Assembly: GCA_003153555.1 (NCBI GenBank)
Contig: PLZS01000115.1
Span: 1 to 64,000 of the forward strand
DNA length: 64,000 nucleotides
Source of the DNA: Candidatus Melainabacteria bacterium
GTDB lineage: Bacteria > Cyanobacteriota > Vampirovibrionia > Obscuribacterales > Obscuribacteraceae
Reading direction: 5' to 3'
In this document: positions 1 through 64,000 of the stretch, piece after piece
How the letters are laid out: every line of letters begins with the position of its first letter
How positions within the stretch are numbered: position 1 is the stretch's first letter
Made by a program: the position numbers and the translations under genes
Notes under the pieces: model-generated
Told to the model about the DNA's origin: nothing
The model's input: the letters and a program-made list of their open reading frames with translations, nothing else
Databases searched by the model: none

Positions 1-59
1 CGGCAGCATTTACCGGATGCTATGCGGCTTTCCGCATCTATCAAGTCAAGCGAAAATAA
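1..59 (+). CDS. Exosortase-target-like micro-peptide, 3' end only (copy 1)
   Basis: The left window edge cuts this gene. Only its last 18 codons remain, in the frame starting at base 3 and ending with TAA at 57-59. They read as a hydrophobic segment with a basic tail (FTGCYAAFRIYQVKRK). The DNA matches the end of the complete gene at 75-242 at a constant offset of 183 bp, so the two are recent tandem copies. The missing part is presumably a signal peptide followed by a PELD-type motif, as in the second copy. Function is inferred from that copy and from the exosortase about 2 kb away. Confidence 0.6.
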   Translation, partial: AAFTGCYAAFRIYQVKRK

Positions 60-74
60 TCGGAGTTTCTATCA

Positions 75-242
75 ATGAATCAGTTTCTATATGCTGCTTT
101 GCTCTTTACTACAATGGTTGTGCCAGCTTATGCGGGGAGTCCTGCAACACCCGAACTAGATGGTGGCATGCTCAGTAGTCTCGCGGCAGCATTTACCGGA
201 TGCTATGCAGCCTTCCGCATCTATAAAGCCAAGAATAAATAG
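75..242 (+). CDS. 55-residue micro-peptide with signal peptide and PELD/TM/basic sorting-like tail (copy 2)
   Basis: The ATG at 75 is preceded by CGGAG at 61-65 with 9 bases of spacing. Residues 1-20 look like a signal peptide ending in AYA. About five residues later comes the motif TPELDGG (25-31), then a hydrophobic stretch (33-47) and a basic end (RIYKAKNK). Motif, membrane segment and basic tail in this order are the hallmark of PEP-CTERM/VPEID-type exosortase sorting signals, but almost no mature domain lies between signal peptide and motif. A copy precedes it in tandem, and an exosortase with an EpsI-like partner lies at 1526-2984 on the other strand. It is too short for usual gene callers. 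The substrate role is inferred. Confidence 0.65.
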   Translation: MNQFLYAALLFTTMVVPAYAGSPATPELDGGMLSSLAAAFTGCYAAFRIYKAKNK

Positions 243-354
243 TCTCGAAGCTATGTTTATGAGTTGCTAATTGGGCGACTCTTGCAAAGTGGTACAGTGT
301 GCCTGCACATTGTCTTTCTCGGCTCATCCCGGACCACTCTGCGAATAGTTTAGT

Positions 355-1467
355 ATGCAAATTGGCCATTCCAAATTGAGAATCACAACGCCATGGCTTT
401 CCAGTGCTGGAAACGACATGGCGCTATTTTTTGCGCCCGGATTAGTGGCAGTCTTTTTAACGAGTTTGTTTCGGCAAGATGCGATTGTTCAGTCTACGGT
501 GCTTCTCTTCTTGCTTCTGCAAGGTTTTGGATTGGGACCATTTCATCAAGGTTTGACTTGGTTTCAATACTTTGATGGAAACAATCTTCGGCAATACGCA
601 TCCAGAAAAAATTTCTTTTGGGCTTTTGTCGCCCCTGCTCTAATTGTGGTTCTGGCAGTAGGAGCCTACTGGCTTTCACCGGTGCTGCTGATTTTTATTT
701 ATGTGATTTGGACAATCCAACACATAGCCAAGCAAAACGTGGGTATTTTGCTGCTTTACCATAATTACGATGGCGATGAGGCGATCGTTGCTCGAGACAC
801 TGAAATCCGCAGCGTGGAAACTGCCGCAGCGATGTTCAGTTTTCTGTTCTTGAATGGCTTTATCGAACAAACAGGATGGATCGCATTAGCCGTGCATCTT
901 GTCATCATGGTCACGGCCATTGAGCTTGTCTGGCTATTGATTCGTTATATAGGCAGTCTAGTCAGCCAACTACAAGCAGGTAAATCTCTCAATGCGCCTG
1001 CTTTCGCCTTCTGGGTAATCTCGCTGCTTACTTTCGTTCCTTTCGCCTTGGCGAAGAATTACGGACAGGGACTGTTCGTTGCCTTGGTAATGCATTGGTT
1101 TCAATATGTCGGTTTGAATGCAATTTTGGTGAAGCGAAAATATTCCATCGGCACCAACAAACGGTCTCTGATCGGTCACCAGCCCCTTATCCTCTTTTGC
1201 GCTGTTGGCGTACTTTTTGCGGCGTTATCCCTGCCGATTGAGCTGCTCACCATAGGTGGTATCAATCCAGAGGCATGGCAACTTCGGATATTTGCTGGGT
1301 TAGTCTACGGCTTCACGCTCAGCCATTATTTCTTGGATGCGTTTATTTGGCGCTTCCGCGATCCATTCAATCGAGCATCGATTCTCACATATCTAAAGCG
1401 GCAACGAGCAACGGAAGCGCTTATATCTCCGGCGTCGCTTGGAGAACGAGAATTAGTTCTTCATTAG
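355..1467 (+). CDS. Polytopic membrane protein, family not recognised
   Basis: This 370-residue protein has about eight to ten hydrophobic segments, with short polar loops rich in His and aromatic residues. Distinctive stretches are QHIAKQNVGIL (about residues 122-132) and SHYFLDAFIWRFRDPFNR near the C-terminus. Conserved-looking His, Lys and Asp in membrane-flanking positions suggest a membrane enzyme rather than a simple channel, but I cannot name the family. It lies 112 bases downstream of the micro-peptides on the same strand and converges with the EpsI-like gene, so it is a candidate accessory protein of the exosortase locus. No strong ribosome binding site precedes the ATG at 355; a second in-frame ATG is at 418. 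Confidence 0.8.
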   Translation: MQIGHSKLRITTPWLSSAGNDMALFFAPGLVAVFLTSLFRQDAIVQSTVLLFLLLQGFGLGPFHQGLTWFQYFDGNNLRQYASRKNFFWAFVAPALIVVLAVGAYWLSPVLLIFIYVIWTIQHIAKQNVGILLLYHNYDGDEAIVARDTEIRSVETAAAMFSFLFLNGFIEQTGWIALAVHLVIMVTAIELVWLLIRYIGSLVSQLQAGKSLNAPAFAFWVISLLTFVPFALAKNYGQGLFVALVMHWFQYVGLNAILVKRKYSIGTNKRSLIGHQPLILFCAVGVLFAALSLPIELLTIGGINPEAWQLRIFAGLVYGFTLSHYFLDAFIWRFRDPFNRASILTYLKRQRATEALISPASLGERELVLH

Positions 1468-1525
1468 CGATGGTATGACTTCTGAATGCAGTGCCAATTG
1501 GAGTATACGGCGGACGAGCAATTTA

Positions 1526-2140
1526 CTAATGGTGGATTAACTCTTCGTATATGCAGGTTGATAGTTCTCGTAAATGCGTGATGTCCGTTTGTTTGTCGCC
1601 AGATGATTTAATCGTCACTTCCGCCTGAAAGTAGATAGGTGCTTCGCGCACGGCTGGGGATGTGGATGAAATTAAGCGCCAAGACCATCTGTTTGAAGCG
1701 GTTTGAGTTCCGGCCTGAAACCACAGCAGCGCCAGTTTCTGCGCATTTTTCATTTCAAAAGAAACCAAAGAAGCTGACAGCGTTCCTGAATGTGTTTGTA
1801 TGTGTTCGTCGTTTTCGACAACAGGATTTGCCTGGGCATTGATCAGGCAACTTGTCAGGTCGTGGAGAACGGCATTGGATGGACTTGTTCTCACAACTAC
1901 TCCGGCCATGCTCCCGGCTTTGTTCATATACTTGCGAGCAATCACATCCGCTTTCGAAATATCAGTTGGTGATTCAAATGTTTTCCAATCACCCAATTCT
2001 TTCGGCAGTTTCATCGTAGCTACATTTGAAACTTTCACTCTAGTTATGGCTTGGGCAAATCGAAATGAACCGAACGTTGCAAGACAAAGAGCAACGCTGA
2101 TCAGTGCTTTGAGAAAGTTAGAGCTAAGTGTTGTCGGCAA
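1526..2140 (-). CDS. EpsI-like exosortase-associated protein (DUF3485 type)
   Basis: This 204-residue protein has an N-terminal membrane anchor (about residues 9-31) and an extracytoplasmic domain. Typical EpsI features are LPKELGDWKTFE near residues 44-55, a central HDLTSCL resembling the family's H-S-P-x-x-C-L segment, and LLWFQAG in place of the usual YWFQ. EpsI-like proteins are encoded beside, or fused to, exosortases and are thought to assist surface-protein or exopolysaccharide export. The start is probably TTG at 2140 with GGAG upstream. It overlaps the 3' end of the exosortase gene by 17 bp, so the two should be translationally coupled. The divergent motifs lower certainty slightly. 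Confidence 0.75.
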   Translation of the reverse strand: MPTTLSSNFLKALISVALCLATFGSFRFAQAITRVKVSNVATMKLPKELGDWKTFESPTDISKADVIARKYMNKAGSMAGVVVRTSPSNAVLHDLTSCLINAQANPVVENDEHIQTHSGTLSASLVSFEMKNAQKLALLWFQAGTQTASNRWSWRLISSTSPAVREAPIYFQAEVTIKSSGDKQTDITHLRELSTCIYEELIHH

Positions 2141-2984
2141 AATGCGCTCCCACTTTCCAAAGAATAAATAATCCGATTGGCACCAATATAAATTCGAGGT
2201 TGGAGTGTATGTCCATCGCCAACCGCAGTGATTGGTAGTAGGCTACGATCGCCGTCAGCGCTATTCGTACCGTATTCAGTGTCACCACTAAAATTGGGTC
2301 CATGAGAAAGGCGGCGATGTATGCGGCTGGTTTGTAAGGCTTAAAGGCTTGCCAAATTGCAAAAGCGAAGAGGAAGCACGCCCACATTCCAAGTCCAGCG
2401 CAAGATGGAGCCACATCCATTTGATGTCCGTTGACCGTGAACATGTGTCCAGAGTAGGTAAGGGGAATGAAAAGCTTTGCGGTTTCACCTGCCGTGACAG
2501 TGCAAATATGTTGGAGTGGAATAAATAAGTAAGCTCTGAATTCTTCCGGTAAATCAGGAAGTGTAAACAAAGCCAGAAAGGCTGGTGGTCCGAACTTTTT
2601 ACAGCGATTCAGACCAAAAAACGCCCAGACAAAACATGCGAATAGAGCAATGTTAGCGAGCAAATACATGCGAGTGATGTGAAGATACCCGCTCGCGAAA
2701 ATCAAAAGACACACCGCGATTAGAACGAACGCGCCGGCTTGACTTGGCTTGTCGACTGCGGATGCGCTTTTCTTCCATATCAAATATGCGCTCAGGACCG
2801 ATAGTGTGCCGGCTAAAATCGGGCGAACATTGTCGGCATTAAATGTGTGTGTCCAAACAACCAAACAGCAGACACCGTTAAGAGCCCACAGAAGCAGCCA
2901 AACGGGGAACCATTTGCTGAGCGTCGGGCGATCGTTGGACACACTAGCAACAGCTGGCGAAAGATATTTTTCTATAGTAATCAT
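2124..2984 (-). CDS. Exosortase (multi-pass transpeptidase-like membrane protease)
   Basis: This 286-residue membrane protein has about eight hydrophobic helices. It shows the exosortase catalytic signature in order: Cys195 in VAPSCAGL, Arg240 in LNTVRIAL and His260 in MDIHSN. Exosortases recognise a short C-terminal motif followed by a membrane helix and a basic tail, cut there and probably transfer the substrate to a cell-surface acceptor. SCAGL instead of the common ACSGL, and the absence of a fused EpsI domain, place it outside the classical XrtA type; I cannot assign a named subclass. It is the first gene of a two-gene operon with the EpsI-like gene and faces the micro-peptide genes at 1-242. 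ATG start at 2984. Confidence 0.88.
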   Translation of the reverse strand: MITIEKYLSPAVASVSNDRPTLSKWFPVWLLLWALNGVCCLVVWTHTFNADNVRPILAGTLSVLSAYLIWKKSASAVDKPSQAGAFVLIAVCLLIFASGYLHITRMYLLANIALFACFVWAFFGLNRCKKFGPPAFLALFTLPDLPEEFRAYLFIPLQHICTVTAGETAKLFIPLTYSGHMFTVNGHQMDVAPSCAGLGMWACFLFAFAIWQAFKPYKPAAYIAAFLMDPILVVTLNTVRIALTAIVAYYQSLRLAMDIHSNLEFILVPIGLFILWKVGAHFADNT

Positions 2985-3153
2985 CTGTCGCCCTGAGAGT
3001 CTTGAGGTGAGCGATTATAGCCTGGTTCAATGATTCACTACTTGAGAAGCGTTAAATGACAGGGCAATTGCTGCAGAGTGGCTGTCATGCGGGACGCGCA
3101 AGAATTAGCCAAATCCCTCCTCTGCCCGACTGGTCCTGATTTTTTGTCCGGTC

Positions 3154-3159
3154 TATAAT
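3154..3159 (+). promoter_or_regulatory. Possible -10 element
   Basis: A consensus TATAAT sits seven bases before the ATG of the gene at 3166. If it is used, transcription would begin at about the start codon, giving a leaderless or nearly leaderless mRNA. The -35 region is poor, so this is only suggestive. Confidence 0.25.
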
Positions 3160-3165
3160 TGAAGG

Positions 3166-3912
3166 ATGCGTGCAATTCTCTTTCTATTATTTGTCAGTGC
3201 GTTGGTTCTGCTGTACTGCTTTGTCCTCAGACCTGGTGCAGATAAATCCAAAATCTTCGAATTTCTTTCGGTAATAACTGGATCGAGTCATTCTCTTGAG
3301 AAAGAACAATTAGTTGCCTTTGTGCCTCCGAAGGGTAATTTTCGCGTATCTTTTCCAGGTCAGCCGGGCGTGTTAAACAATAACAACGCTTGGCTGCGCC
3401 AAAGCCCGTTGCCGTTGCCTCATTTTTTTCTCGCCGATCAGGATCTTGGTTATTACGCGTCAACTTGGGCTGAGAATATTTCCGCACCAACTTTGAGCAC
3501 TTCCCAACTTCCAAAAGAGAACCCTGAATCTGTTGCGCTTGGTTTTGTTGTCGCACAATCGGGGCAATCCCGCGGACCATCAGGGCAATCTAACAACGAC
3601 TTGATCACGCACAACCTGGACAACATCGATCCAATTGAAATTCAAAACTTTCTAGATTCGCAATGCGAGTCACTTGTGAGTAAATCAGGAGGTGTTATTT
3701 CTCGCAAAACAGCGCTCTCTTTGCGTGGCGGCGCCTATCCAGGAAGAGCTGCAGAAGGCACTTTCGGCAATACCAAGAACGCCTTCCGGTTGCGTCTGTT
3801 TCTTGACCAACAGAACAAGCGCATGTTCTGTGTTTGCGTCGTGGGTAAACCTAAGCGTGTTTCCTCCGAGCAGGCAACACGGTTTCTCGACTCATTGGAT
3901 GTTTGGTCGTGA
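3166..3912 (+). CDS. Exported or membrane-anchored hypothetical protein
   Basis: This 248-residue protein starts with a hydrophobic signal or anchor (residues 3-22). A segment near residue 50 reads FVPPKGNFRVSFPGQPG. The C-terminal part has a GGAYPGRAAEGTF segment, then alternating hydrophobic strands and a closing phrase VSSEQATRFLDSLDVW. That architecture resembles small extracytoplasmic beta-rich proteins common in Planctomycetes and related bacteria, for which I know no function. GAAGG abuts the ATG. The next gene begins 48 bases downstream on the same strand, so the two may be co-transcribed. Confidence 0.7.
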   Translation: MRAILFLLFVSALVLLYCFVLRPGADKSKIFEFLSVITGSSHSLEKEQLVAFVPPKGNFRVSFPGQPGVLNNNNAWLRQSPLPLPHFFLADQDLGYYASTWAENISAPTLSTSQLPKENPESVALGFVVAQSGQSRGPSGQSNNDLITHNLDNIDPIEIQNFLDSQCESLVSKSGGVISRKTALSLRGGAYPGRAAEGTFGNTKNAFRLRLFLDQQNKRMFCVCVVGKPKRVSSEQATRFLDSLDVWS

Positions 3913-3960
3913 TTACACGGGGCATGAAGTCAGTGATGGGCTCGGGGTTACAGTAGGGTC

Positions 3961-5523
3961 ATGTACAGACCTAACAAATCAAAAACGCTGATAAAGCTGC
4001 AACCAATCAATAGTCTTCCTGTCTACGAAGACTTCGTCAATCTTTTGCAAATGGCTGAAGAAAAACTAGACAGCATCATTCAGTTGCCCTGGCTGGTCGG
4101 CGAAAAGTATCACAGCATTTCTGTCACTTCCAAAATAAAAGGTGATCCGGAATGGACTTTGCGCACCGGTAAAGAACCAAGAACTTTTCTCTTGTGGACT
4201 CACAATTCAGGTGATGTTGGCTTGATTTTCAATCTGGCAATTTCCGAGTGTGGAGGACAACAAGCTACGAAAGACATTATGCAAGGCAACTACGCTCAGC
4301 CCGCACAGCCAGTTTCAGGCGCAATCAGTGCCGCGGCGCCAGTCTCATTTCAGGAAGTCGCCAAGCCTACTCATCATGTTTCTGCAGAGCACGCGGGTTT
4401 CAACTTGTCAGGTGAACTATCGGAATTCGATCTGCCAAGCCTGTTGCAAACGATCGCGATGAGTAAGAAAACCGGTCGTCTTTCGATTCGCTACAGAACA
4501 GATTCAGTGGACATTTATCTGCTAGAAGGTGTGCCTATTCATGCATCAGCAGCCGATTTGAAAGGTGATGACGTCATTATTGAAGTATTGCTTTGGGAAC
4601 AGGGCACGTTTGGCTTTCATCCAGATGAACGTCCGACCGAGCGGACGGTTGTTAGACGACTCGATGCCATGCTTATGGAAGGGGTCACCTTGATTGATTA
4701 CAATCAGCATCTGACCAGGAAAAGCGGTCTCAAAATGGAGTCGTATCTTAGCCGTAAGTTTCCAGATTTGCAGGAATCCGAGTTTGAACTCCAACTCGCC
4801 GATGCGCTGCCCATCAATCTTCAGACCCAAAAAGATTTTTACAATAGAATAGATGAAGTAAGCACACTTCTGGATATTTTGCGCAGCAATCCGATGCCGA
4901 GAGCACAATGGCTTCCAATTCTTTTCAATTTGGTTACGTCCCAACTCGTGGTGCTATCCAATGTGCAGCCGGAATCAGCTAAGAGAGCTAATCTTGAGTC
5001 TATTGGCGTCGATCGTCTGGTAATAGAAAACGCGCATCAAGGAATGGTGCGCACCGAAACTGGTATCTTCAGCTATCCTTGTTTTTTGTATTTTTTGGAA
5101 CAGGAATACGCTCGTTATGGGCAAACGAAATTGCCTTTCTCAGTCATTGTATTTGATATTCTAGTGCGCAAGGACACTGGCTACCAGCCTCTATCCAACA
5201 CGGCAATTAGCCGGATGGGGAAAGTAATCGGTTCGATTCTAAATCGTTTCGACGTTGTCGGTCATTTCCAAACTTTGGAATATGCGCTCTTACTTCCACA
5301 CACCACATCTGACTCGGCTAATATAATCGCTCAGAGCTTGGTTGACTTGCTCATTCGCGCCAATTTGGATGGTGCTCAGGCTGAAGGTGACGTCGCCATC
5401 GCGATGGGGATTGCTAGTCTTCCTGGTGATTGCAGCGATTTGGGCACTCTGCTTGGAGCCGCTAACGCAGCAAAGAATCGCAGCAAGCGCGGCGAGGCGA
5501 CCATCCTTAAATTCAAACCCTGA
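3961..5523 (+). CDS. DUF4388 (PATAN-like) protein with degenerate GGDEF-like C-terminus
   Basis: This 520-residue soluble protein has three parts. Residues 1-100 are an N-terminal domain I do not recognise. Residues about 148-250 match the DUF4388 pattern (GELSEFDLPSLLQTI, TGRLSI, LLEGVPIHA), found in bacterial two-component and gliding/polarity regulators. Residues about 350-515 have the layout of a GGDEF domain, including an FSYPCFLYFLEQE start and a late IAMGIASLPGD segment, but the active-site loop reads VGHFQTLEYALLLP. The catalytic residues are lost, so it is unlikely to make cyclic-di-GMP and may instead bind a ligand or partner. A second DUF4388 protein is at 17002-18405. Confidence 0.8.
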   Translation: MYRPNKSKTLIKLQPINSLPVYEDFVNLLQMAEEKLDSIIQLPWLVGEKYHSISVTSKIKGDPEWTLRTGKEPRTFLLWTHNSGDVGLIFNLAISECGGQQATKDIMQGNYAQPAQPVSGAISAAAPVSFQEVAKPTHHVSAEHAGFNLSGELSEFDLPSLLQTIAMSKKTGRLSIRYRTDSVDIYLLEGVPIHASAADLKGDDVIIEVLLWEQGTFGFHPDERPTERTVVRRLDAMLMEGVTLIDYNQHLTRKSGLKMESYLSRKFPDLQESEFELQLADALPINLQTQKDFYNRIDEVSTLLDILRSNPMPRAQWLPILFNLVTSQLVVLSNVQPESAKRANLESIGVDRLVIENAHQGMVRTETGIFSYPCFLYFLEQEYARYGQTKLPFSVIVFDILVRKDTGYQPLSNTAISRMGKVIGSILNRFDVVGHFQTLEYALLLPHTTSDSANIIAQSLVDLLIRANLDGAQAEGDVAIAMGIASLPGDCSDLGTLLGAANAAKNRSKRGEATILKFKP

Positions 5524-5572
5524 TCGCATGAACCAAATCTGTTTAGACGAACCGAAAGTGCTTAGATGGTGC

Positions 5573-6709
5573 TCAGTTGATCTCGTGCAGCTTTTCGCTC
5601 AGAGGTATGGTCATCGCTTGATATGAGCCAGATCTTGTCCACCTACCAGAGGTAATGCTTTGCGCTTCATACTTGACTCGTTCAGCTTCAGCCGATCGCC
5701 CGGTCGCCCTAAGCAGGTTCTGATAGTTTGAAATCAAATTAGTGACGGCGGGGTGATCTGCGCCTAGTGCTTGCGTTCTAATCGGCAAGGCGCGTTTGTA
5801 GAGAGGCTCTGCTTGCGCATATTTTCTCTGCGCGTGATAAAGCATTGCCAGATTGTTGGCGATGATCCCGACGTCTGGATGTGCCATACCCAGGGTATCT
5901 TCATAGATCTGCATTGTTCGTCTGCATAAAACTTCTGCCTCGGCGTACTTGCCTTGTTTCCAAAGCACTTCCGCCAAACTTTCCAGAGTAATCGTTAATC
6001 GAGGATCACTCTCTTTGAAATTGTCGGCTCGCTTCATCGCACCGTGCCACATCTCTTCAGCTTTTGCAAAATCGCCGACGATCAGAGCATTTTCTGCAGA
6101 CTGGCGATATTGCGCCCACGTTGTTTCACCAACTTGCACTGGCATCAGTCTGTCTTGAGACATCGTGTCAATTAGCTTCTCTTGAGGTTTGATCGAGATG
6201 GTTTGATATTGTCCAGACTTGGTTAGTTGTTCGGCGGTAACCGGAGACGAGGCTTTCGATTCCAAAGTGGACGATCTCCCCATTGTGCGGAGCAAATCTT
6301 TGTAGTTGGTTAGTAAGTAATGAACGTCGTGATGTTCCGGTCCGAGCGAGCGGGTCATGATTTCTATCGCCCGCTGATATAACATCTCGGCTTGCTCATA
6401 TTTCCCCTGAGCCTTGTATAACATTGCCAAGTTATTTGCCGTCACACCCACGTCTGGGTGATCGAGTCCTCTCGTGATTTTGAAAATCTCCAAGACTTGT
6501 TCGCAGAGGGCAGTTGCTTCGGAATACTTTCCCTGATGCCAAAGTGCTTCCCCGAGACCTTCCAGTGTGACGGCAAAGCGCGCGTCAAATTTCTTGAACT
6601 TCTTGGCTTGCTCATAGGCCGCCAGCCACATAGTCTCGGCGCAGGCGTAATCACCCTCCTGCAGAGCTTCTTCTCCGGCTATTTGATATTGATACCAATC
6701 AGCGTTCAC
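5573..6709 (-). CDS. Twin-block kinesin-light-chain-like TPR protein
   Basis: This 378-residue soluble protein has two homologous halves (about 1-185 and 190-378). Each begins with a W-x-x-Y-x-x-x-(G/A)E-x-A helix, carries three or four 42-residue TPRs of the kinesin-light-chain type (VGVTANNLAMLYKAQGKY, then LYQRAIEI), and ends with a short capping motif built on SG-(S/Q)-YQ. Such TPR arrays bind proteins; no enzymatic domain is present. A longer paralogue with the same two-block plan and cap is at 37494-38978. The start codon is GTG at 6709; an ATG ten bases upstream is out of frame. Confidence 0.85.
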   Translation of the reverse strand: MNADWYQYQIAGEEALQEGDYACAETMWLAAYEQAKKFKKFDARFAVTLEGLGEALWHQGKYSEATALCEQVLEIFKITRGLDHPDVGVTANNLAMLYKAQGKYEQAEMLYQRAIEIMTRSLGPEHHDVHYLLTNYKDLLRTMGRSSTLESKASSPVTAEQLTKSGQYQTISIKPQEKLIDTMSQDRLMPVQVGETTWAQYRQSAENALIVGDFAKAEEMWHGAMKRADNFKESDPRLTITLESLAEVLWKQGKYAEAEVLCRRTMQIYEDTLGMAHPDVGIIANNLAMLYHAQRKYAQAEPLYKRALPIRTQALGADHPAVTNLISNYQNLLRATGRSAEAERVKYEAQSITSGRWTRSGSYQAMTIPLSEKLHEIN

Positions 6710-6848
6710 TGTTGCTCATAGACTCCCTAGAAAGCCAGAACTTCCACAACAAAGCATAGAGGAAAGCTTGAATTTTCGTCTAGGTCCAAACGGTAATACC
6801 TTTGAAGTTTGGAAGTTTGTTGTTTGAAGTTTTCCCCTTTGTCCAACG

Positions 6849-7673
6849 TCATACACAGTCTCTGGATCCGATTGTATTTCCTTGCTCGTCAAAAAACGTG
6901 GAATGTCTTTCGGCAACTTGACCATCTGACCTATATGTCTGCGTGTCAAGGCAGTTTTGTCTGCCATTTAAACTATAGCCTTTAATTTCTCGTTTCAAGA
7001 CAGCATGATTAGATGGATCGTATTCTTGCATCTCTTCAAGAAGTGGACCGCTTTTGGCGTTGTAGAGAACTTTGTTGTATTTGACAAGATTGCCGACACC
7101 ATCGAAAAAGAAATCTTCAGTCAGTGAGCGCTGCTGCTCACACAGCCATTGAATTTGTTCGCGGTGGATTAAGTTGCCAGTTGCCGGGTCCATGCGGTGG
7201 TTAACTGTGGTGGCGGGAGTGCCATCGGCATTGTATTCAGTTTGTCCCTGGAATACTGTGCGCAAGCCCACAACTTCTCGCGCGACGCGGCGCACCAATT
7301 CGCCGTTTGGTGCGACAACAATTACGTCTTCGCTTGATTTTTCAGAGTCTAGGTAGACAGTGTTCTTAGTAAGAGTGTCACCATCTGGCAACGTCGACGT
7401 TTCGAAGATATGAGTTATTGCACCGTTAACGGTATCAAAGAATGTCTCAGATCGGCTGTCTCTCGAGCGCTTTTGCAGGCGAATCAGCTTGTGCTCTTTG
7501 TCGTAAATTTTTTCAAGGAAAACGCCAACTCGTCGATCGCTGCATACAACGTGATAGGTCGTTTGCCCGTTTCGATCAATGCGGGTGCCCAGATTTAAAT
7601 CTTGCCCGCATGAGGGTGGCTGAACGTCTAAGAGGCGGTCTTCGCCGTGATCTGGTGTCATAAGAGATTCCAT
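6849..7673 (-). CDS. YD/RHS-like repeat hypothetical protein
   Basis: A protein of about 274 residues composed of beta-hairpin-like repeats with the flavour of YD or MORN repeats, for example TEYNADGTPAT, FFFDGVGNLVKYNK, QTYRSDGQVAE and FFDEQGNTIGS. There is no signal peptide and no membrane segment. Short related proteins occur as scaffold or carbohydrate-binding units, and RHS-like repeats are also parts of toxins, but no toxin tip or core motif is visible here. I prefer the in-frame ATG at 7673. The open frame extends to a TTG at 7715 that has no ribosome binding site. Function unknown. Confidence 0.65.
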   Translation of the reverse strand: MESLMTPDHGEDRLLDVQPPSCGQDLNLGTRIDRNGQTTYHVVCSDRRVGVFLEKIYDKEHKLIRLQKRSRDSRSETFFDTVNGAITHIFETSTLPDGDTLTKNTVYLDSEKSSEDVIVVAPNGELVRRVAREVVGLRTVFQGQTEYNADGTPATTVNHRMDPATGNLIHREQIQWLCEQQRSLTEDFFFDGVGNLVKYNKVLYNAKSGPLLEEMQEYDPSNHAVLKREIKGYSLNGRQNCLDTQTYRSDGQVAERHSTFFDEQGNTIGSRDCV

Positions 7674-7881
7674 GTTTTCAAAATCGTTCCGCGCGAATAT
7701 CGTCGGATATTCCAACGCGTGAAACTATTGGTATAGGCGCTGATTGGCTGGGAAGGGGGCAGGGCAGGGGGGAGGAGATCATACTCCTACGGTAGGTCAA
7801 GAGTAATGGCAAAAAAACAAGATGTCAAGTGAAATTTTCGGGAAATGTCAGATGTTTTTAAAATGGCTTCAGTTATCACTG

Positions 7882-9282
7882 TTAACCAAGCGCCAGCCCG
7901 CCTGTCGCCGTTTCCTTGTATTTTTGATTCATGTCTAAACCGGTCTGCTTCATCACTTCCAGAGCCCGATCAAGGCTGACCAAATGTTCTCCGTCTGAAG
8001 CGAGCGACAGCATGGTGGCATTGAGCGCCTTGACCGCACCCATTGCGTTCCTTTCTATACAAGGAACTTGAACGAGTCCCATAATTGGGTCGCAAGTCAT
8101 GCCCAAATGATGTTCAATTCCAATTTCCGCGGCATTCTCAATTTGACTGGGGGTGCCACCTAGCATTGCTGTAGCCCCAGCTGCGGCCATGGCGCATGAG
8201 GTTCCAACCTCTCCTTGGCAACCGACCTCAGCACCACTTATGGAGGCATGTGTTTTAACGAGTGCACCAATTACGGAGGCAACCATCAATCCATTTTGCA
8301 AAACTTCGTCTGAAAGATTATTGGTTTCTTGCAGGGTGCGCCATACTGCCGGTATAAGTCCGGAGGAGCCATTAGTCGGTGCTGTCACGACACGGCCGCC
8401 AGCTGCATTTTCTTCGTTAACAGCCATCGCAAAAACAGATGGACGCAAGTCGCTCCCACTCCATCCCGGCGCTTTGCCTGCTTTCATTAGTTCGTATAAG
8501 GCTTTGGCTCTGCGTTTTACGTTCAGTCCGCCTGGCAAAATCCCATCAGTCCTCAAACCGGCTTCAATGCATTTGTCGAATGTGCGCAAAATATCTGAAA
8601 GATTTTTTCGCAAAGTGGCTTCATCCATTCCTTTGGCAGCCTCGTTTTCGATGACAAGTTGCCAGAGTGGAATGCCATTTCTTTTACATTGTTCGACAAA
8701 CTCGGCGGCGCTGTTGAACGGATATGGTACGCATTTTTGAACGTCGCTTGCCTGCGGAAGGCGCCGCATACCTGTTGAAATATCAACTGGTTCAACAAAG
8801 CCACCGCCCACTGACAGAATGATCTCTTCGGTAACTATTTTGTCTGCATTCAATAGACGAAAGCGAATCGTATTGGGATGCGGCAACGGTCCATCATCTA
8901 AAAACCATCCTTGCCAGAGAATGTCTTCGGCAGGCAGAAATCGTGCTCTATGCTGCCCGAGTTGAACAATTGGTTGAGCCTGGAGAGCAGGCATCGCTGC
9001 CCAAATCTCTTCTGGTTCAGCAGATTTTGGATGCAGACCAATCAAGCCGGCACACACAGCACCGTCTGTGGCGTGGCCTCGCCCTGTAGCCGAAAGGCTG
9101 CCGAACAACTCTACTTTCAGTCTCAGATCATTGGTAGGCACGCTTTCTGATAGTTTAGTCAGGGCATATTTTCTGAACTCAAGAGCTGCGATCATCGGTC
9201 CCACAGTATGCGAACTGGAAGGGCCAATGCCTATCTTGAACATGTCCAGAGGACCAATTTGATCTGCGCGAGTTGGATTCAT
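7882..9282 (-). CDS. sdaA: L-serine ammonia-lyase (iron-sulfur L-serine dehydratase)
   Basis: This 466-residue single-chain enzyme converts L-serine to pyruvate and ammonia in the cytoplasm. The N-terminal beta domain has the family signature GPSSSHTVGP (20-29). The alpha domain has PTNGSSGLIPA (302-312) and the three cysteines that bind the [4Fe-4S] cluster: C355 (VGCQGEVG), C397 (TCDPIMG) and C408 (VPCIERN). Length and domain order match the classical single-polypeptide form. It is divergent from the ATP-grasp gene at 9406, with 123 bases between them. An AGGCGG sequence precedes the ATG at 9282. The product is clear; any link to the neighbouring ligases is speculative. Confidence 0.96.
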   Translation of the reverse strand: MNPTRADQIGPLDMFKIGIGPSSSHTVGPMIAALEFRKYALTKLSESVPTNDLRLKVELFGSLSATGRGHATDGAVCAGLIGLHPKSAEPEEIWAAMPALQAQPIVQLGQHRARFLPAEDILWQGWFLDDGPLPHPNTIRFRLLNADKIVTEEIILSVGGGFVEPVDISTGMRRLPQASDVQKCVPYPFNSAAEFVEQCKRNGIPLWQLVIENEAAKGMDEATLRKNLSDILRTFDKCIEAGLRTDGILPGGLNVKRRAKALYELMKAGKAPGWSGSDLRPSVFAMAVNEENAAGGRVVTAPTNGSSGLIPAVWRTLQETNNLSDEVLQNGLMVASVIGALVKTHASISGAEVGCQGEVGTSCAMAAAGATAMLGGTPSQIENAAEIGIEHHLGMTCDPIMGLVQVPCIERNAMGAVKALNATMLSLASDGEHLVSLDRALEVMKQTGLDMNQKYKETATGGLALG

Positions 9283-9405
9283 ACCGCCTGGGCTGTCAAT
9301 GAAGGCGCAGCCGAACCATGCTTGTCTCTAAGGGCGATTGTACTACCTTGAGGCGATTGTAATACGATACGCTAGACAAAAATGACTGCTTGCTGACATC
9401 ACTCC

Positions 9406-10380
9406 ATGGCGATCAAGAATAAGCGAGTTCTAATTACCATAAATCCCGGTTTGATTGACGGGAAGTGGTTTCCTACGGTTAGGAGCCTGGTCTCAGCTTT
9501 GGACAAAACGACCGATTTAATGGTGGCAACGGTTGGCGATTATGACTTCAGTTCAAAGAAAGTGCGGATCTATAGACGAATCAAGTATGGCAAGTTTGAA
9601 GAAATCGGCATGGTTACGCCGAAGGCAGATTTGTGGATTGTCTACAGCGACGGTTATTGGCTTGACGCTAAGGCGCTGGGGTTTAAGATAAGGAGCGATT
9701 TTTTCAACAGTCAAATAGAGTTGCATCAGTATCATCTGGCCAATCACAACGTAGATTTGATCGTTAATAGCCCGCAAACGGAGCAGAAAACTTTGAAGAG
9801 CTGGTTTTCTTCACTGGATGCGAAGAAAACAAGGATAATTCCGACTGTCAACTTGCAAAATATTGACGAAGTTCGTCAACTGAGGAAGTTGAAGGATGTC
9901 ATCGTCGCCAAACTTTCCTGGGGTGGTGCCATGATCGGGACCAAGAAATTAGCCAGCGATGAAGATGTTGATGCCTTCGAGAATGAACTTAAAGAGGATG
10001 CTCCTTACACGGCGCTCAATGATTACTGTTTTCAGGATTATGCACCAGCAAGCTCAGAAAAACGATTTTGGATCGCTGGCGGAAAGGTTGTCGGCGCGAG
10101 ATTGCTGTTTGGCCGCCGTGTGCCCTGGGAAACCGAGGGAAAGGAAAAGGGCTATCTCTATGACGAGCAAACGGAAGGATATGCGCGCGATCGAGCTGCG
10201 GTAGAAAATCTATTAAAGCTTTCTGAATTGACAGTTGGATCTGTCGATTTTATCGGGCCAATGATCAATGAAATTAATGGCTGTGGAACTGTGTTTACCT
10301 ACTTTCAGGAAAAGGATTTACTTTTGGATTTTCGTAAGCAGATGGTCGATTCATTTTTGCAAATCCTCAATCAACTATAA
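9406..10380 (+). CDS. ATP-grasp fold ligase, substrate unknown
   Basis: This 324-residue cytoplasmic protein has an N-terminal Rossmann-like domain (VLITINPGLIDG) and a C-terminal ATP-grasp core. The core is visible as VIVAKLSWGGAMIGTKK (ATP-binding strand and loop), FQDYAPASSEKRFWIAGGKVVG (a GER-like strand pair) and SVDFIGPMINEINGCGT (metal-binding acidic residue and E-x-N). ATP-grasp enzymes join a carboxylate to an amine or thiol through an acyl-phosphate. Sequence alone does not identify the substrates. The gene converges on a second ATP-grasp gene, overlapping its 3' end by six bases. Three ligases of this fold within 3.3 kb point to a shared pathway. Confidence 0.78.
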   Translation: MAIKNKRVLITINPGLIDGKWFPTVRSLVSALDKTTDLMVATVGDYDFSSKKVRIYRRIKYGKFEEIGMVTPKADLWIVYSDGYWLDAKALGFKIRSDFFNSQIELHQYHLANHNVDLIVNSPQTEQKTLKSWFSSLDAKKTRIIPTVNLQNIDEVRQLRKLKDVIVAKLSWGGAMIGTKKLASDEDVDAFENELKEDAPYTALNDYCFQDYAPASSEKRFWIAGGKVVGARLLFGRRVPWETEGKEKGYLYDEQTEGYARDRAAVENLLKLSELTVGSVDFIGPMINEINGCGTVFTYFQEKDLLLDFRKQMVDSFLQILNQL

Positions 10381-11676
10381 GGATCCAACCTTAGATTCGA
10401 TTGGTTCAAAATGAAACTTCAGCATCTGTTTGCACGCTTCAAATTTTTCTTCCAGTTCAGATTCGCTTTGAGCGCCAAGATCAATTAGTCCATATCTGAA
10501 ACTGATTGCATCTTGTACTTCGTCAGAGAGCTTTTTGCCCGGCCGTGCATAAATTTGCACTTGTGTATCCGGAAACTTTTCTGCAACAGAGTTTATTTGC
10601 TTCTCGTCTGGAACCGCATGAACTTTTTGATCCTCAAATATTCGGAGCACACAACTTGCGGAAACAGCGTATTTCCCTTTTCTGTGCAAGGTGTTCGGCT
10701 CCTGACCCATAGCCACTTCTAGCAGGGTTTTGTATGTGCTAAAGCCATCCACCTTTTCAAACAACTTCGGAAATTGAGAAGCGATCTTCGGATTGATCTC
10801 GATGATCCCTATACTGTCAGTTTCGATATCGTAAAAAAGTTCCATGTTGAAGAGGGCATTGTCATAACCAATGCCAGTGAAAAAGCGAGTGGCAATATCT
10901 CTCATTCTGTTCAAGACATCTTGTTTTAAGCGGCTAGGATACTGCCATCGCTTGAAGGAAAGCGTGCCCGGGAACATGACAGCGTCGACGACGCCCATGA
11001 CGTGAACTTGTTTGTCAAAGACATAGCCTTCCAACGAAACTTGAACACCTTGCAATAGAGCCTCTTGCAACAGGCAGGTTGCGTGTTGTTGAAGATGTGT
11101 GTAAGAGCGCAAAATGTCATTGAAAGGATCAATAAATTGGTCGGGTAGCAATGAGGTTTTGACGAGCTCGCGTAGCTGCTTCTCGTCGAACACGATGTTG
11201 GCATTCTTTGACATGCAGGACTTAACTGGTTTGAGAAATGAAGGAAAATCGATGATACCGTTGAGGGTGGCGCTGTCTCGTGGGTCAATTAAATGGAAAT
11301 CGGGAGTGGCTTCCGGGACAAATTGTTTTTGATAGAGTCTCGAATAATATTTGTGCTCACAAAGTATTATTGCTTCCGGGGAAGGTCCAGGCAGATCAAG
11401 CTTCTTGGCGATGATGCTGGAAGCTGACATACCAGGATACCCAACTGCCGAAGTGACGCCGGCAAGATTCGAATTCTTATATTTGTTGACGGTTGATTCA
11501 ATCAGTTCGACTATATTTAGGGGCGCTACTTTGAAATTGGGGTTTTCACCGAGGAAGTTGTCGAAGTAATCTTCGTCAAAATCATCATAGATAACTTCGC
11601 AACCCAACTGCTCGGCCACGCTGGGTAAGTTCTTTCGTTCTCTTGAAGTTGGACTTAAAAGCAGAACTCTTTTCAC
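10375..11676 (-). CDS. ATP-grasp ligase (carboxylate-amine ligase, CPSase-like)
   Basis: This 433-residue protein has the order seen in biotin-carboxylase-like amino-acid ligases. It has a preATP-grasp Rossmann domain (VLLLSPTSRERKNL), a lid region (GPSPEAIILCEHKYYSR), an ATP-binding strand (FLKPVKSCMSKNANIVF) and the catalytic metal site FNMELFYD followed by IGIIEINPKIASQF. The FNMEL and E-I-N-P elements carry the Mg-binding acids and Asn expected of an active enzyme. Its start overlaps the stop of the upstream ATP-grasp gene by four bases (ATGA), so the two are translationally coupled. A dipeptide or peptide-type ligase is a reasonable inference; the exact reaction is unknown. Confidence 0.82.
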   Translation of the reverse strand: MKRVLLLSPTSRERKNLPSVAEQLGCEVIYDDFDEDYFDNFLGENPNFKVAPLNIVELIESTVNKYKNSNLAGVTSAVGYPGMSASSIIAKKLDLPGPSPEAIILCEHKYYSRLYQKQFVPEATPDFHLIDPRDSATLNGIIDFPSFLKPVKSCMSKNANIVFDEKQLRELVKTSLLPDQFIDPFNDILRSYTHLQQHATCLLQEALLQGVQVSLEGYVFDKQVHVMGVVDAVMFPGTLSFKRWQYPSRLKQDVLNRMRDIATRFFTGIGYDNALFNMELFYDIETDSIGIIEINPKIASQFPKLFEKVDGFSTYKTLLEVAMGQEPNTLHRKGKYAVSASCVLRIFEDQKVHAVPDEKQINSVAEKFPDTQVQIYARPGKKLSDEVQDAISFRYGLIDLGAQSESELEEKFEACKQMLKFHFEPIESKVGSL

Positions 11677-12632
11677 AGGCGTGATGCCTTTTTCTTGACG
11701 CTCATGTACTGATCGAAGTACAAAGCAAGTCGATCGCCGAACTGCTTGCCTTTATTGGAGTAGTTCGCGTAGATGGAGGGATTTAGCAGTTCGGCTTCCA
11801 GCAAAATCGAACCTGCTTCGGAATTGATCACATCGATGCGACTGAAGTGCACTGGATAACCCATATCCTCGTAAGTCTTCAGCACTCTCTGGCAAAAATC
11901 AATCTCCTCACTGGTCGGTTCGTATATTGCGACCGTACCGCCCAATGATTCGTTACATCGAAATTCGGCTTTGTTTTCTGCAGAAGGGTGTTTGATCACG
12001 GCATGCTGATATTTGTGTCCTAAAAAAACCAGACTTCGTTCGCCCTGGCGAATGCTGGGCATAAATTGCTGCGCAAAATATTGCTCATCTTCACCTCGAA
12101 TTGGAGCCAGTTCCGCCTTGGTTCGCGCTAGGAAGATGCCCTTGCCGCGCTCGCCTTTTAAGGGCTTGATGACGAAATTTTCGCCTTGTTCGATGCGCTC
12201 AGATATTTCTGGTATTCGATATGAGGGAATGATGCGAATGCCGAATTTTTCAAGTTGCCACAGATAACTCTTATCCAAATTATGTCGAATAGTGGCAAGA
12301 TCATTGATCACATTGGCTTGGGCAAATCTGTCGAGCATTCGCTTGAAACGCGGAATGTCTGCGTAGAATCCTTCCATTTTGTAAACAAAGATCATGTCCA
12401 TGTCTCGGAGATTGATTGGGCGAACAAATTCCGAGTTGTTATAACTGAACATTCTCTCGAATTCGTTGATTCCTAAATCCATCCAGTTGACGAAGTAGAT
12501 CTGATGACCCAACTCTTTCAGTGATTGTGCGAAATGCAAGCAATCATGTTCATCTACGGGAAAGCGAATGCCAAAATTAGTGGCTGAAGTCGCTGCCACA
12601 TCCTCGGCCATAGTGATCAATATCGTGCTCAT
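11673..12632 (-). CDS. ATP-grasp ligase (glutathione-synthetase/RimK-like)
   Basis: This 319-residue protein begins with ILITMAEDVAATSATNFG. It then shows the GshB/RimK-type core: VIKPLKGERGKGIFLA (ATP-binding lysine and glycine loop), YFAQQFMPSIRQGERSLVFLG (the GER strand), a conserved SRIDVI acidic strand and LLEAELLNPSIY, where E and N bind magnesium. Enzymes of this type add an amino acid or thiol amine to a carboxylate. It is the middle gene of a racemase/ATP-grasp/ATP-grasp operon: 16 bases after the racemase, and overlapping the next ligase by four. The racemase context makes a D-amino-acid-containing product plausible, but that is inference. Confidence 0.82.
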   Translation of the reverse strand: MSTILITMAEDVAATSATNFGIRFPVDEHDCLHFAQSLKELGHQIYFVNWMDLGINEFERMFSYNNSEFVRPINLRDMDMIFVYKMEGFYADIPRFKRMLDRFAQANVINDLATIRHNLDKSYLWQLEKFGIRIIPSYRIPEISERIEQGENFVIKPLKGERGKGIFLARTKAELAPIRGEDEQYFAQQFMPSIRQGERSLVFLGHKYQHAVIKHPSAENKAEFRCNESLGGTVAIYEPTSEEIDFCQRVLKTYEDMGYPVHFSRIDVINSEAGSILLEAELLNPSIYANYSNKGKQFGDRLALYFDQYMSVKKKASRL

Positions 12633-12648
12633 TGAGTCAGTGTTCTTG

Positions 12649-13461
12649 TTACGCCGTGACCACGTACATCTGTTCTTGGGCTGTTCTTAGTTTGCCGATC
12701 ATTGAACGTTTCACTGCCAGCTGCGCGATGATCTTTAAGGGATCAAGCAGAGGAACAGCCAGGTCTCCATCCTTTATGACCAGGGAGACCTCAGTGCATC
12801 CGGCAATAATCACGTTGGCCCCTTTTTCGGCTAGATGGCATCCTGCTTCTAAAAGATGGGCTCTTGGCTCATCTCGATGCCCAGCTTTGATGCCACGTGC
12901 TCCAAAAATCGAAGTCATCACTAAATCGATTTGGACACCCGGATCAGGCACGATCACCTTCTTCCCCTGCGTTGTTAGATGCTTGTGAAATAATCCACAG
13001 TCAAGTGTCGGACTCGAACCTAGAATGCCAATCGTTTCGAGATCCGAGAATTCGCTTACGATATGCCGAACTGTTTCGGCGATCATATCGAAAAGCGGAA
13101 TGTCGACCGAAGCTTGGATCTCGTCGAAATAGTAATGAGCAGTGTTGCACGGCATAAGTAGAAAGTCGGCCCCTGCTGTTTGCAAGATGCGGGCAGTGCG
13201 GACCAATTCCGGCAGAGGCGAAACCCCGCCGTTAAATATTGCATCGACTCTGCTTGGAATCGCCGAGTTATTAAATGTAATCACTGGAATGTGCGTCTGG
13301 TCAGATGTAGCAGGCGTCAGACTTGTTATCAAATCGCACAAGCGGTTAGTAGCACCAGGTCCCATGCCACCAATGATTCCAATCGTATCCACTTTTAGCA
13401 TTTCCCTGACGAGTGACGACTTTAAGTTCGGATGTGACTCTGGATAGTTTAAGTCACTCAT
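12649..13461 (-). CDS. Aspartate/glutamate racemase family protein
   Basis: This 270-residue protein has the two-domain Asp/Glu racemase layout: IGIIGGMGPGAT near the N-terminus, catalytic Cys105 in MPCNTAHYY, and the second catalytic Cys222 in AGCTEVSL. Both cysteines are present, so PLP-independent racemisation of Asp, Glu or a related acid is expected. A dedicated cell-wall glutamate racemase (MurI) usually has VACNTA and GCTHYP motifs; MPCNTAH with GCTE is the aspartate-racemase type. It is the first gene of an operon with two ATP-grasp ligases. The family also contains hydantoin racemases and decarboxylases, so the substrate is uncertain. An alternative ATG at 13401 would remove a 20-residue extension. 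Confidence 0.85.
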   Translation of the reverse strand: MSDLNYPESHPNLKSSLVREMLKVDTIGIIGGMGPGATNRLCDLITSLTPATSDQTHIPVITFNNSAIPSRVDAIFNGGVSPLPELVRTARILQTAGADFLLMPCNTAHYYFDEIQASVDIPLFDMIAETVRHIVSEFSDLETIGILGSSPTLDCGLFHKHLTTQGKKVIVPDPGVQIDLVMTSIFGARGIKAGHRDEPRAHLLEAGCHLAEKGANVIIAGCTEVSLVIKDGDLAVPLLDPLKIIAQLAVKRSMIGKLRTAQEQMYVVTA

Positions 13462-13731
13462 AGTCTACCGCGTCCACTTATTTGCTCAAATTAAAGATGT
13501 CATTAGTTTTTGGGCGTGTCCAGGGCGGAAATGTTGTCTTATGTGTATCGAAAAGTCCAAGTTCTCTTCCAAGCCCCGGCTCGAGAAAAACTGCCTGGTG
13601 TTAGTGAGGCTGCCTGGTTTTTGAAAAGACGCCGCTGCCGATATCCTAAAACTTGGATGCGGGGCGCCTTAGCTTAAAGGACTGGCTTTTCTGATCTGCT
13701 ATAAAGCTAAACTTGGCGGGAGGTATTTGCC

Positions 13732-14370
13732 ATGTTGACATTGACAAAACCGGGCATTGAAGAGTACGCGGCGTCGAAGACGCAGCCCACTGATGCCATT
13801 CTTAAAGAATTACTGAGAGAGACTTACGAAGTGATGGAGTATCCGCAGATGCTCACCGGACCGTTGGAAGGTTCGTTTTTGCGGCTTATGGTCAAGGTCT
13901 CTGGAGCTAGGTCCGTCTTAGAGATCGGTATGTTCACTGGTTATTCAGCGCTGTCTATGGCAGAAGGATTACCCTCTGATGGCAAATTAGTGACGCTGGA
14001 AAGTGATCCAAAGTGTATCGAGATGGCTCGCAAATATTTTGCGAAGAGCGAACACGGTAAGAAGATTACGGTCAAGGAGGGACCAGCCTTGATTTCTCTC
14101 GAGAAACTGGATGGACCTTTTGATCTGGTATTTATTGACGCCGATAAGACAAATTACAAAAACTATTACGACGCTGTGCTGCCTAAATTGAAAGGTGGTG
14201 GCGTTATTTTGGTCGACAACGTGCTCTGGGGCGGCGCGGTTCTCAATCCTAAAACAGCTGATGATAAGGCGATCGACGCATTTAACGATTATGTTGCGGC
14301 AGATAATCGTGTCGACAAAGTATTGCTGACTATACGTGATGGCGTTTTCTTCATCCGAAAGAAGAAGTAA
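13732..14370 (+). CDS. SAM-dependent O-methyltransferase (caffeoyl-CoA OMT-like, family 3)
   Basis: This 212-residue enzyme has a class I methyltransferase fold. The SAM site is VLEIGMFTGYSALSMA, followed by the acidic VTLESDPKCIE. The metal-binding segment DLVFIDADKTNYKNYYD and VILVDNVLWGGAV are characteristic of the Mg-dependent caffeoyl-CoA/catechol O-methyltransferase family, which methylates ortho-dihydroxy aromatic groups. Many bacteria carry one with an unknown acceptor. A GGGAGG sequence lies about nine bases before the ATG. asnS follows 23 bases downstream, so they are probably co-transcribed. It may also relate to the divergent racemase/ATP-grasp operon 270 bases upstream; nothing in the sequence proves this. 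Confidence 0.9.
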   Translation: MLTLTKPGIEEYAASKTQPTDAILKELLRETYEVMEYPQMLTGPLEGSFLRLMVKVSGARSVLEIGMFTGYSALSMAEGLPSDGKLVTLESDPKCIEMARKYFAKSEHGKKITVKEGPALISLEKLDGPFDLVFIDADKTNYKNYYDAVLPKLKGGGVILVDNVLWGGAVLNPKTADDKAIDAFNDYVAADNRVDKVLLTIRDGVFFIRKKK

Positions 14371-14393
14371 GTGACTGAATTGACGGAGAACAT

Positions 14394-15809
14394 ATGAGCA
14401 CCAAACTTGGGGAATTGAATCAAACTAAGGTCGTTGAGGCGCTGAACGCAAACAGCATTGGTAAGTCAATTCGGCTTTGCGGCTGGGTTAGAACGCGACG
14501 AGATTCGAAGGCTGGCTTTTCTTTCCTGGAAATTAATGACGGCTCGACGCTCAAAAATGTTCAGGTCTTAGCCGAAGCCAAATTACCGAACTACGAAAGC
14601 GAGATCCTCAAGATTGGTATCGGCAGTAGTGTTGAGATCGAAGGAACAGTTGTTGCTTCGCCGGGAAAAGAACAGGCGACCGAGATCAAAGCAGATAGTG
14701 TAAAAGTGTTTGGTTATGCCGATCCGCTCACTTATCCGCTGCAAAAGAAGGGAACCTCGATGGAGTTCCTGCGCACCATCGCTCATTTGCGTCCACGCAC
14801 TAACACATTCGGTGCAGTCGCGCGGGTAAGAAATGAAATCTGCAAATCGATTCACAACTTCTTTCAGTCACGCGGTTTCATTTACGTGCATGCACCGATC
14901 ATCACGGGCAGTGACTGTGAAGGCGCAGGGCAGATGTTCAAGGTGACTACTTTTGACTTGCTGGATGTGCCGCGCAAGGAAGATAAATCTATCGACTTTG
15001 AACAGGACTTCTTTGGGCGACCGACGAATCTTACTGTCAGTGGACAACTTGAAGCTGAGATTTATGCAACTGCACTTACAAATGTCTATACGTTTGGTCC
15101 AACTTTTCGCGCCGAGAATTCGAATACTTCCAGGCATCTATCGGAGTTTTGGATGATTGAGCCCGAAATGGCATTTTGCAATCTCGAAGGTAATATGAGT
15201 GTCGCTGAAGAGTTTTTGAAAACGATCTTCAATGATGTTCTGACAAACTGCGGCACGGATATGCAGTTCTTCAACGAGCGCATTGATAAGACTGTAATCG
15301 AAACGCTGAAGGGAATTGTCGAGAGCGACTTTGTGCGCCTGAGCTACACTGAGGCTGTGGATGTTCTTCTGAAGTGTGGAGAAACTTTTGAGTTTCCTGT
15401 TTCTTGGGGGATCGATTTGCAGTCAGAGCACGAGCGTTACCTGACCGAGAAAAAGTTCAAGAAGCCAGTAATCGTCTGTGATTATCCGAAGGACATCAAA
15501 GCGTTTTACATGCGTCTCAACGACGACAACAAAACGGTCCGAGCTATGGACGTTCTCGTTCCTAAAGTCGGTGAGATTATTGGCGGCAGTCAAAGAGAAG
15601 AGCGATTGGATGTGCTTGAACAACGGATGAAGGATGCTGGACTCGACACTGAAGAATATTGGTGGTATCTCGATCTTCGCCGATTTGGCACAGTGCCGCA
15701 CGCCGGTTTCGGTCTGGGTCTTGAACGCACCGTGCAATTCGCCACCGGCATGAGTAACATTCGAGATGTGATTCCATTCCCTCGGGCTCCAAAGAGCGCT
15801 GATTTTTAA
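14394..15809 (+). CDS. asnS: Asparaginyl-tRNA synthetase
   Basis: This 471-residue class IIb aminoacyl-tRNA synthetase charges tRNA-Asn. The N-terminal OB-fold anticodon-binding domain includes [20 protein letters not shown]. Class II motif 2 is [21 protein letters not shown] and motif 3 is [15 protein letters not shown]. The C-terminus [12 protein letters not shown] is the usual ending of AsnRS; AspRS would have a longer insertion domain and a different motif 2. Length and motifs are standard. GGAG precedes the ATG. It follows the O-methyltransferase gene by 23 bases. No T-box or other leader is visible. Confidence 0.97.
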
Positions 15810-15890
15810 ATGTCCCTTTTTTAGCCGAGATCAATGCGCACGGATATGCTGCACGATTGTGCCGATAAGAACGAATTTGAAAAACCTGAT

Positions 15891-16268
15891 TCAGTCAACA
15901 GGATTCATATCAATCCAACTGGGTGTTGGTGGCGCTATATTTGAAGTGAAAACACAAGGTTTGCCGGAAGTGACCGTGTATTGTGGGGGAACTGCTATGC
16001 CTGGATACCACTGCACACCAGCTACGGTGGCACTTTGATAAGCTTTGGCAGCGACAGAGAAGGTGCTGCCAAACGTTGGCGGCACCGAACCCGCGTTGTA
16101 GGGAAGATTTGACTGCGCTGCTTTGATTGTCGTAAACGCACCTGGCAATTCATCTATTGTCAGAACTCCAGCACCGTACTCCTGCAGGTTGGCGGAATTA
16201 GGAATGAAGCTGCAACCGGTCAATATCAATGGCACATTGGAGCTGACGGGCACTGTGAAGGTGCGCAA
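15891..16268 (-). CDS. C-terminal part of a TadE-like protein, separated by an apparent frameshift
   Basis: This 125-codon frame follows the stop of the TadE-like gene (16271-16765) by two bases in the -1 frame and has only a TTG to start from. The same frame is open further upstream, where it reads GIPIQLDTAGGVTLRTFTVP without a break, joining naturally to TAAATAY of the upstream gene. The simplest reading is one gene of about 290 codons carrying a one-base change near 16290-16310. The alternative is a tightly coupled second gene starting with TTG. The product is beta-rich and Pro/Ser/Thr-rich, consistent with an extracytoplasmic domain. Function unknown. Confidence 0.55.
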   Translation of the reverse strand: MRTFTVPVSSNVPLILTGCSFIPNSANLQEYGAGVLTIDELPGAFTTIKAAQSNLPYNAGSVPPTFGSTFSVAAKAYQSATVAGVQWYPGIAVPPQYTVTSGKPCVFTSNIAPPTPSWIDMNPVD

Positions 16269-16270
16269 AG

Positions 16271-16765
16271 TTACACCGCCGGCGGTGTCAAGCTGAATCG
16301 GTATGCCGTTGCAGCCGCAGTGTCTTGAAGTGGGATCGTGACGGCGCTACTTCCGGGTATTTGGATTATTGGCAGGCTAGGCTCGGTCACGGTGACTACC
16401 AGGAATTGACGGCTGGACGTCGCCCCAGTTACCATCTGCGCTGTCACTGTCGCCCCCTGGGACGTGTTCGGCAAGCCGATATCCGTGAGCATTTGGTTGA
16501 CGAGAGCGCTTACATTTGCAGTCAAGACTGGGACATTCTTTGCCGAAAAGTATTTATTGTCGGCACCCAAGGCATAGAGATGGTGAGCCACGCAAAGGGT
16601 AGCTCTGTCAGTAACGCAACCCAGTTTGTATTTGTAGTACGCGGCCAGCCCGGCACCTGTAACCACGACCAAGCACCCCATGGTCACTAGGACAATGAGC
16701 AAAAGTCCGACTGTGCCTTCGACAATGCTGCTGCCGTTCGCACTTCTTCGATATGGACGTCTCAT
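16271..16765 (-). CDS. TadE/TadG-like pilus-associated protein, probably frameshifted at its end
   Basis: This 164-residue protein begins with a short basic segment followed by NGSSIVEGTVGLLLIVLV. That is the conserved Glu-containing prepilin-like transmembrane segment of TadE-family proteins of Flp/Tad pili. The rest is an extracytoplasmic Ala/Thr/Val-rich domain. A strong GGAGG lies six bases before the ATG at 16765. The last residues (RFSLTPPAV) differ in character from what the adjacent frame offers, supporting a frameshift into the frame at 15891-16268. No Tad ATPase or secretin genes are nearby, so the role in a pilus is uncertain. Confidence 0.7.
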   Translation of the reverse strand: MRRPYRRSANGSSIVEGTVGLLLIVLVTMGCLVVVTGAGLAAYYKYKLGCVTDRATLCVAHHLYALGADNKYFSAKNVPVLTANVSALVNQMLTDIGLPNTSQGATVTAQMVTGATSSRQFLVVTVTEPSLPIIQIPGSSAVTIPLQDTAAATAYRFSLTPPAV

Positions 16766-17001
16766 AAGTACCTCCGAAGAGTGCCCCTGTTGTCAATCGT
16801 AATACGCATGTCTATCGGATTCCAAAAGTTTCCAAACATATATCTATCCAGTAGTCACAGATATGGCTCTTCGTGTTTGTAATCTTTTTCAAGTGATTGA
16901 AATCCGATATTAAGAGGCTGCTTAGTTATTCGCCATGCCTTTTGTGTATTCCCAGTCCACGGAATAGCTCTTTTGTCACGCTTGCAAATTGATGAGGGCG
17001 G

Positions 17002-18405
17002 TTAGACGGCAGGCTGATTTGGTGTTTGCTTCTCGCCCATGAGCTGAAGGAACCTGTGCGTTAGCATCATCAACGCCTCCGCTGAATTGACTCTGCTGGA
17101 AAGTTCAGATGAAGCTCCGCGCACATCCAAAGTCTTGCCACCCGCATGTACTTTTAGGCAGGCAAGCTGAGGATACTTTCGCGTTGCATCGCGCAGAGCT
17201 TCGTCCAGGCACGTTTGTACTGTGCTTGTGTCAACAATGTTCGATAAGTTCGATGCCACCATATTTAATGCGTACAAAGTTCTCGCTAATTTTGTGGATT
17301 GCTTGAGTATGCGGCGCAAATCAATTTCTGCTGTATCACCTCGTCTGAAAGCGACCTCATCTACAGCAGTCGGCGCCGTCTGGTTTTCTGAAACTAGCGG
17401 CTGGATTAACCCAAGTGTAATCATCTCGGCAAGCGCTTGCAGCAAGCTGTAAGTGTCGATCGGAAGCAGTGGTAAAATTTCTTCCACGGATAAATCCAAT
17501 TCGACAAGCTTCCAGATTTTAGGAGCAAGCGTTTGCATTTGTTCGTTCGGTAAATCGTTCCACTTTGGTATATGTGGAGCAGTCGTAAACGTCGTCTCAG
17601 TGTTGCCCACCTTTTCCAAGAGCTTTGGCAGTTCGTCCGACCGTCTCGCCCCTTCAACCAGAAGTCGTTCAATCGGTCGTTCTAACGTCGACTCCGGTGC
17701 TTTCGAATCCAGATCAAACGATCTCTCAAACGCAAAGTCAGCGGGATCTTGAAGACCCAGTAGTTCAAACACTGCGTAGTCTCCCGACAGATGCTTGAAC
17801 TTAGTGGAGACTAAACTGCCTCTATCGAAAACCAGCTTGGCTCCCGGATTAGCATGAGTTGCGAAGATGTTTAAGGTGCCAGATTGGCGCGACGATGCAA
17901 CCGCTTGAATAACAGTGGGCAGATCAAAAAATGCCGTATTGCCTTCTAGTCCCGGCGCCTTAAAGGCTATTTTACCGTCGCGTTTCTCAGCAAGACGCTC
18001 CAATTCATCCGAGAGGAGGGGGAATTTAGACTTTAAATCCATAGAAGCGCGCTTGGAAAGCTTAAGTATGACTGCTTCTTCCGGCACTCGAATCGTCGCG
18101 GTGCGAGGTTGATTGTTAATCAAAGACATCTCACCGAAACACTCGCCGGCAGTTAGGTATGCGATGGGCTTGGCATCGGCGTTACGCTTCACTTCCACTG
18201 AACCCTGCTTGATAATATACAAGCCATCGCCGGCATCGCCTTCACGGAAAACGATGTGCCCCGGTCCACAATGTTTTTCCACCAGGCTGAGGCTCAGCCC
18301 GTGGATAATTCTGTCGTCGATCAAGCGCAGGATGGAGCTTTCTTTCAGAAACTTCACCAGCTGCTCGCGCTCTTGTTCTTGCAGAGAATCTATCATCGTC
18401 GTCAT
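17002..18405 (-). CDS. Cyclic-nucleotide-binding plus DUF4388 regulatory protein
   Basis: A protein of about 467 residues with a cNMP-binding domain at the N-terminus (VEKHCGPGHIVFREGDAGDG, then GECFGEMSLINNQPRTATI) of the CRP/FNR-like sensor fold but without a DNA-binding helix-turn-helix. A DUF4388 domain follows (FFDLPTVIQAV, SGTLNI, LVFDRGSLVSTKF), then a helical C-terminal region. GEMSLINNQPRTATI retains the phosphate-binding cassette with Arg, so ligand binding is plausible. It shares DUF4388 with the gene at 3961. The open frame extends to an ATG at 18519, but the first 38 codons read like non-coding sequence; I prefer the ATG at 18405. Confidence 0.82.
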   Translation of the reverse strand: MTTMIDSLQEQEREQLVKFLKESSILRLIDDRIIHGLSLSLVEKHCGPGHIVFREGDAGDGLYIIKQGSVEVKRNADAKPIAYLTAGECFGEMSLINNQPRTATIRVPEEAVILKLSKRASMDLKSKFPLLSDELERLAEKRDGKIAFKAPGLEGNTAFFDLPTVIQAVASSRQSGTLNIFATHANPGAKLVFDRGSLVSTKFKHLSGDYAVFELLGLQDPADFAFERSFDLDSKAPESTLERPIERLLVEGARRSDELPKLLEKVGNTETTFTTAPHIPKWNDLPNEQMQTLAPKIWKLVELDLSVEEILPLLPIDTYSLLQALAEMITLGLIQPLVSENQTAPTAVDEVAFRRGDTAEIDLRRILKQSTKLARTLYALNMVASNLSNIVDTSTVQTCLDEALRDATRKYPQLACLKVHAGGKTLDVRGASSELSSRVNSAEALMMLTHRFLQLMGEKQTPNQPAV

Positions 18406-18557
18406 CTCACAGGAAACAGCATGAAACATCAAAGTATCGCAGATTTCCAGGTCAAATTTATTACTTATTGTCCCACAATACCAAATAGTGCGGATATGGC
18501 GAGACAGGTATGGACGCATATGTGCACTATATGCGGTGCGCGAATCGTGCTCAGAAC

Positions 18558-19943
18558 TTACTTTTTATGACGTGATGACTTCTGGTGCTTTGTTTGCTTT
18601 TGTTTTGGGTGAGCCATCGTTTTCGATTTTGATTTTTGTGCAGGCTTGTGCGTTTGCGCTTTTGGTTTTGTGACGGTTTGCGGCTTGTGCACCGACGTTG
18701 AGGTTGCACCAGAGTGAGTTTTCGTGTCAGCCTTCTTGTGGTCGGTAGGTTCTGGTGGATGTGGTTTCAGTTGCACTGGTGCCACAACTGGTGCCGGGTG
18801 GTGGTTAATCGGCGCAGTTGTGATCGGCTTAGAAACCACGGCTGCGGCAGGTTTAGTTGAAGCGGTAGGCTTTGCAGCGCCACCTCGATGTAGTCGCTCC
18901 CAATTGCGCAGCGCTTGAACACCAGTTTCAAACCCGGCTGCATCAACATAAAAGTTGTGAGCACCGTCGTTTCGAGAAGGTTCACGCACGTAATAAATAA
19001 AACCCGTGTTAGCCGGCTCTAGAGCCGCTTTGAGTGAAGATAAGCCGGGATTACTGACGGGTCCCGGAGGCAATCCGGCCACCTTCCTGGTGTTGTATGG
19101 CGAATCTCGATTGACATCACTCAGATAAACGATGCCATTGTTTTTCCACTTACCAGCCAGTTTCGATGCATACACAATCGTTGAATCAACACTTAATGCG
19201 ATATGCTGGCCCAGCCGATTGTATATAACCGACGCCACCACTGGTCGCTCGCCGGGGAGTTTGGCTTCAGTTTCGATGATCGAACCGACCGTTACTACGT
19301 CGTGGGCAGACTGCTTGCTTGAAGTAGCCAATTCCGCTAAATCTTTTTTCCAGACTTGGTGAAAATGGTCAACACTGCTTTCGAGAACTTCCTTTGCTGT
19401 CGTTGTCGATTGAACGAAGTAAGTATCAGGAAACATGTAACCTTCAAGGCTGGTTGCGCTAGGGTCGAGGTCCTTAATTGATGACGTGTCATTCATCAAG
19501 GCTAGAGCCTGATCCGCATTCTTCAGTTTCAGTGTCGGAATTGCTGCCATGGCATGGGCTATGTCCCAGCGCGTCCATCCTTCAATGATGGTCAGCTTGT
19601 TTGCAGCCTCCCCACCTTCCACCAGTTTCTGAAGCACGTCTTTGGGCGCAATCGGTGACGGAAATAAATAGTCACCTGCTTTAATTAGCGATCCAACGCC
19701 TTGGAGTTTAATGTAGAGCTTAAAAGTCGAGCCATGTTGAATAATCCCAACCGCCTGCAATTTCTGCACGATTTGATCGGTTGAGCTGCCCAGGGCGATA
19801 TTGACCGGTTTGCCCGCCATAGTGTGTTGAACTGGTGCGTTTATGTCGTTCCAAGCCCAAGTGCAAATTGCTCCGGCAAGCAAAAAGCCGATCAGCGCTA
19901 CGACTAGGATTATTTTGATTACTTTCAAAATTCTGTGCGACAC
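18558..19943 (-). CDS. mltG: Endolytic murein transglycosylase MltG with Lys/Thr/Pro-rich tail
   Basis: This 461-residue protein has one N-terminal membrane helix (about 9-30), a LysM-like region and the YceG/MltG catalytic domain. The catalytic Glu224 lies in SIIETEA, followed by VASVIYNRL, SVDSTIVYA and the closing LPPGPVSNPGLSSLKAALEP. MltG cleaves nascent peptidoglycan in the periplasm and ends glycan chains. The last 110 residues or so (after about 350) form a basic, Lys/Pro/Thr/Ser-rich disordered tail ending in KKQ/HKK-like runs, absent from standard MltG and perhaps cell-wall or polyanion binding. No other division gene lies next to it, but an RlpA-like gene is close (20332-20715). 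Confidence 0.92.
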   Translation of the reverse strand: MSHRILKVIKIILVVALIGFLLAGAICTWAWNDINAPVQHTMAGKPVNIALGSSTDQIVQKLQAVGIIQHGSTFKLYIKLQGVGSLIKAGDYLFPSPIAPKDVLQKLVEGGEAANKLTIIEGWTRWDIAHAMAAIPTLKLKNADQALALMNDTSSIKDLDPSATSLEGYMFPDTYFVQSTTTAKEVLESSVDHFHQVWKKDLAELATSSKQSAHDVVTVGSIIETEAKLPGERPVVASVIYNRLGQHIALSVDSTIVYASKLAGKWKNNGIVYLSDVNRDSPYNTRKVAGLPPGPVSNPGLSSLKAALEPANTGFIYYVREPSRNDGAHNFYVDAAGFETGVQALRNWERLHRGGAAKPTASTKPAAAVVSKPITTAPINHHPAPVVAPVQLKPHPPEPTDHKKADTKTHSGATSTSVHKPQTVTKPKAQTHKPAQKSKSKTMAHPKQKQTKHQKSSRHKK

Positions 19944-20024
19944 TCACTAAACGCGCATTGATCGATAAATCTTAGTATGGTTCACTGACTATAACGTCAT
20001 CCCTAACAGATCCTTTTACACATT

Positions 20025-20327
20025 ATGAGTACAGAATCTTACTTGTCTGGGCTACAGGCTTATCAAAATAAGGAATACGCCAGAGCAATCGAGCTTTTGA
20101 AGGAGGCGGCTGCGGATCAATGGGATGCCCAGCTCTATCTTGGCATGAGTTATTACATGGTTGGCCGTCATGATGATGCCAGATCTCAGTTTGCCCATAT
20201 GCGCGACCGTTGTCCTGAACCGTCGCTGCGCGAGAAAGCGCAAACTGCATTCACAGTGGTGAATTCAAAAATAAGGCAGACAGCAAAATTGAAACAGGAT
20301 GAAGACGAACTGACAGTGGAGTGGTAA
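20025..20327 (+). CDS. Small TPR-like protein
   Basis: A 100-residue soluble protein predicted to be all-helical. It has two TPR-like helix pairs: YLSGLQAYQNKEYARAIELL and AQLYLGMSYYMVGRHDDARS. There is no signal peptide. It lies between mltG and the RlpA-like gene, on the strand opposite to both, and its stop is four bases from the RlpA-like stop (convergent). Probably a protein-binding adaptor; no specific partner can be inferred. Confidence 0.75.
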   Translation: MSTESYLSGLQAYQNKEYARAIELLKEAAADQWDAQLYLGMSYYMVGRHDDARSQFAHMRDRCPEPSLREKAQTAFTVVNSKIRQTAKLKQDEDELTVEW

Positions 20328-20331
20328 CGGT

Positions 20332-20715
20332 TTAGTCTTCTTCGACCACCGAACAGTCCACTATTTTGTTTTTGCCGGAAACGATTCCCAGCTCTTGCGC
20401 CGCAGCGTAGGACACATCAATGACTCGGTTGGGTGTGAACGGTCCGCGGTCGTTGATGATGACGATGCACTGCTTTTTTGTCTTGCGATTAACGACACGA
20501 ACTTTTGTGCCAAAAGGTAAAGTGCGATGCGCCGCCATCAATTTTGTTTTGTCGTGGAGAGCGCCAGAGGCTGTCTTTTTGCCGTGATAATATTCGGCGT
20601 AATAGTCGGCGACGCCTGAGAAACCTTTGTCAGCAGGAACGGCAAAAGCAGTTGCTGTCGATAAAGTTGCGCAAATTGCAGCGGCACTGAATATGGTGCC
20701 CAGTCTCTTAAACAT
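20332..20715 (-). CDS. RlpA-like double-psi beta-barrel protein
   Basis: This 127-residue secreted protein has a signal peptide (about 1-26, ending TAFAVPA) and then a single RlpA/DPBB domain: GVADYYAEYYHGKKTASG, LPFGTKVRVVNRKTKK and INDRGPFTPNRVIDVSYAAA. The catalytic-type Asp in NDRGP and the surrounding residues match septal lytic transglycosylases of the RlpA family. There is no SPOR domain, so it is a short version that would not be recruited to denuded glycans in the usual way. Like mltG nearby, it points to peptidoglycan processing. Confidence 0.88.
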   Translation of the reverse strand: MFKRLGTIFSAAAICATLSTATAFAVPADKGFSGVADYYAEYYHGKKTASGALHDKTKLMAAHRTLPFGTKVRVVNRKTKKQCIVIINDRGPFTPNRVIDVSYAAAQELGIVSGKNKIVDCSVVEED

Positions 20716-20873
20716 ATAAACACGGTCCCTGAAAAGCTGGCTAGTGCCAATTACAAGAAGTGCTATCTAACCAGACTGCTTCCGGCAGCGCATGAATGAA
20801 TACTTATCTATGTGCGGGCTGTCGGAGAAGTTTCAATTAATGCTCACACGTTCCAATACTAAAGTTCACCGTC

Positions 20874-21089
20874 TTGATCGGCTTATGTCTGGTGCTCAGG
20901 AAGTGGCGAAAGACATCGATATATGTCTACGGAGAAATGAATGAGAAACTTCCTGTTCTGCAAAGGTTAGCTGGTATCACACAGACAAGGCAGATCCCCA
21001 ATGCGGCGCACTTTCCGATGATTGAAAATTCTAATGCCTTTTATTGTGCAATCTTGGATTTCGTAAATGCTGCTTCCCAAGTAGCTTAG
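20874..21089 (+). pseudogene. Remnant of an alpha/beta-hydrolase C-terminus
   Basis: The frame encodes a segment that looks like the end of an alpha/beta hydrolase: YVYGEMNEKLPVLQRLAG, then IPNAAHFPMIENSNAFYCAI. The H in AAHFPM would be the catalytic histidine, but no nucleophile-elbow region is found upstream. The 620 bases between the RlpA-like start and the YwiC-like gene contain no other convincing frame. I read this as a decayed gene. It could instead be a small unrelated ORF. Confidence 0.4.
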
Positions 21090-21339
21090 CGCGGTTTTTT
21101 AGCAACACACCAAACGTTCATTGAGTCGATGTGGCGAGCAATCTTTACTTTCAGTGAGTGCGAAGGATGTGATCACCCACGATGCTTTTCATGCTGCGAC
21201 GGCCACTCAGTCTCGGCTATCACGATGACAAGCGGCCTGAAACAGTCAAACAGCGTTGATAGTCTGCCTGCGAATCCATCTAAAGGACGATGATAGTCCG
21301 CTCTTCTGTTCCTACCATAGAGAAAACGGAGGCAGGGCT

Positions 21340-22050
21340 ATGACCTACGCAAGTAGTTTTCCATTCGCTGGCAAGCAATGCTCATTCAAATTGCCAAAGG
21401 AACATGGCGCTGTCGTCGTGTTCTCTCTTTCTTGTATTATTTCGCTTTTGTTGTGTCGCGCAGAACCAACAGTTGCTGCCTGTAGTGAAATAGTTCTCTG
21501 GGCAATGGTGCTGTCAATGCACCAGCCGAGGCAGCTATTGGTCGTGACCGCGCTGGGTATCTTAGTGCTGCAGCTCTTCTTTGGAGCGCCACTGGCACTC
21601 TTGATCGCGATAGTCTGGGTCGGTCTTCAAGCAACAAAGTCTTCCCACGCTCGCAACGGATTCTGGTGGAGGGAGGCAGTTGGTATGTCTGGTGTAGCCC
21701 TGGCACCTTTGATGGTCTCATACCTTGTAGCCGGCGATCACTCCTTGCCATTAACAGCAGCCGCAGCTTTACTAGCTGCCGTTTTTACCGGCTCTGCCCT
21801 GATCCGAGTAAGCCGGAAAGAAACTCGGGTTAACCCGATACCGGCGGCGCTGCTTTCACTTGTGCTCTGGCTTTGTCTGACTGCCGCCAGCCCGATAATA
21901 GCCGCTTTGTCATTGATTCCCTACGTCGCACAAAGCATTTGGCTCGTGCAAGAGTCCAGTCCTTCCTTCAAAACACTTGGCCAGATACAGAGCCTGTCTC
22001 TGCTCTGGGTAGCAGCGGCTATCACCATACACATCTTTGGCATAGCATGA
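21340..22050 (+). CDS. YwiC-like multi-pass membrane protein
   Basis: A 236-residue protein with about seven hydrophobic helices. The motif LPKEHGAVVVFSL just before the first helix matches the (K/R)P(K/R)EHGAW hallmark of the YwiC-like family, whose function is unknown to me. The start is placed at ATG 21340 because a perfect GGAGG lies at 21328-21332; the frame is open to 21256, but the extra 28 codons lack a ribosome binding site. No operon partner: the next gene downstream is on the other strand. Confidence 0.75.
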   Translation: MTYASSFPFAGKQCSFKLPKEHGAVVVFSLSCIISLLLCRAEPTVAACSEIVLWAMVLSMHQPRQLLVVTALGILVLQLFFGAPLALLIAIVWVGLQATKSSHARNGFWWREAVGMSGVALAPLMVSYLVAGDHSLPLTAAAALLAAVFTGSALIRVSRKETRVNPIPAALLSLVLWLCLTAASPIIAALSLIPYVAQSIWLVQESSPSFKTLGQIQSLSLLWVAAAITIHIFGIA

Positions 22051-22164
22051 GTCTTGAAGGTTTCTGCGTGCGCCACTGCATATGATGGCACAGTAACTGC
22101 AAGTGGTTGCGGCATGAGCTTTTGCAGTTCCATCATTGCAGGTTGCAGTTTTGCTCGTTGGTAA

Positions 22165-22785
22165 TCACTGTAGACTTTGGTCTGGGAGCGATTTTGACAT
22201 GCCAACTTTAGGTAGCTTGCGCGCTTCGAAGTGAACCATTCGCTCGCCGAACTCGGGGATGCTTGCCGTACCGCTAATGATTTCGTCTTTAAATGAACCG
22301 TTGAAAACCGCGATCGCTTCCTTGTTCTTTTTCCATCTGGTTAATATGGATTTGGAGAAATCGACATAGAGTTGGATAGTTCCAGCTGCTTCGTCAAACA
22401 CTCCGCTCAGTGGGAACTTACCTAAAAGCCCGCTATATGTCCCTTTTATCTCGTTGCCATTCTGCTCGGATATCAGCACGGTTGGGTGCCTTCTAAACTC
22501 GATTACATGCCCTTTCCAAGTTCCAGTAACATCGGTCACAGCCTTGGTTGAGGATGTGTCGTTAAATTCCACACCACCTTCTAATTGGTGCTCCTTACTT
22601 TGATCGGCTTCTGCGAATGCTGTCGGTTGAAAAATCAAAAGCATGAATGCAGTCATGACTAAGATCGAGAGCGGCGCGGTCAGTGCTTTGGTTTCTTCAT
22701 GTACTTTACTGCTCCAGGTGAAAAGCTGAGCGCACCATATCTGGTGCAAGCTTCCAATGCTGTGAGTTTTGGCGTAGATGTGCAT
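22165..22785 (-). CDS. Exported hypothetical beta-rich protein
   Basis: A protein of up to 206 residues. A hydrophobic stretch at about 38-57 ending PTAFAEA looks like a signal peptide, so the true start is probably inside the first 30 codons. The rest reads as short beta strands with alternating hydrophobics (GTWKGHVIEFRRHP, IKGTYSGLLGKFPLSGVF), like small lipocalin- or avidin-like barrels. No catalytic motif is visible and the family is not recognised. Confidence 0.55.
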   Translation of the reverse strand: MHIYAKTHSIGSLHQIWCAQLFTWSSKVHEETKALTAPLSILVMTAFMLLIFQPTAFAEADQSKEHQLEGGVEFNDTSSTKAVTDVTGTWKGHVIEFRRHPTVLISEQNGNEIKGTYSGLLGKFPLSGVFDEAAGTIQLYVDFSKSILTRWKKNKEAIAVFNGSFKDEIISGTASIPEFGERMVHFEARKLPKVGMSKSLPDQSLQ

Positions 22786-22914
22786 ATTTAATTACTCGGG
22801 GGTAACTACCGGCTTCTGACCCTTTTGCCAATCAACATTGTAATCGCTTATTTTGTATTTTTTAATGCCATCTCATGTACCCTTGAAGTTTCTTACAAAC
22901 TCCATTACACGAGG

Positions 22915-22936
22915 CGGCGCAAAAAGTTTCGCGCCG
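22915..22936 (-). terminator. Hairpin after the TPR gene, weak terminator candidate
   Basis: CGGCGC and GCGCCG form a 6-bp stem around a 10-base loop. It lies just past the stop of the gene at 22968 but has no T-run, so factor-independent termination is doubtful. Confidence 0.3.
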
Positions 22937-22967
22937 ACAGAAAATTATCTCAAGCCTAGTTCTCCGC

Positions 22968-24194
22968 CTAGTCTTCGGTGCTGTAGGCGGCTACTCTGCT
23001 AGCCACTTCTTTCGCCTCATCTTCTCTGCTTGTCGCAGTCAGCAGTCGCACATAAATTTCCAATGGATAAATCAAATCTTCTTGATCGCCAGACTCTTCT
23101 AATGTCGCTATGGATTGTTTGAGAATTGGCTCCGCCTTTCCAAATTCATCCTGTCCTATATAGATGGATGCAAGCAAAGCCTGATTGCGAGCTAAGTCTG
23201 GGTCAGCCGGTTCAAGCAGCGCATGTTTGATTGTCAATGATCGGTAGCAAAACATTTCTGCTTCCGAGAAGTGACCACGGCTTTCAAGGATGAGTGCGTA
23301 GCGCACGAATTGTTCGGCTACCTCGAGATTCTCGTTGCCCAGTGCCTTTTCTCGCAAACTTAGGGCTCGTTGAAATAGAGGATCTGATTTTCGATACAGC
23401 TTCTGCCCTTCGTAAAAATTGCCGAGTGTTTCAAGCATATGTGCAAGTTCGAGAGGAGCATCTGCATAGGATTTCTCTGCAATCGAAAGAGCTTTCTTGT
23501 AAAGCAAGTCTGCATCTGCAGTTTTGCCCTGTGTTTCACGAACCATCGCCAATCCAAAATACGAACTGGCGATGTGGTGATCGTCAGGTTGCAGTTGTTT
23601 TTCTGACAACTTTAGAAATTGTTTTAAGTTTGCTTCGGCGTCTTCGTATTTTTCTAAAATCAACTGCGTGGTCGCAAGGTGATTAAGAACTTGACAGGTA
23701 GCCGCACTTTCTGGTTGATCACGTTCACATATTTTCAGTGCTTCCTTCAAGAGTTCTTCCGCTCTAGCGAAGTCGTCGCGCTTCTTGCAGGCAATAGATT
23801 GTTCGATCAGCTGATCTACTTCTGGCGGTACCGAGGCTTGCTCTTGCTCCGGCTGACCTCCTCCCATCAGGTTCGACATCCAGGAACCCGCACTACCGAG
23901 CGAATTTTGTGCTTGCTGCAGATCCGCAAAGCTCGGTGTTTGTCCATGCTTAATTTGTTTGATCAGCATTTGGGCCATTGTTTGAGCCATCGGACGAAGC
24001 GCTTGATCTGTCTTGGGCAGCATCTTAAGACCATTTGCCAGCATTGGTGGAATGTTTCCAGCTCTGGCGAAGGCATCCGGATCTTTCATGGCTTCCTTAA
24101 GCGATTGCAAAACAATCTCAACCACTTCCGCCTCACTGGAGTGCCGGACAATTTCCTTCAGCTGTTCAGGAATTTCCATATCGCCGCCAAACAT
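22968..24194 (-). CDS. Kinesin-light-chain-like TPR protein
   Basis: A protein of about 408 residues. The N-terminal 150 residues are helical and Gln/Met-rich with a linker ending in MGGGQPEQEQ. About six TPRs of the kinesin-light-chain type follow (ATCQVLNHLATTQLILEKYEDAE, HMLETLGNFYEGQKLYRKSD, QALLASIYIGQDEFGKAE). The start at ATG 24194 is chosen because GGAGG lies eight bases upstream; the open frame runs to 24365, overlapping the divergent YHYH gene with non-protein-like sequence. Presumably a protein-binding scaffold. It differs from the twin-block paralogues at 5573 and 37494 in having a single array. Confidence 0.82.
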   Translation of the reverse strand: MFGGDMEIPEQLKEIVRHSSEAEVVEIVLQSLKEAMKDPDAFARAGNIPPMLANGLKMLPKTDQALRPMAQTMAQMLIKQIKHGQTPSFADLQQAQNSLGSAGSWMSNLMGGGQPEQEQASVPPEVDQLIEQSIACKKRDDFARAEELLKEALKICERDQPESAATCQVLNHLATTQLILEKYEDAEANLKQFLKLSEKQLQPDDHHIASSYFGLAMVRETQGKTADADLLYKKALSIAEKSYADAPLELAHMLETLGNFYEGQKLYRKSDPLFQRALSLREKALGNENLEVAEQFVRYALILESRGHFSEAEMFCYRSLTIKHALLEPADPDLARNQALLASIYIGQDEFGKAEPILKQSIATLEESGDQEDLIYPLEIYVRLLTATSREDEAKEVASRVAAYSTED

Positions 24195-24391
24195 CTCAAT
24201 ATCCTCCGCAAAGCCCAGTCGTGAAGCAATATACCATTGTCGTCTGTGCCAGGACTTGGAGAACGCCAAGAAAACTCCAGGTTGCTTATGGCAGAAGGGA
24301 TAATAATTCTTTTCGATTACGGTAATTTGTTGAAGTGAAGCAGCCTTACTGGGATACTGGCTCATCTGTCAGAGTGCTGCCAAGGGTGAGT

Positions 24392-25687
24392 ATGAAGTCT
24401 ATTCAAGTTGTCTTTGCGGCGATGTTGCTCGGATGTGTTGCCCAGCCTGTTTTTGCGCATCACGATTTAGACGATCATCTCCAACATCAACAATCCTCGA
24501 AAACTGCAAAGCAAGAAAGTATTGATCCGTGGCATTTGCTCGATTTCGCTTTGACACCTGCCTATGCTCTTTCAACGAATGTTCGGATTTATTTTGATGG
24601 TCCGTATCGAGTTATTGATTCAAACGGTATTCCCAATCATCCAACGGGTCAATTTCCGAATGCGGAAAATCCAAATACGATTTCGGAGCAGTCATACAAA
24701 TTCCGCATGCCGAAAGAACCTGCGGCAGCTCAATCGACAACTCATATGTTCATGGCACCATTCGGTGTTGCCGTAAATGGTATTCCATTTGATCCAGGAG
24801 CAAATGAGTTTTGGAATCGCGATCGGAATTCTGGCTGGCAATATGAGCCAATGTTCCATCACAGTCTTGGGCTCGATCAAAGTAACGCACACGTCCAGCC
24901 AAACGGTGCTTATCATTACCACGGTATTCCAACGGGACTTTTAGATAGGCTCGCTCAGTCACCGAAGCCGGTGCTAATTGGATACGCCGCTGACGGTTTT
25001 CCGATGTACGCACCATTTGGGTATCGAGATGCGAATAACAACAGATCGTCAATGACCAAATTGCGTTCGAGCTATCGCCTTAAGGAAGGCACACGCCCGT
25101 CTGGACCCGGTGGCAGATATGATGGTTCGTTTGTTCAGGATTACGAATATGTGCCAAAGTTGGGTGATTTGGATCAGTGCAACGGACGCTTTGGTGTCAC
25201 CTCAGAATATCCGAAAGGAATTTATCACTACGTCGTGACTGATGCTTTCCCATTTATTCCACGAGAGTGGAAAGGCACTCCGGACGAAAGTTTTCAACGA
25301 CATGGGCACACTGGCAGACCCGGTGGAGGTGGAAGTCAGGGCGAGCGTGATGGTCGACCCGGTGGCGGACCAGGCGATCGCGAAGGAGGACCTCCTGGCA
25401 GCGGTCCAGGCAATCGCAACGGACGATTCCCCGGCGGAGGACCTCCAGGTGGCGGACCTCCAACTGATCGCAATGGACGATTCCCCGGTGGCGGACCTCC
25501 AGGCGGCGGACCTCCAGCTGATCGCAACGGACGATTCCCCGGCGGAGGACCTCCAGGTGGTGGACCTCCAATTGATCGTGACGGACAGCCCCCAGGCGGC
25601 GGACCACAAGGGAACGGCGACGGACGACATCCAAGTGGCGGTCCTCCAGACCAACAGGCTAGGCCGTATGGATCAGGTGGCGATTAA
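24392..25687 (+). CDS. Secreted YHYH-domain protein with Gly/Pro-rich repeat tail
   Basis: A protein of about 431 residues. The signal peptide (MKSIQVVFAAMLLGC, ending FAHH) starts at ATG 24392 with AAGGGTGAG just upstream. The YHYH domain follows, with NGAYHYHGIPTGLLD, IGYAADGFPMYAPFGY, and DLDQCNGRFGVTSEYPKGIYHYVVT. YHYH proteins are extracytoplasmic, His-rich and possibly metal-binding; their role is unknown. The last 130 residues are a collagen-like tail of Gly/Pro/Asp/Arg with near-perfect 18-residue repeats (RNGRFPGGGPPGGGPP). The next gene begins on the base after its stop codon. Confidence 0.85.
   Translation: MKSIQVVFAAMLLGCVAQPVFAHHDLDDHLQHQQSSKTAKQESIDPWHLLDFALTPAYALSTNVRIYFDGPYRVIDSNGIPNHPTGQFPNAENPNTISEQSYKFRMPKEPAAAQSTTHMFMAPFGVAVNGIPFDPGANEFWNRDRNSGWQYEPMFHHSLGLDQSNAHVQPNGAYHYHGIPTGLLDRLAQSPKPVLIGYAADGFPMYAPFGYRDANNNRSSMTKLRSSYRLKEGTRPSGPGGRYDGSFVQDYEYVPKLGDLDQCNGRFGVTSEYPKGIYHYVVTDAFPFIPREWKGTPDESFQRHGHTGRPGGGGSQGERDGRPGGGPGDREGGPPGSGPGNRNGRFPGGGPPGGGPPTDRNGRFPGGGPPGGGPPADRNGRFPGGGPPGGGPPIDRDGQPPGGGPQGNGDGRHPSGGPPDQQARPYGSGGD
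25412..25591 (+). repeat. 54-bp coding tandem repeats
   Basis: Three near-identical 54-bp units start at 25412, 25466 and 25520, and a decayed fourth starts at 25574. They encode the (N/D)RNGRFPGGGPPGGGPP unit of the YHYH protein tail and keep the reading frame. Such arrays change copy number easily. Confidence 0.85.
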
Positions 25688-25888
25688 ATGCAGAAAAGTC
25701 GATTGAAGTTCACGCGAGTGGTTTTAGGAGCGGTACTGCTGCTGGTGCTTTTCACTGTCTACACGAGAATGCCAATTCAAGTAAGAATCTTTGTTCTTCC
25801 CGCGATCCTGCTTGCTTTATGGTGGTGCTTCAACGGACTAATTTCGAAATCTAAACCGAAACGAGACCAACACCAGCGTTTGCCCTAA
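25688..25888 (+). CDS. Small two-helix membrane protein
   Basis: This 66-residue protein has two hydrophobic helices (about 10-25 and 33-50), a basic N-terminus (MQKSRLKF) and a basic C-terminus (SKSKPKRDQHQR). Its ATG directly follows the TAA of the YHYH gene, so it should be translationally coupled and may act with it, for example as a membrane partner. Family unknown. Confidence 0.6.
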   Translation: MQKSRLKFTRVVLGAVLLLVLFTVYTRMPIQVRIFVLPAILLALWWCFNGLISKSKPKRDQHQRLP

Positions 25889-26214
25889 AGCATCGCTCGC
25901 TATAGGGAAAATTCGTAAGCCATCCTCATTTAATAGATTGAGAACTTTTGAGTGAACTGATAAGCAAGCTAAAATACACAGGCAGTTTTGCTGTTGGCCA
26001 GCTTGGTAGTTGAGGCAGGGATAATATTGACAAAGACGCGACTAGTTATCGTGGCCAGATAAAACGGTCTGCTTCCGGATTGATGATGGCAGGATGACGC
26101 CCGTCCCAAAATGCAGCTTCCGCATCGGGAAATTTCAGGGAAAAAGCCAGTGCTTTTCATGTGGAATCGACATACCCTTCAGATTGCAGATGGCAACGTG
26201 CGGGGGTGGCCAGC
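25889..26214. other. Gene-free stretch
   Basis: About 325 bases without a convincing frame. There is a TTGACA sequence near 26029 but no well-placed -10 element. I see no tRNA, hairpin terminator or repeat here. Confidence 0.4.
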
Positions 26215-26763
26215 GTGAAAATTCAGCCAATGATTGTCCTTCGATTCGCCATTCTGGTGTCTGTTGGGAGCACCATTGCCTCTCCTTGCTGTGTTGCCAA
26301 TGACTCCTCAGGGTTTGCTCGGCTATCGGACTCAAAAAAAGAAGAGATTATGTGGCAACTTAGAGCTGACAGCGAATGGGGCCAGCTCGATCAGAATGGC
26401 CGGGCCTATCAGAAGCCCATCTGCCAGTACATCCTGACCAGGCCGGGGCACATGTTGACATGGAGCGGACTGTGGAAAAAAGAAGCGATAGACCTGGTGG
26501 ACAAGCAGGGATGGACGGACCTGGCGCCCTTGATTCGCAAGATTTACGAGAGCCCGCAGGACATCGGCGGTATCGAGGCGTGGGAAAGAGCCTTCAGATA
26601 TGTCCGACGGCAGGAGTCTAAGCCCATTCCCGCAGCGGTAATCGCGGCAGAAGAGACTCTGGAACATTGCCTCAACTACGGGAACACGGTGACAGACGAG
26701 CAGGTGAAAGCGGCGCAAGCGGAACTTTCAAATGCGCAGGATAAAGAAGCGGCTCTGGTTTAG
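26215..26763 (+). CDS. Exported hypothetical protein
   Basis: A protein of about 182 residues starting at GTG 26215 (ATG 26230 is an alternative), with a signal peptide (MIVLRFAILVSVGSTIA) followed by a helical domain rich in Trp, Glu and Gln (RADSEWGQLDQNGRAYQ, LTWSGLWKKEAIDLVDKQGW). No family is recognised. It ends in TAG, and the next frame begins two codons later in the same phase, so the two may once have been one reading unit or are a tightly spaced operon. Confidence 0.6.
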   Translation: MKIQPMIVLRFAILVSVGSTIASPCCVANDSSGFARLSDSKKEEIMWQLRADSEWGQLDQNGRAYQKPICQYILTRPGHMLTWSGLWKKEAIDLVDKQGWTDLAPLIRKIYESPQDIGGIEAWERAFRYVRRQESKPIPAAVIAAEETLEHCLNYGNTVTDEQVKAAQAELSNAQDKEAALV

Positions 26764-26769
26764 GCAATC

Positions 26770-27696
26770 ATGGCTGCAGCCGCAACTTATCAGTTCCATA
26801 AAGGCGGACCTCGCAAATGGAATAAAGCGGCGGTAGGTGTTCTCAGTACCCTGGATCAGAAAGAAGTAGCCTTCAGGCTCAAGCAGCTTGACCAGGCTCT
26901 GGTACCAGGCAAGTATGTTTCTCGCGATGAGACAATGGAGCATATAGCGAAGGATCTCAATCTGGATCGCAAGCAACAGTGCGCTTTGTCATGGGCTCTA
27001 GCCTTTCTACCCAACATTGATCCTCAGTTCGCTGCTAGTCAATTTGCTCGATTTCGTAGAGACTGGTTTGTTCCATTTGCTGGAATGCTCGGCATCTACG
27101 AATGGTAGCAAGGGCATAATAAGCCGACCCAATTCCATGCCGGGCCAGTTGTTTTCGGACTTGGTGCTGCTGCCACCGGCATTGGTATCGGTACCTGCAG
27201 AGCAAATAGAGATTATACCTCGGCGCATTTGTTGTTGCGATCGCTAAATACACTGGGTTTTCCCCTCTGGACGCCAACTGGAGAAAAAACATACTTCTAC
27301 GGTCAGTGTCTTTTAGCTGATGTTTTATCGCTGTGGGGAGAGACGGTTAGACCCTGGGACGTCAGTCCAACAGGATTTAAAGTGCCTGTGAATCATGAAG
27401 ATCAAAGGAATTTGTTTCTTGTAGTGTTTGCTTTAGCAGTAGGAATTTCCGGTGCGATTTTAGTCTTTCTTTCGCGCCGGACTTTTACACTTTTTAGTGA
27501 TAAGTCGCATGTGAGACCAGACTGGCGACGAGCTACCACAATCGCTTTCACACTTCAAGCAGCTGCGATGGCAGCTTTTTTTACTACTTCGGCCCTAAGC
27601 TTTCTGCAACTCGTGATCTTTATGGCTATGGTCGATTGGTTTGAAGAAATGATCTTACGTCCACGAATCGTCGGCCGGATCTTTGACCAGAAGTGA
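26770..27696 (+). pseudogene. Membrane protein gene interrupted by an in-frame amber codon
   Basis: The frame starting at ATG 26770 stops at TAG 27106-27108 (after GMLGIYEW) and then continues open in the same phase to 27696. The second part begins QGHNKPTQFHAGP and carries three hydrophobic segments, including LVVFALAVGISGAILVFL and a final LQLVIFMAMVDWF. Both parts look like protein, so the simplest view is one 309-codon gene with a CAG-to-TAG or similar nonsense change. The ATG at 27229 could still express a separate 155-residue membrane protein. Function not recognised. TAG serves as a normal stop for other genes here, so recoding is unlikely. Confidence 0.55.
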
Positions 27697-27753
27697 CATT
27701 TCAATCGATTATACGTCCATGGAGTCTGTACGTCTTGAAGCCCGTAGTCCGAT

Positions 27754-28233
27754 TTAGCTTGCTTTTTTAGTGACAAAGAAGTGAGCGATGTTGCTGATCA
27801 AGCTGTCTGCTTCCTTGATCTTAGCCAGGGTCCTCTTAGCTCGACGTGCAACTCGATAGTTCTCGTCCTTTGCCAGTGCTTGGTATATGTGTTCGGGGAA
27901 ATTAGGATTCATCGCTAGACAATATCGAACCAACGGACTTGGATCGGTTGCCAACCTCCACATGAAAGTAATCGCGTTAGGATGCTGAGCCACTGAGGCA
28001 CGCACTTCCGGGCTCTTGTCTTCTATTAGTTTTTCCAGTGTTTCCAAATCTGTGTTGGGATTTTCGGCCACTTCCATAAGAACTCCAGTGGACTTGGCTT
28101 TGCTCATAACATTGAGGATATCGCTGGGAGCATCATGATTACTGGCTACCAGACTTAGAATGTGCTCGAGTTCCGCTTCCGCCAAGTGAGCTTCGTCGAC
28201 GTTCTCTGCTAGTACTTCTATCTTGACCTTCAT
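27754..28233 (-). CDS. HEAT/leucine-rich-variant repeat protein
   Basis: A protein of about 159 residues made of short helical repeats: VAENPNTDLETLEKLIEDKSPEV, VAQHPNAITFMWRLATDPSPLV and AMNPNFPEHIYQALAKDENYRV. The (A/S)-x-(N/H)-P-(N/D) pattern is that of leucine-rich-variant (LRV) repeats, which are protein-interaction solenoids. The start is placed at ATG 28233, preceded by GGACGGGAAG; the frame extends to 28359 without a better site. No enzymatic domain. Confidence 0.7.
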   Translation of the reverse strand: MKVKIEVLAENVDEAHLAEAELEHILSLVASNHDAPSDILNVMSKAKSTGVLMEVAENPNTDLETLEKLIEDKSPEVRASVAQHPNAITFMWRLATDPSPLVRYCLAMNPNFPEHIYQALAKDENYRVARRAKRTLAKIKEADSLISNIAHFFVTKKAS

Positions 28234-28375
28234 AATTTCTTCCCGTCCTGAAATCGCATCCGCTTCCAACTGCTCAAATGTAGCGGTTGTATTGAGTCCG
28301 TACATCCAGCATAAGGGGTATACCCCTGCCAAATTTTCAAATCCAATAGAGCTGTTCAATATATGATGGACTAAA

Positions 28376-29716
28376 TCAGGTTATCGCTTCTGCATCCGGT
28401 TTTTGGAAAACAATCACCCCGATCACGGATGCCAGAGTAAAGAAGATAAGCAAGCCAAATGCGGCAGTGAAATTGTGCGTTGCATTGGCAATGATGCCTG
28501 TTAATGAAGGAGCGAGAATTCCTGCAAGCGCAAAGAAACAATCCATGATACCGAGGCTGGTGCCAGCTCGATCTTTGGCCAGGTCACAATTGAGTGCGTA
28601 GAATGCGGCGTTTGGCATCAATCCCAAACCCATTCCTAGCGAAATCATCGTGATTGCCACCTCCAGCGAGTGCGTAAACATGACTGGAATGAAACATATT
28701 GCTGAGGCCAACTGGCACATCCAAATCATGTGCGAGCGTGAGATTCTGCGGCTGCCGGTTTTCTGGAGAAGATAGTCTGAAAGCCAGCCAGCAGCGGGCA
28801 ACAAAATTGCTGCTGTTAACCAGGGGGCGATGAGGAATAATCCGGCTTGTTTGATATGCAATCCATACGTCTGCTCAAGATAGCCTGGAAGCCAAGTTTG
28901 AGCGAAGAACAACAAATAGCCAAAAGAAAAGAAGGCAAAATTATTCGACATCAGTGATGGATTGAGCAACATAAAACGCCATGTTGTCTTGCCTGCAGCT
29001 AGATCCTCGTGACGTAGAGTTTTTTCCGTTTTTTCGCGATCCGATGTCCTTCCTTCTCGAATGTGTTTGAGTTCTTCATCCGACACACGCTTGCAAGATT
29101 CAGGATAGTCTTTGAACACTAAGTACCAAGCGATCGCCCAAACAATACCTAAACAACCGAGCACGGCAAACATCGCCTTCCAACCCAGAGAAGCAACCAT
29201 ATTTGAAAGCAATGGCGCACCAATAACTGCTGAAACAGGCACGGCTGAAAGGACGATTGCCGTTGCTCGCCCTCGTTCTGAATTCGGCAACCAGTCTGCG
29301 ACCACGCGCGTTAGCGAAGGGAAGTGCGGTCCCTCGGCCACGCCGAGCAATGTTCTAAAAAGGAATAAAATCCAAAAGCTGCTAGCCAATCCCATCAAAG
29401 CAGTGCAGCCAGACCAGAGAATCGCCGCTGATGCCCAGGTTTTACGAGCCCCCCAACGGTCCACCAAAATGCCGCCCCCGACCGTCATCACCATGTAGCC
29501 GATGCCGAACGCACCGGCGATAAAGCCGAAATCTTGGTCATTGAATCCAAACTCTGCCTTGATCGGCGTGATGGCGTAAGAGATTGCCGACCGATCGAGG
29601 TAACAAATCAAAGTTATGGCAAACCCAAGTGCAATCACGACCCAGCGAAAGTTGCCTACAGAGGCTACACCTGCCGACGAATTTTGAGAAATTTCCTCGA
29701 TGTTGAGTTGTGCCAT
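28376..29716 (-). CDS. MFS transporter, anion:cation symporter-like
   Basis: This 446-residue protein has twelve predicted membrane helices and the MFS signature GGGILVDRWGARKTW between helices 2 and 3. The opening CYLDRSAISYAITPIKAEFGF and the phrase FRTLLGVAEGPHFPSLTRVVADWLP match the anion:cation symporter (ACS) family, which includes glucarate, hexuronate, phthalate and sialic-acid/nitrate carriers. An organic-anion substrate is therefore likely, but it cannot be named. The LRV-repeat gene lies downstream on the same strand. Confidence 0.9.
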   Translation of the reverse strand: MAQLNIEEISQNSSAGVASVGNFRWVVIALGFAITLICYLDRSAISYAITPIKAEFGFNDQDFGFIAGAFGIGYMVMTVGGGILVDRWGARKTWASAAILWSGCTALMGLASSFWILFLFRTLLGVAEGPHFPSLTRVVADWLPNSERGRATAIVLSAVPVSAVIGAPLLSNMVASLGWKAMFAVLGCLGIVWAIAWYLVFKDYPESCKRVSDEELKHIREGRTSDREKTEKTLRHEDLAAGKTTWRFMLLNPSLMSNNFAFFSFGYLLFFAQTWLPGYLEQTYGLHIKQAGLFLIAPWLTAAILLPAAGWLSDYLLQKTGSRRISRSHMIWMCQLASAICFIPVMFTHSLEVAITMISLGMGLGLMPNAAFYALNCDLAKDRAGTSLGIMDCFFALAGILAPSLTGIIANATHNFTAAFGLLIFFTLASVIGVIVFQKPDAEAIT

Positions 29717-30016
29717 GGTTGCCTTGGATGCGGCGGGGATCTAGCGTCAAACCGAACACAGTTTCGCCTGCTGCGTTTTGGGTGAGACGCTGAAAATCTT
29801 ACGCTATTCGCGAAGGATAAGTCGAGCCGCTTGCGGAGTCGGGCAGCTTCGCTGTAGCAGCCGAGCAGGCGGACCATGGGTGGAATGCTTGGACATAGAG
29901 GCATGGGGGGGCCTTTGGGCTCGGATGAGCAGTACGAACGCCTTTAGGTCATCAAAAGCCAATTCGACAACAGCCTTGGACCCAAAAAGCTACAGATGAG
30001 CTCCAACTAAACCTTA
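29717..30016. other. Gene-free stretch with hairpin-rich segment
   Basis: No credible ORF lies between the MFS start and the hairpin at 30017. Between about 29815 and 29885 several short stems can be drawn (CCGC-TT-GCGG, CAGC-TTCG-CTG). A structured RNA is possible, but I found no SRP, tmRNA, RNase P or 6S signature. Confidence 0.25.
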
Positions 30017-30046
30017 AGGAGGTGACGCATCATGGCGTTACCTCCT
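30017..30046 (+). promoter_or_regulatory. 12-bp stem-loop sequestering a perfect Shine-Dalgarno
   Basis: AGGAGGTGACGC (30017-30028) pairs with GCGTTACCTCCT (30035-30046) with one G-U wobble and a 6-base loop. The left arm is a perfect Shine-Dalgarno (AAGGAGGTGA from 30016) and the loop holds the ATG of the mini-ORF at 30032. There is no T-run, so it is unlikely to be a simple terminator. It lies 65 bases before the caspase-like gene. Confidence 0.55.
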
Positions 30047-30055
30047 CCTAATTAG
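30032..30055 (+). CDS. Seven-codon leader-like ORF encoding MALPPPN
   Basis: The ATG at 30032 is six bases after the perfect SD AAGGAGGTGA. It is followed by GCG TTA CCT CCT CCT AAT and TAG. The three consecutive prolines are a ribosome-stalling motif normally relieved by EF-P. The Pro codons themselves form the hairpin arm that covers the SD. It may regulate the caspase-like gene 55 bases downstream; this is inference. Confidence 0.4.
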   Translation: MALPPPN

Positions 30056-30110
30056 CGGGCGCGATCCAGTAAAATAGGTATTCGAAGGTTCAGACTCAAT
30101 TGGTAGGAAA

Positions 30111-31799
30111 ATGAATCGCTTTTTTCTTAGCTCTCTTTTATGTTTGTGCATGCTTTCAGCTCAAGCTCCTGTACACGCTGAATGGTACGACAGTGAACAT
30201 TCGACTTTAGAGAAAGCTAAACGCATGTATCAATCGGGAAGATTTGACGAAGCGCGTGTCATGTTTACCGACTGTATAAATTCCAATGCCAGGTCTGCTG
30301 AGACCTACTATTGGCGCGGTGTTACATACAACAGTCTTAATCAGCCTGAAAAAGCGCTGGCAGATTTCAATCAAACCATATCGCTCGATTCCAACAACCC
30401 TAAGTACTACCTCGGTCGCGGTCTGCTTTACTCCAACAAGAATGAATATGATGAAGCGATCGCGGATTTTGATTCGGCCTTGCGGCTTGATCCCGACAAT
30501 GACATGGCTTCTACGAATAAGAAGTTCTGTGTTCAAGCAATTGCTGATAAGAAAAAGTCCGAGCTAGAAAAGATTGCTAAGGCCAAAGCTGACGCCGATC
30601 GCCTGGCTGCGGAAAAGTTAGCAGCAGAACAGCTAGCGCTGAATCCACCTGTGCCCGCTAAAAAGGGCAGAACCCCTCACACCGTTTCGGAGAAACCGGT
30701 GGCGGTGGCAGTGACTCCTGTTGCAAACAATGCTGCAAACACAGCCCAACTTCGTGCCATCGAAAAGAAGCAGGCTGAGTTGCAAGCTCGGGAACAGGCT
30801 GTTGAGGCTAAGCTCGAGAAGGAACGCATTGAAAGACAGCAATTGGCTGAAGCGAAAATTGAAGCGAAAACAGAGCAGCAACATCTGGTCAAAGAAAACA
30901 AGCGCTCTGCCTCCACTCATGTCGCAAAAACGAAAGAGGTTGAGCCACCAGTTGCGGAAGAACCAGCTGCGCCGCCTGTGAACCGCCCGATCCGGGACAA
31001 ATGGGCCTTGATTGTTGGAATCAGTAAGTTCAAGGATGGCAGTTTGAACTTGCGTTATCCATCTAAAGACGCCAAAGACTTTTATGATTTTCTGGTCACT
31101 AGTGCTGGTTTCAAAAAAGACCACATCAAATTACTGGTCGATGAAGAAGCAACAAGAGGGCGCATTCTCTCAGAGCTTGGCGACAAATGGTTGCCGCGTG
31201 TAGCTAATCCTGACGACCTCGTTGTCATCTACATTTCAAGCCATGGCAGCGCTTCTGATATGGACGTGGGCGGAGTAAATTATCTTCTTGCGCACGATAC
31301 TGACGTAGATAACTTATACGCTTCGGGCTTGCCGATGCAAGATTTGACGCGAATCATCAAAGGTCGTGTTCACGCCGATCGTATCGTGCTAGTTCTCGAT
31401 GCCTGTCATAGTGGCGCCACAACAGTTGCTGACAGCAAGGGACTGACGAGGCGCTCCAATGTCAATGCAGACGAAATAGCTCAAGGCACTGGTCAACTCG
31501 TTATCTCTTCAAGTCTGCCTAATCAAGTTTCTTGGGAATCGAAGAAAGATCAAAACAGCGTCTTCACTAAATACTTGATGGAAGGGTTGAAGACTAAACC
31601 TAACCTTGGCGAAGCGTTTGCTTTCATGCGCAATAAGGTCCAAGAAGAAGTATTGCGCGAACGCGGTGTCTTGCAAACTCCCGTGTTGAAAAGCAAATGG
31701 CAAGGCAATGAACTTGTGATCGGCGCACCGGCTGTAAATCCATCCGCTGGACTGGAGCCAGAAGCTGAAGGGATGCGGCCAGGTCAAACAACGCACTAG
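30111..31799 (+). CDS. Secreted caspase-family (C14) protease with N-terminal TPRs
   Basis: This 562-residue protein has a signal peptide (to about residue 24, ending VHA), three TPRs (about 30-140: AKRMYQSGRFDEARVMF, YYWRGVTYNSLNQPEKAL), an Ala/Lys/Glu coiled coil (about 145-285) and a caspase/metacaspase domain (about 298-530). The catalytic pair is visible: His378 in YISSHGSAS and Cys432 in VLDACHSGA. WALIVGISKF opens the domain. An exported, enzymatically competent peptidase is expected, with TPRs for substrate or partner binding. The M23 peptidase gene begins two bases after its stop codon, suggesting joint action in the cell envelope. Confidence 0.9.
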   Translation: MNRFFLSSLLCLCMLSAQAPVHAEWYDSEHSTLEKAKRMYQSGRFDEARVMFTDCINSNARSAETYYWRGVTYNSLNQPEKALADFNQTISLDSNNPKYYLGRGLLYSNKNEYDEAIADFDSALRLDPDNDMASTNKKFCVQAIADKKKSELEKIAKAKADADRLAAEKLAAEQLALNPPVPAKKGRTPHTVSEKPVAVAVTPVANNAANTAQLRAIEKKQAELQAREQAVEAKLEKERIERQQLAEAKIEAKTEQQHLVKENKRSASTHVAKTKEVEPPVAEEPAAPPVNRPIRDKWALIVGISKFKDGSLNLRYPSKDAKDFYDFLVTSAGFKKDHIKLLVDEEATRGRILSELGDKWLPRVANPDDLVVIYISSHGSASDMDVGGVNYLLAHDTDVDNLYASGLPMQDLTRIIKGRVHADRIVLVLDACHSGATTVADSKGLTRRSNVNADEIAQGTGQLVISSSLPNQVSWESKKDQNSVFTKYLMEGLKTKPNLGEAFAFMRNKVQEEVLRERGVLQTPVLKSKWQGNELVIGAPAVNPSAGLEPEAEGMRPGQTTH

Positions 31800-31800
31800 A

Positions 31801-32676
31801 ATGAAATTCGGAAACTCGAATTCTCACTTAATCAGTAGCTCGCTGCTTCTCCTCACGATTAGCTTTCTTATAGCGCAAAGGTGTGATGCAGCAGAGTTGT
31901 GCTCGCAAGAGCAGGTAGTTGTGCAGGTAGAGCACGTCGGCAAAAATTATATACTCACTTTAATGCCACCCAAGACGACTCTTGAGGCTACGATCGGCGT
32001 CGAGCTAAACCTTCAGAATATGACCGCATCGCAGCCCAATCATTTTGTATATAGAGTGGATGGACTTCAACATTCATTTCGTAACCCCGTTCAGATCGCT
32101 TATTTTTCTCAAGCAAATCCGGACAGAGTTTGTTATTTTAACTGGAAGTACATGTGGCTGTGCGGCCTTCCTGGAGGCGTTCACGACAATTGGTATGTTT
32201 ACTCTTTGCCCTATCGTCAAGGCGAGCACCATGTAGTGGCTCAAGGCTATTTCGGCTCATTTAGTCATGCTAGAGGAACCCCAGCCGAATACGCAATTGA
32301 CTTCAGCATGCCGGAGGGTACTGCGGTCTGCGCTGCCCGAGAGGGGATTGTGGTTGCGTCTTATGGTGACTCCACAGTTGGTGGCAGCGATAAGAAATAC
32401 TCCACCTGCGCCAATTATGTATATATCAAACATTCTGACGGAACATACGCTCGGTATGTGCACTTGCAACCGCACGGTAATCTGGCGAGACTGGGGCAGG
32501 CTGTACGTAAAGGGGATCAAATCGGTCTATCTGGAAGCACAGGCTATGCGGAGTTTCCACATTTGCATTTCGAGGTTTCAGTTACTCTCGACGGTGAGCA
32601 CGAAAAATCCTTGCCAGTAACGTTTCACACCGTTCGGGGAGACATTTCTGACTTGAAACAGGGCGAATCGTATTAG
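31801..32676 (+). CDS. Secreted M23 family metallopeptidase (LytM-like)
   Basis: This 291-residue protein has an N-terminal signal peptide (about 1-30), a beta-rich region and a C-terminal M23 domain. The metal site is seen as YAIDFSMPEGTAV (Asp ligand, with an upstream His in SFSHARG) and PHLHFEVSV (H-x-H motif), with the usual GYAEF spacer and KKGDQIGLSGSTGY-like turn. M23 enzymes cut peptidoglycan cross-bridges or act as inactive regulators; here the H-x-H and Asp are intact. Its ATG follows the caspase-like stop by one base, so the two should be translationally coupled. Confidence 0.9.
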   Translation: MKFGNSNSHLISSSLLLLTISFLIAQRCDAAELCSQEQVVVQVEHVGKNYILTLMPPKTTLEATIGVELNLQNMTASQPNHFVYRVDGLQHSFRNPVQIAYFSQANPDRVCYFNWKYMWLCGLPGGVHDNWYVYSLPYRQGEHHVVAQGYFGSFSHARGTPAEYAIDFSMPEGTAVCAAREGIVVASYGDSTVGGSDKKYSTCANYVYIKHSDGTYARYVHLQPHGNLARLGQAVRKGDQIGLSGSTGYAEFPHLHFEVSVTLDGEHEKSLPVTFHTVRGDISDLKQGESY

Positions 32677-32864
32677 CGCAGAGTCCAGGCCAAAGGCATG
32701 TTCAATTTGGCTTCGCAAATCGATTTGCCGTTATGACATAACAGTCTTAGACCTTGATGGATAATGACCCCGTCAGAGAAAGCGAGAAGCCCTTGATTTC
32801 TTAGGCTTTAAGGCGATGTAAAGCTTGAGACTTGCCACTTAGATGTGCTTAGATCCGTGTACCG

Positions 32865-35800
32865 GTGGATGCGTCTATACAAGTGGCAAAATTAGACAAC
32901 GACGAAGCTAGACAAGTGGCCAGTGCGACTGTCATACCAACATTGGACGCTCTTACAAGCGTCAGTGCCAGCGATCAAAGCGCTTTGATTACTTTGCTTG
33001 CTTGTCTTGATAATCCCGCTTCTCGCACGGAAGCTTGCCGGACTTTGCATTCGTTGGCGGAGTGCTTATCTGAGCGACCGGCGGCCAATCTATCGCTCAA
33101 ATCGCTTGAAATTCCAGGTACGACCAAACCGATTCGGCTGATCTTGTCTCCCGCTGTCTTCTCGCCTGAGCAGTGGGGTAGAACGTTCGCTGAAGGATTA
33201 ATGAAGACTCCTGAGATGTTCTACGGTAAAAGGGTTGTTGAGTTAGGCACTGGGTCTGGTTGGATCAGTTTGCTGCTGTTGCTACGCACTGGCGTAGCGG
33301 AACTTTTGGCGCTCGATATAAATCCAGTGGCGATCACCTTGGCTCGTCTGAATTGTTGGCTGAATGGCACCACGAGTGATGGCACTCTTGTATTCAGTCA
33401 ATACGGCGTTCCGATCATTAATGCACTTCGCTTTGCCGAGTCAGATTTGCTTGCCGAGGCCTTCAAGTCAAACGAAAGGTTTGACCATGTAATTGGCTGC
33501 ATACCTCAAGTTCTTCATCCTGATGAAGAGGGTGCGGAAGTTAAAAGCAGGACTTCCGAAGAAGACTTGTACAATTTGAGTAACTACTGCTTTCAACAAG
33601 GCATTTTGGAAGATCGTTTCGGATTGCCGCTCATCGCCAGAGCCTTGGAAGAATCTCAACTTTGTTTAAATCCGGGCGGAAAAGTAACCCTAGTGCTTGG
33701 TGGACGTCCAGGCCCCGGCGCGATTGAGTCGATGTTTAGTCGCCGCGGATTCGATTCCAAATTGATTTGGAGCAGAAGGATTCAGCAAGCAGACGATACT
33801 GATTTAGCATCTCTCGTTAGGTTGGAACGAACGCACTCTATCCAATTTCATTTCTTCATGTCGCGTGATTCGCAACAAGCAGTTTCCGCCGAGACCGCCG
33901 TTCAATTGCTTAAAAAGAATCAGGATGTGTATCATGACTTGCTTGTTTACCAGGCTGTGACTCGATGGGAGACGCCGACAACACTCTTTGTGCGCAACTT
34001 GCATGAGATGAAATTGGATTCTTTGCGTAATGAATTAGACTTTTCTAGAGTGACAGAAGAGCAAGTTAGTTTCTTGAGCCGCTTTTCCTCTGACATGCTT
34101 ACTTCCAAGGCAATTCCATATCCGCACGAAAGAGGCGATTCAGGATTGCGCACTAAGTTAGCTAAATTTCTGAATCTCTATTGCCATTATCCGATTTCCG
34201 TGGAGCAGCTCTTCGTCGGACCCGAACGAAGTCAGCTTTTAGCCATGGTATTGAATATGGTGACCAGTTCCGGTGACCAAGTTCTAATATCTCAATCCAT
34301 CTCATCAATTTATTCTCCAGTCACAAAGCAGATGCAGCTTAGTCTGGTTCAAGGAAATGATGATCTCTCTGAACTTCTTCAGCTCGTTGAGATCATCCAA
34401 CCGGCTGTGGTTCTAATCGCTCCAAGTCAATTGTCTCATCCATCGTCGCTTACTCTTCAGGCTTTGCGGGATCATGCGAGCAAGAATCCACATCGTTGGT
34501 ATTTGGTCGATGATTCCGCGCACTTCGATATTAGTTCTGATTTAAATTCAAACATGACCATTCGTCTAGCGGCTCAGCTCAAGCTGCCGGGAAATTTGAT
34601 ATTTATCTATGGATTGATCAAAAACACGGTATCTCCTGACTTGGAACTTAGTTTTTTGTTGAATGCTCCATCTAAATGGATTCATGCTTTCGATGTGGGC
34701 GCCGAACTTACGTACTCGCGGATTGCCTATCCGAGCCAACTTTATTATGAATGGTTATTCGACGACCTGTTGTCGTTTCCTTTCCCTTTGCAACAAACAC
34801 AATCTCTCGATTCGCACGAAAATGAAACTGAGTCTACTTTTTCGCTTAACTTTCTTGCCGCCGCCACCGATCCTGTGTTCAATCCTAAACCCATAAACCC
34901 AGAACAGGTCGGGGTGATCAGGCTGGACTATGGAGAAATGGAGGCTCCCGTTCCGGACGCACTGGTAAAGGGATTGTTTAAGGGATTTCTGGAGGAATCG
35001 ACGGACCGCCTTGAACAATTGATGATCGAGCGAGTTTGTTCCTACTTTAAAGCAACTCGACAGGTTGATGTTGAGCCAAGCCAGATAGTTTTATCGCAGG
35101 GCGTCTTTCCGCTTTTTGGTGCCTTGCTGTCCACCCTGCGCAAGCGATTGAAACGTGCTCCAATTGTCGCTTTGCCCGATGGCAGTTACGGACCGGTGTA
35201 TGCGGCAATAAAATATCACGGCGGTATAGAGCAACGAATTCCTACCGACCCGAGTAAAGCATTCTTACTTTCTGCAGATCAATTGGATCGCTTAGATCCT
35301 AAACCGGATTTGCTTTGGTTGACGCAGCCGAACAATCCGAGTGGTTTGTATTTTCACTCAGATCAGATTCAGTCCATAGTCAAAACTTGCAGAGACAGGG
35401 ATATTTTGCTGCTGGCCGATGAAATATTTTTCTTGATCAGTGACTTTAGGCTGGGTGCATCAACTCCAAAGTATTTGAGTTTCGCATCGGCCCTCAATGG
35501 TAGTGCCAGCAAAAATGTTTTCATCTCGGATGGTATTTCCAAAATATTTGCGGCCGGTGGAATGCGCTGCGGCTTTATGGTTTGCCCGGATGATGTCTGG
35601 GCGCAGGAATTGCGCGCTTCAGTCTGCTTGCCGCCACGTTCGACGTTACGCGCCTGGGACGCACTTTACTCACCGTTTCTGGATTCACCGCCGCACAGAT
35701 TCGTCAATCTTGTCAGTGAAAAACGCGACATCCAAGAATATATGGATACGATTCGAAAACAGTTATCCTCACAACGAGACGAACTCATAGACTTACTCAA

Positions 35801-36029
35801 GCAATACCAGTTGGATGATCAAATCGATTCACCTTACCGAGGTGGATTTTTCGTTCTCGCTAAACTCGCAGACCGGTACGAACAATTGGCCACAGAGGCA
35901 GGACTCTTAGTTAATCCAGAGCAGTGGGCCCGAACGCCAGGCTGGGCGCGGATTTGTTTCGGGTTGACTCCTTACCACTTCCAGCTAGCAAAAACGCGGC
36001 TAAGAGACTTTTTGGAGAATGGGAGCTAA
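32865..36029 (+). CDS. Plant-type methionine S-methyltransferase (methyltransferase fused to two PLP-fold domains)
   Basis: A 1054-residue protein starting at GTG. Residues about 1-350 are a class I SAM methyltransferase: VVELGTGSGWISLLL (123-137), LALDINPVAI, VIGCIPQVLHPD (209-220), LGGRPGPG and QQADDTDLASLVRLER. These phrases, in this order, match plant methionine S-methyltransferase (EC 2.1.1.12), which makes S-methylmethionine from methionine and SAM. Residues about 420-660 and 685-1054 are two aminotransferase-fold domains, again as in the plant enzyme. Unlike the plant protein as I recall it, the last domain keeps a PLP-type lysine site, DGISKIFAAGGMRCGF (Lys near residue 893), so it may be a working aminotransferase. 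The membrane protein gene at 36042 follows by 12 bases. Confidence 0.88.
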   Translation: MDASIQVAKLDNDEARQVASATVIPTLDALTSVSASDQSALITLLACLDNPASRTEACRTLHSLAECLSERPAANLSLKSLEIPGTTKPIRLILSPAVFSPEQWGRTFAEGLMKTPEMFYGKRVVELGTGSGWISLLLLLRTGVAELLALDINPVAITLARLNCWLNGTTSDGTLVFSQYGVPIINALRFAESDLLAEAFKSNERFDHVIGCIPQVLHPDEEGAEVKSRTSEEDLYNLSNYCFQQGILEDRFGLPLIARALEESQLCLNPGGKVTLVLGGRPGPGAIESMFSRRGFDSKLIWSRRIQQADDTDLASLVRLERTHSIQFHFFMSRDSQQAVSAETAVQLLKKNQDVYHDLLVYQAVTRWETPTTLFVRNLHEMKLDSLRNELDFSRVTEEQVSFLSRFSSDMLTSKAIPYPHERGDSGLRTKLAKFLNLYCHYPISVEQLFVGPERSQLLAMVLNMVTSSGDQVLISQSISSIYSPVTKQMQLSLVQGNDDLSELLQLVEIIQPAVVLIAPSQLSHPSSLTLQALRDHASKNPHRWYLVDDSAHFDISSDLNSNMTIRLAAQLKLPGNLIFIYGLIKNTVSPDLELSFLLNAPSKWIHAFDVGAELTYSRIAYPSQLYYEWLFDDLLSFPFPLQQTQSLDSHENETESTFSLNFLAAATDPVFNPKPINPEQVGVIRLDYGEMEAPVPDALVKGLFKGFLEESTDRLEQLMIERVCSYFKATRQVDVEPSQIVLSQGVFPLFGALLSTLRKRLKRAPIVALPDGSYGPVYAAIKYHGGIEQRIPTDPSKAFLLSADQLDRLDPKPDLLWLTQPNNPSGLYFHSDQIQSIVKTCRDRDILLLADEIFFLISDFRLGASTPKYLSFASALNGSASKNVFISDGISKIFAAGGMRCGFMVCPDDVWAQELRASVCLPPRSTLRAWDALYSPFLDSPPHRFVNLVSEKRDIQEYMDTIRKQLSSQRDELIDLLKQYQLDDQIDSPYRGGFFVLAKLADRYEQLATEAGLLVNPEQWARTPGWARICFGLTPYHFQLAKTRLRDFLENGS

Positions 36030-36041
36030 CCAAGCAACCCG

Positions 36042-36959
36042 ATGAAGACTGACACTGCGGAAATGTTTTCTCAGGATTTTGCCGAGTGCATTCTGTCGCC
36101 TGCGGATATGGTCGGTCGGGCATATCGCCTAGCCCGCAAGGACTGGAAGATCATGGTTGGCGTTTCGGCTATTCCCTCTTTTGTAAGCGCCCTTTCAGGC
36201 TCTATGTTAGGTCGGTCACTTGGTCATTCAGATGCTGGCAGGTGGACTCTTGTTGCAGTAATCGTGTTGATTTTTGTGAACGTGGGATGCGGTTTTGCCC
36301 TCCGTGTCATTCAGTTTGCTTTGGTGACTCTGCTACTTGGGCAGTATGCTGATTTGAAAACCGCTCTTGCAGAGTCTCGAGAAAAAATTTGGTTTATCCT
36401 TTGGATTTCTTTGCCTACTGTTCTGGCTGATCTTGTAGGAATTCTCCTGGCTGCGCTTTCGCTGTGGATGATGATTCCTGGCGAAAGTAAGAATATGATG
36501 TTCGCTGGTGCTGGAGCGATGGGTTTTGTACTGCTTATATTTATCAGCGTGCCACTTACCTGTTTGAGTCTCTTAAATCTGTTTTTCATTGTCATCCTTA
36601 TCGAAGAACGATTGTCGGTGCAAGACGGTTTTGTTCGCTTCACCCGTTTATGCGCGAATGCAAATGTTATGGGGTACATGGCAGGTTTCTTCGCCCTGTT
36701 TGCACTCGTATCGCTGATGCTTGAGTTGTGCACGCTGTTGTCGTCAGCGATAAATTTTTCAAACTCGTTACCATCTGGTGCGCTAAAAGAACTGTTTAGA
36801 GATGCGGAGTCATTATTGAGATGCGTCATATCAATGCCGGTATATGCATTTGTGACAGGCGCAGGAGCTGCCGGTTGCGCTGGGTTGTATACACAATTGA
36901 TTATGAAGCTGGAAGGCGCTGATCTCGTAAAGAACTTGGCTCAAGTTAAACAATGCTGA
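36042..36959 (+). CDS. Multi-pass membrane protein, unknown
   Basis: A 305-residue protein with about six hydrophobic segments, a soluble N-terminus (about 1-35) and a C-terminal cytoplasmic tail (KLEGADLVKNLAQVKQC). The general look, with long amphipathic helices after the first membrane pair and an EERLSVQDGFVRFTRL loop, is that of DUF975/glycerophosphodiesterase-type membrane domains, but I cannot assign it. It starts 12 bases after the methionine S-methyltransferase-like gene on the same strand, so it is probably co-transcribed and could transport or sense a product of that enzyme. Confidence 0.7.
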   Translation: MKTDTAEMFSQDFAECILSPADMVGRAYRLARKDWKIMVGVSAIPSFVSALSGSMLGRSLGHSDAGRWTLVAVIVLIFVNVGCGFALRVIQFALVTLLLGQYADLKTALAESREKIWFILWISLPTVLADLVGILLAALSLWMMIPGESKNMMFAGAGAMGFVLLIFISVPLTCLSLLNLFFIVILIEERLSVQDGFVRFTRLCANANVMGYMAGFFALFALVSLMLELCTLLSSAINFSNSLPSGALKELFRDAESLLRCVISMPVYAFVTGAGAAGCAGLYTQLIMKLEGADLVKNLAQVKQC

Positions 36960-36970
36960 CTTGCTTGCTA

Positions 36971-37471
36971 TTACTGCTGCTGTCGGGGATGCACTTTCAT
37001 AGGCCGCACCAGATTCGGTGCTAGCTCTCTGACTCCGTTGTGCACGTGCGCTGCTGACTGCTCGATAGCTTCTGCCGCTCTGTGACCTTCGTCCAGCACT
37101 TCCCTGATTCTCCGTTCGGTGTCAGTGCGCACTTCTTTCACCTGCTCCTCATAGGGCTTTTTAGCTTCAGTTATTTCTTCGGCTGTCGCCTTCCGATAGG
37201 CGCGAAAGGGAAAAGCAGGACCGCGCCCGTCGCCAATCATTTGCGTTTCTTCTTCCTTGATTGCGGCACAGTGGCGATCCGACTCTTCACTAATTTCCAG
37301 GGCGCGTTTTTCTGACTGCTCGATGTTCAAACGAGTGCGTTCGATTTGCTGTGTCTTTATTGTTTCGGTGCTCTTTTTCAATTCGGCTTGAAAGCGCGGC
37401 GATTGTGCTTTGACCATGGAGCCGGACACTATCGCGAAGACAGCTAGAGATGTGCAAATTTTCCTACGCAT
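36971..37471 (-). CDS. Secreted coiled-coil hypothetical protein
   Basis: A 166-residue protein with a signal peptide (MRRKICTSLAVFAIVSGSMV, ending KAQS), then Glu/Lys/Arg-rich amphipathic helices likely to form coiled coils (LNIEQSEKRALEISEESDRH, EVRTDTERRIREVLDEGHRA). No cysteines or catalytic motif stand out. It is downstream of, and on the same strand as, the TPR gene at 37494, separated by 22 bases, so they may form an operon. Function unknown. Confidence 0.65.
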   Translation of the reverse strand: MRRKICTSLAVFAIVSGSMVKAQSPRFQAELKKSTETIKTQQIERTRLNIEQSEKRALEISEESDRHCAAIKEEETQMIGDGRGPAFPFRAYRKATAEEITEAKKPYEEQVKEVRTDTERRIREVLDEGHRAAEAIEQSAAHVHNGVRELAPNLVRPMKVHPRQQQ

Positions 37472-37493
37472 TGCTAAGCCCTATGATCTGCAG

Positions 37494-38978
37494 CTATTCC
37501 TTTCTTTTGAATATATCCACGAGCCGATCCAGCACCGGGCGCGGATCATCGACAAACGGTTCAATATTGTGCAGCGAGTTCGTACCTACTGCTGTTGATT
37601 GAAAGGTGTTTAAATCTTCTTCTTCTTCTTCTTCTTCTTCTTTTTCCGCTCTTTCTTCAGGAATTTTACTACTCACCTGAGCGATCAAATCGACTTTGTT
37701 CATATCAGGCTTAAAGCGTGAAAACGTGCTGAATTGCTCTTCTTTCTGATTGCTGCTGGCGACGGGTTCCATCGCTTTAAACTGCCCACATTGATTCCAC
37801 TTGCCGGATGTAACACTGCGAATGTAGTTCTTCAAATTCACAGCTTCGTTTTCTCGATGGGATACATAGAGCATGTTTGCGTAATTGTTTAGAAGGATGA
37901 TTACATCGGCATGATTTGCGCCTTGGTTGGCAGTGCGAATAGCAATAGCTCGTTTGTATAGGGGCTCTGCTTCCTCGTGTTTATCGAGCGCGTGATAAAG
38001 CATAGCCAGATTGTTTGAAATCACCCCAATGTCGTGATGTTTGGCATCGAGCGTGGATTCATAAATTCGAAGAGTTCGCTCGCATATGGGCTGCGCCTCA
38101 GCCAATTTGCCGTTTTTCCACAACACCTCTGAGAAAAGTTCGAGCGTACTTGCAATGCGCGGGTCGGTCGGATCAAATTCATCGGTCGCGGCCACCGCTT
38201 TTCTCAATAGTTGTTCGGCCTGTAGCGTATTATTTTGTTGAACTGCATCCATGCCTTTGGCCACGAGTTCGACCCATTTTTCCTGCCTTTCAGGTGTTAC
38301 AGGTGCCTGTCGAGAACTCAACCAATTTGACAATAGAGCACTCTCAGCAGTCATCTCGGCGTCTGATATGGTTCGTTCTTCGACTGACTGACTCTCGCCA
38401 GGCGAAGTTACAGCTGGTGCGACCGGCGGGTTAAAGAGAGCTTCGGGACTGGCGATTTGGATCGATTTAAAGTGTCCAGAGCGGTTCCAGACACCAGTCT
38501 TCACGCTAACGGTACTGGCTTTCAAATCCTCTGCTTCAAGGGCGCGACCTGATGCGACCAGGAGATTGGCATAGTTTTTAACCAACTCTGCGACTTCGGG
38601 GTGCTCTACTCCCAGCACTTTTCTGCGAATCCGCAGTGCCCTTCTATACAGCTCCTCTGCCTCAGAAAATCGCTCCAGCGTGTGGTAGACCATGGCCAGA
38701 TTGTTGGCAAGGACGCCGATATCGGCGTGATCAGGACCAAGCTGATCTTCATGCAAGGAAAAGGTTTTGATCAGGATAGGCAAGGCGTCAGAGTACTGAT
38801 TATTGCGCCAATAAACGTGTGCCAGACCTTCAAGGGTAATAATCCGACGCCTGTCGTACTGGCCTAAGTCGTTGCAGAGCGTCAAAGCCATAAGCCAAAG
38901 CTGACTAGCTTCGTCTAATTTGCCTTGACGAACAGCTCTTTCAGCTGAAGACCGTATTTCGTCCCACTCGCTATCCAT
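37494..38978 (-). CDS. Twin-block kinesin-light-chain-like TPR protein with acidic run
   Basis: A 494-residue protein built like the one at 5573: two TPR blocks (about 1-170 and 225-400), each with kinesin-light-chain repeats (DIGVLANNLAMVYHTLERFSE, DIGVISNNLAMLYHALDKHEE) and each followed by a cap, VKTGVWNRSGHFKSIQ or VTSGKWNQCGQFKAME. The C-terminal part contains an uninterrupted run of glutamates encoded by a GAA repeat, then a tail ending in VLDRLVDIFKRKE. Presumably a cytoplasmic scaffold. The shared cap motif with the other family members is notable and has no known role. Confidence 0.85.
   Translation of the reverse strand: MDSEWDEIRSSAERAVRQGKLDEASQLWLMALTLCNDLGQYDRRRIITLEGLAHVYWRNNQYSDALPILIKTFSLHEDQLGPDHADIGVLANNLAMVYHTLERFSEAEELYRRALRIRRKVLGVEHPEVAELVKNYANLLVASGRALEAEDLKASTVSVKTGVWNRSGHFKSIQIASPEALFNPPVAPAVTSPGESQSVEERTISDAEMTAESALLSNWLSSRQAPVTPERQEKWVELVAKGMDAVQQNNTLQAEQLLRKAVAATDEFDPTDPRIASTLELFSEVLWKNGKLAEAQPICERTLRIYESTLDAKHHDIGVISNNLAMLYHALDKHEEAEPLYKRAIAIRTANQGANHADVIILLNNYANMLYVSHRENEAVNLKNYIRSVTSGKWNQCGQFKAMEPVASSNQKEEQFSTFSRFKPDMNKVDLIAQVSSKIPEERAEKEEEEEEEEDLNTFQSTAVGTNSLHNIEPFVDDPRPVLDRLVDIFKRKE
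37615..37641 (-). repeat. Trinucleotide microsatellite (GAA)9 in coding sequence
   Basis: Nine perfect TCT units on the plus strand encode a glutamate run in the TPR gene. Copy number could vary by slippage in steps that keep the reading frame. Confidence 0.85.
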
Positions 38979-39355
38979 AGATCACGAGTCCCTAAAGCGC
39001 CCGCGCTGATTACTATTGCCTGCTGTTATTAAATCTACCCTTTAATTGAAAAAAGTAGTTTAAAGCTTGTTTTGGGGGAATATAAATATCAGCAACTCAA
39101 ACGTTGACCAACGCTGAGAATGAAACGTACCCCAGCGGGCTTGTGCCCGAGACGCCCCTTCCTCAGCGGTCATTCAGGTCCAAATCTCCCGAACTGCCTC
39201 TGCCCTTTTAAACGATTAGCCACACAGTCAGCTGTGTGGTTAACGTCGTTCTTAGAATGGCTTCATAAGTTAACTTGTTGGATTGAAACGATGTTTGGGC
39301 TAAAAGGATTTTGAAAGGCTAACCCATTAAAATAGCATCGTTGACGAGATGCTCT
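38979..39355. other. Gene-poor intergenic stretch with one hairpin
   Basis: No convincing gene in 377 bases. A 64-codon frame at 39120-39314 has Cys/Pro-rich, non-protein-like composition. The only structure seen is the hairpin at 39216-39243. Confidence 0.4.
39216..39243 (+). promoter_or_regulatory. 12-bp stem-loop upstream of the SulP gene
   Basis: TTAGCCACACAG pairs with CTGTGTGGTTAA around the loop TCAG, with one G-U pair. No T-run follows. It may be a regulatory leader element or an operator-like inverted repeat for the SulP/carbonic anhydrase gene. Confidence 0.35.
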
Positions 39356-41839
39356 ATGGAAGAAGCCGTCCCAGCCAGTCCCAAGAAAGAACTTTGGGGA
39401 ATCGACTACCAATATCTGTTTTCTGAATGGAAACAGATGTTTGCCTCTGAATCCACAGTTGTCAAAGACATCTGGGCTGGAGCAACGGTTGCCCTTGTGG
39501 CGCTTCCGCTCAACCTTGCTTTGGCAATTGCGGCTGGTGTCGAACCCAGTGTTGGCATCACAACCGGTATCATCGCCGGAATTATCGGTTCCCTGTTTGG
39601 GGGACAACGATTAGCGGTGACTGGTCCAGCCGCGGCGATGGCAGTAGTCCTGGTCGAAATTTCTCAGACTTATGGAATCGGTGGCATCTGGATGGTCTGT
39701 TTGGTCGCCGGCGCTTTGCAGTTGCTGGCTGGTATGTTTAAGCTTGGCAGGTTGATTTCCTTTATCCCGATGCCCGTGACCGTGGGTTTCGCCACCGCCA
39801 TTGGTTCGCTTGTCTTTTTTAATGCCCTCGACGATTTTTTAGGCTTACCATCGAAACGAATTGCGCACGTAGGTGAAATGCCAGTACCGGCACACAACTT
39901 GCTGCCTCAGTTTTTGATCGATTTATCTGACATTTGGCATCGATGCGTCGTTCACCAGGAGATGAACTGGCAAGCGATTATACTCGGTGTGCTGGCCTTG
40001 GTAATTGCTTACTTCCTGCCTCGTTTAACCCGGGCAATTCCTGGACAGTTGGTTGCGATAGTGGTGACTACGATACTGGCCACTTTTTTGCATTTGAACG
40101 TGCCTGTGATTAAGGACGTGGCAACGATATCTAATTTGATGCCTGGGCCAGCATTGCCTCAATTGCCATGGCAGGACTTTTTTGTTCTGTTCCCGACGGC
40201 AATAACCGTGTTCATGCTGGGCTCGATTGAGTCGCTTCTTTCTGCGTCTGTGGCTGACGGCATGACTGGATCGTCAAAGCATCATTCAAATCAGGAGTTA
40301 GTTGGGCAAGGTATCGCAAATATGGTGGTGCCATTTTTCGGTGGCATTCCCGTTACTGGAGTAATCGCAAGAACCGCAGTTAACATCCGTGCTGGCGCCA
40401 GAACCAGGCTGGCCGGGGTGATTCACTCGCTTGTTTTGATGACGTTGATTTTCTTGTTGGCCAAACAAGCCGAGCAAATTCCGTTAGCGGCCCTTGCCGC
40501 TATTTTGATGCTGACCGGAATTCGATTGATTGAGTGGGATGCTGTTCGCGAAATTTGGCGCGTCTCTCGCGCTGAAGGATACGTTGTAATTGCCACGACT
40601 ATTGCAGCCGTGGCCGTGAATTTAACAGCCGGGGTTTTCGTTGGTTTGGTATTTGCTTGTGCTCTATTTATCCGCCAGATGAGCGATGTAAATCTCACAC
40701 CGAGCGCTGCGGGCAACGAAATGGTTATTGATATTCCTACCTGCAATTACGTTCGTACTTATGTTGTGGATGGACCGCTCTTCTTTGGAGCTGCCGAACG
40801 CTTCATCGAAAACATCATAGTTTTGGATACTGTCAAAGTAATCATTTTGCATATGAAAGCGGCTCGGGTAATGGATTTGACCGGCGTTGAGACGTTGCTC
40901 TCGATTCAACATCAATTGCGTCGACATGGCGGTAAGCTGGTGCTCGCCGAGTTGCCTGCGCAACCACTTGCTCTGTTGGATAAAACAAGTGCGCTCGAAA
41001 CAATCGGCAAAAGTAATGTTTTCAGCGATTACAAAACAGCTGTATTGACTGTAAATAATGACTTGCTGAGTAGCAATTGCAAATCTTGCGCGATCAAAGA
41101 AGGTAAAGGTCCCAAAGACTGCCGTCTTCGCAATGCGTTACTGGATGAGTCAAGCCCAATGGCTAGAATGTTGGAGGCCTTAAAGGCTACTCCAACTCGC
41201 TCTGACGAAGCTGGTCTGGAGTGGCTGTTTCCGGTTGACTCACCTGGTGAGATTCCGAAAATATTGCAGAACACGCCCATTGAGACCTTGTTACTAGGTC
41301 AGAATCTCGGTGAAATCCAAGTGCGTCCTACAAATATGGCCGAGATTGTTATCGGCATGTGCATTGACTTCAGAAAGTCATTATCTATTCCGCGAGACTG
41401 GGCCTTCATTCTGCGTCGTGAGGGCGCAAACATGGATGGTGCCGAGTTTGCTATCGCCTTGGCTTTATCCAAAGGGGTCAGACACATGGCCTTGATCGCT
41501 CATAATTCTTGCGCAATGTCCAACACCGCCGATCACCGAAAGGCGTTCGTGACTGTGCTTAGTCAAAAATATAATTGGAATCGTGAGCAAGCGCTGGATT
41601 TCTTTGACAATCACGCTCGTAGTCACGATATCGGCAACGAAATTGATTTCGTACTGCAAGAAGCGAATCGGCTTTCTGCACTTTTCCCCGGTTTGATGGT
41701 AGTGCCAATTCTGTTCAGAGTTGAGGACGATAGGCTTTATCTGATTTATGACTGGCTTATTGCCAATGCTAAAGACGACTCGATTATGCGAAAGTTGACT
41801 CTGCGTGATACTGGCGGATTCCGCACTATTTCGAACTAA
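39356..41839 (+). CDS. SulP-family anion transporter fused to STAS and beta-carbonic-anhydrase-like domains
   Basis: A protein of about 827 residues. A SulP membrane domain with 10-12 helices (LNLALAIAAGVEPSVGITTG, then GGQRLAVTGPAAAM) is followed by a STAS domain (about 470-570; VMDLTGVETLLSIQ), a Cys-containing linker (SCAIKEGKGPKDC) and a C-terminal beta-carbonic-anhydrase-like domain. The zinc site of the last is seen as MCIDFR and IAHNSCAM (Cys near 668, His near 716, Cys near 719). SulP/carbonic-anhydrase fusions are known and are taken to couple bicarbonate uptake to CO2 hydration. I place the start at ATG 39356; a TTG at 39341 is in frame but lacks a ribosome binding site. Confidence 0.88.
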   Translation: MEEAVPASPKKELWGIDYQYLFSEWKQMFASESTVVKDIWAGATVALVALPLNLALAIAAGVEPSVGITTGIIAGIIGSLFGGQRLAVTGPAAAMAVVLVEISQTYGIGGIWMVCLVAGALQLLAGMFKLGRLISFIPMPVTVGFATAIGSLVFFNALDDFLGLPSKRIAHVGEMPVPAHNLLPQFLIDLSDIWHRCVVHQEMNWQAIILGVLALVIAYFLPRLTRAIPGQLVAIVVTTILATFLHLNVPVIKDVATISNLMPGPALPQLPWQDFFVLFPTAITVFMLGSIESLLSASVADGMTGSSKHHSNQELVGQGIANMVVPFFGGIPVTGVIARTAVNIRAGARTRLAGVIHSLVLMTLIFLLAKQAEQIPLAALAAILMLTGIRLIEWDAVREIWRVSRAEGYVVIATTIAAVAVNLTAGVFVGLVFACALFIRQMSDVNLTPSAAGNEMVIDIPTCNYVRTYVVDGPLFFGAAERFIENIIVLDTVKVIILHMKAARVMDLTGVETLLSIQHQLRRHGGKLVLAELPAQPLALLDKTSALETIGKSNVFSDYKTAVLTVNNDLLSSNCKSCAIKEGKGPKDCRLRNALLDESSPMARMLEALKATPTRSDEAGLEWLFPVDSPGEIPKILQNTPIETLLLGQNLGEIQVRPTNMAEIVIGMCIDFRKSLSIPRDWAFILRREGANMDGAEFAIALALSKGVRHMALIAHNSCAMSNTADHRKAFVTVLSQKYNWNREQALDFFDNHARSHDIGNEIDFVLQEANRLSALFPGLMVVPILFRVEDDRLYLIYDWLIANAKDDSIMRKLTLRDTGGFRTISN

Positions 41840-41972
41840 TGTCACCGTATTTAGTGCCACTGGTGTATATGCAGTCGGCTCTGGTCTGCCTGAGCTTCGA
41901 TTTTTTCAAGGTCAAATGCTATTGAGTGTGTTAGCATTCTCCAGCCTGATTGGGTTCCCGGTCGCCTGCTTG

Positions 41973-42983
41973 ATGAAAATTTCGATCACTTTATCACTAG
42001 CTGTCACAACAATTGCTCTGTCCGTGAGCGCTGTTTTTGCTGGCGAGAATGTAGCCAACGCACCACAGGCTCAAGCAGAACAAGCCACAGCAGTTGTCTC
42101 TGAAACTGTGAAATCCGACTCACATGCGCAACCGCGGCCGTCCATAGATGAGCCTGCTGAGGCAGATTCTGACCAGGAGAAGCCGGGAATCAAAACTTCT
42201 TATAATATTCTCGGAATTCAGAATCGTATGGGCCCGGACCTGCCGCAATACAAGTTCTCACTGCGACGAAGTATTTTCCACCCCGTTCGTTCAGTCATTG
42301 AAACGGGCGCTAAGACGCAGCTGGAGATGAGGGGACTGCGGGAAGATATTAATGGACTGAGCAATTCTGTGCGTACGCTGAACCGACCAATTTATCAACT
42401 CAATAATCCAATTGAGAAGTTGAAGAACCCACTCACGGATCTGGATCAATCGGTTGGAAATCTGCACGACCCAATCGATAGCCTGCATCAACCAATTTCG
42501 GGACTGCAGGAGCCATTAAGCAATCTTAAAAACCCGTTAACCAATTTGCGCACTCCGTTGAACAGTGTCGGCAGCAGTGTTTCCGAGCTATCTAAACCGA
42601 TTGACCGCCTCAACACCCCTCTCCATGAATTGCGAAAGTCTACAGATGGAATCGTCCAACCGTTGCGCGGTGTAAATTCCGAATTGAAAGGTTTGCAAAA
42701 GCCGATTGGTGATATCGCCGAACCGCTTAATCAACTCTCAGCTCCGATTGCCGCTCTGCAGCCGTCTTTAAGCAGCCTCTCACCATCTGTGAACGCACTT
42801 AACGAGCGAATCGGTAAACTTGAAGTTCAAATAGGATTGTTGCAACAATCACTTGATCGATTGAGCCGTGATATTCCGCTGGCGATTTTTCTCAGCGCCG
42901 CCTTGATTGGGGCGGCGATTTGGACGGCTCGCAGAGTTCCATCAGTACAATCTAAGCCACGCTCTTGGAACAGTCCAGACTAG
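41973..42983 (+). CDS. Membrane-anchored proline-heptad repeat protein
   Basis: A protein of about 336 residues. The signal peptide is MKISITLSLAVTTIALSVSAVFAGE. The middle (about 115-310) consists of roughly 25 seven-residue units with the pattern L-x-x-P-(I/L)-x-x (LNNPIEK, LKNPLTD, LHDPIDS, LQEPLSN, LSAPIAA). One membrane helix (PLAIFLSAALIGAAIWTA) and a basic tail follow. Regular Leu with Pro at a fixed register is odd for a coiled coil and suggests an extended or kinked rod. The start is ATG 41973; the frame runs back to 41805 inside the SulP gene. Function unknown. Confidence 0.75.
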   Translation: MKISITLSLAVTTIALSVSAVFAGENVANAPQAQAEQATAVVSETVKSDSHAQPRPSIDEPAEADSDQEKPGIKTSYNILGIQNRMGPDLPQYKFSLRRSIFHPVRSVIETGAKTQLEMRGLREDINGLSNSVRTLNRPIYQLNNPIEKLKNPLTDLDQSVGNLHDPIDSLHQPISGLQEPLSNLKNPLTNLRTPLNSVGSSVSELSKPIDRLNTPLHELRKSTDGIVQPLRGVNSELKGLQKPIGDIAEPLNQLSAPIAALQPSLSSLSPSVNALNERIGKLEVQIGLLQQSLDRLSRDIPLAIFLSAALIGAAIWTARRVPSVQSKPRSWNSPD

Positions 42984-42991
42984 TGATCTGT

Positions 42992-43795
42992 TCAATCGAG
43001 AACGTCAAGCAAGTCGCCTACTTGCACTTGTCCGGCAGACTGGTGCACTATGTTTTGCCCGAACAGTAGTTTGTTTTGTGAGTTTCTATATTGTGCCAAC
43101 ATTCTGAGAGGTTCGATGCCCTTGCTGGCGTTGCTTTGATCGATTGTAGTGATCACGCAGCGTGCGCATGGTTTAACGACGTCAAACAATATGTCACCAA
43201 TTTTTATTGTCTTCCAGTCATCCTCCGCAAACGCCTGGCAACCGCTGACCACTACGTTAGGTCGAAATCGATTCATTGGAAGCGGCTCTGTGAGCCGACT
43301 GTTTAGATCTGCGAGTGATTCTTCTGAAATCAGCAGGAGCGGAAAGCCGTCAGCGAATCCCACTTGATCTGTTTTTCGTTTTGCATAGCGTTGGTCTACT
43401 TGGCGTTTGTAATCGTCAGCCATGCGCACAAGTCGGCACTCTACGCCGAGATACTGGCTGAGCCACGCGGCTACTGCGTCTCCTTGATCGTCGGCGCGAC
43501 AGGTCGCTGACCAAACAGTGACCCGGCGCTGACCAGATGTTTTTGTCAGCGGAACTTCTATCGATGACATCCCTGGAGCGCTCAAGGACAAGCCACCAGC
43601 AGCGTCTGACAAGATAGGCTTGATCAGGCAGATCGCAGGAATTTCTCGCTGCGTAATGAATTTGTTTGACTCGTCTACAATCAACCATTCGCGATCGTGG
43701 ACAATCCCGCGAAGAGCCACATCAGCGGTATCGAGTCTGGTGCCGCCACAGGATTTGATTGGATAAAAATTTAGCTCGGATACTTTTATGACCAT
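42992..43795 (-). CDS. MOSC-domain protein (YcbX-like)
   Basis: A 267-residue soluble protein with an N-terminal MOSC beta-barrel (VSELNFYPIKSCGGTRLD, then DREWLIVDESNKFITQRE) and a C-terminal MOSC domain. The domain holds RFRPNVVVSG and the conserved Cys in VKPCARCVITTID, which is the molybdopterin/sulfur ligand position in this family. Such proteins, like YcbX and the mARC enzymes, reduce N-hydroxylated compounds with molybdenum cofactor. Its ATG overlaps the end of the upstream 491-residue gene by ten bases, so they are co-translated. No molybdenum cofactor synthesis gene is visible nearby. Confidence 0.9.
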   Translation of the reverse strand: MVIKVSELNFYPIKSCGGTRLDTADVALRGIVHDREWLIVDESNKFITQREIPAICLIKPILSDAAGGLSLSAPGMSSIEVPLTKTSGQRRVTVWSATCRADDQGDAVAAWLSQYLGVECRLVRMADDYKRQVDQRYAKRKTDQVGFADGFPLLLISEESLADLNSRLTEPLPMNRFRPNVVVSGCQAFAEDDWKTIKIGDILFDVVKPCARCVITTIDQSNASKGIEPLRMLAQYRNSQNKLLFGQNIVHQSAGQVQVGDLLDVLD

Positions 43796-45261
43796 GGCCG
43801 TTTTGATTTGATGTCTTGCTTCACATCCGATTTTTCTTTGGGCTTGATTGAGATAATGTGGTCGATTGCGTCTTGCGATTCGGCGGAGATCTGAGGAGTC
43901 GGTTTCGGTGCGGATAGCTTTGAGTCCGCTTCTGCATTTCCGGCATTGCCCGCATACTTGCCCTTTTTCAGTTCTGCATCAAATTTTCGATCTTCATGGT
44001 TAAAGTCTTGGTCCATTACATCCTTGTCTGTTGTGTAGACCACATCATCTTTTCTGATTCTCTTTTCGCCGATGCGATAATGCTTAGCCTCCGCCAATTT
44101 TTTCAACACATTTGCTGGTGGGTTACGCATAGCGTCGGAGTATTTGCTGCGCTCAGTGTTTCTTTTATCGATACCGGCATTCAGCCATTTTAAAACGCCA
44201 TAGCGCACCGCCGGCACAATTAAGAACAGCAATCCATAAAGAAACAACCAGTGAATTAGTCCCGCAAATGCGTGCAGGATTGGGACAGTGGCGGTGTGAG
44301 TAGTTAAGAAGAAGCTGCCGAAGAAGTTTAAGCCCGCTAAAATGAATACCGGCACTAATGAGCTCGTCGGCACGCGTGTGAATTCCCAATCGAACTCTTT
44401 GAGATAGGTTGGTAAAGGCGCAAAGGATAGCGTTTTGGCGGTCACTTGCAAAGTCGGAAAAGTGTAGACGATGTTCCCAGTATCTGTCACTTCAGGCTTA
44501 CCATCAAACCGCACCAGAACTGGAAGCACACCGTCTTCCTTGGTGGGGTCCGCACCAGTAAATGGTGCTAACTGCTCAGCTGTGACCACACCGTTGTTTT
44601 GCTTGATCACTTGAGCGATTAACTGCCACTTACGATCTTCCAGGTTCAAGTTTGGACTACCATCGCCGAACAAAAACGAGAAGCAGTTCATGATGAAGTT
44701 ATTGTTCGTGTCCGGTTGCCGTGTCGTTGATTTATCGTACAGGTCGTAGGGGCGGTCGTAATCGTTGTATCCATAACTTGTGTACACGGGGTAGCTCGGT
44801 CCCCAGTAGAAGAAGTTGCGCAGAATCATAAAATCGAAGAAGTCCAAGCCGCCACCACCAAAGCCACCGCCGTCATTGTCATTATCGCCGCCTTTCTGGG
44901 CGAACAGCACAGCGGCGATGATCAGAGCGATTACTATTAGAAAAGATAGGATCAGACCGACGCCGAAGGAAATCCGCAGAAGGAAGTAACCGACTTTGAA
45001 GACTTTGGCGCCTATTTCTTGGCAGGTTTTCTTGAGACCTTGTGCTAGATAAGCAGTTTGAAATCCCACGTTAAACGAGTAGGCGATATCACCTGTGGTG
45101 CTAACTTGCAGATGTCCATTGGTTTCAGAGGCGACTTTGTTCAGCTCTGATGTTGCTTTCAAGATAGGCAAACCTGTCTTCGTCGCAACGTCGGCAGCCG
45201 TCACCCGCCTGCCAAGGTCGTCAATTGCTTTTATTACTAAATCTTTTTCTTGGGTAACCAT
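43786..45261 (-). CDS. Conserved cyanobacterial/plastid-type membrane protein
   Basis: A 491-residue protein. The N-terminal 65 residues form a winged-helix-like fold (VIKAIDDLGRRVTAADVAT), then there is a membrane helix (about 95-122), an acidic/Gly-rich linker (DNDNDGGGFGGGG), a conserved phrase CFSFLFGDGSPNLNLEDRKW, a second helical domain and three or four C-terminal membrane helices. This layout and the FGDG-x-P-N-x-x-L-E-x-R-x-W phrase match a family I know from cyanobacteria and plant chloroplasts, of unknown function. Finding it in a lineage with no visible photosynthesis genes is informative about ancestry. It is co-translated with the downstream MOSC gene. Confidence 0.78.
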   Translation of the reverse strand: MVTQEKDLVIKAIDDLGRRVTAADVATKTGLPILKATSELNKVASETNGHLQVSTTGDIAYSFNVGFQTAYLAQGLKKTCQEIGAKVFKVGYFLLRISFGVGLILSFLIVIALIIAAVLFAQKGGDNDNDGGGFGGGGLDFFDFMILRNFFYWGPSYPVYTSYGYNDYDRPYDLYDKSTTRQPDTNNNFIMNCFSFLFGDGSPNLNLEDRKWQLIAQVIKQNNGVVTAEQLAPFTGADPTKEDGVLPVLVRFDGKPEVTDTGNIVYTFPTLQVTAKTLSFAPLPTYLKEFDWEFTRVPTSSLVPVFILAGLNFFGSFFLTTHTATVPILHAFAGLIHWLFLYGLLFLIVPAVRYGVLKWLNAGIDKRNTERSKYSDAMRNPPANVLKKLAEAKHYRIGEKRIRKDDVVYTTDKDVMDQDFNHEDRKFDAELKKGKYAGNAGNAEADSKLSAPKPTPQISAESQDAIDHIISIKPKEKSDVKQDIKSKRPWS

Positions 45262-45462
45262 AAATTTTTCAATGACGCTGTTTGATTGGCGCTGTTGGGA
45301 TCAGTGCGCCTAGCGGAATTATATCCAATAACAACCTCTTGTAGGAATCCAGTTATGCGCTGAGTCGGCTCCAATTCGTTAGCTTTCCCTGGTGGACCGC
45401 TCGCTGCACTAATACTCCCTTCGCTTGCTGCGGAAAAGGAAGCTTAACAGTGAGCGCTCGAT

Positions 45463-45486
45463 CGGCTGTGACGGACGTGACAGCCG
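45463..45486 (-). terminator. Weak hairpin after the OPT gene
   Basis: CGGCTGT and ACAGCCG form a 7-bp stem around a 10-base loop, downstream of the OPT stop codon on the minus strand. There is no clear T-run. Confidence 0.25.
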
Positions 45487-45516
45487 CAATAGATTCAATG
45501 AGTTGGGTTTAAGAAC

Positions 45517-47463
45517 TCAATGCTTGACTGCCATAGCGGCGTTGTACATGGCTAGAAGCGCACAGATAAGTGACTCACCGGCCACGGCGCCGGATGCCAC
45601 TGGGATGACAAATAGGTCGGCTGTGCGCTTGTTGATTTTGGACCAGATAAAGGCGATAAGCGCGCCCACAAAAAACGAAAAAGAATTTGCAAAGCCCATT
45701 ACCCATGATAGCCCTAGCCCCATCGCCGATGGCATATACGGTTTCAGCTTTTTGGGCGCGTAAGCGTCTGCTACTGAAAGCAGGATACCGAGCACGCCCC
45801 CTATAAGCAGACCTTCCCTGGCGTGTATAGGCACATACTCAATTCCTTTCGACAGAGCTTCAGCCACCGCTTTCCACATGTTGGCAGAGGGCGCGTTGTA
45901 GTGTTCCATTGCTTGCACATTCGGAATCATTAAGTACCAAGCAGGCACAATTGCAGCCGTTCCGAAGAACAGACCGACAAATTGAGCAATAAACTGTTTG
46001 CGTGGGTTGGCACCTAGCAAATAACCGCTCTTAAGATCCGTCAACAGGTCAGCAGAGCTGGAGGCGATGTTGGCCGTCACACTCCCGGCCATTAAGTTGG
46101 TCGTGATATTTGATGGCGCGAGAACTGCGTAGGTTAACTGCGTCAACTTGCCCATTGCGCCAATTGGCGTTACGTCGGTTTCACCAGTTGCCCTGCAGGC
46201 TACCAGGGCCAGGAAAAAACTCATAACGACCGCGAGCAGCCCTAATGGCGGAGCAATCGAAAATGCGACGTATTGCAATGCCACCATTGCTAGTGCCAGA
46301 GGCACAAGACCGATGACCAGCCATTTCATTGGCACTTCTATGTCAGCCAACTTTTGATCTATCGTTTCTTTTTCGCCAACCTTTTTTACGGATGTAAATG
46401 CTTTGACGATCGTCTTCCATTGTAAGGCAAACGATGTTAGCCCTGATGTGACCATTAGAGCCGTTCCAGACCAGAGCGACCATCTCAGCAGTTTCTCGGG
46501 AGCGAGAATTTCGTTGATGCTGATCATTTCCGGAGCAACAAAAAAGTACAAGATGCACGAGCCGACAAGCATAGATATTGATACGCGCAAACCGACAATC
46601 ATTCCGGCGCCGATTAATAGAACACTGGGCTCAAACCCGAAGAGAGGCATCTTTGACATATCGATGCCCCGGTTCATTATTTTGAAAGGAAGCAGCTCCG
46701 GGATTTTTATATGTAGTTTTTCAACCCAGCCAAACTCAGCTTTGCCCAGAAAGCCCACGACAAGACCGACAGCCAGAGCGGCAACCAGCGAGTGGGCCTG
46801 TTGAATGGATTCTTTCGCTTCACTGTAAAGGCTCTTCAGCGTCTCTGCTGCCGCGATGCCACTCGGAAAGGCGAGCTGCTCGTGGTTGATCATTTGACGC
46901 TTCATTGGCACTGCCAAGAAAACTCCTAGCGCTGCAGTAATCAGCGTCCAAGCCAGCAGAATTTTCCAGTCCATGTGAACGCCGGTAATCAAAAGCAAGG
47001 CACCGAATGCAGTGCCCACGGTGGCGCCAGTCGAATAACCAGCCGCCGAAGCGGTCGACTGCATGCAGTTGTTTTCAAGAATGGACATCGGTGTCACTTT
47101 TACGCCTACGCGGCCAAGCAAAACTCTAAAGCTGTTCCAAATTACGAAAGATAGAACGCAGGCTGTGATGGCAACGCCAAAGGCCCAGCCGACTTTAATA
47201 GATGTATACAGGTTTGAGATGGACATCAGCGAACCGAGAATGCCACCCATGAGCACCGCCCGCAGAGTTAGCTGTGGCACTTTGTCGCCTTGATAAACCG
47301 TGCGGAACCACTCTTCGTCGGTCATGTGGCCATGAAGCACAGCGTTAGGATCTGGGGGCTCTATTACACCTGCCGCCGTGCAAACACCGACGCCTTCCCC
47401 GGCTACAGTCATCCTCTCTGCGTCTAACGGAGTGGCGTAAGACTCCGGCTCGTTTTCTTTCAC
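45517..47463 (-). CDS. OPT family oligopeptide transporter
   Basis: A 648-residue membrane protein with about 15 hydrophobic segments. Typical OPT features are QLTLRAVLMGGILGSLMSISN and YTSIKVGWAFG near the start, NNCMQSTASAAGYSTGA, and SADLLTDLKSGYLLGANPRKQF, a well-conserved phrase of bacterial OPT proteins. These carriers take up small peptides or metal-chelate complexes, probably proton-coupled. The start is GTG at 47463, chosen because GGAGG lies five bases upstream. No peptidase gene is adjacent. Confidence 0.92.
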   Translation of the reverse strand: MKENEPESYATPLDAERMTVAGEGVGVCTAAGVIEPPDPNAVLHGHMTDEEWFRTVYQGDKVPQLTLRAVLMGGILGSLMSISNLYTSIKVGWAFGVAITACVLSFVIWNSFRVLLGRVGVKVTPMSILENNCMQSTASAAGYSTGATVGTAFGALLLITGVHMDWKILLAWTLITAALGVFLAVPMKRQMINHEQLAFPSGIAAAETLKSLYSEAKESIQQAHSLVAALAVGLVVGFLGKAEFGWVEKLHIKIPELLPFKIMNRGIDMSKMPLFGFEPSVLLIGAGMIVGLRVSISMLVGSCILYFFVAPEMISINEILAPEKLLRWSLWSGTALMVTSGLTSFALQWKTIVKAFTSVKKVGEKETIDQKLADIEVPMKWLVIGLVPLALAMVALQYVAFSIAPPLGLLAVVMSFFLALVACRATGETDVTPIGAMGKLTQLTYAVLAPSNITTNLMAGSVTANIASSSADLLTDLKSGYLLGANPRKQFIAQFVGLFFGTAAIVPAWYLMIPNVQAMEHYNAPSANMWKAVAEALSKGIEYVPIHAREGLLIGGVLGILLSVADAYAPKKLKPYMPSAMGLGLSWVMGFANSFSFFVGALIAFIWSKINKRTADLFVIPVASGAVAGESLICALLAMYNAAMAVKH

Positions 47464-47556
47464 TTCTGCCTCCGGCTATGTCAACCTGCCAGCTAAATGC
47501 CAGAGCACATTGTATGACGTTGCTCGGGTATTATTATGAGGACTGGCAAAAATTGG

Positions 47557-48156
47557 TTAACCAGCCGCGACTGACTGTTCCATTTCGGTTGTCATCACAA
47601 TTGAGATGCGCTCTCGAATAGACCATCTTTTTTGCAATTCACGTCTTTGCAGTCTTTTTGTTTCGGCGACAACAAAATCAATTCTCTCTTGCGGATCCAT
47701 AGCCGGAACTCTGATCACTTCCACATTACGGCTGCGGTAGCAGTTCTCGAGAATGACGCTGATTTCTTTTGTGAACGAGAGATTTTCTCTGCGAACGTGA
47801 TTGACTTCAAAAAATGGCAGCTCTTCGACAAGAAACGCGATTGTGTAATTCGATGCGTCCAGTTTGGAAAAAGCCTCGGGAATTTCGATTTTGTCGTAGA
47901 TGTAATAAGCCTCGCCATCAAATAGACCTCGGTCTAAGAAGGTTGGCTCATGGCTGTCAACGAGACCTTTTTCAGCTTCCACTTGTCGGCGCAGTACTTC
48001 TGCTTGAAACTTTGCTCTATCGACCCAAGGAAGAAACTCGCCTTCCTTGATCACTTGAGTTGCGAACTCTTGGAGCACCGGATAACCCAATTCAGCCAGC
48101 ATGGCAATTATCGTTGTCTTGCCTACCGAAGGTCCGCCTGTGATCACTGCTCTCAT
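47557..48156 (-). CDS. P-loop NTPase, AAA_28/NadR-like
   Basis: A 199-residue cytoplasmic protein with a Walker A motif GGPSVGKTT at residues 7-15 and a short second half with FLDRGLFDGEAYY, typical of the AAA_28/Ttd14/NadR-kinase-like group. The Asp/Arg pair in LDRG would act like Walker B or a lid. Members bind or phosphorylate small ligands such as nicotinamide ribose; the substrate is unknown. It is 93 bases past the divergently named OPT gene on the same strand, with no overlap. Confidence 0.8.
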   Translation of the reverse strand: MRAVITGGPSVGKTTIIAMLAELGYPVLQEFATQVIKEGEFLPWVDRAKFQAEVLRRQVEAEKGLVDSHEPTFLDRGLFDGEAYYIYDKIEIPEAFSKLDASNYTIAFLVEELPFFEVNHVRRENLSFTKEISVILENCYRSRNVEVIRVPAMDPQERIDFVVAETKRLQRRELQKRWSIRERISIVMTTEMEQSVAAG

Positions 48157-48346
48157 CTGCGCATACCCTTGTGTTTACACGAAGCGTCTCTACTTCAGTC
48201 TAGGCATCTTAGGAGCTGGGCATGCTGCTTGAACGCGCAAACTGCCCGGCTAATTGAAGAAGCGTCAGTCGGCAATGTGCCGCTGCTTAAAAGACAACTT
48301 TAGGTACTTTCTTGGAATCCGGCAAGCTAAATAAAACCAAGGTTTC

Positions 48347-49441
48347 TTAGGGGGTGAGAGCCATAGTAGCTGCTTGGATGCGACTGCGGATCTCAGGCAG
48401 GGCCAATTCAGCTGCCACTTCTCCCGCTTTAATTGCTTTCATGCCATCAGATTTTTTGCTTGAAAGCAGATGAATTCCGTTCACGTCTGGCTGGACAACC
48501 AGGTCTGCAGCCTTAACTTGTTCCTCGTCGATTTTGGACAAAATCATGTTGATAACGCGGTGTCCAACGCTTAAGATTTTCCGGAACGATTGTGGCTTGG
48601 CATCAAACTTTTCGTCCACATCAATGGCGATGACAAGGTCTGCCCCCATCTCTCTGGCTTGTTTGACTGGAAGATTTGCCTCGATGCCACCATCAACAAA
48701 CAACTTATCATCAATTACAACTGGCCGGCGAAGTTCAGGCACAGCCGCGCTGGCTTGAATGGCGCGTCCCAAGTTACCTGTAGTAATTGAGTATGCTTTT
48801 CCGTCGAGAAGATTGGACGCCACCGCGCAAAATGGAATCTTCAGTTCTCCGATGTCGCGCAGCGTTGCAGGCAGGGAATCGTTCATGTAATTTGCAAATC
48901 TGTTGCCCACATAAAGTCCGTCATAAGGGTGATAGCCAATCAGGCGCGGGATAAAAAATGCTGGAATTAAGGCTACTCTTACTGGAATCGGCACCGTGTA
49001 ATAAGAGTGTTTAAACGATTTGTGGAGCATTTTTGTTTCGATAGCGTCTGCTGAAAGTCCGGCGCAGTACATGCTGCCCACAATAGCTCCCATACTCGTT
49101 CCTGCTACAAAATCAATCGGTATGCCTTCACGTTCCAGAACGCGCAGAACGCCGATGTGCGCGAAGCCTCGCGTGCCGCCGCCGCCTAACGCCAGGGCGA
49201 TTTTAGGTCTGCGCGCACCGCTCTCTATTGTCTGCGCTGCACCCTGAAGAGGAGCGCCAGGCTCTATTGCATATGAAGGCAAAGCGAGTGAGAGCGCAAT
49301 TGCTAAAGCGAAAAATAAGTTGATCACAAAAAGCCTGCTGAAAGTTGCCGATACCGGTCGAGAGATTTCGCGACAGTATAAGGCACTGCAGTTTGCTGCG
49401 GAGTAGCAAGCGCCGCACCAATTCTTATCAGTTAATGACAT
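48347..49441 (-). CDS. Patatin-like phospholipase, membrane-anchored
   Basis: A 364-residue protein with one hydrophobic segment (about 36-58) and a patatin domain. The oxyanion loop is LGGGGTRGF, the nucleophile is Ser116 in AGTSMGAIVGS, and the dyad Asp is Asp250 in FVDGGIEANLPV. A bacterial esterase/phospholipase A of the RssA/YjjU class is expected. The hydrophobic N-terminus points to export or membrane attachment. The start at ATG 49441 has no strong ribosome binding site, and a downstream start cannot be excluded. Confidence 0.9.
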   Translation of the reverse strand: MSLTDKNWCGACYSAANCSALYCREISRPVSATFSRLFVINLFFALAIALSLALPSYAIEPGAPLQGAAQTIESGARRPKIALALGGGGTRGFAHIGVLRVLEREGIPIDFVAGTSMGAIVGSMYCAGLSADAIETKMLHKSFKHSYYTVPIPVRVALIPAFFIPRLIGYHPYDGLYVGNRFANYMNDSLPATLRDIGELKIPFCAVASNLLDGKAYSITTGNLGRAIQASAAVPELRRPVVIDDKLFVDGGIEANLPVKQAREMGADLVIAIDVDEKFDAKPQSFRKILSVGHRVINMILSKIDEEQVKAADLVVQPDVNGIHLLSSKKSDGMKAIKAGEVAAELALPEIRSRIQAATMALTP

Positions 49442-49619
49442 TTCATCTACTCGTCCATACGGTTGATTAACTGTAGGTATGAGGTTGTTGATAACCTCGC
49501 GAATGCTGAATACTTTGTTTATAGGTTGTGCGGGCTGTCATCGATATCGTACGTGCTATAAATGTAATCCTGTAGGTTGCCGGGACGCGGCAGCTGCACC
49601 AATGTGGGGGATGTGAATT

Positions 49620-50474
49620 TTGGGAATCTTTAGTGAGGCGACTTTGTGGGCGTGCCTTTCTTTCGTCGCATGGTTCGTAGTTTTTTATCTTTACCATGGA
49701 CTCGGCATAACCCTGGGTTATCATCGCCTTTTGACCCATAAATCCCTCCGAGTTCCTCGCTGGTTGATGTACTTTATCGTCTCAGGTGGTTATTTGGGCT
49801 TGATGGGCTCACCAATAGTTTGGGTCGGTGTGCACCGCTTGCACCACCAAAAATCTGACGTCGACGGAGATCCACATTCACCGAAAGATGGATTCAAGCA
49901 TGCGTTGTATGAATGGATGTTTGACATGCGATCGGTGCAATCAGATGAAGAGATGCGCGCTCAGGTGCCAGATCTGATGGCTGATCCGCTCTTCCGGAAA
50001 CTCGGCGACGATCACTCTCCATGGCAAGCTCAACTTTGCTTGGGTCTATGTATTGTTTTTCGCGTGATAATTTGGGCGGTGCTTGGACCAATTGGTTTGG
50101 CTGCGAACATCTTCGCCACGGCGACGATTTTCTGGAGCACTCAACTCGTCAACGCCGTGTGTCATTTGCCGAATGTCGGTTATAGATCGCACAACACACG
50201 CGAGCAGAGCCGCAATGTTTGGTTTGTAGGTTTGCTGGCGCTTGGCGAAGGCTGGCACAACAATCACCACGCCGTTCCGAAGTCTGCTCGCCATGGCATG
50301 GCTTGGTATGAAGTTGATGTGACCTGGTATGCAGTGTGGCTGCTGGAAAAACTTGGCTTGGCTAAGGCTGTTATTCGTCCACCGAAGTCCCTTCAGCGTA
50401 AAGCGGTTGAGTCAGTCGAGTCTGCATTTAGTTTCGATACAGGCGCCGAACACATTCTCGTCAAGCAAGAGTAA
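49620..50474 (+). CDS. Acyl-lipid/acyl-CoA delta-9-type fatty acid desaturase
   Basis: A 284-residue membrane enzyme with the three histidine boxes of stearoyl desaturases: HRLLTH, HRLHHQ and EGWHNNHH. Around them lie four hydrophobic helices and the usual di-iron spacing. It introduces a double bond in fatty acids at the membrane, adjusting fluidity. The start appears to be TTG at 49620, with GGGGGA about ten bases upstream; no in-frame ATG is better placed. It converges with mmsA, and a bidirectional terminator (50498-50532) separates them. Oxygen dependence implies an at least partly aerobic life. Confidence 0.92.
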   Translation: MGIFSEATLWACLSFVAWFVVFYLYHGLGITLGYHRLLTHKSLRVPRWLMYFIVSGGYLGLMGSPIVWVGVHRLHHQKSDVDGDPHSPKDGFKHALYEWMFDMRSVQSDEEMRAQVPDLMADPLFRKLGDDHSPWQAQLCLGLCIVFRVIIWAVLGPIGLAANIFATATIFWSTQLVNAVCHLPNVGYRSHNTREQSRNVWFVGLLALGEGWHNNHHAVPKSARHGMAWYEVDVTWYAVWLLEKLGLAKAVIRPPKSLQRKAVESVESAFSFDTGAEHILVKQE

Positions 50475-50497
50475 TTGCTCAGAGCTTCTGATCAAAC

Positions 50498-50532
50498 AAA
50501 AACTCGACCGGCTACGCGCCAGTCGAGTTTTT
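50498..50532. terminator. Bidirectional intrinsic terminator
   Basis: AAAAACTCGAC (50498-50508) pairs perfectly with GTCGAGTTTTT (50522-50532) around a 13-base loop. The A and T runs give a T-tail on both strands. It sits between the convergent desaturase and mmsA genes. Confidence 0.85.
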
Positions 50533-50558
50533 AATAGCGAGCTAGACAGGTCCAGATT

Positions 50559-52085
50559 CTAGGACTTCGTCTTCCAGACTGGATCGACGAATTTCTTCTG
50601 GGTTGGTTCACCAAACCATCTGGTCATCGTCATTTTTTGTTGAGTATAGAACTGGATGCCTTCTTTTCCTTGTATATGCAAATCACCATAAAAGGAATTG
50701 TTCCAGCCTGTGAAAGGGAACCATGCCATGGAGGCTGGCACTCCCACGTTGACGCCGATCATACCTGCGTTGAAGTGGCGCTTGAACTCACGGGCTGAAC
50801 GTCCACTGTTCGTATAGATGACAGCTCCGTTGCCGTAGGGGCATTCTTGGCCAAGCTTAATTGCAGCCTCAATATTTTCTACACGCACCACAGATAATAC
50901 CGGTCCAAATATCTCTTCTTTGACAATGCTCATTTCTGCTTTGGCGTGATCGAAGATTGTCGGGCCGAGGAAGTATCCCTTTGGCGCATCTTGAACTTTA
51001 ACTGTTCTGCCGTCAAGGGCAAGCTTGGCGCCTTCTGTTGCACCTTTGTCGATCATGCCAGTCACCTTTTTCAGGTGCTCAGCTGATACTAGTGGACCCA
51101 TATCTGGATTGCCACCATCATCGGTGCGCCCGATTTTCATTTTTGCAGTGGCTTCCACAAGGCGCGGTATCAGATCCTCTGCCGCCTTGCCGACCGGCAC
51201 TGCCAAGCTTCCGGCCATGCAGCGCTCGCCTGCGCAACCGAAAGCGGAAGCTTGAAGGGCTTGAACGGTGTGGTCCATGTCAGCATCAGGCATGATGATG
51301 ATGTGATTTTTTGCGCCGCCGGCAGCTTGAACGCGTTTGCCGTTGGCGGTGCCTTTTTCATAGACATATTTTGCGATATTAGTCGAACCGACGAATGAAA
51401 TCGCTTTGATCAGTGGATGTTCCAGCAAAGCGTTGACACAGTCTTTGCCGCCGTGAACGATGTTGAACACTCCCTTGGGCAAGCCAGCTTCCATCAAACA
51501 TTCCGCAATCAGCATGCTGCTCATCGGTACTTTTTCCGAGGGCTTGAGGACAAAGGTATTGCCGCAAGTCAAGGCCAGAGGGTACATCCACAATGGCACC
51601 ATGGCCGGAAAGTTGAACGGAGTTATTCCCGCGCAAACGCCAATTGGATGACGCATCGTTTCGCAATCGACGTTGCGAGCGATGTTTTCAAGGCATTCTC
51701 CGGTCATCAAACTGGGAATACCGCAGGCGAATTCAACGACTTCAATGCCTCGTTGTACCGATGCTCTGGCTTCGTTCAGAGTCTTGCCGTGCTCTCTGGT
51801 GACACATTTGGCAATTTCTTCGTAACGCGCCTCAAGGTTGTTCTTGAAGCGAAACATGACTCGGGCTCGCTCAACGATCGGTGTTTCAGCCCAATCGTAA
51901 TATGCTTCCTGGGCGGCTCTGACGGCTCTGTCTACGTCTTGGTTTCCTCCCATCGGCACTTTTGCGATAAGTTCACCAGTTGACGGGTTGTTAATGTCAC
52001 CGAACTCCGTTGCAGCGGAATCCACCCAATCGCCGCCTACGAGCAACTTGCAGGTAGTCACGGCCTTACTTTCAGCCACTGCCAT
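50559..52085 (-). CDS. mmsA: Methylmalonate-semialdehyde dehydrogenase (CoA-acylating)
   Basis: A 508-residue ALDH-superfamily enzyme. It has TPFNFPAMVPLWMYPLAL, the MMSDH form of the family's catalytic-Asn segment, and the catalytic Cys in CAGERCMAGSLAV; the C-terminal GSARF-type region reads GWNNSFYGDLHIQG. These features identify the CoA-dependent methylmalonate/malonate-semialdehyde dehydrogenase that ends valine and myo-inositol or thymine degradation, giving propionyl- or acetyl-CoA, CO2 and NADH. AGGAGG lies about six bases before the ATG at 52085. The desaturase gene converges with it. Confidence 0.96.
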   Translation of the reverse strand: MAVAESKAVTTCKLLVGGDWVDSAATEFGDINNPSTGELIAKVPMGGNQDVDRAVRAAQEAYYDWAETPIVERARVMFRFKNNLEARYEEIAKCVTREHGKTLNEARASVQRGIEVVEFACGIPSLMTGECLENIARNVDCETMRHPIGVCAGITPFNFPAMVPLWMYPLALTCGNTFVLKPSEKVPMSSMLIAECLMEAGLPKGVFNIVHGGKDCVNALLEHPLIKAISFVGSTNIAKYVYEKGTANGKRVQAAGGAKNHIIIMPDADMDHTVQALQASAFGCAGERCMAGSLAVPVGKAAEDLIPRLVEATAKMKIGRTDDGGNPDMGPLVSAEHLKKVTGMIDKGATEGAKLALDGRTVKVQDAPKGYFLGPTIFDHAKAEMSIVKEEIFGPVLSVVRVENIEAAIKLGQECPYGNGAVIYTNSGRSAREFKRHFNAGMIGVNVGVPASMAWFPFTGWNNSFYGDLHIQGKEGIQFYTQQKMTMTRWFGEPTQKKFVDPVWKTKS

Positions 52086-52480
52086 CGCCTATTCCTCCTG
52101 GGAATGTAAATAGTCGTTCATCAGAATATCGGTTAGATAGCCAATTGACAATTGAAGGATAGCCCCTCCCTGGCGCGGCAAATAGCGTCGTGGGCACGGG
52201 CACCTGCATACGATGGTTACAGGATGTTAGCTATAACTTTTCTAATTTAGGGGTTTTCAACTGCTGGTCGAACAATTTTTCTGGGTGATTTTAGTGGCAA
52301 ATTAGTGGTTTTTAGCGGGCTCTGAAATTTCGAAGCAATCCATATAAAGAGATTTGACGAAAAATGTTGTTAGGTGACTGACGAAACTGCCAAGACCTGC
52401 CATACTAGTGGCGTACAATTCAGACCAAGGTTCTCAATGTATTGAGATTTTGCGGTCGAAATAGGTTGAGAATAAGGCAC
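52086..52480. other. Intergenic leader region of the RRM gene
   Basis: 395 bases without a gene, AT-rich toward the RRM gene. A TTGACA near 52145 and a TTGACG near 52355 are isolated -35-like words without good -10 partners. A long 5' leader would suit a cold-responsive RNA-binding protein, but no defined element is seen. Confidence 0.35.
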
Positions 52481-52765
52481 ATGAATAACAAATTGTTTGT
52501 AGGGAATCTTTCGTTCAAAACGACTCAGCAAGGGCTTCAAGACCTTTTCGCTGAATACGGTGAGGTTGTTTCGGTTGCGATTCCGCAAGATCGCGACACC
52601 GGAAGACAGCGCGGTTTCGCGTTCGTCGAAATGGCTAATCAGGCAGATGCCGAAGCAGCCATCAAAGCGCTCAACGGTCGCGACCTAGATGGTCGTCAGA
52701 TCGCCGTTAACGTTTCCACTCCAAAGCCAAAAGATGGCGGTGGCGGTGGCAGAGGCCGCTGGTAA
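52481..52765 (+). CDS. Single-RRM glycine-tail RNA-binding protein (cyanobacterial Rbp type)
   Basis: A 94-residue protein comprising one RRM, RNP2 KLFVGNL near the N-terminus and RNP1 RGFAFVEM in the middle, and a short tail GGGGGRGRW. This is the cyanobacterial and plant-chloroplast-like Rbp architecture. Some cyanobacterial Rbp proteins are cold-induced and bind mRNA. The start is ATG 52481, with AAGG seven bases before; the frame extends to 52442 without a better start. The stem-loop at 52824-52853 probably ends its transcript. Confidence 0.93.
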   Translation: MNNKLFVGNLSFKTTQQGLQDLFAEYGEVVSVAIPQDRDTGRQRGFAFVEMANQADAEAAIKALNGRDLDGRQIAVNVSTPKPKDGGGGGRGRW

Positions 52766-52823
52766 ACACCAGCACTCGCCCGCTGAACAGTTCTCTAAAC
52801 AGAACATGTAAAGCAATAATTCA

Positions 52824-52853
52824 TTTAGTCCCGGTCGCAAGACTGGGACTAAA
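52824..52853 (+). terminator. Stem-loop after the RRM gene
   Basis: TTTAGTCCCGGTC pairs with GACTGGGACTAAA (one G-U) around the tetraloop GCAA, giving a 13-bp stem about 60 bases past the RRM stop codon. The following bases (TGTTTGG) are only weakly T-rich. Confidence 0.6.
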
Positions 52854-53065
52854 TGTTTGGTCTGGCAGCGCCGGCCTCCTTGCCGTCATCACGAGGACTC
52901 GGAATCCAAGTCAGGCAATCGCGGCCATTGATCGTGGCTGGTCGGTTCCTGTCCCCTTGCACCAACTCGGACAGCACGCCCACTTTGATTGGACGAATCC
53001 GTAGTGGCGCTTTTGGGATTGCATAGTTTAGGAATCGTGGACACATTTGTTGACCCTGGATTCTC
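52854..53065. other. Gene-free stretch
   Basis: Between the two hairpins there is no frame with protein-like composition. The region seems to hold only intergenic sequence. Confidence 0.4.
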
Positions 53066-53103
53066 AAGAGGGTGAGGCACCTTATTTGGTGCCTCACCCT
53101 CTT
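53066..53103. terminator. Strong bidirectional intrinsic terminator
   Basis: A 16-bp perfect stem (AAGAGGGTGAGGCACC with GGTGCCTCACCCTCTT) closes a 6-base loop. It ends in short A and T runs. It lies between the RRM gene and the convergent beta-propeller gene. Confidence 0.8.
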
Positions 53104-53150
53104 TGCTTGAGCGCGGATGAAAAGCCGGCAAGCATGCCGGCGCTCCCGGG

Positions 53151-54677
53151 CTATTCTTCCTTATTGTGTTGTGCATTACCGCCCCACGCTGTCCAATCAA
53201 TCGCGTCTTTCAAGCCAGTCTTTAAGCATATGACGATGCCGTTGGAAGTTCCAACATAGACGTTTCCGTTTGCCAGAGCCGGTTGGAAGGTAATTGGATT
53301 GTTCGTCGAGTAGTCAAAATTCAAGCTGCCATTCTTTTGATTGACCGAAAGGATGTGACCATTTGAACTGGCGAGGTAGAGGTTCTCTTTGCCGACAGCT
53401 GGTGGTGAGAACAGCTGAGAGTTAGGTGTTATGCCCTTACCGCTAACGTTTGCTGTCCAGCTGAGGTTGCTGTCTTTTGCACTTGAACGGATGTTTGTGC
53501 CGTTATTGTAGAAGAAAGTATTTCCTTTGGTGGCTACTCTCGAACCTTGATAGGCCCAGCCGCCAACAACGTTGTCGACAGGAATGCCTGATGCCTTCTG
53601 AAGTTGAGCGCTCATTGGAGCAGTCGAAAAACCAACTGAGGAATCGAGTTGAGCCATGCTTGCTTTGCCCATTCCATTCATAGCGCTGCCTTTTTCCAAA
53701 TAAGGCGCCGGGCTAGAAGGCGCAGCCATAGCCTGTCTCGCATAGCCTTCTTTGTCATAAACCTGCAGACTTTCATAAGCTAATTTTTTTCGATCTTCTC
53801 GTTGTGTGAAAACAATCCCTTGTTTAGTGGCAAGTGGTGCGCTAGTGCCAGCGTTCGCTTTTTGCCATAATTCGGCGCCGGAGTCTGCGTTTAAGCAAAA
53901 TGAAGTGCCGTCCTGGCATGTCAAAAGAACCTGACCATCATTGATGATTGGAGCTGAAATTGCGTCGGCAGTAATTGGATGAGTCCACAAATGTTTGCCG
54001 GTTTTAAGATCTGCACAAAGCAGTCTGTGACTATATTTGGCATTGATGGATTCATTTTTTCCGTTGCCGTTTCCATGAACGCTGTTAGTGGAAATTTGAT
54101 TGTTGCCGTGACTTTGTCCGGCCGGGTAAGCCATGTAGAGTTTTCCCTTGTAAATCGCTGGTTGGCTCATGAGCGGGTCACCTAGCCATTCTTGCCATAC
54201 AAGTTTGCCGGTCTTCGCATCCAAAACATAAACGGTGCAACTTTCCGTGTTGAAAGCACAGAGCCCATCCTCGACTACTGCAGCCGTCGGACCGTCATCT
54301 CCAGTTGTGTATTTCCAAGCTAAAGCTCCACTTTGGGCATCGAAAGCGTAGAATTCGTGAGAACCATAGCCGCCTCCGACAAAGAGCATGCCATTCCAGA
54401 AGGCCGGGGTGGCGATTGGTCTGCCGCCCGGAATGCTAATTGCCCATCCCTCTTTGTTGTCTATAGTCTTGAAAACCGTAGCTTTCAATTCAAATTTCGG
54501 TCGTTGCATTGGTATGGGAATGGCTTTATCCAGATTCAACTCAATGGTCCGCACTGGTTGTCCTGGCTTGACGCCGGTTGTCACAGGCCCGACGGGTCCG
54601 GCTGCCAGAGTTTTTGTTGCGGTGCAAAGTGTGACGAGAGAAAGCGTTAAAGATCCCATTAGTCGAGCATTTTTCAT
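53151..54677 (-). CDS. Secreted PQQ-type beta-propeller repeat protein
   Basis: A protein of about 508 residues with a signal peptide (MKNARLMGSLTLSLVTLC, ending TLAAG) and then PQQ-enzyme/WD40-like propeller repeats: YAFDAQSGALAWKYTTGDDG, VYVLDAKTGKLVWQEWLGD, LLCADLKTGKHLWTHPI. No dehydrogenase active-site motif is evident, so it is likely a non-catalytic propeller such as a BamB-like or cell-surface binding protein. GGAGG lies five bases before the ATG at 54677, supporting that start over one at 54695. It stands alone in its direction. Confidence 0.85.
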   Translation of the reverse strand: MKNARLMGSLTLSLVTLCTATKTLAAGPVGPVTTGVKPGQPVRTIELNLDKAIPIPMQRPKFELKATVFKTIDNKEGWAISIPGGRPIATPAFWNGMLFVGGGYGSHEFYAFDAQSGALAWKYTTGDDGPTAAVVEDGLCAFNTESCTVYVLDAKTGKLVWQEWLGDPLMSQPAIYKGKLYMAYPAGQSHGNNQISTNSVHGNGNGKNESINAKYSHRLLCADLKTGKHLWTHPITADAISAPIINDGQVLLTCQDGTSFCLNADSGAELWQKANAGTSAPLATKQGIVFTQREDRKKLAYESLQVYDKEGYARQAMAAPSSPAPYLEKGSAMNGMGKASMAQLDSSVGFSTAPMSAQLQKASGIPVDNVVGGWAYQGSRVATKGNTFFYNNGTNIRSSAKDSNLSWTANVSGKGITPNSQLFSPPAVGKENLYLASSNGHILSVNQKNGSLNFDYSTNNPITFQPALANGNVYVGTSNGIVICLKTGLKDAIDWTAWGGNAQHNKEE

Positions 54678-54895
54678 ACTTCCTCCAAATGGCAAGCTGT
54701 TCTTTCATTCGTTGAAGCGTTGTCACTTGTAGGTTTAATCCGTAAAAACCCTGAAGCTGAATCAGGGCAATCAGATGAAATTGCGGACTGAGGTCTTCAT
54801 CAATGAGGCCTAGCTGATTTACTGGTGTACTATTCAATAACAACGGCGTGGTGGGGCGTGAAAGGCTTGTCTTTCACTTAAAAGGGTCTTTAAAA

Positions 54896-55996
54896 ATGAG
54901 CGACGAAAACAAGGATTCAAAACTTTCTTCCGACGACCTGAACAAACAAATTCTTGGGGCTATTGCCAAGCCTTACAAAGGTGAGCAAACCTCACGCTGG
55001 ATTAAGAATATGGATGATGAAGCCCTGGCTACGGAGATCACAAACGCCGCTCCCAGTGACAGCCTCAACTTGAACAGTGTGGCCCTGATCGACAAGTTGT
55101 TTACTGAGTTTCAGAGATACGCTTACGAGTATCAGCAGACCCCCGCAGCAGGTCAGCATTTCGCTATCAACGTCGGCACGCCGAAAGTCAACGATGCGCC
55201 GTCAGCTCCTCAGTACGGTCAGGTTCCAGTGCTTTGTCAGGGGCATGTGTCAACGACTCATTGGGCGATGATCTTCGTTGGATTTGTTGGCAAAGTGCAG
55301 GCGTTCGTTGTTCCTGTTGAGTACACCGTCGGCTTCCGACCTAGTCAAAAAGAGTTCGCGCCATTTGTGGAAATGAAGGCAATTTCCGAAAGGAATGTAA
55401 CCGACTGGCGCATTGACGGCTATTCGATCTCAAGCGGCTTACTGCCGGCTTTGGCAAAGAGATTTTTTGGCTCACTGATTAAGGTTGAGCGCGAAGAAGC
55501 GAAACATACCGACGTTTTCGTGATGGACCCGTCCATTCGAGTGGAAGCGGCGCCGATGCCGAAACGGTTGGATGAGTCTGATCGCGTTCAGCTTTTGTCT
55601 GATGCCGTTTTGCAACAAGAAGAACAGCTCAAGCAAAAATTTCAACAAGCAAACCAGGCACAATATCAGCCGCAACAATCGCAATCGATCAGTCAACAAC
55701 AGCCTCGACCGCAAGTTCAACAGAATCGCCCGATGCCCACTGGCGATGGAGAGACTGACACAGTTTCACAAGCCTTCGAACGCAACAACCAGATGATCCA
55801 ATCTGCCCTTGCTGACTTTTTGCAAAGAATGGATTTAGAGGTTGATAGTTTGACCAAGATTGGCACGATGACTATTCAAGCGCAAGATATGCCAGGTGCC
55901 CAGCGAACAATTATTCGAAGCGCTAAGCTAAAAGAGATGCGCGAGCGGGTAAATGATCTATCAAATGAGTGGAATGCTGTCGTCTCTGAACAATGA
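54896..55996 (+). CDS. Soluble hypothetical protein with Gln-rich linker
   Basis: A protein of about 366 residues. It has an acidic/Ser N-terminus (SDENKDSKLSSDDLNKQ), a central domain (about 80-215; INVGTPKVNDAPS and VPVEYTVGFRPSQKEFAPFVEMKAI), a Gln/Pro-rich linker (QQANQAQYQPQQSQSISQQQ), and a helical C-terminus (about 305-366). No signal peptide. The gene is preceded by a 7-bp inverted repeat, GTGAAAG/CTTTCAC, at about 54858-54877. It lies directly upstream of the kinase gene at 56040 with 43 bases between, so it could be a substrate or partner. Family unknown. Confidence 0.7.
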   Translation: MSDENKDSKLSSDDLNKQILGAIAKPYKGEQTSRWIKNMDDEALATEITNAAPSDSLNLNSVALIDKLFTEFQRYAYEYQQTPAAGQHFAINVGTPKVNDAPSAPQYGQVPVLCQGHVSTTHWAMIFVGFVGKVQAFVVPVEYTVGFRPSQKEFAPFVEMKAISERNVTDWRIDGYSISSGLLPALAKRFFGSLIKVEREEAKHTDVFVMDPSIRVEAAPMPKRLDESDRVQLLSDAVLQQEEQLKQKFQQANQAQYQPQQSQSISQQQPRPQVQQNRPMPTGDGETDTVSQAFERNNQMIQSALADFLQRMDLEVDSLTKIGTMTIQAQDMPGAQRTIIRSAKLKEMRERVNDLSNEWNAVVSEQ

Positions 55997-56039
55997 ACTT
56001 ATAGCCTTTGCGACGACCGCTACCGCGGGAATTTGAATC

Positions 56040-58250
56040 GTGGAGCAAAAAGACAAAATAGGCACTAAGAGAGCTTGCATGAACTGCGGGCGTGAATTCG
56101 ACTGGGACACTTTGACTTGTCCTGACGATAACACGCCGCTTACTGCGTTGGGAGAAGAGGACCAGCTTGTAGGTTCAGTTCTGGCCGATCGCTACGAGAT
56201 TCTCGAAGTCATCGGTGGCGGTGGCATGGGGTTGGTTTACAAGGCTCGACATCGCCTCATGAACCGCATTGTGGCGATCAAAATGCTCCACAAGCACATG
56301 ATTTCGAGCAAGGATACTTTGAAACGGTTTCAGTTAGAAGCTCAAGCGGCCAGTTGTCTGAGCTTACCGAACATCCTCACTGTCTATGATTTTGGGTTGA
56401 CCAATGAAGGTCAACCCTACATGGTTATGGACTACTTGGAAGGCACGAGTCTGGCAGATGTTCTTGAAGAAGAGCATCATCTGCTTCCAGACAGGGCAAT
56501 AAATATCTTCGTTCAGGCATGTGCGGGGTTGGCTCATGCGCACCAAAAAGGTGTACTTCACCGAGATATTAAACCAAGCAACATCATGCTCGTTAATTTT
56601 GGCGACCAGGCTGACTTCGTAAAAATTGTGGATTTCGGCATCGCCAAATTGCTCAATCAGGGCGTGGGCGAGCTGACCAAGACTGGTGAAGTCTATGGAA
56701 GCCCTTCCTACATGAGCCCAGAGCAGTGTAGAGGTAAGGACACAGATGCTCGTTCGGACATCTACTCGATGGGCTGCGTCATGTACAGAACACTGTCTGG
56801 GCGCCCCTTGTTCTCTGGAGATGACATTATAGAGCTGCTCTTCAAGCAAGTCTCTGAACCGCCCGCTCCGTTTGAAGCAGATTTGAATATACCGCAGGAA
56901 CTCGAGACGACTATATTTAAAGCTTTGGCAAAGGATCCCGCTGATCGCTATGCGAATATGGGGGAATTTAAAGAAGCTCTAGAAAAATATGTTGAGAAGC
57001 GGGCCGGAAAAACCACTGCTACGCCGACCGTTGAAGGTCCGATGCCGCTATGGAAGCGTCATGGTGAGGCTCCAGCACCAGCGGCTCGACCTAAACCCAC
57101 TCCATCACCGAATTCTGTATCGGAGGCGGCGTCTCCTGCTTCTGAGCCGGTAGCTGAACCAGTGCGGAAGTTAGAGCCGAAAGGGCGAAATATCGATTCC
57201 CCTGCTGCCCCACTTCCTGGTCGCGACGAGCCAGTCAGCAGACCGATGCCGCGATCGGTATCACAGACGATGCCTGCGCCTGATACCAAGCACGGTGCCG
57301 CTTCGCACTTGCGCAAGAGAATGGCGGACAACAACAAAGTTTTTTTGATTACGGTTGCTGCTGTTTCTGTTGTTGTGTTAGTTATTGTGGCGTTGATCTT
57401 TCAACACAACTCTAAGCCGAACGACTCTGATCCGAATACCAAAACACCAGACCAGGCAACTGTGCATCTCCCTGATGCCGGCGCTCAAGCTGCGTTCATG
57501 GCTGGCAAAGAATCGTTCAACTCTAAAAAGTACGATGACGCAAAAATCGAATTCGAAGAAGCGCTTGCTGCCACTGAAAAATCATCCGGCATGGAAAGTC
57601 GCGAACTGGTGCCGATTTTGACAGAAATGGCGGCGGTATATAGAAAGCTTGATAAATATCCACTTGCTGAAAGCAGTTTGCGAAGAGCGCTTCCGATTCA
57701 AGAAAAAGCGAGCGGTAAAAACAAAAATGATCTGACCGTAGCAAATCTCGATTTTGCGCTCGCCCAGACGCTCCATGAAGGTGGAAAAACGAAAGAGGCT
57801 GAGAGCTTTGGCAAAAAAGCTCTGGCAATTAAGAAGGCGTCTCTAAGCGCTGACAATCCACAAATTGCGGAAATTCAGTCGTTCATCGGCATCAACCCTC
57901 CGACAGCGTCAGCTGTGACACCTGCGAAAGTAGAACATCCGACGACAATAGCTAAGCCTGCAAAGATAGAGCATCCATCTACGACGCCAATAGCTAAGCC
58001 TGCAAAGATAGAGCATCCATCTACGGCAACCATAGCTACTCCTGTAAAAGTCGAGCATCCATCGAATACCGCGATAGCTACGCCTGTGATACCAACAACT
58101 GTGACAGGTAGCCACACAACGCCTGCGCCTCGAATCGCAAAAACCGAGTCCCGCCCCACTCACGCGCGACACAGCAGCAGCGCTAGCACCCATCAGGTAG
58201 CCAAAGAAGCTGTTCATCATCGTCGAGCTTATAGCTCATACGGGTACTAA
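56040..58250 (+). CDS. Membrane-anchored Ser/Thr protein kinase with zinc-knuckle-like N-terminus and TPRs
   Basis: A 736-residue protein starting at GTG. Residues 13-27 contain CMNC and a distant C (C13, C16, C27), a zinc-ribbon-like start. The kinase domain (about 51-315) has the glycine loop GGGGMG (59-64), catalytic Lys81 in VAIKML, HRDIKPSN (Asp176) and DFG (Asp198). An activation-segment GSPSYMSPEQC follows. After a Pro/Ser-rich linker there is one membrane helix (about 430-455) and three TPRs (about 480-610). The last 100 residues are Lys/Pro/His/Thr repeats. It is a complete Hanks-type kinase, with TPRs and repeats outside the membrane. The operon neighbour is the gene at 54896. Confidence 0.92.
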   Translation: MEQKDKIGTKRACMNCGREFDWDTLTCPDDNTPLTALGEEDQLVGSVLADRYEILEVIGGGGMGLVYKARHRLMNRIVAIKMLHKHMISSKDTLKRFQLEAQAASCLSLPNILTVYDFGLTNEGQPYMVMDYLEGTSLADVLEEEHHLLPDRAINIFVQACAGLAHAHQKGVLHRDIKPSNIMLVNFGDQADFVKIVDFGIAKLLNQGVGELTKTGEVYGSPSYMSPEQCRGKDTDARSDIYSMGCVMYRTLSGRPLFSGDDIIELLFKQVSEPPAPFEADLNIPQELETTIFKALAKDPADRYANMGEFKEALEKYVEKRAGKTTATPTVEGPMPLWKRHGEAPAPAARPKPTPSPNSVSEAASPASEPVAEPVRKLEPKGRNIDSPAAPLPGRDEPVSRPMPRSVSQTMPAPDTKHGAASHLRKRMADNNKVFLITVAAVSVVVLVIVALIFQHNSKPNDSDPNTKTPDQATVHLPDAGAQAAFMAGKESFNSKKYDDAKIEFEEALAATEKSSGMESRELVPILTEMAAVYRKLDKYPLAESSLRRALPIQEKASGKNKNDLTVANLDFALAQTLHEGGKTKEAESFGKKALAIKKASLSADNPQIAEIQSFIGINPPTASAVTPAKVEHPTTIAKPAKIEHPSTTPIAKPAKIEHPSTATIATPVKVEHPSNTAIATPVIPTTVTGSHTTPAPRIAKTESRPTHARHSSSASTHQVAKEAVHHRRAYSSYGY
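57947..58090 (+). repeat. 42-bp coding tandem repeat
   Basis: Four units of 14 codons with decaying similarity (IAKPAKIEHPSTTP, IAKPAKIEHPSTAT, IATPVKVEHPSNTA, IATPV...) lie in the kinase tail. They resemble the proline/lysine spacer repeats of surface proteins. Confidence 0.75.
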
Positions 58251-58265
58251 CATCCTGAATTTGAT

Positions 58266-59051
58266 CTACCAGCCGCCGCCACCGTTTGCGTTGGAACTGG
58301 CTTGGTCAGCCGATGCTTGGGCTCTGTCAGCGGCGTCACGAGCTTGTGCAGCCGCGTCGTTTGCTGCAGATGATCCACCCGCTGCTGCGGAGGTGGCGTT
58401 GTTGGCTGCATATCGCGCTGCTTGAGCTGCGTAGTACGCCTCTGAAGATGCGGCTTTCCTCGCGTAAGTATCGGAGCCATAGCTGGCTCTCTGGCATGCA
58501 TTGTATGCTCTCGACGCCTGATCGTTGGCGGTTTGCAAATATTCTTGGGCGTTAGATAGCTTCTGTGGATCGTTGCCAGCGCCACTGCCAGTGGTGCCAC
58601 CGCCGCCAAGAAACTGCTGCATAACGTATTGCAGAGGATTAATAGGCTTCGGCGGTGGTGCTGCCGGTTTTGATTGACCGGAGAACAATGCTTGTAAAGG
58701 AGACATTGGTGCTTGATGTTGCACCGGTGCTTGAACGGCTTGTTGCGAGGGAAAACCATAACCATATTGTGGTGCCATGGTTTGTGGTTGTTGTGCGCGT
58801 GAATACTGTTGTTGTGGCGGAGGATAATTAAACTGTCCTTGCTGACTTGAGCCCGGGAAAGCGGGTTGGCCTGAGTATTTCTTTGGCACCGGATTTGATG
58901 CACCCGGTTGAGCAAACAATCCGGGTCGATCAAAGGCGTTGAGAGCTTGCTCCATTTGCTGTGAATCTAGAGTTTTTGCTCCAACAGCCAATTGGCACGC
59001 CAAGAATGTCAGCAAAATCAGCATTCCGGAAAAGTTCGCAGACTGTTTCAT
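58266..59051 (-). CDS. Secreted Ala/Gln-rich low-complexity protein
   Basis: A protein of about 261 residues with a signal peptide (MKQSANFSGMLILLTFLACQ, ending AVGA). The middle is Pro/Gln/Gly-rich (QQGQFNYPPPQQQYSRAQQP). The C-terminal part is a long Ala-rich, helix-prone region (AAQAARYAANNATSAAAGGS, then AAADRAQASADQASS). The ATG at 59051 has GAGG five bases before it, overlapping the stop codon of the ADP-ribosyltransferase-like ORF, so these two are co-translated. It may be a cell-surface, secreted scaffold or carrier protein; no family recognised. Confidence 0.7.
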   Translation of the reverse strand: MKQSANFSGMLILLTFLACQLAVGAKTLDSQQMEQALNAFDRPGLFAQPGASNPVPKKYSGQPAFPGSSQQGQFNYPPPQQQYSRAQQPQTMAPQYGYGFPSQQAVQAPVQHQAPMSPLQALFSGQSKPAAPPPKPINPLQYVMQQFLGGGGTTGSGAGNDPQKLSNAQEYLQTANDQASRAYNACQRASYGSDTYARKAASSEAYYAAQAARYAANNATSAAAGGSSAANDAAAQARDAADRAQASADQASSNANGGGGW

Positions 59052-59058
59052 CAAGACC

Positions 59059-59793
59059 TCAAGCGCGAACTTGGCTTTGTCTCAATCTTCGCAAGTTATC
59101 TTCGAAAGTAAGTTCCGGCACCTCGCCGCCTAACAGCTTGGTCCCTACTTGTTGGGTGAGAATTCCGAGTTTCTTAAGCACCCAGGCGTCGGCTCTTTTT
59201 TTGCACAGCTTTTCTCGAAGATGGCGAATGCCTTCCATGAGGGTGCCGTCTTCGAAGGTTCGGATAGACTCAGAGGCGCATCCAAGCCTTCGACCATGGC
59301 TGCAGTGCAATATGTCGACAATGCTGGCAAACGGCACTGGTCCCAAGACGGCTACTGAAAGACCAGCGCTCTCATCATCGTCGACGAAGCCAATTTCTTG
59401 GATGAAATCGACTTGCACCCAGGTGCGCGCGTTGAAGCGCACTTTCAAAACTACGGGCTCACAGATTAGAGAATTGATTGATCCAGGCGCCATGTCACGC
59501 ATGGAAGCCGCTCGTGCGTAGCGATAGGCATCAGAGGCGCGCGTGCAGAAGAAGCTGTAATTGCTGCGCCCAGGCTCTACGCCGCCTGCACGATTGATTT
59601 CCCAGCGTCTGTAACAATTGGTTCCGTGGTAAAGATAGATCTCCTCCTGGGCTGAATCGTAGTCCAGTCCAGACCGCTCGCTCGCAAACTGCGGCAGCGG
59701 AGGGGGTACTTGGTGATCAGGAAATACGTCCAGGATGAGGTCCTCAGCATATATGTGTATCTTGCCCGCTTGACAATAACCTCCTAGTCTACC
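59059..59793 (-). CDS. ADP-ribosyltransferase-like ORF without a normal start codon
   Basis: The frame is open from 59793 to a stop at 59059-59061. From about 59640 downward it reads LYHGTNCYRRWEINRAGG, then SNYSFFCTRASDAYRYARAA. The H-G-T motif followed by an F-x-T/A-x-x-Y-A segment has the look of an ADP-ribosyltransferase/RES-like fold. The rest (to residue 244) is unassigned. A good ribosome binding site, GGAGG, lies at 59780-59784, but no ATG, GTG or TTG follows it in this frame; the first in-frame ATG (59502) would remove the motif. A CTG at 59733 or a frameshift must be involved. It is co-translated with the secreted protein at 58266. Confidence 0.5.
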   Translation of the reverse strand, partial: GRLGGYCQAGKIHIYAEDLILDVFPDHQVPPPLPQFASERSGLDYDSAQEEIYLYHGTNCYRRWEINRAGGVEPGRSNYSFFCTRASDAYRYARAASMRDMAPGSINSLICEPVVLKVRFNARTWVQVDFIQEIGFVDDDESAGLSVAVLGPVPFASIVDILHCSHGRRLGCASESIRTFEDGTLMEGIRHLREKLCKKRADAWVLKKLGILTQQVGTKLLGGEVPELTFEDNLRRLRQSQVRA

Positions 59794-59953
59794 CTATGCC
59801 CGTAATTTCTCGAAATCTAAACTTGGCAGCCAGGCGCTTCAGTCTGCCATCCCCATCGTTAGCAGATAGGCAAGAGCAGGTTAGGAGCAGGAACTCGGCA
59901 ATATCAGCTGCTGGAAATGCAGCCCAGAAGCGTCACATAAAATTTTCGCGAGG

Positions 59954-62900
59954 CTATTCCATATACTTTTCGCGCGCTGCCTGAATGGCGCTAAAGGCTT
60001 CTTGGATCGCGTCTCTAACGCGGGTTAGCCCGTTTTCAGCTGCGTCTCGAACCGCTTGGGTGTGTTCAACGCGCTGGGCGCTCACCTCGGCTTGGATGCG
60101 ATTGCTCAGTAGTTCTATTTTGGCGCAACCTTGGTCGATAGCAGAGCCCAGTTCGGCATTGGCTTGCAGTCTCAGTTGCTGAACCCGCGCTGTTGCAGAG
60201 TTACGCTCATTAGAAAGCTCTGGATCGTTGTCGATGCTCGAGGTTTCAGCCAGGCGTTTACAGGTCAGCTCGTTTTCGGTTATCTGCGATTCAATCTTGT
60301 TGAGGAATTCGGTAACTTCTGTGGTGGCACGCTCTGAATGCAAGCTCGTTTCCTTGAAGATTTCCTCCAAACCCGCTTGCTGACCACGTCCGACTGAGTC
60401 GATGCTCGACATGCAATCGTCGACCAGTGTTTGCAGTTGTTGGCGAGCCGCCGCAAGACTGGCTTCTAGTCCTAATATCTGTCCACTAACTTGTCCTTCG
60501 GATTCTTCAGTAAAGCGTCTGCTCAGCTCAACTGAGGTCATGCGCAGAACTTGTTGTCTTTCTCTTAGCTTAGGAATTAAAACATTGGTGAGAATCAAGC
60601 GTGTGCTCTGTGAAAGGTTCAACTCTGCGGTTTTAACTGAATGCTGGATTGTTTGTTCAAAATCACTCTTGCTAGATTTGAGTTTCTCTGAGGCCCGATC
60701 CCACGAACCGTCTATTTCCTCCGCCATCGAACGCACGTTTCGTTCCAGAGAACGAACCACTGAACTAGCCTCTTCCGACATACGTTCCTTGAATCGTTCA
60801 AATCGTGTTGTCAATTTATCGTTGAAACCACCATTGGTGTCATCGAGATGAGTGTTCATTGCTTGAACGACTTTGTTCAATTCTTCAGTGCGCGAATTCA
60901 CCAATTCGTTCAAGTCCGTTTCAGCCGTGCGCGCTAAAGCTTCTGTTTCGATGCGGAACTGTTTGCAAGCTTCGCGAAGAGATTCGTAAAGTGTGTTCTT
61001 GCTCTCATCGACGTGCTGTTGATTGGCCGTGAGAAGTTGCTTGATCGTGTATCGGCCGTTGGCGGCAACGTCAGATACTTTCAGCCTTGATTCCTCGCAG
61101 ACGTCATCGAGTTGTTTGCTCAATCGTTGCGAAAGATTGGTCGTAGATCGTTGACTTTCCTTCTCGATCAGAGTGCATTCCGCCACCAAACCGTCTACTT
61201 GAGTGAGCAGTCTTTGCTTGATTTCTTCGGCTCGCGCATTCAGCTTCTTGGCTGCTTTCTGAACTTGTTGTTCGAGCTTGCTCATCAAGCTTGCCATTTC
61301 GTTCATGACCAGCCGCGGCTCTTGGAAGCCTTTGGCCGCGAGAATCGCGCTCGGGCTGAGTTCCTCTTCTTCCTCGAATTCCTCCTCTGGTGCAGCTTCA
61401 TTTGCCGCCAAGGTCGGAGCAACTATTTCTGCGGTCTTTATGGCTTCTGTTGGTGCTTGCGCGACTTCCGCTTGGTCTACAGCGACAGTCGATTGGTCAA
61501 CCACAGCAGCAACTTGTTCAGATTGAGCCTCTGCGATTGGTGGCTCAAATGGTGCTGGTAGATCTGCGACTGGAGGTGTGATTTTCGCAAAAGGCGACAT
61601 CAATCGAGGCTCTGACTCTTCTCCCATCAATCCAGAAAGAGCTTCGGCCAGGTGTTTGATCCCGTCACCAGCGCCTGTCACTACGCCGGGGGCGGCACTG
61701 ACTGTGGGCGTCGTCTCAGGACTTGTTGCAGGAGTTGTGGCAGAACTTGCTGCAGGAATTGTCTCAGGACTTGTTGCAGGAGGTGTTGCAGGACTTGTGT
61801 CCGAACTCTGAGCGGGGCTTGTTGCAGGAGTTACCACAGTACTTGCAGCAGGCACTTCAGCTGCTGCATCTGCCTTCCTTCTTGGTTGTTCGTCTGTCGC
61901 TGCGGATGGCCAGTCCAAAATGAGTGGGGCATTCCTTTTGCTCACACCCAAGGGCAACGGTTCCGGAATTTTGAGTGGCTCTTCCGCAACAGGCAAAGGT
62001 GGCAGTGGCGTTTCCGATATTGGTCCCGCATCTGGTGCTTGTGAAGAGTCTGGGACGGCTACACTATCCGTCTTGGGCTTAGCGGATCCTATTGCTTCAG
62101 TAATTGTGCTTTGTTCACTCTCTAGATGCGGCATTCCTGGGGCAACAGGCGGAGGTTCAATCTCAGAGAGCGAACCCTTTTGAAGTTGTTGGTTGAGTCT
62201 TTCAAACAAAGAGGGGGTTGAACTTGACGGTTCCGCATCGGCCGCTCCGGCAGTTGTACCAGATGGTGCTGGCCCTGTTGTGGTGAGTGCATGCGTAGGT
62301 TCCGGCGCCTGAGGTACTTGAATCCATGATGGCGACGACGACACCTCTGGAGCTGGCTCAGGGTTCCAAGCAGGAGCTTGCGATGCTCCTTCGAAGTTCC
62401 AGGCTGGAGCTGTAGCAGCTTCTTCTGTGACAGGTGCCTGTGGTATCCAATCGGGCAAGCCAGACTCTGGCGTCAAAGGTACGCCTTCGCCAGTCGAGAT
62501 TGCATCGACTCCCCAATCAGCGTCGGTCGGTGAATCTGGTGTCCATCCATCAGCGGGCGCTGGTGTCCATGCTGCTTGCTCTGTCGCGCCGATGGTCTCG
62601 GACGTTCCGAAAGGAACTGTCGGCAGGCCAGGAGAAGCTTCTTGTTCTTGCTCGCCCGCTTCTTCAAAACTCATAGCCCGAGATGTCTTTTCAAAGGCAC
62701 CATTTGTAGTATCAAAGATCGAATCAACAAATTCCGATGGTGGTTGCTGACTAAATGCGTCGAAGCCAAAGTTGACGTCAGGAATCGCTGCTGTTGCTCC
62801 TGATTCGCCTTGAGCTGCTTCAATTTCATTGGCGCCCATTCCCGCAGCAGCTTGGAATAGCTGATTTTGAGGATCTAGTTGGGCTGTCAATTCTGGTGGC

Positions 62901-64000
62901 AGTTGCGGATCATCCGATTGCATCGAATTTTCATAAGGGGGTTTGAAAAGATCTTCGCTTGGCCCTGGAGTCGACGAGGCTATCGGCGGAAACGATTGAA
63001 AAACCTCTTGAGGCGGTCCCGTCAAGTCAGTCATCGCCGGCGGTGCGCCGCTGAGGTCGGTTGGTTCTCCAAAATCGGGAGCTTTGAAATGTTCGTCGTT
63101 AAATTGCTGCTCAGTGAACACAGTCGATGGCGGAAACTGGTCTTCGGCATATTGCTGGGCTGGCGATGGCTGACCATAAATCAGATCGGGCGGCGGGGCG
63201 AATTTTTGTGAGTAATCTTCTTGCGAGAATTCACGTGGCGCATCCGCGGCCCATTTGTCTTGCTCTTGAGACATTTGGCTTTCTTCAAACCTGATGGCAC
63301 CTTCGCCGGCCAAGCCTTTTTCGAGGTCATCTTTAAATTGACTGGCAAAATCTGGTGGAGCTAAATCTACCTGTCCAAATTGCGCTGCTTCTTCAGGTGG
63401 TGCAAATGGATTCAGTCCTGACAACCCTGAGAGATCTTTTGCAATGCCAGCGGTGGCACCGGGTGCTGCTTGATGCCATGGTGTAGGTTCGCCACCAAGT
63501 GCTGGCACTTGATCGTATCCAAAACCTGGTGCTTGCGCACCTAAGGGCTGCTCATACCCGAAGCCTTGTGCTGGAGGCGCAGTCGCAGCAGGCTGGTCAT
63601 AACCGAAGGTTGATGTCTGCGGCGCCTCCTCCACTGGTGGCAAATCTTGTGCCCATCCGGAACTGCTTGGCGCCGCACTCCAGTCTTGCATCGGTTGCGC
63701 CGGTCTGACTCGCGGTGGAGCGACAGCCGATGTTGTGACTGGGGAAGTTTGGCCGCCTTTTCCGATTGGCTCATTGTTAGGAATGGCGGTGAAGCAATTC
63801 TTGACCAACGTTTTATTTTTGTCTTCTTGTCTGCCTTCAGGGGCGAACAGCATATGGCAGATGGAACCGATGTCGAGCACTTGCTTGCCGATGCCGCCAA
63901 TACTCAGTTTCACGCCGAGCGCGGCCAGAAGTGCAACCGCCGGTTCTTGCGGACCTGAGGCATCTACTACCAAGCTGCGTCTGGAACCGCCTTGAGCGTA
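59954..64000 (-). CDS. Giant proline-rich and coiled-coil protein, 5' end beyond the window
   Basis: The frame is open through the right edge (it continues as YAQGGSRRSLVVDASG...), so at least 1348 residues are visible and the true start lies outside. The first 50 residues look like the end of a folded domain. Then comes a very long Pro/Ala/Gln/Glu/Ser-rich disordered region with short repeats such as GYDQ and TPATSPET, followed by about 450 residues of Glu/Gln/Leu-rich helix (residues about 890-1340) likely to form a coiled coil. No signal peptide or membrane helix is seen. A structural or scaffold role is likely; the family is not recognised. Confidence 0.75.
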   Translation of the reverse strand, partial: YAQGGSRRSLVVDASGPQEPAVALLAALGVKLSIGGIGKQVLDIGSICHMLFAPEGRQEDKNKTLVKNCFTAIPNNEPIGKGGQTSPVTTSAVAPPRVRPAQPMQDWSAAPSSSGWAQDLPPVEEAPQTSTFGYDQPAATAPPAQGFGYEQPLGAQAPGFGYDQVPALGGEPTPWHQAAPGATAGIAKDLSGLSGLNPFAPPEEAAQFGQVDLAPPDFASQFKDDLEKGLAGEGAIRFEESQMSQEQDKWAADAPREFSQEDYSQKFAPPPDLIYGQPSPAQQYAEDQFPPSTVFTEQQFNDEHFKAPDFGEPTDLSGAPPAMTDLTGPPQEVFQSFPPIASSTPGPSEDLFKPPYENSMQSDDPQLPPELTAQLDPQNQLFQAAAGMGANEIEAAQGESGATAAIPDVNFGFDAFSQQPPSEFVDSIFDTTNGAFEKTSRAMSFEEAGEQEQEASPGLPTVPFGTSETIGATEQAAWTPAPADGWTPDSPTDADWGVDAISTGEGVPLTPESGLPDWIPQAPVTEEAATAPAWNFEGASQAPAWNPEPAPEVSSSPSWIQVPQAPEPTHALTTTGPAPSGTTAGAADAEPSSSTPSLFERLNQQLQKGSLSEIEPPPVAPGMPHLESEQSTITEAIGSAKPKTDSVAVPDSSQAPDAGPISETPLPPLPVAEEPLKIPEPLPLGVSKRNAPLILDWPSAATDEQPRRKADAAAEVPAASTVVTPATSPAQSSDTSPATPPATSPETIPAASSATTPATSPETTPTVSAAPGVVTGAGDGIKHLAEALSGLMGEESEPRLMSPFAKITPPVADLPAPFEPPIAEAQSEQVAAVVDQSTVAVDQAEVAQAPTEAIKTAEIVAPTLAANEAAPEEEFEEEEELSPSAILAAKGFQEPRLVMNEMASLMSKLEQQVQKAAKKLNARAEEIKQRLLTQVDGLVAECTLIEKESQRSTTNLSQRLSKQLDDVCEESRLKVSDVAANGRYTIKQLLTANQQHVDESKNTLYESLREACKQFRIETEALARTAETDLNELVNSRTEELNKVVQAMNTHLDDTNGGFNDKLTTRFERFKERMSEEASSVVRSLERNVRSMAEEIDGSWDRASEKLKSSKSDFEQTIQHSVKTAELNLSQSTRLILTNVLIPKLRERQQVLRMTSVELSRRFTEESEGQVSGQILGLEASLAAARQQLQTLVDDCMSSIDSVGRGQQAGLEEIFKETSLHSERATTEVTEFLNKIESQITENELTCKRLAETSSIDNDPELSNERNSATARVQQLRLQANAELGSAIDQGCAKIELLSNRIQAEVSAQRVEHTQAVRDAAENGLTRVRDAIQEAFSAIQAAREKYME

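Follow-up and report, generated by a model that had tools for sequence, protein, structure and literature searches.

A plant-like methionine S-methyltransferase with a conserved, predicted PLP site in the non-photosynthetic Obscuribacterales

The window analyzed here, a stretch of 64,000 nucleotides from a member of the Obscuribacterales (contig PLZS01000115.1), encodes a protein that, judged by its sequence, is a real and intact bacterial Group III methionine S-methyltransferase (MMT), a type already known (PMC9135737). New are the lineage and an intact, strictly conserved predicted PLP site: the Obscuribacterales are a further MMT lineage, with an order-wide presence of the gene and apparently vertical inheritance. 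We consider it probable that this Group III MMT combines formation of S-methylmethionine (SMM) in its N-terminal domain with a pseudo-dimer of its two aminotransferase-like domains, AT1 and AT2, that holds one composite PLP site.

By frame inspection of the window, the open reading frame ran without a break from a GTG at 32865 to a stop at 36029, and the chain of 1054 amino acids (aa) was laid out as an MmtN-like methyltransferase followed by AT1 and then AT2 (Table 1). A Pfam search of the protein returned MTS at aa 94-171, barely above the cut-off, and Aminotran_1_2 at aa 720-1036 (E 4e-30); for the middle domain, AT1, the search found no family. The union of a methyltransferase and a C-terminal aminotransferase-like region in one chain (class size about 115 kDa) is a Group III feature, whereas the stand-alone methyltransferase of ~33 kDa that marks MmtN (Groups I and II) was absent, its place being taken by a three-domain chain. 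Four homologues from metagenome-assembled genomes, with the names Obscuribacterales, Obscuribacter, and Cyanobacteria among them, were 52 to 56% identical over the full length, and because the gene was also intact in about 30 further genomes, it is neither a chance frame nor an assembly artefact.

Table 1. Coordinates of the MMT gene, its domains and predicted PLP-site codons, and the adjoining downstream gene in the window
Feature	Position	Strand	Basis or remark
MMT gene, Group III-type (plant-like) methionine S-methyltransferase	32865..36029	+	single uninterrupted ORF, GTG start, 1054 aa
SAM-dependent methyltransferase domain, about aa 95-335	33147..33869	+	Pfam MTS; best PDB match MmtN 7vvv; invariant columns
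AT1, degenerate aminotransferase-like domain, about aa 372-640	33978..34784	+	profile match 2gb3; weak alignment to AT2; motif count; residue table
Tyr419 codon	34119..34121	+	corresponds to the Tyr that, in class I aminotransferases, extends into the PLP site of the other subunit
AT2, aminotransferase class I/II domain, about aa 676-1053	34890..36023	+	Pfam Aminotran_1_2; AlphaFold domain model
Asn824 codon (PNNPSG)	35334..35336	+	N in 35/35 homologues
Asp852 codon (ADEIFF)	35418..35420	+	D in 35/35 homologues
Lys893 codon (DGISK), predicted Schiff-base lysine	35541..35543	+	K in 35/35 homologues; aligns with the GFSK PLP-lysine motif of 1o4s and 1gde
Arg901 codon (PLP phosphate, predicted)	35565..35567	+	R in 35/35 homologues
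Arg1029 codon (substrate alpha-carboxylate, predicted)	35949..35951	+	R in 34/34 homologues reaching the position
Membrane protein, no known family	36042..36959	+	12 bases downstream of MMT

Methionine S-methyltransferases have been divided into three groups, the third of which comprises the enzymes of plants and of some bacteria (Peng et al. 2022; PMC9135737). The sequence-only reading of this DNA had held that bacterial enzymes consist of the methyltransferase alone, a view that is outdated: some Deltaproteobacteria and Oligoflexia (Pseudobacteriovorax and others) carry a plant-like dual-domain MMT of Group III (PMC9135737). Compared by description alone, the window protein fits the published account of these enzymes (bacterial, dual-domain, plant-like) but belongs to another phylum. 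The MMT genes of those two groups showed no linkage to DMSP or Met-cycle genes, and the bacterial role was called hard to predict (PMC9135737).

Our reference for plant MMT was an approximate, unverified Arabidopsis sequence, and comparisons with it are a lead, not a database result. Against this approximate sequence, a profile of five bacterial homologues scored 399 bits in one full-length domain; together with the uninterrupted reading frame, this end-to-end match is a strong lead in favor of the earlier claim of a full-length plant-type MMT in a bacterium. Domain order is identical to that of plant Group III MMT (e.g., Arabidopsis, EC 2.1.1.12), and length is similar. The likeness across all three domains that had also been claimed proved right in kind and strongest in the methyltransferase, with identities to the approximate Arabidopsis sequence of 36% there, 24% in AT1, and 20% in AT2 (26% overall). 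The approximate plant sequence and the bacterial homologues share the methyltransferase signatures GCIPQ, LSNYC, ED-FGL-LIARA, and GGRPG as well as a DT motif.

The methyltransferase was the most conserved of the three domains, with 81 invariant columns across 32 homologues, and displayed the motifs GTGSG (128-132), D151, and GCIPQV (211-216). The best PDB match of this part, a distant one, was the bacterial methionine S-methyltransferase MmtN of Roseovarius indicus (7vvv; E 6e-6, 29 bits). The two have in common the methyltransferase fold and SAM motifs (GxGxG, GC[IL]PQV, and a TD motif), and C212 of the window protein aligns with the SAM-binding C121 of MmtN. They differ in that MmtN has no aminotransferase domains and in that its Met-binding Glu127 corresponds at the aligned position to His218, which is neither Glu nor Asp. 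The loss of this one Met-binding Glu and the distance from MmtN (29 bits) would suit a protein whose main catalyst is AT2 and whose methyltransferase acts on some other thioether or amino acid, in which case it would be no methionine S-methyltransferase. We regard this as improbable, given that the methyltransferase is the most conserved part and the one with 36% identity to the approximate plant MMT sequence, and that GCIPQ, LSNYC, ED-FGL, GGRPG, and DT are common to the latter, with GC-PQ and TD found in MmtN too. The N-terminal domain would be expected to transfer the methyl group of SAM to methionine, yielding SMM. A PADLOC mad2 match to this domain was taken as generic methyltransferase similarity.

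AT2 was the least conserved domain overall (37% identity between families), and five of its residues were invariant in every homologue covering them, in two families of the Obscuribacterales (Table 1): N824, D852, K893, R901, and R1029, which we take to be the Asn, the Asp, the Schiff-base Lys, the phosphate Arg, and the carboxylate Arg of fold-type I PLP enzymes. Y775 was likewise present in all 35 homologues covering its region. An AlphaFold model of AT2 by itself was fair (pLDDT 70, pTM 0.71), and its nearest fold was the class I aminotransferase 1o4s (TM 0.72). With class I aminotransferases (1o4s, 1gde), ACC synthase, and GntC, AT2 shares the fold and the complete PLP residue set, but it falls far under the cut-off of every named family and is without the trans-acting Tyr loop, which is found in AT1 instead. 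Its sequence matches include ACC synthases and C-S lyases, and the best named family, the PLP cyclodehydratase GntC, was not reached (79.8 bits versus a cut-off of 415); because matches to any single PLP family are this weak, the reaction of AT2 cannot be read from its sequence. A longer homologue of 1167 aa (locus L048, genome G410, 3277-6780) carries an insertion of ~100 aa in AT2 between DEIFF and DG-SK and retains all key residues.

AT1 gave a weak match to aminotransferases (16-sequence profile, 2gb3, E 0.006). It retains K586, D549/D550, and a Tyr loop (Y419-x4-G424-x4-R429), but a complete PLP site would also need an Asn, which is missing, and an Arg, which is replaced by Glu or Gln. 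The profile alignment of AT1 with AT2 was weak (1% probability, E 0.04), yet in it the Lys motifs of the two domains lined up, as did the Asp motifs. Class I aminotransferases lend a Tyr loop to the PLP site of the partner subunit, and the corresponding Y-x4-G-x4-R motif was counted in 34 of 36 homologues for AT1 and in none for AT2. One of the two exceptions retains the Tyr, and the second is a fragment that seems to carry a frameshift. In a homologue at locus L050 (genome G409, 2067-4022), similarity is lost near the AT1 Tyr loop and the frame ends early, through a frameshift or an assembly error.

The simplest reading of this residue pattern across AT1 and AT2 is a pseudo-dimer whose two halves share a single, composite PLP site. 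AT1 and AT2 would pack within the chain as two fold-type I PLP domains, with Lys893, Asp852, Asn824, Arg901, and Arg1029 supplied by AT2 and Tyr419 reaching in from AT1, whose own site would be degenerate. The composite site should bind PLP, a difference from plant MMT so far as the comparison allows. In the approximate plant sequence, what we take to be the positions of Lys893, Asn824, and Arg901 in AT2 hold Leu, Ser, and Lys, and the presumed position of Tyr419 in AT1 holds Phe; by this approximate sequence the plant PLP site appears dead, as against an intact bacterial one. Full-length co-linearity with the approximate plant MMT sequence, the relation to MmtN, the invariant AT2 residues, the complementary Tyr loop, and the AT2 fold all argue for the preferred reading of SMM formation joined to a composite PLP site. 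Against it stand the change of Glu127 to His218, the weak family matches of AT2, the AT1-AT2 alignment (E 0.04), the unverified plant sequence behind the contrast with plants, and a full-length AlphaFold model (pLDDT 44) too poor for judging the pseudo-dimer.

The complete PLP residue set in the rear part of the protein suggests a second, candidate reaction besides methylation, and bifunctionality of the bacterial MMT seems plausible. At the PLP site the substrate might be one of the small amino acids, with methionine or the SMM formed by the neighboring domain as the likeliest, and the reaction either a transamination or one in which dimethyl sulfide leaves the gamma carbon, both guesses at this stage. 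ACC synthase is a PLP enzyme of the same fold as AT2 that can take SMM as a substrate. Tentatively, then, the bacterial enzyme may make SMM and go on to consume it at the AT1-AT2 PLP site, giving dimethyl sulfide by gamma-elimination or a keto acid by transamination, with plant MMT being the same fusion with a dead site.

The rear domains of plant MMT are thought to be structural or regulatory, and the shared architecture invites the same view of the bacterial protein: an ordinary Group III MMT in which the methyltransferase alone is active and SMM serves as a methyl or sulfur store or is drawn into an SMM cycle by a homocysteine methyltransferase. The genomic complement of PF02574 proteins bears on this view in both directions. 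Most f1 genomes held two such proteins each, and the genome of the window encodes a B12-dependent MetH and a homocysteine methyltransferase fused to MTHFR, the latter of which might accept SMM. Matches to PF02574 in the Obscuribacterales were mostly frames of about 650-1250 aa, with few shorter ones, down to 162 aa; leaving out those few, the PF02574 search of the order revealed no clear stand-alone enzyme of the MmuM type (~310 aa), a point that tells against an ordinary MMT. So does family f44, whose three genomes (loci L045, L046, and L047; G386-G388; up to 94% complete) encode MMT and SAM synthetase and gave no match to a PF02574 homocysteine methyltransferase or to a PF01717 protein (MetE). 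These genomes are therefore unable to support an SMM cycle of the plant kind by the enzymes known for it, and an SMM cycle as the universal role of MMT in the Obscuribacterales is ruled out. These bacteria probably depend on imported methionine, as methionine auxotrophs that retain MMT. Since f44 offers no PF02574 route for SMM, the fused PLP site is left as the candidate user of SMM. Five invariant PLP residues and a complementary Tyr loop are, moreover, hard to square with purely structural domains, and we rate an ordinary MMT with only its methyltransferase active as rather unlikely.

Within the samples searched, MMT is confined to non-photosynthetic Obscuribacterales. Two families of the order carry it, with the gene present in 37 of the 53 genomes searched (16 of the 22 of good quality); among 236 other genomes of the same class (class sample) there was none with MMT, and in a phylum sample of 386 genomes only the genome of the window had it. 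The gene was missing from two genomes belonging to the same genus as the window, so that either losses occur or assemblies are incomplete. A search of 72,556 plasmids gave no full-length MMT match, and a scan of viral contigs gave no relative. The genes adjoining MMT recurred across the Obscuribacterales, both families having an LTXXQ-type gene upstream, and the methyltransferase and aminotransferase trees recovered the same supported groups, from which it follows that the domains travel together. Because of the recurring neighbors, the shared upstream gene, and the matching trees, the evidence points to a fusion that is old in the Obscuribacterales and apparently vertically inherited across the order. 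The plant branch, represented by one approximate sequence, was saturated and allows no inference on plant placement or on the direction of any transfer between plants and bacteria.

That reading had also raised a plastid connection, which found no support. Plant-type architecture in a host from the cyanobacterial phylum might suggest a gene that moved from plants or green algae into the Obscuribacterales, or one that plants acquired by way of the plastid ancestor. Such a transfer appears highly improbable: MMT was found in none of the 172 genomes (81 genera) with photosystem reaction-centre genes within the phylum sample, its presence in two families, each with an LTXXQ-type gene upstream of it, argues for age within the order, identity to the approximate plant sequence is only 26% on a saturated branch, and plant-like MMTs are known from unrelated bacterial groups (PMC9135737).

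The surroundings of MMT varied in their other details. The downstream membrane protein of the window (Table 1) is a possible operon partner of MMT there and is not its usual neighbor in relatives. A short-chain dehydrogenase lies directly 3' of MMT on the same strand at locus L001 (11127-11993) and in about a dozen relatives, and not so in the window. Upstream of the window's MMT, a TPR-caspase protein (30111-31799) has counterparts at many Obscuribacterales MMT loci and no evident link to methionine. A SulP-type permease with a STAS domain (39341-41839) lies 3.3 kb downstream, and its family had no match among the open reading frames at the other MMT loci examined. A 54-base tandem repeat of 3.6 copies (25413-25605) falls within open reading frames around 24335-25706. 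An Rfam search of the window returned no riboswitch or other known RNA.

An intact bacterial PLP site would provide a direct handle on the chemistry of the fusion, for setting against the plant form, and bears on the purpose of the aminotransferase-like half of plant MMT as well as on the role of bacterial Group III MMTs. If it is true that the same protein consumes SMM, this would represent a new route of sulfonium chemistry in widespread uncultured bacteria, one that may release dimethyl sulfide.
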